This document shows, one piece after another, positions 1-31,745 of a DNA stretch of 31,745 nucleotides; position 1 is the stretch's first letter; each line of letters starts with the position of its first letter. The notes under the pieces were generated by a model. The model had not been told where the DNA came from. It was given only the letters and a program-made list of their open reading frames with translations, and did not search any database. The stretch comes from a virus, in IMG/VR virus record IMGVR_UViG_3300042914_000356, positions 1-31,745 of that record, one strand, 5' to 3'. The position numbers and the translations under genes are program-made.

Positions 1-524
1 CCCTTAGTAACTGCTCCACCGCCACCGAAGCCGTGCATATATTTTATCTTGTAGTTTACTTGTGTGCCGTGTCTTATAAAGTTATAGACTATCCAACCAC
101 CGTAACCGCCTACTTCTACATTTGTTCCGTTCTTAGAATTTAGACCAAAAACAAATCTATCAATTACATCAGTTTCTTGACGTTTTAAAATGTTTGTTTC
201 ATGATTACCGTAGCCTACAACTTTAATCAAATGAGCATAAGGAGAAAACCACTCAATTGCATCGTTTACAACCGCATCTAAATAGTTTGCTTTGTTGTGT
301 TCAGGTCTGATGTCGTTTTTGCTTTTACGAGGATCATAAGCACCCTGCATTAAACAAAAAGTATCTCCGTTTAATAAGATGTCTGCTCCTAACTCTTTTG
401 CTTGGTCAAGATGACGTTTAAGCATATCACGGTCACATTTGGGATTATCCCAATGGATGTCAGAGATGAGTAGTACTTTTTTAGGTTTAAATTCTGCATC
501 GAAACGGTGTACATTGTTCTTCAT
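1..524 (-). CDS. Metallophosphoesterase, N-terminal part (gene continues at the other end of the window)
   Basis: Calcineurin-like phosphoesterase that probably hydrolyses a phosphomonoester or phosphodiester using two bound metal ions. The ATG is at 524 and the frame stays open to base 1. Metal-ligand motifs appear in family order: SDIHWD near residue 21, LNGDT near 51, and GNHET near 104. A glycine-rich HGFGGGGAVTKG stretch sits just before the break. The last motif, GHVHED, is encoded at 31421-31745. Joining base 1 to base 31745 keeps the frame: 524 plus 325 bases is 849, or 283 codons including the stop. The start overlaps the stop of the preceding gene (ATGA). The family is clear. The substrate is unknown; phage roles proposed for such enzymes include nucleotide or RNA-end processing. 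Confidence 0.93.
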   Translation of the reverse strand, partial: MKNNVHRFDAEFKPKKVLLISDIHWDNPKCDRDMLKRHLDQAKELGADILLNGDTFCLMQGAYDPRKSKNDIRPEHNKANYLDAVVNDAIEWFSPYAHLIKVVGYGNHETNILKRQETDVIDRFVFGLNSKNGTNVEVGGYGGWIVYNFIRHGTQVNYKIKYMHGFGGGGAVTK

Positions 525-844
525 AGTAATATAGACAAAATCAAAACAGACCAACTGATAATACAAAAATCTCTGTACCTATTGCGTTGACCTTTTATTT
601 CAAAGTTGTCGTTCTTTAATTTGATTATTTGACTGTGCTGCTCTTGAATTGTTACACTATCTAAACTCGCCAAAACTATGTATTTTTCCTGTTTTTGGCG
701 GCATTTGTGAAGTTCTAACAGACGCAAATTAATTTCTTTTATCGTGCTGTCTGAGAATTGACAATAAACTCTCTGTGGTGTTAACAGAAGTAATGCTATC
801 AGCAAAGACCTTGTAAATACTGTCGTGCTTTTTTTCAATCTCAT
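521..844 (-). CDS. Secreted or membrane protein with signal peptide and C-terminal membrane segment; lysis (spanin-like) candidate
   Basis: A 107-residue protein. A basic start (MRLKKS) leads into a hydrophobic LLIALLLL core that ends near VYCQ, which reads like a signal peptide cleaved before the glutamine. Charged, coiled-coil-like sequence follows, with ELHKCRQKQEKY near residue 44 and IIKLKNDNFEIKGQRNRY near 72. The C-terminus is one hydrophobic segment, CIISWSVLILSILL. This layout would leave a periplasmic rod attached to the inner membrane. It overlaps the gene before it by 116 bases in another frame, which recalls nested Rz/Rz1 spanin genes. No true lipobox is visible. Coding status is likely; a spanin role is inference from topology and overlap. 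Confidence 0.7.
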   Translation of the reverse strand: MRLKKSTTVFTRSLLIALLLLTPQRVYCQFSDSTIKEINLRLLELHKCRQKQEKYIVLASLDSVTIQEQHSQIIKLKNDNFEIKGQRNRYRDFCIISWSVLILSILL

Positions 845-989
845 ATATTTCTCTGATAATAATAAGCCTACTCGTATCAGGTGGGGATGTCACAGTAGGA
901 TTCGAGGTAGGGCGTGTTAACACTAACACTAATAGAGTGACCAGCCACAACGTCAGTTGAGCTATCAAAGAAAGGTTCTGCTGCTGCAT
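729..989 (-). CDS. Small single-pass membrane protein overlapping both neighbours; spanin-pair candidate
   Basis: An 86-residue protein with one N-terminal membrane segment (LTLWLVTLLVLVLT, about residues 12-25). A proline- and threonine-rich linker follows, then a charged helical region (IIREIYEIEKKHDSIYK). The predicted topology is inner-membrane anchor plus periplasmic domain. It overlaps the preceding gene by 113 bases and the following one by 116. The only ATG is at 989; TTG codons downstream, within or just before the membrane segment, could be the real start and would shorten the overlap. Together with the 521-844 product it makes a nested pair of periplasm-facing proteins not far from the lysozyme gene on the circle. 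Function is inferred, not seen. Confidence 0.6.
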   Translation of the reverse strand: MQQQNLSLIAQLTLWLVTLLVLVLTRPTSNPTVTSPPDTSRLIIIREIYEIEKKHDSIYKVFADSITSVNTTESLLSILRQHDKRN

Positions 990-1314
990 TTACAATAAGT
1001 TCAAAATCTGATTCAGTCACGTTTCTACGAAGAAGTGTGACAATGTCTAAAATAATTCCTGCACTATCACTAAGCACCTCGATAGTGTTAGAGCTACTTT
1101 CAAAGGCTCTATCCATTACCATTAGTTCAAAGTTGTAAGTCACTAATCTTGTTTCGGTGTTAAACTGAAAACCGTTAGGAACTAACCAAACCAAAGGATA
1201 GTATTTAACCTCTTCAACTGCAAAATCAAAGTCAGCCCCTACTGCGAACTTTCCCACCATTTTGTGGCTTTCCGATTGAGTCTGAATTTTTTTGATAATC
1301 TGATTTAACGTCAT
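877..1314 (-). CDS. Tail terminator or tail-completion-like protein
   Basis: A 145-residue soluble protein. I recognise the general pattern from Bacteroidota phages: a short N-terminal helix (MTLNQIIKKIQTQ), a central strand-rich region around YYPLVWLVPNGFQ, a helix carrying EVLSDSAGIILDIVTLL, and a C-terminal strand pair with HSISVSVNTP ending in DIPT. Length and position after the portal and connector genes fit a neck or tail-terminator protein that caps the tail tube. No catalytic motif is present. The start is the ATG at 1314, 38 bases after the stop of the connector-like gene. Confidence in coding is high; the structural role rests on size, order and remembered similarity. Confidence 0.75.
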   Translation of the reverse strand: MTLNQIIKKIQTQSESHKMVGKFAVGADFDFAVEEVKYYPLVWLVPNGFQFNTETRLVTYNFELMVMDRAFESSSNTIEVLSDSAGIILDIVTLLRRNVTESDFELIVNAAAEPFFDSSTDVVAGHSISVSVNTPYLESYCDIPT

Positions 1315-1352
1315 AAAGTTTAATTAGTTTCTGTTCGTTTTTGAGCCGCCAT

Positions 1353-1910
1353 TTATTCTTCTGGGAAGTCATAATTTAAAAAGCAATCATCGTTGTTGCC
1401 TGGTAAGTACATACCGCCAAACAAAGCCGTGTTTTTTGGTTTGATGACATCGAAGCCACTACCAGGATTTAAATACTTAGGGTAAATCTGTGGGTACTCC
1501 TTCAAGAAGTTACGTAATCTTTCAGCATAATACTCTGCCTTGTCTCTGTATCTCTGCTCGATTAGAGTTAATTCTTGTGGAGTGATAGGTTGAGCAAACT
1601 CTGCCTGTCTTGAACTTACGGACTTGTTTAAGAATTTAAAAGTCATCGGAAGCATTGACTCAACTAAAGTATAATACTTTAAACAAGGTGCAATATATGA
1701 ATCTAAAAGAGTCGTATTGTCAGCAGTTACATTACCGTTAAAGGTTTGAACCTGAAGTTCGTCATATATACCGCTACCAATGATGTCACGAATATACACT
1801 TCTTGTGCCTCTTTTATAGCACTTTTTAAAAGTTTTGGATCTACATTCTCATTTATAGGACTATTATCCTGTAAATATGTTGTACTGATAAAATAGACAA
1901 AATTAGCCAT
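1353..1910 (-). CDS. Head-tail connector-like protein (DUF6712 type)
   Basis: A 185-residue, mostly helical protein. The N-terminus has the YFISTTYLQDNSPINENVD pattern and then a helix (LLKSAIKEAQEVYIRDIIG) typical of neck or adaptor proteins that pack onto the portal. Further helices are TLIEQRYRDKAEYYAERLRN (about residues 115-134) and a short acidic tail (NYDFPEE). It directly follows the portal gene, overlapping it by 8 bases, which is the usual place for an adaptor. The match to the DUF6712 family is from memory of Bacteroidota phage proteins. Coding status is very likely and the connector role is probable. Confidence 0.78.
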   Translation of the reverse strand: MANFVYFISTTYLQDNSPINENVDPKLLKSAIKEAQEVYIRDIIGSGIYDELQVQTFNGNVTADNTTLLDSYIAPCLKYYTLVESMLPMTFKFLNKSVSSRQAEFAQPITPQELTLIEQRYRDKAEYYAERLRNFLKEYPQIYPKYLNPGSGFDVIKPKNTALFGGMYLPGNNDDCFLNYDFPEE

Positions 1911-3660
1911 TGATTTTTCTTCTTAATAGTTGTGATTTCCAAATGTGTCTGCAGTAAGGTACGTGAATAGCAGGGGAAGAGTCTTTAACTGTCATCCAAC
2001 CGCCTCTTCTTTCCCAAGCGTTGTAACCTACTCTTGATGAAATTGTATCGATGTCCTCACGAGTGTAGACACGATTTAAAGCGATTAAACTTCTGCAAAA
2101 ATCTCTTGAAGTAGGAATGATTTCAGAGCCGCTTATTCCAGGTCCTTTTTCGTATGTATAACGAACTAAAAGTTCTGTGCCTAAACCTGAGTCAACAAGC
2201 GTCTTAGTTCCTTGCTCAGTTACGTTTAAAATGTTGTCTGCTGAGGTGATTAAGCCGTCATTGATTAATTTGGTTACTGCCTCCGCTACTTTGTCAGCAT
2301 CTTGCTTAATGTTGTTAGCAAGGTCTTGAAGTGTTAACTCTGTGTTTCCGTTCAAAAACTGCAGAATGATTAACTCCAAAGCAGAGGCAAAATCAAAAGG
2401 GACTTTTTCAAATTTAGAAGCCAACTCTCCGAATTGCTCAAATACTGCAAGGTCTTTGTCATCATCCCAACCAAAAGGATTGTGATTGCAATTGCTTTGA
2501 GATGACATTGCAACGGTGTCGCTCATGCCTAACTCTCTTCTTGCTTCAGCTTGTGAGATAATTCCTTTCTCAAATAGTTGAATGTAATCTAAACCGATAG
2601 GAGGCTTGTTTTTAGTTTTTATGGTTACGGGCACAATAAACTTAAAAATAGAAGTCAACGCTCTGTCCATTTGAGTCTGACGTGGCTCAATGTAAGCCGT
2701 CTGAAAAGCCTCGTAAGATTCGATTAGTTCTGAACGTCCACCGAGTTGCCCTTCTGTTTTGATACCAAATAACATGGGAGATGTCACACGATGTGCCATC
2801 AAAATTTCTTGTTGCACAGTTTGGTTTAATATGTCAAACTGCTTATCAAAATCAGATGGTGCTAAGTTATTAACGACAGATGGCGTTTCGTTAGGATCGT
2901 TAAACTGAATAATTATTGAACCTGCATTATCTGTTCCGCTAAAGTTCTCTTTGAATCTCTTAATAGTCTGACGCATCTCTTCACTTGTTGGGATGCCCTT
3001 GAAGAGCTGTAATAGAGTTTGAGCAGAGAAACCACTCTTGATACTATTAAGGTGAAAATTTGCAATCTCCGTGTCTATTTCGATGTATTTTAAAGCACTC
3101 TGATACGGTGCAGTAGGGTATTCACCTCCACCTGCTTTGTACATCTTAAAATAGTACAACTGCTTGTTCTCCCGGGTAATGGGATTCCAGCAATAATAAT
3201 AAATAGGATCTAACTTTCTATCGCTCCAATCTTCAGCATACCAATAGTGACCATCCAGAGAAATACGAACATTTTGAAAAGGCAAGTGATAAATCTCAGC
3301 TATGGATGTTTTCGCCTTGTTCCAAATGATTTCCAGAGCGAATCCGTCAAAGAGTTCAAGGTCAGCAGCAATCTTTGCTTTAACGTCATCAAATGACTCG
3401 TAAGCGTTAATAGAAGCAAGTTTATCATTTGCGATTGTTAGTTGCTCTGTGTTATTTGCTATGACCTCTGTTTTGTCACCTGCTATATATTGAGCCTTTT
3501 GTGATACCAACGCCCCGTGTTTAGGAGAAGAGTTGTAAAGGTCAATTAACATTTGAGGGTACTTGTTATCAGTACCGTATGTTATATAGTTCTTCGCCTT
3601 ATTTTCCTTGAAAACAGGTATCTTGCTTTCGGCAAAGTTTATTCTTGCAAATTCTGTCAT
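1903..3660 (-). CDS. Portal protein with C-terminal winged-helix and MuF-like extension
   Basis: A 585-residue protein forming the DNA entry ring of the capsid. The first 340 residues follow the portal pattern: YITYGTDNKYPQMLIDLYN near residue 27, a long strand-helix region, a DPNETPSVVNNLAPSDFDKQFD segment, and a helix with HRVTSPMLFGIKTEGQLGGR near 291. The rest is unusual. Around residues 430-490 there is a winged-helix-like stretch (LTLQDLANNIKQDADKVAEA). The last 85 residues carry SRDFCRSLI, ERRGGWM and VPYCRHIW, resembling MuF-type minor head protein endings with paired cysteine and histidine. The start at 3660 overlaps the previous small gene (ATGA). Portal identity is strong; the nature of the tail domain is inference. 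Confidence 0.88.
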   Translation of the reverse strand: MTEFARINFAESKIPVFKENKAKNYITYGTDNKYPQMLIDLYNSSPKHGALVSQKAQYIAGDKTEVIANNTEQLTIANDKLASINAYESFDDVKAKIAADLELFDGFALEIIWNKAKTSIAEIYHLPFQNVRISLDGHYWYAEDWSDRKLDPIYYYCWNPITRENKQLYYFKMYKAGGGEYPTAPYQSALKYIEIDTEIANFHLNSIKSGFSAQTLLQLFKGIPTSEEMRQTIKRFKENFSGTDNAGSIIIQFNDPNETPSVVNNLAPSDFDKQFDILNQTVQQEILMAHRVTSPMLFGIKTEGQLGGRSELIESYEAFQTAYIEPRQTQMDRALTSIFKFIVPVTIKTKNKPPIGLDYIQLFEKGIISQAEARRELGMSDTVAMSSQSNCNHNPFGWDDDKDLAVFEQFGELASKFEKVPFDFASALELIILQFLNGNTELTLQDLANNIKQDADKVAEAVTKLINDGLITSADNILNVTEQGTKTLVDSGLGTELLVRYTYEKGPGISGSEIIPTSRDFCRSLIALNRVYTREDIDTISSRVGYNAWERRGGWMTVKDSSPAIHVPYCRHIWKSQLLRRKING

Positions 3661-3773
3661 CTTCCTTGTCCGTTATATGGTTTAGTTGATTTGTGTTTAT
3701 TCTTGTGTTTGGTGTGCCGTCTAAGTTTTTTAGTTGGCTTTGCTTTAAATAAGTTAATCTGCTGCTTTGCCAT
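3657..3773 (-). CDS. Very basic 38-residue peptide upstream of the portal
   Basis: A 38-codon frame from the ATG at 3773 to a TGA that overlaps the portal start (ATGA). The product is rich in lysine, arginine and histidine: KAKPTKKLRRHTKHKNKHKS, then KPYNGQGR at the end. The coupled start and stop, and the lack of any other explanation for the 3661-3753 gap, support a real gene. I have the impression that small basic peptides ending in a GQGR-type motif recur beside portal genes in flavobacterial phages. Such a peptide could bind nucleic acid or coat acidic surfaces in the head. Function is unknown. Confidence 0.65.
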   Translation of the reverse strand: MAKQQINLFKAKPTKKLRRHTKHKNKHKSTKPYNGQGR

Positions 3774-3924
3774 CTTTTGAAAATAAAAGTAGTAAACCTC
3801 CGCCAATAAATGCCGTAAACTCAGTCAATGTTGCTTTTTCAAACCATACGAGAATAAAGCCTACAGCCATAACTCCTAAGCCTAAAGCAGTAGATTTCCA
3901 ATTTTTAAATATACGGTCAATCAT
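3754..3924 (-). CDS. 56-residue membrane protein, holin-like
   Basis: A frame from the ATG at 3924 to the TAA at 3754. The start MIDRIFKNWKSTALG is followed by a hydrophobic segment (LGLGVMAVGFILVWF, about residues 14-28), a short charged turn (EKATLTEF), a second hydrophobic segment (FIGGGLLLLF) and a basic-acidic end (SKDGKAAD). Two membrane helices in so short a protein match small phage holins. It overlaps the preceding membrane gene by ATGA and the next basic peptide by 20 bases, so it is part of a tight chain. It would set the timing of lysis by opening the inner membrane for the lysozyme encoded at 30426. Holin activity is inferred from topology. Confidence 0.68.
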   Translation of the reverse strand: MIDRIFKNWKSTALGLGVMAVGFILVWFEKATLTEFTAFIGGGLLLLFSKDGKAAD

Positions 3925-4091
3925 TTTCGTAGTTTTTTAATGTAGTAAATAGCACCAAGTAAGCCTGTAACTATTGCGATTAACCCACCGATAGCAGATA
4001 TAATTGGATTCCAAGTCGTGGCAATAGAGCTAAAAGCACCTACAAAGGATGTTGTTGTTAAAGCATTAGCGGTTGTATCAGTTAGTTTCAT
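3921..4091 (-). CDS. 56-residue membrane protein, second holin or antiholin candidate
   Basis: I place the start at the ATG at 4091 (MKLTDTTANALTTTSF). A longer in-frame reading to 4211 would overlap the gene before it by 134 bases and its extra residues look non-native. From 4091 the overlap is 14 bases. The product has a weakly hydrophobic threonine-rich start, then one strong membrane segment (ISAIGGLIAIVTGLLGAIYYI, about residues 31-51), and ends KKLRK, which would sit in the cytoplasm. It is coupled by ATGA to the next small membrane gene. Two adjacent tiny membrane proteins suggest a holin/antiholin or two-component holin. This is inference. Confidence 0.65.
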   Translation of the reverse strand: MKLTDTTANALTTTSFVGAFSSIATTWNPIISAIGGLIAIVTGLLGAIYYIKKLRK

Positions 4092-4308
4092 CGAATGGGT
4101 TAGGTGTTGGTTTAGGTATGTATTCGCCTTGTGGGAGATTAAATAGCCACATATATTCTGAATCTTTAAAAGTCTCTTTGTCTTGCTCGTTTCCAAAAAA
4201 GAACCAAACATCGTTGATGTCTTGAACGCAGTTAATAAAGCAGTAAGGGTTAATAAATTTACCTTGTACTTGTGCTGCTTGTTCTTCTGTTAAAATATAG
4301 CCTATCAT
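4078..4308 (-). CDS. Small acidic protein of the fibre cluster, unknown function
   Basis: A 76-residue protein. The N-terminus MIGYILTEEQAAQVQGKFI resembles short appendage or fibre-associated proteins. A central NDVWFFFGNEQD stretch and a proline-rich tail (PKPTPNPFDETN) follow. The ATG shares a base with the stop of the appendage gene upstream (TAATG), so translation is probably coupled. No membrane segment or enzyme motif is seen. By position it belongs to the receptor-binding cluster and could be a fibre chaperone or a small virion protein. Confidence 0.6.
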   Translation of the reverse strand: MIGYILTEEQAAQVQGKFINPYCFINCVQDINDVWFFFGNEQDKETFKDSEYMWLFNLPQGEYIPKPTPNPFDETN

Positions 4309-5117
4309 TATACTTGACGTGAAAGAGTTGTGTTAAATGCTTGTACTGCGGTGTAAAAATTAGATGCTTCGGTAGAACTTAACCCATCTCCGATAGATGC
4401 AAATGCGTATTCCTTATTTGTAAAAAATGCACCATTGCCACCAGCATTTGCTCCGCCTAAATATAAATTATTATTTGCAAATGTTCCAGAGGTTGCATTT
4501 CCTGTTAAAAATGAACTTGCATTGCGATATAAAACTTGTGCTAAACTTCCATTCGTACAACCAACCCAAAAACCTCTTGAATCAGAAGAGCTAGCAGAGG
4601 ATGAATAGGATATATCAGCAATACCAAGATATGCTAAAATTGTACCATATCTTGTAATTAAGTAAGTCGGATTTGTAGTCATCCCAGCATTTGAAGCATT
4701 ACCAAAGTCGTATGGAGAGCCTGCGTTAACATTATTTCTTACATATACGCTTAAATGAGTATTTATTTGCGTTAATTGAGATAATGTGTTTAAATTAGTA
4801 TTAAAAAAATCACTATTTCCGTTACCTTGAACACCTGTGCTTGTAAAAGTCCAATTACTTGTAAAGGTCCCCGTAAAACTTGAACTTTTTAAATTCTGTG
4901 AACACGCTGCTGCACTTGCTCCAACCATTGGATAAATGGCTTTCATTTTAGTCCAAATGCCGTAATCTTTTAAATCTTTTACAAGTTTTTGAGTTGCGGT
5001 TTGTTCAGTAGTAGAAAGTGAACCACCTGCCGTAATTATACGATTGTAATACGCTAACCAATCTGCATCAACTTGCACTATCTGACTACCAACTATTCCG
5101 TGTGTTGCTAAAATCAT
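4308..5117 (-). CDS. Appendage or tail-fibre protein, possible receptor binding
   Basis: A 269-residue product if translation starts at the ATG at 5117 (MILATHGIVGSQ). That ATG overlaps the stop of the preceding fibre gene as ATGA, which favours it over the in-frame ATG at 5144. The N-terminal 75 residues look helical (ADWLAYYNRIITAGG, TATQKLVKDLKD). The rest is serine-, threonine-, asparagine- and glycine-rich beta sequence (TSNWTFTSTGVQGNGNSDFF, NNLYLGGANAGG), like a lectin or concanavalin-type jelly roll. The end (FYTAVQAFNTTLSRQV) is a pattern I associate with Bacteroidota phage and prophage appendage proteins. It probably binds surface glycans or a host receptor. Confidence 0.72.
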   Translation of the reverse strand: MILATHGIVGSQIVQVDADWLAYYNRIITAGGSLSTTEQTATQKLVKDLKDYGIWTKMKAIYPMVGASAAACSQNLKSSSFTGTFTSNWTFTSTGVQGNGNSDFFNTNLNTLSQLTQINTHLSVYVRNNVNAGSPYDFGNASNAGMTTNPTYLITRYGTILAYLGIADISYSSSASSSDSRGFWVGCTNGSLAQVLYRNASSFLTGNATSGTFANNNLYLGGANAGGNGAFFTNKEYAFASIGDGLSSTEASNFYTAVQAFNTTLSRQV

Positions 5118-6208
5118 GCTACTATATCTCCAAATAAATACCACTCATCAGTGCCTATCTTTATCAAAGTTGCACCGCTATACTGCACGTTCAACTTCAA
5201 TTTACCTCCGTTGCTTCTAACGGTCACTCCACTTGTTGCAACTATTGTAGTTTGACCTGCTCCATATTGAGCCAAAAGTATTTGAGTTCCTGTTGGAAAT
5301 GCAACCGAAGAATTTAATGGAATAGTCAAGTTATTCGCACTTCCCACATTCATCTCAACTAACTTGTCAGCATCAGACAAAACAAGTGTGTAAGATGCAG
5401 TTTGCCGATTATTTGTGATTAGTTTATTTGTTTTTGCTGCATCCAAACCTGAATACTGCGAATTTGTTGCATTGTCGCCCGTATTCGTTCCGCTTGTGTT
5501 ACCGATTACGGTTAATTGTGCATCAGTCACATATCTTTTATTGCTGCTATCTGCAATGTCTGCCGTTGTTGCATCTGCCCCAGCAGTTACCAAACCTTTT
5601 GCATCGTAGGTAATTTTAGTTTTTGTCGCTCCTGTGATTGCAGCGTTTTCATCAACTTTACCGTCTAATTGCGTTTGAATCGCAGAGGTAACACCGTTCA
5701 ATGTTTGAAACTCAGTATTACTTACACTTCCGTCACCTAACTTTGCAGCGTCAATTCCTGTTGCTATTTTATCGTTGCTTACAACACCGTTGTCAATAGT
5801 CCAAGTTGCTCCACTTGCAGACACGGTTATATCTCCTTTGTCACCGTCAGAGATGCCACCTCCTCCAACTGTGATATTGCCGCTACCTAATAGAGATTCG
5901 TTGTTAATGGTCTTGATATTAGTGCCGCTAACTAAAGTCGCTTGTTTAGCGTTTAAGGCTGATTGTGTAGCACTTGAAATAGGCTTGTCAGCGTCAGCAG
6001 TATTATCTACGTTCCCTAAGCCAACATCACCTTTAACAAGAGTAACTGCTCCTGTTTTAGAGGCAACACTTTGCACAGGTGCTTCACTTTTAATTTGAGC
6101 AATGCTTATTTTCTTGGTAGTAGATGCTGAGGTGTCCACGATTGGCAAAACGTCATCCGTTGCTATCGTAACTATGGCATCTAAGGCACTAATTTTTTTA
6201 TCTGGCAT
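5114..6208 (-). CDS. Tail fibre protein with collagen-free beta repeats and a C-terminal head domain
   Basis: A 364-residue protein. The N-terminus (MPDKKISALDAIVTIATDDV) is a common fibre attachment pattern. Next come phage fibre repeats: VASKTGAVTLVKGDVGLGNV and NTADADKPISSATQSALNAK (about residues 43-85). A glycine-rich stretch (GSGNITVGGGG) and an IADSSNKRYVTDAQLTVI segment follow. The last 100 residues form a beta domain with TIPLNSSVAFPTGTQILL and GTDEWYLFGDIV, which resembles the end of the 917-residue tail protein at 11523. The frame shares one base with the preceding gene's ATG region. It most likely forms a trimeric fibre for host recognition. Confidence 0.82.
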   Translation of the reverse strand: MPDKKISALDAIVTIATDDVLPIVDTSASTTKKISIAQIKSEAPVQSVASKTGAVTLVKGDVGLGNVDNTADADKPISSATQSALNAKQATLVSGTNIKTINNESLLGSGNITVGGGGISDGDKGDITVSASGATWTIDNGVVSNDKIATGIDAAKLGDGSVSNTEFQTLNGVTSAIQTQLDGKVDENAAITGATKTKITYDAKGLVTAGADATTADIADSSNKRYVTDAQLTVIGNTSGTNTGDNATNSQYSGLDAAKTNKLITNNRQTASYTLVLSDADKLVEMNVGSANNLTIPLNSSVAFPTGTQILLAQYGAGQTTIVATSGVTVRSNGGKLKLNVQYSGATLIKIGTDEWYLFGDIVA

Positions 6209-6654
6209 TATAGTAAAATTTTTGAGTCATCTTCTTGAAGCAAGAAATCACCGCTTTCCAACAATAGGTAAGCGATTGTCTCAGGTGCTTCGATTTCGTA
6301 TATTTTCTCGTTTAGTTCAACGGTGTATTCAGACCTTGTAACATCAAAGTCAACTTTAACAAGACCTTCTTCAACTAACTCGTTTGAAAGTTCAGGGTTT
6401 GTGTTATTTGACGAAGTCTGAGCGTAAATTCTGTAGAGATACTCACCTGCATCAAGTGTAACGGTAGCACCTTCTGTAATTGCAAACTCGTTGTATCTTT
6501 CTTTGTAGCTTGAAATATCAGTTAAAAGAAAGTTGTATTCAACTGCAGTTAAACGATGTTTAAGGCTAAATAAATAGTAAGGGTTAGAGATAGTGGTTTT
6601 CTCCGTCAAAGTCAAATACCAATTCTTACTCTCTGCCTTATTTATCTGTAGCAT
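6208..6654 (-). CDS. Conserved virion-associated protein of the fibre cluster
   Basis: A 148-residue protein beginning MLQINKAESKNWYLTLTEKT. It contains YYLFSLKHR near residue 27, DISSYKERYNEF near 46, and an immunoglobulin-like beta stretch (TVTLDAGEYLYRIYAQTSS) near 65. I recall this arrangement from Bacteroidota phages, where it sits beside fibre genes and is treated as a structural protein. It is the first gene after the terminator at 6691-6718, so it probably opens a separate transcript or is reached by read-through. Its start shares an 18-base leader-plus-start with the gene at 15454. Exact function is unknown. Confidence 0.7.
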   Translation of the reverse strand: MLQINKAESKNWYLTLTEKTTISNPYYLFSLKHRLTAVEYNFLLTDISSYKERYNEFAITEGATVTLDAGEYLYRIYAQTSSNNTNPELSNELVEEGLVKVDFDVTRSEYTVELNEKIYEIEAPETIAYLLLESGDFLLQEDDSKILL

Positions 6655-6669
6655 CTATACTTAAATAAT
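6652..6669 (-). repeat. 18-base repeated start-site leader (copy 1)
   Basis: Reading minus, ATTATTTAAGTATAGATG ends in the start codon of the 6208-6654 gene. The same 18 bases stand at 15452-15469 over the start of the 393-residue tail protein. It may be a late-gene ribosome-loading or promoter element. Confidence 0.6.
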
Positions 6670-6690
6670 AAAAACCAATTTTTGGCAAAT

Positions 6691-6718
6691 AAAAAAGGGT
6701 GACCGAAGCCACCCCTTT
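6691..6718 (-). terminator. Intrinsic terminator with a UUCG tetraloop
   Basis: Reading minus, GGGTGGC-TTCG-GTCACCC forms a 7-bp stem with one G-U pair closed by C(UUCG)G, flanked by AAAG before and a run of six T after it. It lies in an 83-base gap just after the tail tube-like gene. It should end or attenuate the capsid transcript before the fibre genes. Confidence 0.85.
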
Positions 6719-6737
6719 AATAAAGAAACTATGAAAC

Positions 6738-7244
6738 TTAAATCGAGAGAGCAGTTACAACAGAAACCTGTAATTTGTAAGGACTTTCAGACTCAATAGC
6801 ACTCAAAGTGAAATTGTAGCCGTAGTTGTCACCCATTGCAGTTCCTGTTTCAGAAGTCATAGCGGTGATGTCGCAACCGTATTCTTTTCCAACAAGCCAG
6901 TAAGCGTCATTGTTGTCTTGCACGATACAGAATACTCTGTTTTGAGCAAGTAATTTCAACTCGTTACGCTTAGTAGTAGCAAGTTTTCTCAAACGAGCAA
7001 CTACGTCTGTTTGGTTAAATACAGTTCCGTTTTCAGTTGATACGTTAGTAGTGGTAGTCATAGAACCCACACCCTTAGGCATTTCGTATGTATATACGCT
7101 GCCTGAAGCGATGGTGGTAGCAGTAACCTCTCCACCGCTAACGGTAAATCCTGTCGCTGCAAAGTCAACCAGGTGAATAGCTTTAACGCCACCAACTGAA
7201 TCTTTGCAATCTAAAGTAAAACCTGCGGTTAAGTTACAAGCCAT
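6738..7244 (-). CDS. Probable major tail tube protein
   Basis: A 168-residue beta-rich protein starting MACNLTAGFTLDCKDSVGG. An early segment (VKAIHLVDFAATGF) is followed by strands, then an RLRKLATTKRNELKLLAQN helix near residue 86 and a CIVQDNNDAYWLVGKEYG strand pair near 107. The gene lies immediately after the major capsid gene and immediately before a strong terminator, as expected for a very abundant product. It also has the best ribosome binding site in the genome (AAGGAGG, six bases before the ATG). Size and composition fit a tube subunit. I recall similar proteins labelled hypothetical or structural in Bacteroidota phages, so the tail-tube call is inference. Confidence 0.72.
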   Translation of the reverse strand: MACNLTAGFTLDCKDSVGGVKAIHLVDFAATGFTVSGGEVTATTIASGSVYTYEMPKGVGSMTTTTNVSTENGTVFNQTDVVARLRKLATTKRNELKLLAQNRVFCIVQDNNDAYWLVGKEYGCDITAMTSETGTAMGDNYGYNFTLSAIESESPYKLQVSVVTALSI

Positions 7245-7250
7245 TTTCTA

Positions 7251-7257
7251 CCTCCTT
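7251..7257 (-). promoter_or_regulatory. Strong Shine-Dalgarno site of the tail tube-like gene
   Basis: Reading minus, AAGGAGG lies six bases before the ATG at 7244 and overlaps the capsid gene's TAA. Most genes in this genome have A-rich leaders without such a site, so this one stands out and supports high expression and translational coupling with the capsid gene. Confidence 0.75.
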
Positions 7258-8191
7258 ATGCTAATTTAAACTGAACGATTTGATCAGGGAATGCAAACTG
7301 CACACCATACTTCATGGTAGCACGGAAACGAACTTCATCTGCGTCTTGTGAATACCAAAATCTGTATTCTTCTTGTTCATTTGCTAAGTCTGTGCCTACA
7401 AACAAGTTAGACAAACGAGCTAAGAACATACGGTTTGTGCCGTTCAATCCACCTACAGCAATCAATTTCACGTTAGTTGCAGGAATCATGATTTCCATTC
7501 CTTCACTGTCAGCAGCGTAGTGGAATAAGTTAGATGCTCTTAAGGCAGTGCTATACTTTTTGAAAGTATCAATACCTACAAACAAAACCAAGTCAGAAGC
7601 ATCAGCGATGTCTGCAGGTACTACGTTGTAGATGTTATCAATCAAATCTTCTACGTTAGCAGTAGTGATTGAAGTTGCACTTGAAGTGTTACCAGCAACA
7701 GTTGAAGCAGAAGCAGCGTCAATCAACTTAATGAAACCGTCAAACTTGTTAGTGTTAGGGTTAGTGTTGGTTGTTGCGGTGTCACCTTGCCACATTGCGA
7801 TTTCTAACAATTTAGCGATGTTGTTCGCTTTGTCTTGACCGATTTGCTCCTCAAAAGGTACTGAAGTTGGAGAACCTGCAGCCATTTGGGTTTGCATCCA
7901 CTTTGCTTCCAAAGTCTTAGGGCACAAAGTCTCTTCAACTTTGATTTTACCTACAGTGATGTTACGCTGAGAGAAAGTAGTGTTACCTGAAGCGGTATAC
8001 CCACAACCGTCTGTCTGAAACCAAAGGTCACTTGTAAGGATGTTCAAAGCCTCTGCAGACTTTACACCTACTTGAACTTGACCTGCTGCTTGTAAAATAG
8101 AAGCAGTTTTTGAACCAAACAAAGACTTAAGTACTAACTCTGTAGACTGCTCGTTGGTGTAATTTGCTAAGGCTGATACGTTAAATGCCAT
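7256..8191 (-). CDS. Major capsid protein
   Basis: A 311-residue HK97-fold-type candidate. It follows the protease and scaffold genes and precedes the tail tube gene, the classical position for the shell subunit. Features include an N-terminal helix (YTNEQSTELVLKSLFGSKTA), a P-loop-like strand region (FSQRNITVGKIKVEETLCP near residue 73), a long helix (FEEQIGQDKANNIAKLLEIA near 113), and a C-terminal beta region (VRFRATMKYGVQFAFPDQIV). The A-domain core includes DLVLFVGIDTFKKYSTALR near 200. It starts at the ATG at 8191 within an A-rich leader. The call rests on pattern and gene order. Confidence 0.88.
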   Translation of the reverse strand: MAFNVSALANYTNEQSTELVLKSLFGSKTASILQAAGQVQVGVKSAEALNILTSDLWFQTDGCGYTASGNTTFSQRNITVGKIKVEETLCPKTLEAKWMQTQMAAGSPTSVPFEEQIGQDKANNIAKLLEIAMWQGDTATTNTNPNTNKFDGFIKLIDAASASTVAGNTSSATSITTANVEDLIDNIYNVVPADIADASDLVLFVGIDTFKKYSTALRASNLFHYAADSEGMEIMIPATNVKLIAVGGLNGTNRMFLARLSNLFVGTDLANEQEEYRFWYSQDADEVRFRATMKYGVQFAFPDQIVQFKLA

Positions 8192-8195
8192 TTTT

Positions 8196-8753
8196 TTATT
8201 TATTTTTTAGGGTTTGTGCAATTTTCATGATGTTTGCGAACTGCTCTTCTTTCTTAGAAAGTTTTGCAGGTGCTTTCTGTGGTTCTTCAGATGGTAAATC
8301 TGCTACTTTTTCAACTAAGTCAACGGTCTTGCTGAAGATGTCTTTCATTGAATTGAATTTAGCCTCTTGCTCAGAGTTCTTCTTTTCCATTGCTTCAAGA
8401 CGTGCAACTACTTCATTGAACTTGTCTAACAAAGAGTTGAAAGACTCAACGGTTGCAAACTCAGTTGCTGCAACTTCAACTTCAACTTCTTCTTCGATTT
8501 CTACGATTTCGGTTACAATACCGCCTTCAGTAGTTACAAGCATACCGCCTTCAACTTCGTGAGTAGCATCAGGAGCAGGAATAAGACCTTCGCCAGTTTG
8601 AACAAAGATAGCAGTACCTACTGCAAGTTCGCCTTCCCATTCAATGATCGTGCCATCTACTAATGTGGCAGTTTCCATCTTCACCTCTTCGGTCTTCTCT
8701 TCTGAGAAACCTAACAAGGTTCTGATTTCTTGGATTACTTCTTTTGAATTCAT
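8196..8753 (-). CDS. Scaffolding protein candidate
   Basis: A 185-residue, strongly acidic protein. Residues 1-20 form a helix (MNSKEVIQEIRTLLGFSEEK). A beta segment follows (GTIIEWEGELAVGTAIFV), then an acidic linker (EIVEIEEEVEVEVAATEF). From residue 105 on there is a coiled coil (SLLDKFNEVVARLEAMEKKN) and a charged C-terminus (LSKKEEQFANIMKIAQTLKN). A gene between prohead protease and capsid encoding an acidic, partly coiled-coil protein is typically the scaffold that guides shell assembly and is then degraded. The middle valine/glutamate-rich stretch also resembles the short beta domain often found in Bacteroidota capsid-associated proteins. Function is inferred from order and composition. 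Confidence 0.75.
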   Translation of the reverse strand: MNSKEVIQEIRTLLGFSEEKTEEVKMETATLVDGTIIEWEGELAVGTAIFVQTGEGLIPAPDATHEVEGGMLVTTEGGIVTEIVEIEEEVEVEVAATEFATVESFNSLLDKFNEVVARLEAMEKKNSEQEAKFNSMKDIFSKTVDLVEKVADLPSEEPQKAPAKLSKKEEQFANIMKIAQTLKNK

Positions 8754-8786
8754 TTTATATATAATTAGTGGTTTGTTTTTTTTGGC

Positions 8787-9830
8787 TCAATTTTTACCGT
8801 CCCATTGCTCCAACACTCTTTTTAATTTTTTCATCATAGCGTTGGCAATCTTATCTTCTACGGTCTCTTCAAAGTCAAAGAATCCCTCTACTGAGAATCC
8901 TTTAAACTCCCCCTCTTTTACTCTCTGCCATATAGACTCATCGTTTACTATGTAAGATAAAAACCAAGAGCCGTCTGCTACTTCTTCGTAACCTTTTGGA
9001 GGCATTATGCCACGTTCTCTGTCAACTATGAATGACTCAAATAAAGAAAGTCCGTTTACTGCTTTGTCGTGATGAATGTTTACTGCATCGTACTTGTCCC
9101 CTCTTGCCCATTTCTTAGCAATTTCAAAGATGGTCTCTTTGTCAAACACAACGTAGTATTCACCCCTTACATCATCGTATCTGTAAATCGGTAAATCTGC
9201 AATCATTGCAGCACCTGAGATTATACGCTTCTCTTCGTTCTGAATCTCAAATCTTGCTTTTCTTGCCTTGCTCAATTCTAACTCTTCTAACTTACGTTCA
9301 GTCCATCTCAACATCTCTTCTCCACCCCACAACAAATAAGAGATAGTCCCACACGCTTTTGTGTCTGATGGGTTATAGTATTCTTTAGCTCTTGACAAAT
9401 AAGAGTAAGTTCGTTTAATCGTTTGCAAAGAAAGGTTCTCTCTTGCTACTAATTGTCTTGCTCTGTTCTTGCCTACTAACGTAGCACAGTCATTGCCTAT
9501 TGCCTCGTTCAAGTTAATTCCTCTCTGTGCGTTTTGGCTTGCTGCTTTTGGGTAATCGTTAAAAAATTCATGCTTATCAAATTTGCCACCTTCCCAATAT
9601 GAATAGCAGATTGCAACTGCCTGTTCATTTTCATAACCTTCGTTAATGACTTTCTCTACACAACGAGATATAAACTCACCTTCATTCTCTCCTGGTCTTG
9701 GATCAACAAAGTCTTGCTCACTAAAATATTGAAACTCTTTTTCGATTGCAGGGTTAGTCACAAGTGACACAAATTCAACACCTGTTTCGTCCTCAGGATT
9801 TATAACGAGTTTGTAAATTGGTAAATCCAT
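8787..9830 (-). CDS. XkdF-like prohead protease with internal insertion
   Basis: A 347-residue protein. The N-terminus (MDLPIYKLVINPEDETGVEF, then SLVTNPAIEKEF) and the C-terminal half (ISGAAMIADLPIYRYDD near residue 204, NIHHDKAVNGLSLFESFIVD near 250, WFLSYIVNDESIWQRVKEGE and FKGFSVEGFF near 300) fit the XkdF family of phage serine proteases that mature the capsid. Between them, residues 40-190 hold an unrelated insertion with a SYW motif and the pattern RTYSYLSRAKEYYNPSDT followed by CGTISYLLWGG. The histidine in NIHHDKA and the serine in FSVEG are plausible catalytic residues. The gene precedes the scaffold and capsid genes, which supports the role. Confidence 0.82.
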   Translation of the reverse strand: MDLPIYKLVINPEDETGVEFVSLVTNPAIEKEFQYFSEQDFVDPRPGENEGEFISRCVEKVINEGYENEQAVAICYSYWEGGKFDKHEFFNDYPKAASQNAQRGINLNEAIGNDCATLVGKNRARQLVARENLSLQTIKRTYSYLSRAKEYYNPSDTKACGTISYLLWGGEEMLRWTERKLEELELSKARKARFEIQNEEKRIISGAAMIADLPIYRYDDVRGEYYVVFDKETIFEIAKKWARGDKYDAVNIHHDKAVNGLSLFESFIVDRERGIMPPKGYEEVADGSWFLSYIVNDESIWQRVKEGEFKGFSVEGFFDFEETVEDKIANAMMKKLKRVLEQWDGKN

Positions 9831-9868
9831 TCTATTATAATTATTGATTGTTAATTTTTGGCTTTGTT

Positions 9869-11518
9869 TTACCCACCTAACACGCTTACATTCTGATTAG
9901 TCGCTGCTCTTCGTTGTGTTCTTGTGATGTCACCTTCTAACACATATACTCTTCTCTCTTGTGTCAAAATGTCTTGACCTTGTGGTAGTCTTGTAGTTGG
10001 TGCATTGAATGTATTTAGATTGCCTCCTGTACTTGGAACTGAACCTGTTGGTGGAGTTGTTGCGCCTTGAAACTTTTGATTTCTAATCTGCTGAATTTTA
10101 GCAATACCGAAAGCCGCTGCAATACCTGCCTGAACAAATGGATATGCTGGGAAGAAAGCCGTAATTGGGGAATCTTGTGCAGTTTTAAATGCGTTTATTG
10201 TTCCTTCAACTGCTGAAATAGTTGCAGATGCCAATGCAAGACCTTTTCTAATTTCAAATGCTTTTTTCTGACTCTTTTCTGATTCGTTACCAAATGCAAG
10301 TTCAAGTTGAGCAATAGCCTCAAATATATTTACAAAAGTGCTGTAAGTGTCCTGAGCAAATAACTCATAACCCATTTTTAAACGGTCTATGCTTGATACT
10401 GAATTATCAGTCGCTTGACTTACTATAATAGCATTTGCATCAACTATTTTTTGTGTTTGCTGAGATATAGTGAAATCAAGGTTTTGTAATTGCTGACCTT
10501 GAACACCCTCTAACGCTTTAGCAGACCTTTCACGTTCTTTCTTTAACCATTCCTCGTATTCATTGACAACTTTCTTTTCTTCTTTTTTACCTTCAGTTAC
10601 TGTTTTGGTAGTTGTCTTTATTTCTTGTTTTTTAAGTTCTTCTAAACGCTTAGATAGTTTTAATTGTTCGTTTAGTAATTGCTCGTTTTCAAGTGCCTGT
10701 GCTTTTATTTTTTCGTTACGTCTATCAATTTCAGATTGCCTTACTTGATTACCCAGAGCCTCAACACCTCTATAATATTCTTCATTAAATTGTTTTTGAC
10801 GCTTTAATTCATCCTGACCTGCTTTTAGTCTTGCTTGTGTTGTTCTTAGTGTTTCTTCAACTACTGCTTTTTCACCTTCTAATAAAAGTTTACGTTCATT
10901 CCTTAGAGCGGTTAATTGGTCATTATATTTTTTCTGTGCTTCAGTAGCTTGTTCTGATGCTTCCTTTAATCTAAGGAAATTAGCAACCAACGCACCAACT
11001 GCAATAACCGCTGCACCAATACCACTTGATATAAGAGCGTTTCTCATTCCTGTAAATGCAGGAATCAAGAAGTTCTTTATGTTAGTAGCAATTCCAATGA
11101 TAGCACCTTTAAACTCATTAAGGTCTTTTAAGCCTTGTGCTAACACCATAGCACCTTGAACCTTGATTAGTAACTTTTCAAGTTCTTGACTTTCAGTTCC
11201 TACAATAGCCATAGCACCTGCAGCAATCTCAAAACCTGCAGCAAGTCCTTGAACGGATCTAAATAGTTGGTCTGCACCTCCTCTATTAGCGTCAATTGCT
11301 TGGTCTAATAGTTCAAGTTGACCTTTGTATTCACCCGCTCTTCTAATTGCCTCTTTTGTTCGGTCATCGTTTATACCAAATTGCAAGGCTAATTTCTCTG
11401 CTTCTCTCTGGGTATTCGCAAACGCATCACCCAAATCTTCATATACTGTTGCTGCCTGTTGTACGGTTTGTATGCCGTTAACATCTACGTCTATTTTTAC
11501 TGCGGTTTCTATTGCCAT
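9869..11518 (-). CDS. Tail tape measure protein
   Basis: A 549-residue protein. The N-terminus (TAVKIDVDVNGIQTVQQA) and the following helix (YEDLGDAFANTQREAEKLAL) match tape-measure starts. Two hydrophobic regions (FEIAAGAMAIVG near residue 95, SSGIGAAVIAVGALVANFL near 165) flank a long helical section, and a second charged coiled coil runs from about 190 to 330 (KRLEELKKQEIKTTTKTVTE). The C-terminal part contains a glycine- and alanine-rich hydrophobic region and a low-complexity end (PPTGSVPSTGGNLNTF). By the usual rule of about 0.15 nm per residue, the tail would be near 80 nm. It sits between baseplate and protease genes. Confidence 0.85.
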   Translation of the reverse strand: MAIETAVKIDVDVNGIQTVQQAATVYEDLGDAFANTQREAEKLALQFGINDDRTKEAIRRAGEYKGQLELLDQAIDANRGGADQLFRSVQGLAAGFEIAAGAMAIVGTESQELEKLLIKVQGAMVLAQGLKDLNEFKGAIIGIATNIKNFLIPAFTGMRNALISSGIGAAVIAVGALVANFLRLKEASEQATEAQKKYNDQLTALRNERKLLLEGEKAVVEETLRTTQARLKAGQDELKRQKQFNEEYYRGVEALGNQVRQSEIDRRNEKIKAQALENEQLLNEQLKLSKRLEELKKQEIKTTTKTVTEGKKEEKKVVNEYEEWLKKERERSAKALEGVQGQQLQNLDFTISQQTQKIVDANAIIVSQATDNSVSSIDRLKMGYELFAQDTYSTFVNIFEAIAQLELAFGNESEKSQKKAFEIRKGLALASATISAVEGTINAFKTAQDSPITAFFPAYPFVQAGIAAAFGIAKIQQIRNQKFQGATTPPTGSVPSTGGNLNTFNAPTTRLPQGQDILTQERRVYVLEGDITRTQRRAATNQNVSVLGG

Positions 11519-11522
11519 TTTT

Positions 11523-14276
11523 TTAATTTGTTATTACCCAATATTGAGTGCCATCTGATACAACTTGATCAAAGCTATTTTTTGCATTTCTTGTAAGTGT
11601 TGTGTTGTCATCTAAAAGTATAGAGCCATCTCCTGCGTTTATTGTTACCGAGTGACTGCTTTGAGTCTTTTTGATAGTGTACATTTTTCCGCTATTTGCT
11701 GCAGTTGGTGTTGGAAGCGTTACTGTAATTGATGCGTTATCTGTGTCGCACAAGATTAACCAATCTTCAGAAGTAGCCAAATAAGGACTATCAGCGTCTG
11801 TGATGCTCGTAACTTTACCGCCTGACATCCAACTTCCTAAACATGGATAGTTTTCGATGTACAACCTCTCTGTGTAAGGCACGTTGTACTCGTTGCATCT
11901 TAATGCAGTCACGTTTTCGTAGTTATCGGGAATCACTACACGCTCTGAAGATGTAACTACATTGTGACTACCGCCTATTGCATTTAGGTTTCCTACTACT
12001 ACGTTTTCACCTCCTCTTCCTGTGTTATTTCCGACGTATACTCCGCGAGTTGAAGAGCCTGTGCTATTGGTTTTATTGCCAAATGGAATGAGTTCTGCTC
12101 CGCCCCCAGAGTTAATAGCATCTGAAAAGCCTAATTGCTTTTTTGTGCGTGAAAATGGAGGATAGTATTTAGCCAGTAAAAACTCACACTCATAAACGTC
12201 GTCAACTAAAGGGTTATAATCTGTAACCGTTTGAAGTCTCCAATATTGCCCTTCAAAGAAATAAAGGTTTGACATCTTCATTGTCTGCCAATCTTTAGGA
12301 GTTATTCTGAAATACCCTTTAAATATCTTTGAATCTCTATCTGCTATTTCTGTGAGTGTTTTGTAATAGTATAAATTTACAAGATTTTGATTTGTATACT
12401 CAATTCCTAACTTCGTGTCGACATAAACAGGCATTCCAAAGTTCAAATCGAAATTCATGTCTGCAGTATCATCAATGTGCAAGGTCATTGGGTACTTATT
12501 GATGATGTCTCCTGGTGTTTTACCGCCTGTGTTAAACAGATAGTAAAACGGTACAGTTACCGCACCATAGAAATAAAGCACTCTGAGTTCACCTATTTGA
12601 CCATCGGGTGTTGTACACATCGAATAGAACCTACGAGTTCCAAAGTCCTCAGTCATCATAGTGGGTACGAATGAAACCTCTATCTTTTTCTCTTGCTTTA
12701 CAAAGTCATTATCTATTCTGTAGGTGCGTTCACCGTAGATTTGTTCTGTCTGCGTCTTGTAAATACTATTCTCTTCGTCTTTGCCTTCTTTGTAAGTGAA
12801 CTTGTAAGGGTTGCCTTGTAAGTCTCCGTAAGGTACAATCTCATAAGGTTGCGAATAATCTAACTTTTGTGAATAGTCAACTGAACCTGAGTAAAAGTCA
12901 TCTCTTGGAACAATTCTTAAAGTCTTTGAATCAAGTGTTGGCTCAATATATAGGTTAAACATCTTGATGAAATTCGTCAAGAGTTCTGTTTGAGTGTAAT
13001 CACCTACAAAGAAACTTTCAAAAGGAACTATTTTATTATAAAAAAGGTTAGTTGAAGTGCTTAAATTGTACCAATAAGTGCCATTATTTACACTTAATGA
13101 TGGCTGAAATATCAAACCTCCTGTTGACGGATCTTCAACATAGCAACCTGTAAACTTTATTTCTACTTGTTTTCCATCAATTACATTTGCCGCACCCACT
13201 CCTGTGTCATCAAATACAACCTGATTAGATAAAACTTTTGATAAAATCTGAATTTGAGAAGTATATACTCCATCTACAACAACTGCAAAGTTTGCCCAAG
13301 CTGCTGAATCGTCTGCAATAGTTATATTAAATGAAGCGTCTAAATACAAATAAAATTCATAACGTGCTGATGCAGGAGCGGTGTATTTGTAAGTTGATGG
13401 ATTGTAATTATTACCGTTGTCAAAATTGCCTCCTGTTGAATCGTTAGAAGCTGGTAATGTATCTCCTAAAACATTTTGTCCTGTGGTGTCTAAAGTAGTA
13501 GCACCTGTAACCTGAGCACGAAACATTCTATCAGTTACGTCAGCGTCACTTACCTTAAAACCATAGTTTGTGTAAGGTATAATTAGGTTTTTAAATCTTA
13601 CGCTATTGAAAAAAGAATCTCCTGTATATGAATAGCCTTGATTTTCAAATATCTTGTCTACTACGGTCTTTGCATACAGACAAGGAGTATGGTCAGCAAC
13701 AGACCACTCATTAGAATTATATCCTTTAGTTTCCCTTTTTGGAAACATTTGAGAATAAACATAGCCTCTGCCTTTTTCAAATGTTACTCCTGTCCCGTCA
13801 ACTATAATCTCTGTGTCCCAAGAATTTATGACATTGGTTCTATTTAAAACGTGGTTGTATTCGCTGAAGTCAAGATCAGAAAGTTTAAGGTCTTTTATAT
13901 TGGTAAATAGGTCAGCAGTCTCACCGTGAACCGTACACACATACTCAATGTCGTTTGTTCCTTTTACGGTAACCTCAGTCAATCTCAGAAAACCTCTTAG
14001 TTGCTCCATGCCGTGAGCTATGATAACGCATTGAGCCTTCTTGTTTACCTTGAAATCGGATATCTGCTGAATGTTACCGCCTATGGTTGACTTGCCTACT
14101 TCAAAGAAAGCATTAAAGAACTTGTTATTTACTTTCGTGCCAGGTAGAGTAAAACTTTTTGACCAATCACTTTTTCTTTTCTCAGGCTCTCTTATATCCG
14201 CTATTTGGCGAGTGATTAATATCTGTAAGTCACCGCCTACCTCTAACTGGTAGCCTTCCGCTATTATTTCTATCAT
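11523..14276 (-). CDS. Large tail-tip or baseplate protein with a fibre-type C-terminal domain
   Basis: A 917-residue protein, the largest in the genome. The N-terminus (MIEIIAEGYQLEVGGDLQIL, then TRQIADIREPEKRKSDWSKS) resembles flavobacterial phage tail proteins that form the tip or hub. The middle is beta-rich with many aromatic residues. After a KLGFSDAINSGGG linker near residue 715 comes a glycine- and asparagine-rich repeat region (GVYVGNNTGRGGENVVVGNL). The last 90 residues (SEDWLILCDTDNASITVTLP, GTQYWVITN) match the layout of the fibre protein's C-terminal domain. Order before the tape measure suggests a hub that carries its own host-contact domain. No cell-wall hydrolase motif is visible. 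Confidence 0.75.
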   Translation of the reverse strand: MIEIIAEGYQLEVGGDLQILITRQIADIREPEKRKSDWSKSFTLPGTKVNNKFFNAFFEVGKSTIGGNIQQISDFKVNKKAQCVIIAHGMEQLRGFLRLTEVTVKGTNDIEYVCTVHGETADLFTNIKDLKLSDLDFSEYNHVLNRTNVINSWDTEIIVDGTGVTFEKGRGYVYSQMFPKRETKGYNSNEWSVADHTPCLYAKTVVDKIFENQGYSYTGDSFFNSVRFKNLIIPYTNYGFKVSDADVTDRMFRAQVTGATTLDTTGQNVLGDTLPASNDSTGGNFDNGNNYNPSTYKYTAPASARYEFYLYLDASFNITIADDSAAWANFAVVVDGVYTSQIQILSKVLSNQVVFDDTGVGAANVIDGKQVEIKFTGCYVEDPSTGGLIFQPSLSVNNGTYWYNLSTSTNLFYNKIVPFESFFVGDYTQTELLTNFIKMFNLYIEPTLDSKTLRIVPRDDFYSGSVDYSQKLDYSQPYEIVPYGDLQGNPYKFTYKEGKDEENSIYKTQTEQIYGERTYRIDNDFVKQEKKIEVSFVPTMMTEDFGTRRFYSMCTTPDGQIGELRVLYFYGAVTVPFYYLFNTGGKTPGDIINKYPMTLHIDDTADMNFDLNFGMPVYVDTKLGIEYTNQNLVNLYYYKTLTEIADRDSKIFKGYFRITPKDWQTMKMSNLYFFEGQYWRLQTVTDYNPLVDDVYECEFLLAKYYPPFSRTKKQLGFSDAINSGGGAELIPFGNKTNSTGSSTRGVYVGNNTGRGGENVVVGNLNAIGGSHNVVTSSERVVIPDNYENVTALRCNEYNVPYTERLYIENYPCLGSWMSGGKVTSITDADSPYLATSEDWLILCDTDNASITVTLPTPTAANSGKMYTIKKTQSSHSVTINAGDGSILLDDNTTLTRNAKNSFDQVVSDGTQYWVITN

Positions 14277-15454
14277 CTGCGTTGTGATTTGTCCATTGCA
14301 CTTACTTCAACTTCTAAGGTCAAGTTAAATACCTTGTCGTTAACGTGGTATTTTCTTTCGTACTCACTTGTCCTGATGTTGACCGCTTTTAGTGTGCCGT
14401 CATACATCCACACATAAGGACTGCCTATTAACTCTTTTAACCAATCTGCCTCAGCCTCTGTAATAAAGTTAGAGTTTAAAGTAAATCGAGTAATTTCGTC
14501 TGTGTAGTAATCAGTTTTCCAATGGCTCTCTGAGTCGTAAGTGTAAGTGATTGCCGTATTGTCTAAAGTGTATGGATTTCGATTGTAAGACTTTCGATTG
14601 TAATTTACGCTCTGTCGTCTCAGCATATCAAATCGGAATGATTCAACACCCCCTAAACGATTTAAAAAGTATAAATCTACGTTGGCGTACTTGCTACATC
14701 GGTCATCAATGGTAATTGTGTACGGACTGCCTACGGTAGTTCCTGCTGAATTCTTAGGAGTGATAGTGTAGGACTTTGTTCCAACAGGTATGCCACTTGG
14801 TATGTTTGCCCCAATCGGAAAACGAGTAATGTCCTGAGCCGTTCCAGTGATAGTCGTAGAACCACTTGGACTAAAAACAACATCCAAACTATTAAGTACA
14901 CCAGCGTGAAGAGCGTAGAGCCAATCTTTTTGATCAATGTGAATTCTTTTATTTAGGTTATGCGTCAAGAAGTTTGCAGTTGAGCCTGTTGCCATTCTGT
15001 AGTCAGACTCAGCGTAGTTCATTAACTCTTCAGGACTTAAAGCAGCATTCCAAACTTTTCTAACAGATTCGTTAGTTACTCCTGTAGATAACACTATCGG
15101 AGATGTTGCCCCTGTGCTATACTCGTAGCCAAACTTTGAAGTATAAGCAAAAACTGAATTATTGCAGCCACTTGCTGCACTATCGTTGTAGTCCCAATCG
15201 TAGCTCACATAGTTTTCAAGGACACGACCAATGTTAAAAACGCCCTTGTTATTACTATTGTAGTAAATAGGTGCTTTGAGCATTGTGATAGAAAACGGTG
15301 TGCCTCCACCGTAGTCCTGAATCACGCAGTTAAATCTAAAGTTGAACTGAGAATATGTGCCTGAGGCAGATTCTGACACGACATAAATGTTATCGTTATA
15401 TGCAGGTAGAAAACTTGTGCCTGATGTTGGTTGGTGCTTGAAACTTAAAGCCAT
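14273..15454 (-). CDS. Baseplate or distal-tail-like protein
   Basis: A 393-residue beta-rich protein starting MALSFKHQPTSGTSFLPAYN. It contains an NFRFNCVIQDYGGG strand region, a long central aromatic-rich section with a VGTKSYTITPKNSAGTTVGS segment near residue 223, and the end VFNLTLEVEVSAMDKSQRR. It overlaps the next gene, the 917-residue tip protein, by ATGA and precedes the tape measure, so it is probably one of the tail-tip ring proteins. The pairing of a roughly 400-residue and a 900-residue protein here is a pattern I recall in Bacteroidota siphophages. Its leader carries the 18-base start repeat shared with the gene at 6654. The exact ring is not determined. Confidence 0.72.
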   Translation of the reverse strand: MALSFKHQPTSGTSFLPAYNDNIYVVSESASGTYSQFNFRFNCVIQDYGGGTPFSITMLKAPIYYNSNNKGVFNIGRVLENYVSYDWDYNDSAASGCNNSVFAYTSKFGYEYSTGATSPIVLSTGVTNESVRKVWNAALSPEELMNYAESDYRMATGSTANFLTHNLNKRIHIDQKDWLYALHAGVLNSLDVVFSPSGSTTITGTAQDITRFPIGANIPSGIPVGTKSYTITPKNSAGTTVGSPYTITIDDRCSKYANVDLYFLNRLGGVESFRFDMLRRQSVNYNRKSYNRNPYTLDNTAITYTYDSESHWKTDYYTDEITRFTLNSNFITEAEADWLKELIGSPYVWMYDGTLKAVNIRTSEYERKYHVNDKVFNLTLEVEVSAMDKSQRR

Positions 15455-15469
15455 CTATACTTAAATAAT
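15452..15469 (-). repeat. 18-base repeated start-site leader (copy 2)
   Basis: Reading minus, ATTATTTAAGTATAGATG ends in the ATG of the 393-residue tail gene. It is identical to 6652-6669. See that entry. Confidence 0.6.
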
Positions 15470-15491
15470 TTTTAAGGCAAAGTGTCCCAAA

Positions 15492-15773
15492 TCAGAGCAA
15501 TTCGTTTAGACAAGCACATACATAAGATTCAAAACCTTGTTGTGCTGCCTTTTCAAGTCTCTTTTGTTGTTGTCGTTTTACCGTTATATGGAACGAAAGA
15601 GTATTCAAAAACTCCTTTAATGACAAGTTAAGAATGATATCCCATTCATTTCTCTTGCCTCCTGCTAATCGGTCAATGAGTCCAAGCCATCCGAAAGCAT
15701 CTCCTTCATCTTCGCTTCCTTCTCCTTCAAATAGGTTAGGGTAGCCTCTAATAACTTCGGATAAAGTTGAGAA
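15492..15773 (-). CDS. Tail assembly chaperone extension reached by -1 frameshift (gpGT-like T part)
   Basis: This 93-codon frame has no start of its own. It runs in the -1 frame relative to the chaperone gene, from the slippery T run at 15772-15780 to a TGA at 15494-15492. It reads as genuine protein: FSTLSEVIRGYPNLFEGEG, an acidic linker (SEDEGDAFG), WLGLIDRLAGGKRNEWDIIL, LSLKEFLNTLSFH and a basic, glutamine-rich helix. Fused to residues 1-151 of the upstream frame, it would give a 244-residue protein. In lambda and many siphophages, a minority G-T fusion binds the tape measure while G coats it. Without frameshifting, the 170 bases after 15664 would be unexplained. Confidence 0.8.
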   Translation of the reverse strand, partial: FSTLSEVIRGYPNLFEGEGSEDEGDAFGWLGLIDRLAGGKRNEWDIILNLSLKEFLNTLSFHITVKRQQQKRLEKAAQQGFESYVCACLNELL

Positions 15774-16225
15774 AAAAAAACCGCATAATTGTAGAAGTTC
15801 ACCAACGGTAAATCTGCGAAGTCTTTTACCTTTTGCTCATAGTCATCTTCTTTCTTGCGTCCAAATATATTCACGCTATACGACAAACAAGCAATTATCT
15901 CAGGCAGAACTTCAATAGTGTCTTTCTTCATCAGTTCTTGAAGTTCGATGAAATGGTGAGCCTTCATTTCCTTAGCAGTCTTAACGAGTCTGTATCGTTT
16001 GCCTTTGTGCTTAAAGGTAAACTTTAATTTGCTCTTTGGTATCTCTTGAAGAAATGTCAAGTCTATTGACTTTAATTTGTCAAGTGTCCATTGCTCTACT
16101 TCTTCGTAGGGCGTTTCTGTGAGAATAGATACAACCCATGCAGTACGTTCAATAGCGTTGCAGTTCTTGTCTATCTCGTTGATCTCTTGTAGTTTTTTGA
16201 TTGTAATATTGTTCCAGTTAAGCAT
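15665..16225 (-). CDS. Tail assembly chaperone, short form (gpG-like)
   Basis: A 186-residue, largely helical protein. It starts at an ATG overlapping the terminase stop region (8 bases) with MLNWNNITIKKLQEINEIDK. It contains SKLKFTFKHKGKRYRLVKTA near residue 82, a helix with AHHFIELQELMKKDTIEVLP near 105, and ends LTYLKEKEAKMKEMLSDGLD. The codons around residue 149 are GTT TTT TTT TCT, a run of nine T that allows a -1 slip to make the longer form. A two-product helical protein of this size ahead of the tape measure is the hallmark of siphophage tail chaperones. Two baseplate genes lie between it and the tape measure, which is not the commonest order. Confidence 0.8.
   Translation of the reverse strand: MLNWNNITIKKLQEINEIDKNCNAIERTAWVVSILTETPYEEVEQWTLDKLKSIDLTFLQEIPKSKLKFTFKHKGKRYRLVKTAKEMKAHHFIELQELMKKDTIEVLPEIIACLSYSVNIFGRKKEDDYEQKVKDFADLPLVNFYNYAVFFSQLYPKLLEATLTYLKEKEAKMKEMLSDGLDSLTD
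15772..15780 (-). other. Programmed -1 ribosomal frameshift site (T TTT TTT)
   Basis: Nine T in a row on the minus strand. In the chaperone frame the codons are GTT TTT TTT TCT, so bases 15779-15773 form the heptamer T TTT TTT in exactly the X XXY YYZ phase. After a slip the next codons are TTC TCA. The 93-codon frame that follows is protein-like. Confidence 0.78.
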
Positions 16226-17405
16226 AAAAAAATAATCCTTTTTTGTTGTGTTGTTTGCAATCCCACGCCAACGCCAACGACATTACGCAGTCATCGTGCA
16301 GTCCTTGTGGTGCGGTGTATTTTACTCCTGTTCGGGAATATTCAAATTCAAAGTTACGCATTTCATCAGCAATGTTCCCGTCAGGGAATGCGATTTGTCT
16401 TTGTTGTACTGCCATCACCAAGCCTTCAATGAGTTGTTGTTTGCTCTGAGATGTGAATTTAAAGCCTACTACTCTTGGGTGCTTACGTTGTAGCTGCTCA
16501 ACGATTGGATCACCAACTCCAGTAGAGTCTAAGTAGGTCGGAGTGTTTCCGATTAAGTTAGAAATCTTTGTCATAGTCTGTGACCAATCCATTTGAAAGC
16601 GTTCAAAGTGACATACATTGCCTTGTTCATTTAGTCCTATAATGACCGTCCAATCCGTGTATTTTGCTAAGTCAATGCCGTATGCCGTAACTATACCCGA
16701 TTGGGTAGGAATTATACAGTTTTCTATATTATCGTACCCGAAAGGGTTTGAATTGTCGTCAGCAGGTTCAGCAAGGTATAGTTCTTTGAAAACGTAATCA
16801 GGTAAGTCACGCTTTGCCTGTTCTATTTCTTCTACATCTAAGATGCCTTCTTTGGCTGCATCGTAAGCGGTTATTTTAAAGTACTCTAAGTTCGGTTCGC
16901 CTCCTTTGGCTTTCTCTCCCAATTTGTAAAACCAATTCTTTTTGCCTTTTACGTTACCGATTAGTTTGCACTTCCCTTTAGTTGCCGTCAACGTAGAACG
17001 TAAAGCAAACCAGGATTCCTCTCTTGCTCTACTTGCCTCGTCAAATACCGCAGCATAAACATCATCACCATATAAGTTGTCAGGTTTCTCTGCAGATTTA
17101 AACTCTATCCTTGAGCCTATGGGAGTAGTCAAGACAAGTTTAGATTCATTGCTCTGGAAGAAGTCACGAGAGTTTACCTGTGCTTTCATTCGTCTAAATG
17201 CAATCTCTGCTTGTTGGTATACAGGAGCAACCCACCACACCGATTGGTTTTCTTTTAATGCCAAACTCTGTTCAAACAACCAAATAATATGAGATGCAGT
17301 TTTACCTGTCTTCGTACTTGCTGCTGTAATTGTGTAACGTGCAGAAGAATCTAAGATGGCTTTCTGATAACTCGTTAAAAATGGTCGCTTGTAGTTTATT
17401 TGCAT
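16218..17405 (-). CDS. terL: Terminase large subunit
   Basis: A 395-residue packaging motor with ATPase and nuclease domains. Walker A is TAASTKTGKTAS (residues 27-38), Walker B is YAAVFDEAS (117-125), and the coupling motif region lies near KCKLIGNVKGKKNWF. The nuclease half has acidic residues in AYGIDLAKYTDWTVIIGLNE near 241, DSTGVGDPIVEQL near 291, and LHDDCVMSLALA near 372. Length is slightly short but complete. It starts at 17405 (MQINYKRPFLTSYQK) after a 49-base gap. Unusually, it is separated from the small subunit candidate by a glycosyltransferase gene and three small genes. Confidence 0.95.
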   Translation of the reverse strand: MQINYKRPFLTSYQKAILDSSARYTITAASTKTGKTASHIIWLFEQSLALKENQSVWWVAPVYQQAEIAFRRMKAQVNSRDFFQSNESKLVLTTPIGSRIEFKSAEKPDNLYGDDVYAAVFDEASRAREESWFALRSTLTATKGKCKLIGNVKGKKNWFYKLGEKAKGGEPNLEYFKITAYDAAKEGILDVEEIEQAKRDLPDYVFKELYLAEPADDNSNPFGYDNIENCIIPTQSGIVTAYGIDLAKYTDWTVIIGLNEQGNVCHFERFQMDWSQTMTKISNLIGNTPTYLDSTGVGDPIVEQLQRKHPRVVGFKFTSQSKQQLIEGLVMAVQQRQIAFPDGNIADEMRNFEFEYSRTGVKYTAPQGLHDDCVMSLALAWDCKQHNKKGLFFYA

Positions 17406-17454
17406 ATCATGTTGTTGGGTTCACCGAATTGATACCATTTTGTTGATGTCAACG

Positions 17455-18480
17455 TTATGGTCTACACACTTTCTGTAACAAATCTATCCTTTTTTTGTTA
17501 ATCTCTTTAATGTTGTGATGCTCGTTGCAGTAGTTGTAGTTAATCAATCCTACATCTTTACTTTTTCCGCTTTCTATCAGTTGAGTTAACGGTGTAGTCC
17601 AATCGTTATTCTGCACAAAGAATACGCCTAAGTTGCTTTTGTGGTTGGTGTATGGCTCTACACTTGAAACTAAAATAGGTCGCTTGTAAGCAGCAGCCTC
17701 AACAATCTTCAATTCTGATTTGTATCGGTTAAATGTCTGAGCCGTCAAAGGTGCTAAACAGATATCTATCTCTGAATAAATCTCAGCATACTTATCAGGT
17801 GTTGTTCCTACTCTTGTTTCAAACCAAGTTGGACGGTTCTTTTGGCTCTCTCCTGTAATGGCTTTCTCCATCTCTGCCCACATTCTACTATTCTCGTGGT
17901 GACCGCCCATTATAAAGCGGTAGCCGTACTTCTCGCAGATAGGTCTTATTTGATTTGTAAGCAACTTAATATCTTCAACGTGACTTATTCCACCTACCCA
18001 ACCAATCGTTGGTGTATGGTCTTTATTTACGTTCCATTGAGCCTGTGTAAAGTCTACTGCGTTTTCAGCTATTGTAATGTTGTCGCCCTTGTAAAACTCC
18101 TTTATCTTTTCAGCAAGTTGTGGAGTCGTAACTTGTACTCCATCGGCATAGGTTAAAGCATTCTTAACTCCATCTTTAATGTATGCTCTATAAAACTTGT
18201 AGGCTGGGTTGTACTTTGGCAGTACCCAATAGTCGTCAAGGTCAACGATGTAAGGCACTTTGTATTTTGCAAGTAGCGGGAGTATATTGTACTGATACCT
18301 TCCTAACCAACGGTTAAATATAACGCAATCGTATTGCTCATAATCAAGGTTTAACCAATCTTCGTGGTTCAGACTTACATCTACGGTAATGTCGTGATCT
18401 TGTTGTAAACGAAGATAAGGCGTATACAATCGGTGGAAAGATACGCCATTTGCTCCGTCAAGTAGACAAATTACTCTCAT
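17455..18480 (-). CDS. Glycosyltransferase of the GT-B fold (GT4-like)
   Basis: A 341-residue enzyme that would transfer a sugar from an activated donor. The N-terminal Rossmann domain starts MRVICLLDGANGVSFHRLYT and includes DYEQYDCVIFNRWLGRYQ near residue 49. PYIVDLDDYWVLPKYNP (near 76) has the acidic strand end typical of the family. TPTIGWVGGISHVEDI near 161 marks the start of the second domain, and LKIVEAAAYKRPILVSSVEP near 260 carries the donor-binding E-x7-E-type region. Lying between packaging genes, it may glycosylate a virion protein, modified DNA, or host surface sugars. The family is confident, the target is not. It overlaps the previous gene by one base. Confidence 0.87.
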   Translation of the reverse strand: MRVICLLDGANGVSFHRLYTPYLRLQQDHDITVDVSLNHEDWLNLDYEQYDCVIFNRWLGRYQYNILPLLAKYKVPYIVDLDDYWVLPKYNPAYKFYRAYIKDGVKNALTYADGVQVTTPQLAEKIKEFYKGDNITIAENAVDFTQAQWNVNKDHTPTIGWVGGISHVEDIKLLTNQIRPICEKYGYRFIMGGHHENSRMWAEMEKAITGESQKNRPTWFETRVGTTPDKYAEIYSEIDICLAPLTAQTFNRYKSELKIVEAAAYKRPILVSSVEPYTNHKSNLGVFFVQNNDWTTPLTQLIESGKSKDVGLINYNYCNEHHNIKEINKKRIDLLQKVCRP

Positions 18481-18701
18481 TAAAACGGTGCTTCTACTTT
18501 TGGCTTTGGCACTGCTACAGAGTGAGTCGCTTTGCTCTTCTCGTTTTGTTGCTTCAATTTTTGTACACGCACACGCACATCACCGTATTTGTTTACTTCT
18601 AACTTGCCGCTTTTAATTGCTTCGTTTAGTTTCTCGATGTTGATGCTGACGTTTAAGCCGTAGTCATCAGACCAGGCACTACCTAAGTAAGTTGTTTCCA
18701 T
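18480..18701 (-). CDS. Conserved small phage protein
   Basis: A 73-residue protein (METTYLGSAWSDDYGLNVSI). A helix (IEKLNEAIKSGKLEVNKYGD) leads to a basic strand (VRVRVQKLKQQNEKSK) and a proline- and valine-rich tail (VAVPKPKVEAPF). No enzyme motif is seen. The basic, helix-plus-tail design could suit a nucleic-acid-binding or accessory packaging role. Its start is embedded in the 3' end of the 51-residue gene upstream (23-base overlap), and its stop overlaps the glycosyltransferase start by one base. Confidence 0.7.
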   Translation of the reverse strand: METTYLGSAWSDDYGLNVSINIEKLNEAIKSGKLEVNKYGDVRVRVQKLKQQNEKSKATHSVAVPKPKVEAPF

Positions 18702-18834
18702 TTCTTTTAATATATTCGGTTATAATTGTGTCAAGTGCTATTCCTATTTGTGTTGGGTTGGGCATTTCTATATCTTCTCCTCTTCTCCAATCGTTGTAGT
18801 AGATCAGAAGAATGATTGCTTCTTTTTCGGTCAT
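18679..18834 (-). CDS. 51-residue conserved phage protein
   Basis: A short frame from the ATG at 18834, overlapping the preceding stop as ATGA, to the TAG at 18679. It encodes MTEKEAIILLIYYNDWRRGE, then a PNPTQIGIALDTIITEYIKR helix and a short end. The combination of an N-terminal helix with NDWRRG, a proline turn and a final helix is one I remember as a recurring small protein in flavobacterial phages and prophages. Its function is unknown. It fills an otherwise empty 129-base gap. Confidence 0.72.
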   Translation of the reverse strand: MTEKEAIILLIYYNDWRRGEDIEMPNPTQIGIALDTIITEYIKRNGNNLLR

Positions 18835-19181
18835 ACCTTTTTTTTATTAACCTGGTCAAAGAAATCTAATTCATCATTAAGACGTTTTAAAAAGTTTTCT
18901 TCACCATCATCTCCTGACAATAACCAATCTATTCGATGGGCGTATATCTGTGCTTCTCGTAAAATGTTAACGGCTTCTTTAAATCTCTTTATTACTACTC
19001 TTGGGTATTTGTGATGATTTTTGTCTTCAGGGTTTCTCTCAAGCCATTCTTCATCTATCCATGATTGCTCTCTAAGTTCTTCTTTAGTTTTTGGTTTACC
19101 GTTCTTTTCAATAAGTTGTTCTATTTTGTCGGCAATATATCCAATCTTATATTGGTCGTAATCAAATTGTCCTCCGCTCAT
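18831..19181 (-). CDS. Conserved hypothetical protein near terminase
   Basis: A 116-residue charged protein beginning MSGGQFDYDQYKIGYIADKI. It has a long helical region (IKRFKEAVNILREAQIYAHR near residue 64), then DWLLSGDDGEENFLKRLNDE and a basic end (QVNKKKV). The SGGQFDY...IADKIE start is familiar to me from phage proteins of unknown role. It is located two bases after the terminase small subunit candidate's stop. No catalytic motif is evident. Confidence 0.72.
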   Translation of the reverse strand: MSGGQFDYDQYKIGYIADKIEQLIEKNGKPKTKEELREQSWIDEEWLERNPEDKNHHKYPRVVIKRFKEAVNILREAQIYAHRIDWLLSGDDGEENFLKRLNDELDFFDQVNKKKV

Positions 19182-19183
19182 AA

Positions 19184-19537
19184 TTAGTCCAAGTTTAAAG
19201 TTACGTTTATTACTTTTGCTTCTACCGTAGCCTCTACTGATTCTTTTGGTTTGCCGTATACTCTCGATAGAAGCGTGTCCATTGAATAGAGTGAGCCTTT
19301 CTCGTAGCTCTTTATTATAGCCTTTGCAACGGTTTTCTCAAGCATGGTTGCTTCGTCATTTTTAAGAACGTCTTTGATTTGTTTTTCGTCCATTGACATA
19401 ATTACCTGAATTGAATCGTTTACCTGAGAAAGTGAGTAGCCGTTCTCTTTCATCAGAGTTGTGAATTTCTTCGGTCTACCGTTAGGGTTGTGAACCTCTC
19501 CTTTTTTAAATGGTTTTAAGTTTTGTTCGTTTGCCAT
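19184..19537 (-). CDS. DUF5681-like protein, candidate terminase small subunit
   Basis: A 117-residue protein. The N-terminus carries FKKGEVHNPNGRPKKF (about residues 9-24), the DUF5681-type motif often found ahead of large terminases. Helices follow (SLSQVNDSIQVIMSMDEKQI, ATMLEKTVAKAIIKSYEKGS) with a DTLLSRVYGKPKES segment, similar to the central helix of small terminase subunits that bind DNA and organise the packaging start. It precedes the large subunit gene by about 1.8 kb. The role is inferred from motif and position. Confidence 0.75.
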   Translation of the reverse strand: MANEQNLKPFKKGEVHNPNGRPKKFTTLMKENGYSLSQVNDSIQVIMSMDEKQIKDVLKNDEATMLEKTVAKAIIKSYEKGSLYSMDTLLSRVYGKPKESVEATVEAKVINVTLNLD

Positions 19538-19562
19538 AGTTTCACTTTTGTTTCACTATTTT

Positions 19563-19778
19563 TTAAAGATTTATCCCTCTTTCAAAAAGCATCTGTCTTA
19601 GTTGCTCCCTTGTATCTTCAAGTAGGGCATATTCGTTCTCTTGAAGTTCGCTATACTTGATTTTCTGACGTAGAAACTCATCGATTTCGCATAGTACACA
19701 GAAGTAGTCAAATCCTTTGTTTGCGAAGTTATATTGTTCCTGGTCTTCAGGTAGTTCAAATTCTATTGTTGCTTTCAT
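19563..19778 (-). CDS. Conserved small phage protein, unknown
   Basis: A 71-residue acidic protein starting MKATIEFELPEDQEQYNFAN. Then come KGFDYFCVLCEIDEFLRQKI and a charged helix with EYALLEDTREQLRQMLFERG. The pattern of an N-terminal EFELPEDQ strand followed by a helix pair is one I associate with Bacteroidota phage genomes, next to terminase genes. Its function is not known. It overlaps the HNH gene stop by ATGA. Confidence 0.72.
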   Translation of the reverse strand: MKATIEFELPEDQEQYNFANKGFDYFCVLCEIDEFLRQKIKYSELQENEYALLEDTREQLRQMLFERGINL

Positions 19779-20032
19779 TTTATTTCGTTCATTTTAACTT
19801 GATGTACTACTTTAAGCATTACTTTGTGTTCTTTCTTGTCGCCTAATTCCATGTGACACTTTCTGCATAATGCTTGTAGGTTTTCTATTGTATCTTTTGT
19901 TTTGCTGCCGCCCATTCCTCTTGCTTCGATGTGATGAATATCATTAGCTGTCTGTCCGCACATCTCACAGGCAATCCAACTGCTTTGATCGTAACCGAAA
20001 TAGTCTAAATATATTTTAGTGTGCTTTTTCAT
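19775..20032 (-). CDS. HNH endonuclease beside the terminase genes
   Basis: An 85-residue metal-dependent nuclease. CEMCGQTANDIHHIEARGMG (residues 22-41) gives the first zinc cysteine pair and the catalytic histidine doublet. NLQALCRKCHMELGDKKEHK gives the second cysteine pair and the final histidine of the HNH fold. A small HNH protein next to TerS and TerL is a common arrangement that assists terminase cleavage in other phages. It overlaps the preceding short gene by 17 bases and the following one by ATGA. Confidence 0.88.
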   Translation of the reverse strand: MKKHTKIYLDYFGYDQSSWIACEMCGQTANDIHHIEARGMGGSKTKDTIENLQALCRKCHMELGDKKEHKVMLKVVHQVKMNEIK

Positions 20033-20177
20033 TTAAAAAAATATCAAACAATAAATCTGTTGGTACTTGTGACATCCCTTTGGTTTCAGAACACCAATAG
20101 TAAATGAAGTCATGTTCATCGCAGCAAGTCCAATGATTCTCAGCAATCCATTCAGCAAATTTAATTTCAAACAACAT
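20016..20177 (-). CDS. 53-residue hypothetical protein
   Basis: A short frame from the ATG at 20177 to the TAA at 20016 (MLFEIKFAEWIAENHWTCCD, then EHDFIYYWCSETKGMSQVPT, ending NEKAH). It is aromatic and acidic with a CCD pair, and it reads as protein. The nearby 20728-20907 gene also has an EQVKFAEYLAHN segment; both look like members of one small family with a FAEW/FAEY helix. It overlaps the HNH start by 17 bases and follows the methyltransferase stop by 9 bases. No function is assigned. Confidence 0.65.
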   Translation of the reverse strand: MLFEIKFAEWIAENHWTCCDEHDFIYYWCSETKGMSQVPTDLLFDIFLNEKAH

Positions 20178-20186
20178 AATGTACTA

Positions 20187-20798
20187 TTAGTTCATTTTTT
20201 TCTTAAATAATAAACTCCACTTTGTAGGCTTTGACATCTCCAGTAATAGAGTGAATCCGCATTGCTCAAATAAATGCACCCAATGTGCTACAGGCTTGAT
20301 GTTGATGTGTCCCCATTCTTTGTCAAAATTAGAGTAGTGAGGCGTGGATGAGAAATGAAAGTAGTTGCACTTTAGGTTTGCTAAGAATGGTTTGAGTTTG
20401 TCGTCCTCTATATGCTCCATTACTTCTATGCAACTTACAAAGTCTGCTTTGATTTTCTTGGTTGTAAAGTCACAGATATGATATTCATCGGCAACGTCAC
20501 GAGAGTGAGCATATTCGTAGTGATGTTCATTCAAATCGTAGTAAATAGTCTTGATGCCTTTCTTCTTCATTGCTAAACAATAAGCACCTACTCCACCGCC
20601 TAAGTCTGTGTGTGTTTTAATATCTAACAGAGTTGTTATTTCATTTACAACATCGTCATACATATTTACAAAAGATGGGTTATCTAAATGTATGCCGTTT
20701 CGCATCTCGTAGTCAAAGCATTGCTGATTATTCCAAGTTCCTCCGAATGAGTTCATATTCCCTAAGTAGTTGTTTTGTTGTTTTTGTTTCTTTGCCAT
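20187..20798 (-). CDS. Class I SAM-dependent methyltransferase
   Basis: A 203-residue product from the ATG at 20798 (MAKKQKQQNNYLGNMNSFGG). A GTG at 20816 would add six residues, but GGAG lies just before the ATG. Motif I is THTDLGGGVGAYCLAMKKKG near residue 63. IYYDLN near 85 ends the second strand, DFVSCIEVMEHIEDDKL near 122 is motif IV-like, and a late HFSSTPHYSNFDKEW segment follows. The fold suits a small-molecule, protein or nucleic acid methyltransferase and cannot be narrowed from sequence. It overlaps the 59-residue gene upstream by 71 bases. It could modify phage DNA, tRNA or a sugar. Confidence 0.82.
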   Translation of the reverse strand: MAKKQKQQNNYLGNMNSFGGTWNNQQCFDYEMRNGIHLDNPSFVNMYDDVVNEITTLLDIKTHTDLGGGVGAYCLAMKKKGIKTIYYDLNEHHYEYAHSRDVADEYHICDFTTKKIKADFVSCIEVMEHIEDDKLKPFLANLKCNYFHFSSTPHYSNFDKEWGHINIKPVAHWVHLFEQCGFTLLLEMSKPTKWSLLFKKKMN

Positions 20799-20907
20799 TG
20801 CTCCAATAACTAACACCTCTCACGATGTCGTATAAGACATAAGAGTTGTGTGCTAAGTATTCAGCGAATTTAACTTGTTCTTCTCTTTCTTTTTGGTTTT
20901 TGCTCAT
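20728..20907 (-). CDS. 59-residue hypothetical protein with FAEY helix
   Basis: Starting from the ATG at 20907 (MSKNQKEREEQVKFAEYLAH), a helical, charged N-terminus is followed by SYVLYDIVRGVSYWSNGKET and a basic helical end (TTKQLLREYELIRRNLE). Upstream ATGs at 20910 and 20916 are also in frame. It overlaps both neighbours, by 38 bases before and 71 bases after. The FAEYLAHN helix resembles FAEWIAEN in the 53-residue gene at 20016, suggesting related small proteins on either side of the methyltransferase. Function unknown. Confidence 0.6.
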   Translation of the reverse strand: MSKNQKEREEQVKFAEYLAHNSYVLYDIVRGVSYWSNGKETKTTKQLLREYELIRRNLE

Positions 20908-21145
20908 CATCTGCAATAGTAGCTGCTTGAATTTCTTGTTGTGCTTCTGCTCTTACAATTAACGAATATAGACTTTCGACAAAACAATTAGAGCACGTAG
21001 GCATTGGTCTGCCCATCTCTCTAAAGTAGATGTCTCTGACTTTTACTGAGTCCTCTGGTGATAACCTCATAAAACCACTATGCTTCCATTTAGTAAAGTG
21101 TGGTTGAATTTCGGTAATGATGTAGTTTATTTCTTCTTGTGTCAT
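20870..21145 (-). CDS. Conserved small protein with a CxxC pair
   Basis: A 91-residue protein. The N-terminal half (MTQEEINYIITEIQPHFTKW, then FMRLSPEDSVKVRDIYFREM) precedes a PTCSNCFVESLYSLIVRAEA segment, with the CxxC near residue 50 and a following helix. The end is strongly basic (EQKPKRKRRTS). The CSNCFVES pattern is familiar from Bacteroidota phage proteins of unknown function and could bind zinc or DNA. It overlaps the previous gene by ATGA. Confidence 0.7.
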   Translation of the reverse strand: MTQEEINYIITEIQPHFTKWKHSGFMRLSPEDSVKVRDIYFREMGRPMPTCSNCFVESLYSLIVRAEAQQEIQAATIADDEQKPKRKRRTS

Positions 21146-21345
21146 AAGTACTTATTTATAATCGTTGAACTTGCTGCTGCTAAAAATGCTAAAGGTATGC
21201 CCTCGATTGAATGAAACCAAAACAAGGTAATCCAAAAAGATAAACACAACTCACATGATAAAGGTTTCTTGAATCTGTAGCCAAACTCACGCACCCAAAT
21301 TATGCTCATCGATGCTATCCCCAAAATTTGCAACAAGTCTTTCAT
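21142..21345 (-). CDS. Small membrane protein with CxxC (DUF1360-like)
   Basis: A 67-residue protein with two hydrophobic helices (LLQILGIASMSIIWV, about residues 4-18, and FWITLFWFHSIEGIPLAFLA, about 37-56). Between them is KKPLSCELCLSFW. The SCxxCLxFW motif between two helices is the signature of DUF1360-type membrane proteins, which often lie near phage lysis or replication genes. Topology suggests an inner-membrane protein; a role in lysis or superinfection exclusion is possible but unproven. It overlaps the sigma-like gene's end by 59 bases. Confidence 0.72.
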   Translation of the reverse strand: MKDLLQILGIASMSIIWVREFGYRFKKPLSCELCLSFWITLFWFHSIEGIPLAFLAAASSTIINKYL

Positions 21346-21844
21346 TTATTTCTTTTTTGATTGTGTTAATTACTCTGAGTATTTCTTGTCTACTGATATC
21401 GGTTGCCCTACTTATGCTTCTTGCAGATCGTGGTTTGATTTCAAGTTTGTTGTCGCCTTCACAGTACAATGTCCAAATCTTCTGCTCATACCACTCTTTA
21501 GAACTTACAATGTCATCAATAGTGCTATATAGTGCCTCTTTATACATCGAATCATTCTCTTCTATTATTTCAACTCCTTCGGTGTCATATAGTCCTATTG
21601 GTTTGACAAAGTTCTTTGAGAAGTTAGTGTATTTCCCGTAATATTGATTCAAACAGATGCGAATCACAAAGCCTTCCCAATATCCGCTCTTGTACTTTTC
21701 TTCTATCCATTCGTCCGTCTTTTCGCATAAGATAACAAATAGTTCTTGATATAAGTCGCTTGAAAGTTCACCTGCAATCTTTATGCAGAACTCACGCAGC
21801 CAGGTAGACTGCGTTAGCTCCGATATTATTTGTGGCTTTTTGAT
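21287..21844 (-). CDS. Sigma-factor-like protein without a normal start codon
   Basis: The frame is open from 21844 to a stop at 21287 (185 codons). Before it is an in-frame TAA, and the first ATG/GTG/TTG is the GTG at 21667, well inside protein-like sequence. N-terminal residues KKPQIISELTQSTWLREFCI and SSDLYQELFVILCEKTDEWI look like sigma-70 region 2 (compare DLxQExFL). The C-terminal RSARSISRATDISRQEILRV resembles a helix-turn-helix. The true start may be a rare codon (ATA, ATC), a +1 frameshift from a TTG-started overlapping frame over CAAAAAG, or an upstream indel. It would redirect host RNA polymerase. The sigma assignment is moderate. Confidence 0.6.
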   Translation of the reverse strand: MKKPQIISELTQSTWLREFCIKIAGELSSDLYQELFVILCEKTDEWIEEKYKSGYWEGFVIRICLNQYYGKYTNFSKNFVKPIGLYDTEGVEIIEENDSMYKEALYSTIDDIVSSKEWYEQKIWTLYCEGDNKLEIKPRSARSISRATDISRQEILRVINTIKKEINERLVANFGDSIDEHNLGA

Positions 21845-21869
21845 TTAACAAATTTCTTTTTAATTTGAC

Positions 21870-21877
21870 CAAAGTTA
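21870..21877 (-). promoter_or_regulatory. Possible -7 promoter element before the sigma-like gene
   Basis: Reading minus, TAACTTTG matches the TAnnTTTG consensus of Bacteroidota promoters and lies about 30 bases before the open sigma-like frame. No clear TTG is found 19 bases upstream, so the match is incomplete. Confidence 0.35.
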
Positions 21878-22045
21878 TCAATATTGTTTCCACACTACTC
21901 TTGTTGTAAGTGATTCGTCAACTGATACTAACTCCCATCCTAACTTAGTGTACTTTCTCCAGTAATAGATGACTTCCTCTTCATTGTTAAGACAAATATG
22001 GAGATATTCTGGTGACCTCCTCAAGGTAATTGTCAGGAATCGCAT
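21878..22045 (-). CDS. 55-residue conserved-looking protein overlapping the DnaA-like gene
   Basis: A frame from the ATG at 22045 to the TGA at 21878: MRFLTITLRRSPEYLHICLN, NEEEVIYYWRKYTKLGWELV, then SVDESLTTRVVWKQY. The YYWRKYTKLGWELVSVDE stretch is a typical small beta-helix arrangement and is strongly protein-like. It overlaps the DnaA-like gene by 59 bases and fills the stretch between that gene and the sigma-like one. No function can be assigned. Confidence 0.65.
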   Translation of the reverse strand: MRFLTITLRRSPEYLHICLNNEEEVIYYWRKYTKLGWELVSVDESLTTRVVWKQY

Positions 22046-22472
22046 TTAGTCTTGATTTAATTCTGTTGTGCATTGCCGTCTCAAACTTCATGTTGATGTC
22101 TAAATAGTCTCCTATCATATCTCTGCCGTGAATGACTGTACTGTGGTCACGGTTTAAATATAGTCCGATTTTCTTGAGTGACTGATTTAGTTCGTTGTAT
22201 GCGAAGAAACAGAACATTGCTCTTGCTATTACATACTCACGCTTTCTTGATCGAGAAAAAAAGTCTTTAGGTATCACGTTGGACTCTTGACAAACTATTC
22301 TGAGCAGTTCATCAAAGTTCTTGTCTACCTTTTTTGTTTTCTGCTCAGGTTTAAGAATCATTTGTCTTAACTCTTGGATTTCTCTCTTAGCACTTTCAAG
22401 TTTGTTCTCGTAGGTTGTTTTTAACCTGGTGTGTGCTGCTTTTAATTTGATGTATTCGTATTCGTAGTTCAT
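21987..22472 (-). CDS. DnaA domain IV-like DNA-binding protein
   Basis: A 161-residue protein from the ATG at 22472 (MNYEYEYIKLKAAHTRLKTT), which overlaps the methyltransferase stop as ATGA. An in-frame start at 22508 would overlap more and looks less natural. Residues 1-55 are a charged coiled coil (TYENKLESAKREIQELRQMI). From about 65 the sequence follows DnaA domain IV: ELLRIVCQESNV, REYVIARAMFCFFAYNELN, LKKIGLYLNRDHSTVIHGRD. DHSTVIHG is the DnaA-box recognition signature. The AAA+ ATPase domain is absent. It may mark the phage origin for the helicase encoded upstream, or mimic or compete with host DnaA. Confidence 0.85.
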   Translation of the reverse strand: MNYEYEYIKLKAAHTRLKTTYENKLESAKREIQELRQMILKPEQKTKKVDKNFDELLRIVCQESNVIPKDFFSRSRKREYVIARAMFCFFAYNELNQSLKKIGLYLNRDHSTVIHGRDMIGDYLDINMKFETAMHNRIKSRLNAIPDNYLEEVTRISPYLS

Positions 22473-23101
22473 AGTAGTTTTCCTTGTATTAATCCTGGTT
22501 TGCTCCATTGTTGTGCCATTGCTTTAGCTATTCCTGGAAATGTTTGACTTCTTATTTTCCATCTTAAATCTCCTTTATTTAAGGCTTCAAAAAACCACAT
22601 TGGTTGTCTTTTCTTTTTACCAGTTTTCTTATCAATCCATTCTTTAAATTCTCCTTTTTGAACAATATTAGTTGCAGTTAATTTTGGTAAATTTTTTAAC
22701 CATAAACAAGTAGACTTTTGAAATGGGTCACCAAACTCATAAGGTTGGATTACTTGGTCATGTGGTCTTATATTACTTGAAATTATACCTAATGGGTTTT
22801 CGATTGCTATTTTATCAATAGGTGCTAACATCAAAGTCTTTACAAATTCTAAGGCTTCTTGTTGTCTACCGTCTTGCCTTTTTTTCTCAAAATGTGGTGC
22901 ACCACTTAATGCCAAATGTGTACATGGTGGGAATGCTATCATTAAATCCCATCCGTCATTGATAATATCAAACACATCACCAGTATAGTGTGGTCCAGGT
23001 ACATCAGTTGGCAATAGGTCGCAACTCATTGCATCGTGCCCAAGTTTAATAAATTCGTCACGAACCGCTCCGCTATATTCACAAGCTATTAAAACTCTCA
23101 T
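22469..23101 (-). CDS. DNA cytosine methyltransferase-like protein
   Basis: A 210-residue protein. Motif I is VLIACEYSGAVRDEFIKLGH (near residue 3). The PPC catalytic loop is IAFPPCTHLALSG near 54, and AIENPLGIISSNI near 99 replaces the usual ENV motif with ENP. The later FFEALNKGDLRWKIRSQTFP and GIAKAMAQQW match the last motifs. It is shorter than most 5-cytosine methyltransferases and has little room for a target-recognition domain. It could protect the phage genome against host restriction. It overlaps the helicase stop by ATGA. Confidence 0.83.
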   Translation of the reverse strand: MRVLIACEYSGAVRDEFIKLGHDAMSCDLLPTDVPGPHYTGDVFDIINDGWDLMIAFPPCTHLALSGAPHFEKKRQDGRQQEALEFVKTLMLAPIDKIAIENPLGIISSNIRPHDQVIQPYEFGDPFQKSTCLWLKNLPKLTATNIVQKGEFKEWIDKKTGKKKRQPMWFFEALNKGDLRWKIRSQTFPGIAKAMAQQWSKPGLIQGKLL

Positions 23102-24327
23102 AGTATTTCTTTATATCGTGTGTATCTTCCTTCAAATGACATCGGTACAGATACGCATTGCCCATGTCTATTCTTGCCTATAATTAACTCAGCATCCATT
23201 TCAATCTCAGGTTTATCATCTGAGTAGTACGCTGGTCTAAATGGAAATAAAACAATATCAGCATCCTGTTCAATTTGACCACTCTCTCTTAAGTCTGAAA
23301 GCATTGGTTTCTTTTCAGCTCGTTTTTCAGTTTCTCTTGAAAGTTGTGCGAGTGCTATTATTGTAATTCCTAACTCTTTAGCCAAAAGTTTAAGCGTTCT
23401 GCTAATGTGTGCAATCTCTTGCTCTCTTACTTTCTGATGGCTTTTAATTAATTGCATATAATCAATGAAAACTATATCAAGACCATGTTTAGCCTTATGT
23501 AGTTTTATCTTTGCTACAATGTCATTTATATCACTATTACTGCCATCGTCAAGAAAGAAGTCCATATTCATTCCGTAAAGTTGTTCTGTGATTTGTTTTA
23601 AATCAGATTCTGTTAATCTCGCACTTCTTATTTTGTAGTTTTCTACATTTGCAATAAACGAAAGATATCTTTTTGCAAGTTCCTCTTTAGACATCTCAAG
23701 AGAAATAAATAGAACCTTTGCAAGTTTACATGAGTCAATGGCAAGTGAAAGAGCAATGGCAGTTTTACCGCTTCCAGGTCTACCTGCTATTACAACCATG
23801 TTTCCTTTATTCCAACCTCCTATATATTTGTCAAGGTACTTCCATCCTGTGCTTATGCCTGTCATGTTTGTACCTCTTTGAACTGCCTCGTATAAAGTGT
23901 CAATTACTGTACCTGCTACTGAAGAAATTACTTTTGCTTTCTGACCAACACTTACGGTGTTTTCTTGAAGCATTAAATTTATGTCGCTTATTATTTCGTT
24001 TAAATCACGGTCATAATTAAAATAAGCCATCTTAGACTGTATGTTGTTTTTCTTGTAAGCAATCTCAATCTGAAGAATCTCTTTTTCTAAATTGACGTTT
24101 GTAGTTACATAATTTTGCATTGTTGAAATTTCTCTAATGTGTTCACGATGGCGTAAACCAACAGAGGATAAACTTACAGGCTCATTACTCATATATAACT
24201 CTTGCATTGTAGTTACAACGTCTTTTCTAAATGAGCTAAACCATTGAGGGTTTAATTTCATTATAAAGTTGTGTGCATCAGGATAAAGAAACATTTGTCC
24301 TATTATGCTATTTTCTATTTCAATCAT
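23098..24327 (-). CDS. Replicative DNA helicase, DnaB family
   Basis: A 409-residue hexameric helicase. The N-terminal domain (MIEIENSIIGQMFLYPDAHN) is short but recognisable. Walker A is VVIAGRPGSGKTAIALSLA near residue 178. LFISLEMSKEELAKRYLS near 205, DIVFIDYMQLIKSH near 283, and ALAQLSRETEKR then LSDLRESGQIEQDADIVLFP near 345 are the standard DnaB motifs. The loading partner is probably the DUF6291-like product just upstream, whose gene overlaps this one by 8 bases. No DNA polymerase or primase is seen, so the phage relies on the host replisome. Confidence 0.95.
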   Translation of the reverse strand: MIEIENSIIGQMFLYPDAHNFIMKLNPQWFSSFRKDVVTTMQELYMSNEPVSLSSVGLRHREHIREISTMQNYVTTNVNLEKEILQIEIAYKKNNIQSKMAYFNYDRDLNEIISDINLMLQENTVSVGQKAKVISSVAGTVIDTLYEAVQRGTNMTGISTGWKYLDKYIGGWNKGNMVVIAGRPGSGKTAIALSLAIDSCKLAKVLFISLEMSKEELAKRYLSFIANVENYKIRSARLTESDLKQITEQLYGMNMDFFLDDGSNSDINDIVAKIKLHKAKHGLDIVFIDYMQLIKSHQKVREQEIAHISRTLKLLAKELGITIIALAQLSRETEKRAEKKPMLSDLRESGQIEQDADIVLFPFRPAYYSDDKPEIEMDAELIIGKNRHGQCVSVPMSFEGRYTRYKEIL

Positions 24328-24880
24328 CTAATGTTGCTCTTTTATGTGTTATCGTTGGTGTTTGCAAAGTTATCTTTTTTGGTGGATAAATACCGCTGTA
24401 ATTATTTGCTATGCTATACTCTACAGCGTTTTTAAAGTCTAAAGGGTTTGGATAATCTTTAACGATTGTTTTCTTTAATGCTTCAAGTCCAGTAGGTTTA
24501 TACGTTTGCTTTTTCTCTTTCTTGTACTGTAACCATAAATTTAAACTCTCTTTGTATTCTTTTACATTATCATTATCATTTACATTAGCTTTTACTTTGC
24601 TTTCGTTTAGGTTATGTTTAGGTTCTATTTTGGTTTCAGTTAGGTTTTCTTTTGCTTTCTTTGGTCTACCTCCTTTATTGCCATTTGCATACTTACGCAA
24701 ATTTGCATCTAATTGAGGTTTAATAAGTTTGAAAATTGTAGATGGCAAACCACTTAAATCAATTTGATTCTGGTTTAATCCGTACTCAAAAACTGCTTCC
24801 CAAACTTTCGCTTGGTGTAGTGGCTCAAGCTCTTTGATAGCATCATAGAACGAGCGGTAAATTATCATTGACTCTCTCAT
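24320..24880 (-). CDS. DUF6291-like replication protein, candidate initiator or helicase loader
   Basis: A 186-residue protein starting MRESMIIYRSFYDAIKELEP. Residues 1-60 follow the DUF6291 pattern (KVWEAVFEYGLNQN, STIFKLIKPQLDANLRKYAN), ending in a basic GNKGGRPKK. A low-complexity lysine- and asparagine-rich linker (KVKANVNDNDNVKEYKESLN) and a C-terminal helical region (KPTGLEALKKTIVKDYPNPL) follow. The family commonly precedes helicases in phages of low-GC hosts, which suggests an initiator or loader role. The start ATG carries GAGAGAG and is preceded by the structured leader and two mini-ORFs. Confidence 0.78.
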   Translation of the reverse strand: MRESMIIYRSFYDAIKELEPLHQAKVWEAVFEYGLNQNQIDLSGLPSTIFKLIKPQLDANLRKYANGNKGGRPKKAKENLTETKIEPKHNLNESKVKANVNDNDNVKEYKESLNLWLQYKKEKKQTYKPTGLEALKKTIVKDYPNPLDFKNAVEYSIANNYSGIYPPKKITLQTPTITHKRATLDD

Positions 24881-24897
24881 AAATAAAAAATGCCCAT
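24877..24897 (-). other. Mini-ORF 2, six codons, coupled to the DUF6291-like start
   Basis: ATG at 24897, then MGIFYL and a TGA that overlaps the ATG at 24880 (ATGA). It lies just after hairpin B. It may couple translation into the downstream gene. No start-site motif is visible. Confidence 0.4.
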
Positions 24898-24901
24898 AGA
24901 A

Positions 24902-24926
24902 AATAGATGTGAGAGAGACATCTATT
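24902..24926 (-). repeat. Hairpin B with CTCTCTC loop
   Basis: Reading minus, AATAGATGT-CTCTCTC-ACATCTATT forms a perfect 9-bp stem and a 7-base loop. A TTTTC run follows at once, so it could act as a weak terminator. The loop is the exact complement of hairpin A's loop and of GAGAGAG at the downstream start codon. Confidence 0.82.
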
Positions 24927-24928
24927 AA

Positions 24929-24967
24929 CTACAGGCAAATATCTTTTAACTTAACCATCTCTCTCAT
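24929..24967 (-). other. Mini-ORF 1, twelve codons, in the leader
   Basis: ATG at 24967, encoding MREMVKLKDICL, with the stop TAG at 24931-24929, two bases before hairpin B. Its first codons (ATG AGA GAG) copy those of the real gene at 24880. The position of the stop means a ribosome finishing it would cover the base of hairpin B, as in translational attenuators. Confidence 0.4.
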
Positions 24968-24971
24968 GGTT
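24953..24971 (-). repeat. Hairpin A with GAGAGAG loop
   Basis: Reading minus, AACCAT-GAGAGAG-ATGGTT forms a perfect 6-bp stem with a 7-base loop. The loop is perfectly complementary to hairpin B's loop, 33 bases further on. The ATG of mini-ORF 1 is at the stem-loop boundary. Confidence 0.78.
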
Positions 24972-25036
24972 GTGTTTCGCTATTTACAAAAAGAGAGGCA
25001 GCAGGTGTTATTACTACCCCTCCGATTTGGTGTATG

Positions 25037-25066
25037 CAAATATAGTTAATTATTTTATAATTGCAA
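25037..25066 (-). promoter_or_regulatory. Promoter of the replication operon
   Basis: Reading minus, TTG (25066-25064), a 19-base spacer, then TATATTTG (25044-25037), a close fit to the Bacteroidota TTG-N19-TAnnTTTG form. The -33 region lies in a 14-bp perfect palindrome, ATAATTGCAATTAT (25057-25070), a possible operator. It opens a leader of about 150 bases before the DUF6291-like gene. Confidence 0.75.
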
Positions 25067-25696
25067 TTATCTACCATTTTCTTTGTGCCATTTTCGGTGG
25101 CATTGTCCACATAAAGTAACCCCATTGTTTACATCAAATCTTAATGATTCATTGTCTTTATAAGGCTTTATATGGTGAGCGTGTAAATCATAGACGCTAT
25201 TACATTCAGTACATTTACCATCCCTTAACTTTACCATAGACGCCCAAGCAACTTGATTAAATCCTCTTTTATTTTTAGACGTTTTTGGAGTTACACTCTT
25301 TTTATAAATCTGTTTTAAAACTACTGTTTTAGGCTTTATTTCTAATAACCAATTTAATTCATTTACAACGCGACTTAAAACTTGGGTAGATGATTCAGTA
25401 TTTACATTGGATAATCTTATATGTGCATCAGTTGGTTCAAATGCTACTAATGGTATTAAATCTCGTTCATAGAATTCTTCATCTTCTTCAGACCAAACTT
25501 CTTCTTGGTGTATAATACCTTCATAATCAAATATTTCGCAGCAATTATAAACATCGTGTAAATCCTTAAATAAATGAGCATATTTAGTTGGAACTGCAAT
25601 AGCCTCTAATTCTGGACCACCAAAATAATCCTGTATTGTAATTAAATAATCTTGATACTCGTATTGCTCAAATACCTTTATTTCAACTACTGGCAT
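25067..25696 (-). CDS. HNH endonuclease with uncharacterised N-terminal domain
   Basis: A 209-residue protein. Residues 1-140 (MPVVEIKVFEQYEYQDYLIT, EEVWSEEDEEFYERDLIPLV and so on) match no family I know. The C-terminal 65 residues form an HNH nuclease: FNQVAWASMVKLRDGKCTEC, DLHAHHIKPYKDN, and NNGVTLCGQCHRKWHKENG provide two CxxC zinc pairs and the active-site histidines. It could be a homing-like nuclease or a defence/counter-defence enzyme. Its stop codon lies inside the palindrome of the next promoter. Confidence 0.82.
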   Translation of the reverse strand: MPVVEIKVFEQYEYQDYLITIQDYFGGPELEAIAVPTKYAHLFKDLHDVYNCCEIFDYEGIIHQEEVWSEEDEEFYERDLIPLVAFEPTDAHIRLSNVNTESSTQVLSRVVNELNWLLEIKPKTVVLKQIYKKSVTPKTSKNKRGFNQVAWASMVKLRDGKCTECNSVYDLHAHHIKPYKDNESLRFDVNNGVTLCGQCHRKWHKENGR

Positions 25697-25697
25697 A

Positions 25698-25910
25698 TCA
25701 TTCTTCTTTATTTTCCAACTGAATGAACCCAGTATGTCGATTACTTCCCATTTCTTTTAAAAATTGCACTTCTACTTTTGCGGAGTTAATGATTACCTGT
25801 GCAACCTCGCTGATTGCTCTTGCCTTCTCTATTTCCATGTCTCCGTCTTTAAGCATTTCAATAGTTTCAAATAGATGATGTCTCAGGTCTTGAATTTTGT
25901 CTTTTGCCAT
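25698..25910 (-). CDS. Conserved small phage protein, unknown
   Basis: A 70-residue helical protein (MAKDKIQDLRHHLFETIEML, KDGDMEIEKARAISEVAQVI, then INSAKVEVQFLKEMG and a short tail). The DLRHHLFETIEMLKDG pattern with the following AxxISEVAQVIINSAK helix is common in phages of many hosts; no function is established. It overlaps the HNH gene before it by 44 bases, and the next HNH gene starts one base after its stop. Confidence 0.78.
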   Translation of the reverse strand: MAKDKIQDLRHHLFETIEMLKDGDMEIEKARAISEVAQVIINSAKVEVQFLKEMGSNRHTGFIQLENKEE

Positions 25911-26496
25911 GTTCTGTTATTATTCTTGTTATGTTCTTTTTTAAATGTATTACTTCTTGTAATTCTTCAGGTAAATGTACCCAGTGGTTACGTTGCATGT
26001 GTTCCTGACGTGAAATTAGTTTTAGATTTGAGATATCCAAGTTTCGTGGATTCCTGTCTAAAAATATTACTACTTCGTAAGGATCTAATTTAACGCCGTG
26101 ATGCTCTTCGTATATTATTCTATGCTTTGCTCTATACTTGCCGTTGTGCTTTATTTCAATGTAGCCGTCTTTGCTTATCCTTTCTGTGCCTTCAGGTTTC
26201 CAATTATGAGGCTTGTGACCTTTTGGAAACTGAGTTTCTTTGCCACCTATTTGAATGCCCTTTTTACCTTTGTTCCAGCTTGTCATACCCTTTTTAAATT
26301 GAGTAGGTACATTTGGCTTGACATTGTAGCAATTAGCTTTCTTAAACTCTTCTGAACGTGCTATGTTGTAACGCTGAGCAGCACAGTAAACAACGTGTCT
26401 CTTTACTCCAAAGAATTGACAAATTTCGTCAATGTGAGTGTCAATGTATAGCTCTCTCAGTTTATCAATTTTCTCTGGTGTCCACCGAAATCTCAT
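25867..26496 (-). CDS. HNH endonuclease with N-terminal helix-turn-helix
   Basis: A 209-residue protein. Residues 1-50 look like a helix-turn-helix (WTPEKIDKLRELYIDTHIDE, ICQFFGVKRHVVYCAAQRYN). A basic linker with FKKGMTSWNKGKKG near residue 68 follows, then the HNH core: YIEIKHNGKYRAKHRIIYEE near 112, HHGVKLDPYEVVIFLDRNPR near 132, and LDISNLKLISRQEHMQRNHW. This composition is typical of phage homing-type or accessory endonucleases that cut intron-less relatives. It overlaps the upstream gene by 32 bases. Activity is likely, its target unknown. Confidence 0.83.
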   Translation of the reverse strand: MRFRWTPEKIDKLRELYIDTHIDEICQFFGVKRHVVYCAAQRYNIARSEEFKKANCYNVKPNVPTQFKKGMTSWNKGKKGIQIGGKETQFPKGHKPHNWKPEGTERISKDGYIEIKHNGKYRAKHRIIYEEHHGVKLDPYEVVIFLDRNPRNLDISNLKLISRQEHMQRNHWVHLPEELQEVIHLKKNITRIITEHGKRQNSRPETSSI

Positions 26497-26788
26497 AGCC
26501 TAAATCTTGTTTAACCTTGTCCTGTTCTTCTAATCTCTTTTGATAGCGTTCACCTCGTAAATGAGGGTAGTGCATTTGCAGTTTACGTCTAATTCTTGAA
26601 ATGGTTGAAGCGTTTGTAACTTTACCCTGATAAAGCATATTGAAAAACTCATGCGTCTTGTAGGCGTAGCTATCGTTGTCGTTCATTTCCATTTTCCAAA
26701 ATTCAACGAGTAAAACATTGTCGTTGTTTCTCGCTTCTGAGTGATTCAGCAAAACTGCTGCTACTCTTTGTTCAATTAGTTTATTCAT
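26465..26788 (-). CDS. Putative DNA-binding protein of the early module
   Basis: A 107-residue product from the ATG at 26788 (MNKLIEQRVAAVLLNHSEAR). The longer frame to 26815 would overlap the previous gene more and adds odd residues. A helical region (NNDNVLLVEFWKMEMND) is followed by FFNMLYQGKVTNASTISRIR and a basic stretch (RRKLQMHYPHLRGERYQKRL), resembling a helix-turn-helix with a following basic helix. It could bind phage DNA. The start codon overlaps the end of the preceding gene by eight bases. Confidence 0.65.
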   Translation of the reverse strand: MNKLIEQRVAAVLLNHSEARNNDNVLLVEFWKMEMNDNDSYAYKTHEFFNMLYQGKVTNASTISRIRRKLQMHYPHLRGERYQKRLEEQDKVKQDLGYEISVDTREN

Positions 26789-26984
26789 AGTTTTCTTTAT
26801 AATAAGCAACCGCACAGTCTAACGCTATGTAAGGTTTACCTAACTCAATAGCGGAACTCTCGTGTGCCGTAATGATTTGATTCTTTTCCATTTCTTTAGC
26901 CTCTTTTAGATATTGGAAGCACTCCATTCTTGTCGGCTCTGTATTGACTAACTTGTCAAATATGTATTCTACGGCAGTCATCAT
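26781..26984 (-). CDS. Conserved small phage protein
   Basis: A 67-residue acidic-helical protein (MMTAVEYIFDKLVNTEPTRM, then QYLKEAKEMEKNQIITAHES, ending AYYKENYE). The KEMEKNQIITA helix is one I recall from many Bacteroidota phages and prophages. Function is unknown. It overlaps the previous gene as ATGA. Confidence 0.7.
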   Translation of the reverse strand: MMTAVEYIFDKLVNTEPTRMECFQYLKEAKEMEKNQIITAHESSAIELGKPYIALDCAVAYYKENYE

Positions 26985-27208
26985 AGTTTTAATTTACCTC
27001 TGTACATTGTTTTTCTAACTTTAGCCTGGTGCTTCATTACCTCGTTAAAGTGAGCAGGATCAACATATGGTCTTTCCTGCTCTTGGAATGGTTCAGCTTC
27101 TTTTTGCTCTTGGTTAAACTCTTGTACCTTAATTGCAAGATACCATAGTAAGTACGCTATTGCAAAGAATAGAATACAAACGATTTGAAAATAGTGGTGT
27201 TGTGTCAT
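26981..27208 (-). CDS. Small single-pass membrane protein
   Basis: A 75-residue protein. A short start (MTQHHYF) leads into a membrane segment (QIVCILFFAIAYLLWYLAI, about residues 8-26) and then a charged cytoplasmic tail (KVQEFNQEQKEAEPFQEQER) with an HFNEVMKHQAKVRKTMYRGK end. An early membrane protein of this kind may affect host envelope or block superinfection, but nothing specific can be read. Coupled by ATGA to its upstream gene. Confidence 0.68.
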   Translation of the reverse strand: MTQHHYFQIVCILFFAIAYLLWYLAIKVQEFNQEQKEAEPFQEQERPYVDPAHFNEVMKHQAKVRKTMYRGKLKL

Positions 27209-27468
27209 AATCTTAAACCTTGTCTTGTTGAGTAACTTATTTGTTCTAATTCATTTTTAAATGAAATGGCATCAGATGAATTCCAATGACCAGTTAAATC
27301 TAAAAATTCAGAAATGTAATGCTCACCATAATTTAGTCCGTATGAACTACTTGCGTCTTGCATCCACATTAAAATTTTTAATACGCTTTCCGTTCTTGAC
27401 GAAACGATGATTTGTTCAGCAGTTAAATGCTGCTTGATTTCTTTTGCTACTTGATAAAGTGGTTTCAT
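27205..27468 (-). CDS. Early-module hypothetical protein
   Basis: An 87-residue protein with MKPLYQVAKEIKQHLTAEQI, then VSSRTESVLKILMWMQDASS and a helical end (SFKNELEQISYSTRQGLRL). It is mixed helix with no known motif. It follows the 237-residue gene by 12 bases, so probably shares its promoter at 28198. Confidence 0.68.
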   Translation of the reverse strand: MKPLYQVAKEIKQHLTAEQIIVSSRTESVLKILMWMQDASSSYGLNYGEHYISEFLDLTGHWNSSDAISFKNELEQISYSTRQGLRL

Positions 27469-27479
27469 AATTCAATTTT

Positions 27480-28193
27480 TTATGCTATTCTGATTTGTTG
27501 TTCAATTTCACCTCCATAGTTAAATGTATTGAAAACCTCCAATACTTTTACTTCAATTTTCTTTCCTTTTGTTTTTTGTGCTTTCCCATTCACAAAAGGC
27601 ATAAGGTATGGGTACATCCCGTTTACTGCTTTTACTCCGCCACAAAGAACTTTTAAAATAGTATCTCCCAATTTCGCTTCTGTCCAACACTCGGTGTAAT
27701 TATCGTCTGCGTTATATCCATTTTTTGAAAATTCTAATTCAATCACATCGCCAACTTTTACCGTTTGTGCTTTTTCTATTTCAATATGCTTTTGCTTTTC
27801 AATAGCTTCGATGTGTGCAATATATTTCGGGTGATTAGTAATGTATGGCATATTATATTTTTCTGCACTCCAAAGGCAATAGTTGAAGTCAACATTCATT
27901 ACATCATCTATCAAATTATCCGCATATTTACCAGCCCAAAAGTAATTGTTTGGTAAATCGAATTTTTCATTACGAGTAAACGAGCTTGTACCTCTCAATT
28001 CGTTATCTATTTCAACATTTGGGAATAAGGATTTCACTTTGTCAATATCTCTTGAAATGTTTTTGATGTAGTAATATTTGTGTTCAACACAAGTCTTATG
28101 GTATTTACCATAACTATCTTGTTTATGTTGTGTAACCGCTTCGTAATTCCAAAGAGTATAAAACTGTGTTGCAAATCCGATTATCTTTTCCAT
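27480..28193 (-). CDS. 237-residue protein of unknown function with its own promoter
   Basis: Begins MEKIIGFATQFYTLWNYEAV. The first 110 residues are rich in tyrosine and aromatic residues (HKYYYIKNISRDIDKVKSLF). The C-terminal part (KVGDVIELEFSKNGYNADDN, LCGGVKAVNGMYPYLMP, KKIEVKVLEVFNTFNYGG) is beta-rich and looks like an OB-type domain. I recall similar proteins in Bacteroidota mobile elements but know no function. The ATG lies four bases after a near-perfect promoter, suggesting leaderless or near-leaderless expression. The OB-like reading is tentative. Confidence 0.72.
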   Translation of the reverse strand: MEKIIGFATQFYTLWNYEAVTQHKQDSYGKYHKTCVEHKYYYIKNISRDIDKVKSLFPNVEIDNELRGTSSFTRNEKFDLPNNYFWAGKYADNLIDDVMNVDFNYCLWSAEKYNMPYITNHPKYIAHIEAIEKQKHIEIEKAQTVKVGDVIELEFSKNGYNADDNYTECWTEAKLGDTILKVLCGGVKAVNGMYPYLMPFVNGKAQKTKGKKIEVKVLEVFNTFNYGGEIEQQIRIA

Positions 28194-28197
28194 GATT

Positions 28198-28228
28198 CAA
28201 AGATACTACTAAAAACTATAAACGCAAA
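28198..28228 (-). promoter_or_regulatory. Near-perfect Bacteroidota promoter upstream of the 237-residue gene
   Basis: Reading minus, TTTG (28228-28225), a 19-base spacer, then TATCTTTG (28205-28198), four bases before the ATG at 28193. The same TATCTTTG-N4-ATGGAA arrangement is present at 29867. A transcription start close to the ATG is expected. Confidence 0.8.
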
Positions 28229-28238
28229 TATTTTTTTC

Positions 28239-28262
28239 TTTTTGCAATTATTTTTGCAATAT
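28239..28262 (-). repeat. Tandem 12-base repeat with TTGCAA near the promoter
   Basis: Two head-to-tail copies, TTTTTGCAATTA and TTTTTGCAATAT in the plus reading, lie just upstream of the -33 element. The TTGCAA core also forms the centre of the palindrome at 25057-25070. It is a candidate operator for an early regulator. Confidence 0.55.
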
Positions 28263-28263
28263 C

Positions 28264-28914
28264 TTACAATCTGATGACATTATTTAACAACTCAGCAGCA
28301 GCATTTAGCTTCTCGTCTATCTCGTCTTGGACTAAATGGCGTTCTATTTCCGCAACGTGAATGACCTTTCCTTGAGGCATTCGTGGATCGTAGGAAACAA
28401 AGTAGCCTTTATCTAAATCCGCTGCAATCATTCCTAACTGCATTTGCCAATAATACTCTGGATGCAAAGCCTTTAAACTATCGGCATCGTAGATAGTAAA
28501 GTTTTTTAGATGAATTGCTGAGTTGTAAGGGCATTTAATTTCTAAGATGGCATCTTTACTCAAGCCGTCAGGAGAATAGCCGCTATGGTCTCCGTATGGA
28601 ATAAATACATAGGTTTCGCCTCCGTAGTAGGTAAACTCATCAAATGTAATTCTTGAGAAATAGTTAAACGCATCTGCTTCGTGTTCTACTCCCCAAGTCA
28701 GAGCATCACCGTAAATTGCTTTGCGTTGTCCTGTGAGAATCTCTGCTGCTTTTTCGTAGACAAATGTCTCAGCAGTTTTGCTTAGTGTATCACCGCTGCG
28801 AGAACTTCCCATCAGCTTGTGTATCTCAGAGGCAGTAAAGCGAGATAGTCTCGCCTCCTGCCAAAGTTCTTCTTGTTGTGTCAAAATAATTTCCATCCCT
28901 TTGATATCATTCAT
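28264..28914 (-). CDS. YqaJ-like viral recombinase exonuclease
   Basis: A 216-residue PD-(D/E)XK nuclease. QEARLSRFTASEIHKLMGSS (residues 18-37) is the typical YqaJ start, YGDALTWGVEHEADAFNYFS near 64 the next. HSGYSPDGLSKDAILEIKCP near 109 holds the catalytic D...ExK, and YYWQMQLGMIAADLDKGYFV near 153 is the final motif. It would digest one strand of duplex ends and pass ssDNA to the annealing protein encoded just before it. The pair resembles lambda Exo and Bet. The start overlaps the ERF-type stop as ATGA. Confidence 0.92.
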   Translation of the reverse strand: MNDIKGMEIILTQQEELWQEARLSRFTASEIHKLMGSSRSGDTLSKTAETFVYEKAAEILTGQRKAIYGDALTWGVEHEADAFNYFSRITFDEFTYYGGETYVFIPYGDHSGYSPDGLSKDAILEIKCPYNSAIHLKNFTIYDADSLKALHPEYYWQMQLGMIAADLDKGYFVSYDPRMPQGKVIHVAEIERHLVQDEIDEKLNAAAELLNNVIRL

Positions 28915-29447
28915 TTAGTAGCAGTCAAAATAGCAATGTTATCTGCACTTACAATGTACTTATCAGTCACGTCAGAAATAGAACCACCCTTTGCAATGTG
29001 GTCAACTGCTTTCTTCCAAAATGGATGCTTAGGTGTCATCTCTTCTTTAACTGCTTTGACTTGGTAGCCTGTTGCAGTATTTGCGTCATCGTCCTCTTGG
29101 TTGAGATTAAAGATAGAAGCTAAGGCATAACGTCTTGCGTAAGTAATGGCAGAACCTTGTTGCTGAGGGTTGTTTAAATCCTTCATTCGCAATACTTGTT
29201 CACTCTGCATCCATTCGCCACTCTCAGCGTGATAAACGGTAGTCACAAGACTATCCTCATTTGGATGTTGTGTAACCAGTAGACCACATTCTATCATGAT
29301 AGGGTTAATGACTTCAAGAATAGCCGATAGGTCAGCGTACTTTGATTTAAAATGTGGGTTGTTAGCAGATTTCTTAACTGCTGATACTTTGGTCTGAAAG
29401 CAAAACATTGCCTTCGTTAAGTTTGTTATTTTCTCTGATGTTTTCAT
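28911..29447 (-). CDS. erf: ERF-family single-strand annealing protein
   Basis: A 178-residue recombination protein. NPHFKSKYADLSAILEVINP (residues 31-50), GLLVTQHPNEDSLVTTVYHA (55-74), and QQGSAITYARRYALASIFNL (95-114) are the ERF core, followed by NQEDDDANTATG. These residues bind single-stranded DNA and promote annealing. The C-terminal 45 residues are a variable tail. It partners the YqaJ exonuclease downstream and suggests circularisation or concatemer formation by recombination. Confidence 0.93.
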   Translation of the reverse strand: MKTSEKITNLTKAMFCFQTKVSAVKKSANNPHFKSKYADLSAILEVINPIMIECGLLVTQHPNEDSLVTTVYHAESGEWMQSEQVLRMKDLNNPQQQGSAITYARRYALASIFNLNQEDDDANTATGYQVKAVKEEMTPKHPFWKKAVDHIAKGGSISDVTDKYIVSADNIAILTATK

Positions 29448-29686
29448 AGTGTCTCTTGAATTACTCGATATAGTTCCTGTTCTTTGATGTGTTCTAAATC
29501 TACTCTGTAAGTTACCTCGTAAGGACTACTGTCGTCATCCTTAGAAATAACCTCTTCAAATTTCTTGAAATGGTGTTCGATGATTGCGTCTTCAACTTCC
29601 ATTCTGTCGTATATAAAAGTAAAAGAGTCATCAAAGACTACTTGAACCTCTTTGTCGTGTACATATACGTTTACTTCAACTTTCAT
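29444..29686 (-). CDS. Early hypothetical protein
   Basis: An 80-residue acidic protein (MKVEVNVYVHDKEVQVVFDD, SFTFIYDRMEVEDAIIEHHF, then EEVISKDDDSSPYEVTYRVD). Its N-terminal strands and later acidic stretch match no family I know. It is coupled by ATGA to the HTH gene before and the ERF gene after it, so it is a member of the early operon. Confidence 0.68.
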   Translation of the reverse strand: MKVEVNVYVHDKEVQVVFDDSFTFIYDRMEVEDAIIEHHFKKFEEVISKDDDSSPYEVTYRVDLEHIKEQELYRVIQETL

Positions 29687-29862
29687 CTTGAAACCTCCTC
29701 TAATGCAGTTTTGATTACTAACATAGCCTTTGGATTGATAACATCACCGTCAAGATACTTGCGGACGGTAGGCATAGACACGCCTGTTTGCTCGGATACT
29801 CGTTTCACAAGTCCGTGCTTTCTTTTTACTTTAATAAGATTTATGATTTCTTGTAGTTCCAT
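29683..29862 (-). CDS. 59-residue helix-turn-helix regulator, first gene of the early operon
   Basis: A short frame from the ATG at 29862 (MELQEIINLIKVKRKHGLVK) to the TGA at 29683. The segment RVSEQTGVSMPTVRKYLDGD is a clean helix-turn-helix, and the final INPKAMLVIKTALEEV helix completes a Cro/CI-type mini-repressor. It is the only classical regulator in the genome and stands immediately before the early genes, so it probably controls its own promoter. The ATG lies four bases after TATCTTTG. Repression or activation is not distinguishable here. Confidence 0.82.
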   Translation of the reverse strand: MELQEIINLIKVKRKHGLVKRVSEQTGVSMPTVRKYLDGDVINPKAMLVIKTALEEVSR

Positions 29863-29866
29863 GCAG

Positions 29867-29897
29867 CAAAGATAAAATAAATTTCCTTAATAGAAAA
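29867..29897 (-). promoter_or_regulatory. Early promoter upstream of the HTH gene
   Basis: Reading minus, TATCTTTG (29874-29867) matches TAnnTTTG and lies four bases before the ATG at 29862. The -33 position has only TTTTC. Overlapping it, AATTTTC-N6-GGAAATT is an imperfect palindrome that could be an operator for the encoded protein. Confidence 0.65.
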
Positions 29898-29919
29898 TTA
29901 TTTTTCTTTATTGACAGAA

Positions 29920-30438
29920 CTATGACGCTAAAGAATCAGCGATATATTTACCTACTCTATCGGAAAGAGTCTGTAACATCTTGTCATTCAATGCAGGAGA
30001 AATGAACGGTCTTGCCTTTGTGCCTTTTCTATGAATCTTTCTTGCGATTACATAAGCAAGGCTCTTTACCGATTCAGCACGTGACTGATTTTTGGAAGTC
30101 CTTGTTTGAATGCCTTTATTTATAATCCATTGCTCAATAGATTTCTGTAGCGTTGGATTAGATGGCGTATTTGTTTTTGTCGGTGGTCTACCGTCTTCAA
30201 CCCACTTGTAATAGTCGAGCATTTTTATTTGCAGACTATAGCCTGTTTTCGTTGGTGAAATGTCAGGTTCTATCTCTGAGTAAAGTCTACGAGATGCGAG
30301 AGATTTATTTTTTTGAAGATTAGCACGAAATTTAGAAATTAACTCATTGCCCCAATTTTGGAGTATGCCTTGAATCCCTTTGTCACCAGCAGGATTAAAG
30401 TCGCTAAACTTTTTCCCTATGTCGTCTAAGGTTGCCAA
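29920..30438 (-). CDS. HK97 gp10-like tail-completion protein
   Basis: A 172-residue protein. An N-terminal helix (DIGKKFSDFNPAGDKGIQGI) precedes FRANLQKNKSLASRRLYSEI, DYYKWVEDGRPPTKTN near residue 72, and a final AYVIARKIHRKGTKARPFIS near 129, ending in a helix. The WVEDGRPP and RPFISPAL motifs are typical of gp10-type neck proteins that join head and tail. The gene lies after the lysozyme, unusually far from the portal in the linear view but continuous on the circle. It overlaps the lysozyme by 13 bases. Confidence 0.85.
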   Translation of the reverse strand: MATLDDIGKKFSDFNPAGDKGIQGILQNWGNELISKFRANLQKNKSLASRRLYSEIEPDISPTKTGYSLQIKMLDYYKWVEDGRPPTKTNTPSNPTLQKSIEQWIINKGIQTRTSKNQSRAESVKSLAYVIARKIHRKGTKARPFISPALNDKMLQTLSDRVGKYIADSLAS

Positions 30439-31001
30439 CGTCTTTGTGCGTAAATATAGAAGTCTTGTAATCTATTTATCCAACCTTTTCCAAAGTCTTT
30501 GAATGAAGTCAGGCTTTGTAAAAAGTGAACCCTCCATGAATAGCAACTTTCAAAAACCCATTTCTCACCATTACGATCAATAAGGCTATTTAAGGCACTA
30601 ATTGTGAATTGCCCTATCTTACCATCAACTTTCAAATTGAAGCCGTGAGAATTCAAAAAACGCTGCAACTGACGTGATGAACCGCCTATCCCTGAACCCC
30701 AAGCAAAGTCTGCCCAAAATTCAGCTATTATCTGAGATTCGATTTTAGTGCAATTTAGACCATCCCAATATCTCTGATATACTTGAATCCACTTGTCTTT
30801 GGGCATCTTGTAAAAAGATTCAATAGATTCGTTGTTAGAGCCAAAGATACCTTTCCAAACCATCCAAGTAATTCCTTTATTCGTGTGATATCCACTGCCG
30901 TCAGGAACTGGGTGACGTGATGCCGTATCAGCTTTATGCTTACTTAGACCGCCTTCCCATTTGAGAATATAGTCGATGTTAGAGAGTTCTATTCTTGCCA
31001 T
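30426..31001 (-). CDS. GH108-type lysozyme with peptidoglycan-binding C-terminus (endolysin)
   Basis: A 191-residue enzyme from the ATG at 31001 (MARIELSNIDYILKWEGGLS). A longer in-frame reading to 31124 would overlap the DUF3310 gene almost entirely. The catalytic glutamate is in LKWEGGLS, GYHTNKGITWMVWKGIFG follows, and QVYQRYWDGLNCTKIESQII lies mid-domain. Near residue 110 is FWADFAWGSGIGGSSRQLQR, and NLKVDGKIGQFTISALNSLI near 138 is a peptidoglycan-binding 3 motif. It cleaves the glycan strand during lysis. No signal peptide is seen, so a holin is needed. Confidence 0.88.
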   Translation of the reverse strand: MARIELSNIDYILKWEGGLSKHKADTASRHPVPDGSGYHTNKGITWMVWKGIFGSNNESIESFYKMPKDKWIQVYQRYWDGLNCTKIESQIIAEFWADFAWGSGIGGSSRQLQRFLNSHGFNLKVDGKIGQFTISALNSLIDRNGEKWVFESCYSWRVHFLQSLTSFKDFGKGWINRLQDFYIYAQRRWQP

Positions 31002-31200
31002 TGATTTCGATAAGTTTGTTAAGATACCATTCTGCTTTAAGCAAATCTTCCTGTCCATTCTTACGAGTATAACGCATAAGATACTTAAGACAGTTACCGT
31101 GTAAATAACCTTTAAATGCTTCATTTGTCATTGCTGATTCAATAGCATCTATGGCTTCTACTTTGCCCTGATAGTGTGCAGGTTTGTTAACTACGTCCAT
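30979..31200 (-). CDS. DUF3310 family protein
   Basis: A 73-residue protein (MDVVNKPAHYQGKVEAIDAI, then HGNCLKYLMRYTRKNGQEDL and a KAEWYLNKLIE helix). The VNxPxHY start and the GNxxKYxxRxxxKxGxxDLxKAxWYL pattern are the DUF3310 signature, a nucleotide kinase-like small protein of many phages, with unknown role. The 3' end overlaps the lysozyme start by 23 bases. Confidence 0.88.
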   Translation of the reverse strand: MDVVNKPAHYQGKVEAIDAIESAMTNEAFKGYLHGNCLKYLMRYTRKNGQEDLLKAEWYLNKLIEINGKNRTL

Positions 31201-31424
31201 AGTGCTTCAAATTCATTTAACGGCAAATCTATTAAAAAAGTGTGACCACCTGTGCAATATACCTGAGTTAATTCGTAAAACTCTGACGCAGCAATGACAT
31301 GATTTAGGTTTAACCAACCTTCTTCTACTATCTCAAAAGCGTCTGCATCCATTTCTAAACCCAACTTTTTGTAAATTGGATCAATGTTTTCTTCTTGGAA
31401 CACAAAGTTTACTTTTACTCTCAT
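31191..31424 (-). CDS. Small acidic hypothetical protein
   Basis: A 77-residue protein (MRVKVNFVFQEENIDPIYKK, then LEMDADAFEIVEEGWLNLNH and TGGHTFLIDLPLNEFEALW). It is beta-rich with an acidic middle and no family I recognise. It is coupled by ATGA to the phosphoesterase stop and overlaps the DUF3310 start by 10 bases. Confidence 0.7.
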   Translation of the reverse strand: MRVKVNFVFQEENIDPIYKKLGLEMDADAFEIVEEGWLNLNHVIAASEFYELTQVYCTGGHTFLIDLPLNEFEALWT

Positions 31425-31745
31425 AGTGTTTTATAAGTGAAAGCGTTTATTTTAACGAGTTCTTGTCCTTCTTTTTTGGTTCTCTGTGGATGCAGTTCTA
31501 ACCATCTGCCACCTGTAGGCTTAGGAGATGCTCCACGTTCAACGTGCCAACCGCCTTTGCCTTGATTATATTCTTCTTTATAAGTTGCGGTTCTTATCAT
31601 TAAAATATCCCGTAATTCAACATTCAAATGAGAGGTGATTCTTTCAACGGTGTATGTTAACTCATGGTCTTCGTGAACGTGTCCCATCCAAATCATGTCA
31701 GCACCTTCTACATAAGTAGACATTCTGTTAAATTGAATAGTACCC
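31421..31745 (-). CDS. Metallophosphoesterase, C-terminal part (continues from base 1)
   Basis: The frame is open from base 31745 to the TAG-type stop at 31421. Across the join it reads AVTKG-GTIQFNRMSTYVE, then ADMIWMGHVHEDHELTY, where GHVHED is the last metal-binding motif missing from the part at 1-524. A strand-rich end (LMIRTATYKEEYNQ, then ERGASPKPTGGRWLELHPQR) is typical for phage enzymes of this family. The ATG at 31723 is internal and not the real start. Confidence 0.93.
   Translation of the reverse strand, partial: GTIQFNRMSTYVEGADMIWMGHVHEDHELTYTVERITSHLNVELRDILMIRTATYKEEYNQGKGGWHVERGASPKPTGGRWLELHPQRTKKEGQELVKINAFTYKTL

Follow-up and report, generated by a model that had tools for sequence, protein, structure and literature searches.

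What does a phage gain from placing two hairpins with mutually complementary loops in front of its replication genes? The question is raised by the leader between an HNH endonuclease gene (25067–25696) and a DUF6291 gene (24320–24880) in IMG/VR virus record IMGVR_UViG_3300042914_000356. The window, that is, the whole stretch of DNA analyzed, comprises 31,745 bases of this record, and gene listing, Pfam, and PHROGs place all recognizable genes on its minus strand. A PHROGs match to phrog_678 ("replication initiation O-like," E = 4.6e-6) was also obtained for the DUF6291 protein, which appears to be similar, in part, to λ O-like replication initiators; a DnaB-type helicase is encoded second in the operon. 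Also part of the replication operon is a gene (21987–22508) whose product contains a DnaA C-terminal (box-binding) domain (PF08299) as the only Pfam domain found. Further along the window lie genes for a methyltransferase-like protein (20187–20816; phrog_4752, E = 1e-5) and a glycosyltransferase (17455–18480; phrog_7162, E = 2e-42). The capsid-like protein (7256–8191) has INPHARED matches only to two Nonlabens phages (four records, 24%), and these matches, together with the Bacteroidota-type promoter described below, make a host from the Bacteroidota probable.

Bacteroidota use their own type of promoter. Its consensus (σABfr type) consists of TAnnTTTG at −7 and TTG or TTTG near −33, as given in the accessible text of PMC7366714. 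The leader of the window matches this consensus with TATATTTG and a TTG 19 nt upstream, and transcription is predicted to start near 25030. The features that follow are compiled in the table.

Table. Leader and first operon genes of the window, in the order of transcription
Feature	Position	Strand	Basis
Promoter: −33 TTG (25066–25064), 19-base spacer, −7 TATATTTG (25044–25037)	25037–25066	−	Motif search, sequence reading
T1, additional terminator-like hairpin with T-run, 12 pairs	24992–25023	−	Simple terminator scan
Hairpin A, AACCAT-GAGAGAG-ATGGTT	24971–24953	−	Sequence reading, RNAfold
Linker between hairpins A and B	24938–24952	−	Sequence reading, fold
Full stem-loop B, terminator-like, 9 + 9 pairs around a TT/TT internal loop	24891–24937	−	Sequence, fold, covariation
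Top of hairpin B, AATAGATGT-CTCTCTC-ACATCTATT	24926–24902	−	Sequence reading, RNAfold
U-tract TTTTTT of terminator B	24885–24890	−	Sequence reading
DUF6291 (PF19808) protein, first gene after the leader	24320–24880	−	Pfam, E = 1.8e-15
DnaB-type helicase, second operon gene	23098–24327	−	PF03796, E = 9.9e-85

The original prediction of two hairpins with perfectly complementary 7-base loops is borne out on the minus strand, where the GAGAGAG loop of hairpin A (24965–24959) is the exact reverse complement of the CTCTCTC loop of hairpin B (24917–24911). Hairpin B as first described is the upper half only of a longer structure, the stem of which extends downward by pairing of 24937–24929 with 24899–24891. 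The base of this stem is G+C-rich (TGCC...GGGCA) and is followed directly by TTTTTT, the form of an intrinsic terminator; among the relatives listed, B likewise ends in GCC(C)...GGG(C) and a T-run. The ATG of the DUF6291 gene (24880) begins four bases past the U-tract, so that a putative terminator is located between the promoter and the first operon gene, as in an attenuator. The segment 24977–24885 folds at −29.4 kcal/mol (RNAfold; z = −5.1), a value reached by none of 200 shuffled sequences. A simple terminator scan of the window flagged T1 alone and missed B because the TT/TT internal loop interrupts its stem. T1 lies between the promoter and hairpin A (region 24978–25036, fold z = −4.6), occurs only in the group of the window and in some relatives, and varies among the latter. 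The downward extension of B with its U-tract, the promoter, and T1 had all been overlooked initially.

The linker of the window contains AAAGATATT (24946–24938), and the first bases of the linker are able to pair with an AAC that precedes hairpin A. The resulting helix P0 (UUAAC with GUUAA) encloses hairpin A and is moderately supported, because two-sided changes among 22 aligned leaders (see below) are confined to its top pair.

Relatives of the leader were collected in two ways. A search with the DUF6291 protein returned nine close relatives (L001–L009), the divergent L010 and L011, and a fragment (L012); L010 has no upstream sequence, and L011 shows the identical layout with GTAGGAG as loop A and CTCCTAC as loop B. 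Viral contigs were then scanned by upstream and linker motifs, followed by a detector for linker, hairpin, stem A, and loop complement, and L312, L316, L346, L347, and L352 were taken into the sample beyond the loci listed by the scans. Six of the 60 detector matches (L130, L141, L176, L267, L279, and L331) were dropped by eye as false because of weak hairpins or a coding-like or bacterial context, which left 54 distinct elements; L319, with one G-U in its loop pairing, stands outside this number. Most of the 54 were fetched by motif, and the detector demanded a AAAGATATT-type linker with at most one mismatch, so that elements with other linkers are under-represented.

To control for this bias, we sampled leaders by the downstream protein of L057 alone. 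The best 80 of its 535 relatives in IMG/VR provided 46 distinct upstream regions from 79 loci (L485 was too short upstream), and 34 of these 46 contain the element, which is thus not rare among the best relatives of this one protein in IMG/VR. The 34 comprise 31 detector matches, counted after removal of L492 by eye, and L444, L491, and L493, which were added by eye; L515 is doubtful as an element. The detector has little specificity alone, since 273 of 1840 shuffled sequences yield some loop-complementary hairpin pair. Single cases such as L515 are therefore weak, and the force of the evidence lies in covariation. The other 12 of the 46 DUF6291-type leaders are without the element, so the gate is dispensable. 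In L488 and L492, the site upstream of the DUF6291-like gene is taken by a long hairpin leader of another kind (AAACGCTCCGGC...GTCGGAGCGTTTTGC).

Loops and stems do covary among relatives, a check that the original prediction had proposed. The 54 distinct elements carry 20 distinct loop pairs of 6–9 nt, all with complementarity kept. In a first alignment (26 elements from an early set of 35 distinct ones), 96.0% of the cells of the loop–loop helix are paired, with two-sided changes in five of six pairs; for stem A, stem B, and the loop–loop helix together, the values are 95.7% and 21 of 26 pairs. The whole-structure score of 0.762 compares with 0.247 (S.D. 0.018) for shuffled and 0.085–0.145 for slid alignments. 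On a tree of these 26 elements, calculated with the loop columns excluded, the loops changed at least 15 times and complementarity was retained, so that independent variation of the two loops, which would have spoken against their pairing, is not what we find.

A second alignment, of 22 leaders out of the 34 with the element in the protein-sampled set, gave the same picture. The loop–loop helix is paired in 98.7% of cells with two-sided changes in all seven pairs, two-sided changes affect 25 of 36 pairs overall, and the whole-structure score is 0.497 (shuffled, 0.201, S.D. 0.012; slid, 0.098–0.111). Two-sided changes in stem A were found in four of four pairs of the first alignment and in five of six of the second. 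Because the main detector itself demands complementarity, candidates were also selected blind to the loops, by promoter, linker, and hairpin. Among the 59 candidates obtained, 52 have an exact loop complement of at least 6 nt, L319 has one G-U, and six are non-elements by eye. Among the 416 cells of stem B, 98 are G-U and two A-C, and because G-U so far outnumber A-C, the structured molecule is the minus-strand transcript.

An invariant linker core, AAAGATATT-N-GC, was considered and withdrawn, because the protein-sampled leaders share the architecture with other linkers, e.g. ACCACTATT, ACCCCTGTT, and AACCCTTTTA. The apparent invariance was largely a search bias, since the selection patterns contained the linker. 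The stretch between P0 and stem B measures 8–10 nt in all 22 aligned leaders and comes in 15 sequence variants among the 22 rows; what holds is the length of the linker, and not its sequence.

Several details proposed originally did not withstand this comparison. The third GAGAGAG, at the start codon, is present in the window, where the motif occurs seven times versus 3.4 expected, but it recurs just past the U-tract in only five of 54 elements, all of the window's group. The CTCTCT at 24997–24992, suggested as a further pairing box, is the 3′ strand of the hairpin upstream of A; its pairing is not conserved, and it is unchanged in L021 and L052 although loop A differs there. Alternating CU and GA boxes with mutually exclusive pairings are therefore not supported, since neither the CTCTCT nor the start-codon copy is conserved. 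The first of two proposed mini-ORFs is open for at least seven codons in only seven of 54 elements, and one inserted T shifts its frame in L001 and L004; an ORF like the second occurs in 16 of 54. A conserved short ORF over the hairpins, as leader-peptide attenuation would have it, was not found among the 54 elements. What stands of the proposed RNA switch before the replication operon is the anatomy, which the conserved loops and the operon position support well; the box and mini-ORF details fall away.

The element is regularly accompanied by a promoter motif. Of the 54 distinct elements, 52 have TAnnTTTG no more than 75 nt upstream of stem A, compared with 989 of 17519 control windows (5.6%), a count that refers to the −7 motif only. 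Its distance to stem A is 3–14 nt in 39 of the 52 and 63–67 nt in the other 13, and those of the latter that were inspected have T1 in between. In the protein-sampled set, the motif is found in 31 of 34 element-bearing leaders versus none of the 12 element-less ones. When the motif is taken as the sole criterion, it is present in the examined stretch of 31 of the 46 leaders, and each of these 31 has complementary loops (28 by detector and three by eye).

The position relative to genes is equally consistent. In 49 of 54 elements, an ATG that opens an ORF of at least 45 amino acids starts no more than 15 nt from the U-tract, compared with 587 of 5000 random positions (11.7%). Of the 35 distinct elements that have at least 3 kb of downstream sequence, 27 are followed within 6 kb, on the same strand, by a gene for a DnaB relative. 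Elsewhere, the gene directly downstream encodes an HNH, GIY-YIG, or endonuclease VII-like protein, a Lin1244-type protein, or a dCMP deaminase.

Homing-type endonuclease genes are often the direct downstream neighbor (L036, L122, L252, L272, L337, L347, and L376). They are of the NUMOD4-HNH type in L122 and L376, endonuclease VII-like in L252, and GIY-YIG (below cut-off) in L272, whereas those of L036, L337, and L347 were named from sequence only. The HNH gene upstream of the leader in the window is a mobile endonuclease gene adjoining the element: L001, L002, L006, and L111 have a relative of it next to the element, and L003, L008, and L009 do not. Whole virus records contain one copy of the element in 17 of 18 cases and two in one, that of L122. 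The two copies of L122 (2383–2473 and 5860–5951) are about 3.5 kb apart and have unlike loop pairs; the first precedes a replication-type gene and DnaB, and the second precedes an HNH gene.

The promoter motif, both hairpins, the conserved loop–loop pairing, the terminator form of B, and its position are evident from the sequences. We infer in addition termination of transcription at B, a regulated read-through, and control of the choice between the two by loop pairing. With moderate confidence, we thus regard the leader as an attenuator that acts in cis, close to the promoter, on the replication operon of the phage. Starting at the TAnnTTTG promoter, RNA polymerase would transcribe in order the 5′ hairpin A, the 8–10-nt single-stranded linker, and the long terminator hairpin B, whose U-tract touches or almost touches the start codon of the first operon gene. 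Most transcripts would stop at B and yield an RNA of ∼95 nt (longer with T1), and the remainder would read through. Loop A would pair with loop B over 6–9 bp. In the variant that we prefer, the B-loop strand is caught by loop A on emerging from the polymerase, at a time when the 3′ half of B is still to be made, so that loop A would serve as a timer and hold back formation of the terminator hairpin. The odds of read-through would be set by a signal (a phage or host protein, an RNA, or a ligand) at the A/linker region.

Folding of partial transcripts is compatible with such a timer. When the transcript ends just past loop B, the main partner of A is loop B, with a mean of 7.6 expected pairs, and hairpin A is reduced to 0.3 expected pairs; the pairing of A with loop B falls once the 3′ strand of B appears. 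These calculations, which cover nested folding only, with kissing beyond the model, suggest that loop A could delay the terminator. The 5′ strand of B pairs more weakly with the linker or with A (2.9 and 2.1 expected pairs), and no prominent competing antiterminator helix besides the loop pairing appeared in the consensus partial folds. By rough geometry, with values that we assume, an end-to-end intramolecular kiss would be strained when P0 is closed and the linker measures 8–10 nt, and the kiss may therefore need an open P0, a bend, or a second molecule. P0, the kiss, and the full hairpin B may thus compete, or the kiss may act between molecules.

A kiss between molecules leads to a different reading, in which the terminated RNA is a trans-acting antisense RNA that would pair through its loops with the leader of its own phage or of a related one and so set copy number or immunity in the manner of P4 CI RNA, with the loop alleles as specificity groups. 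The element is indeed a complete promoter-RNA-terminator unit, its 20 loop alleles are largely distinct (eight of 380 non-cognate combinations share a run of at least 6 nt), and the two copies of L122 carry unlike loops. P4 CI RNA likewise acts on transcription into replication genes, according to the accessible text of PMC4825925. In close pairs of elements, the rate of change of the loops is about double that of stem B (0.26 versus 0.12); however, stem A changes as fast as the loops (0.24), so that there is no loop-specific excess of change, and we rejected the notion of the loops as fast-evolving specificity groups. Moreover, cis pairing should beat trans pairing, and Pfam and PHROGs scans of 22 window proteins named no integrase. 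The window phage may still be capable of lysogeny, since a small protein weakly matches the transcription-regulator family phrog_4779 (E = 5.9e-4). On balance, a trans-acting antisense RNA seems unlikely to us.

The joint presence or absence of element and promoter motif could also mean that both form a portable promoter-terminator cassette or insulator, whose terminator damps transcription and whose loop pairing stabilizes the RNA without any regulation. One downstream gene is indeed found with various elements and one element with various genes, and homing-type endonuclease genes are frequent neighbors. Yet neither the preservation of loop complementarity over at least 15 changes on the tree nor the placement of a start codon against the U-tract would be required of a passive insulator, and we judge this explanation rather improbable.

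The short linker, which by the rough geometry given above disfavors a straight intramolecular kiss, would also suit an RNA oligomer in which loop A of each copy pairs with loop B of its neighbor to give dimers or rings. Two unlike, mutually complementary loops on one RNA are likewise a property of the φ29 packaging RNA (pRNA) as far as it is described in the accessible text of PMC7357161. Most records, however, place the element before replication genes (the DnaB relatives counted above) and not before packaging genes, the window phage has an ordinary large terminase (phrog_2), and loop B belongs to a terminator set against a start codon, all of which makes an oligomer highly improbable. That the inverted repeats act as DNA, either as the replication origin that was initially offered as an alternative or as an operator, is hardly credible: although they adjoin initiator and helicase genes in an operon that also encodes a DnaA C-terminal-domain protein, the G-U asymmetry of stem B is strand-specific, DnaA-box-like sites show no excess in the window (34 versus 46 expected at up to one mismatch), and the GC skew of the window does not change sign.

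The proposed cis-acting attenuator could not be matched to a cataloged RNA family in the stretches tested. Rfam 15 gave no match at gathering score for the window, L057, L064, and L066. At E values up to 1, the window leader had only a sub-threshold match to AfaR (18.1 versus 100 bits), L252 had only sub-threshold matches (ncr1575 and STnc460), and L334 had none. RF01695 (c4) gave no match in the Rfam scans made. INPHARED blastn with the element produced no match except four records with E near 1 or above, and of eight INPHARED records with a DUF6291 relative, the four inspected lack the element by eye.

Cellular sequences were searched as well. At least 119 pattern matches occurred in cellular contigs, and a model search of the 80 listed ones found nothing convincing; the best candidate, L190 (31.8 bits, E = 0.016), lacks the loop complement by eye. 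A model search of eight whole genomes had no matches among the 150 first-look candidates scored per genome, and neither did a linker-based pattern, which is blind to other linkers, in 395 Bacteroidota genomes. Literature searches returned no such element among the matches listed, and the element may already be published.

We tentatively propose an uncataloged switch family of Bacteroidota-type phages in which a 5′-terminal hairpin captures the nascent loop of a terminator. A largely orthogonal loop pair of 6–9 nt that varies by lineage would time or condition the entry of polymerase into the replication operon, with P0 closure, the kiss, and the finished terminator in competition. To our knowledge, gene timing in Bacteroidota phages is little understood. 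The element is compact and has a built-in code, in that swapping one loop breaks the pair and swapping both should restore it. Should termination be controlled by the kiss, the natural loop pairs, numbering 20 or more, would constitute a ready set of RNA parts and offer a way to ask how a nascent loop holds back a terminator hairpin.

We know of no system that joins a 5′ hairpin to the loop of the terminator following it, but several known systems share individual traits with the element. Pseudoknotted riboswitches with a terminator, such as the ZTP and fluoride riboswitches, have a tertiary pairing near the terminator in a short leader. The element resembles them in both respects and, unlike them, has no invariant core for a ligand pocket, because the linker sequence varies. 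In antitermination of phage λ, at nut/tR1 (N) and PR′-tR′ (Q), a terminator lies between promoter and operon (O-P in the case of tR1). The element shares this order as well as a hairpin and a single-stranded box upstream, whereas boxA/boxB and an N- or Q-like protein were not identified here, albeit without a systematic search, and we know of no counterpart of the loop–loop complementarity in the λ N and Q systems. Like the c4 antisense RNA of P1/P7 (RF01695) and P4 CI RNA, the element would tie RNA–RNA pairing to premature transcription termination.

The accessible text of PMC4825925, which also treats λ-type Q antitermination, describes CI RNA of the satellite phage P4 as stopping transcription into replication genes. 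The seqA–seqC attenuation of P4 and the element thus both involve a phage leader RNA before replication genes; P4, however, employs a processed antisense RNA and separate target sequences in that account, whereas here the loops belong to a 5′ hairpin and to the terminator itself. IsrK RNA of Gifsy-1 is similarly a short promoter-RNA-terminator unit with read-through into phage genes, and it exists in short and long forms (PMC4825925). Unlike the element, IsrK activates translation in trans, and the accessible part of that source describes it without terminator-loop kissing. The φ29 packaging RNA differs in gene context, size, and terminator position, but it shares with the element the feature from which this analysis started, two loops of one phage RNA that are mutually complementary (PMC7357161, accessible text).
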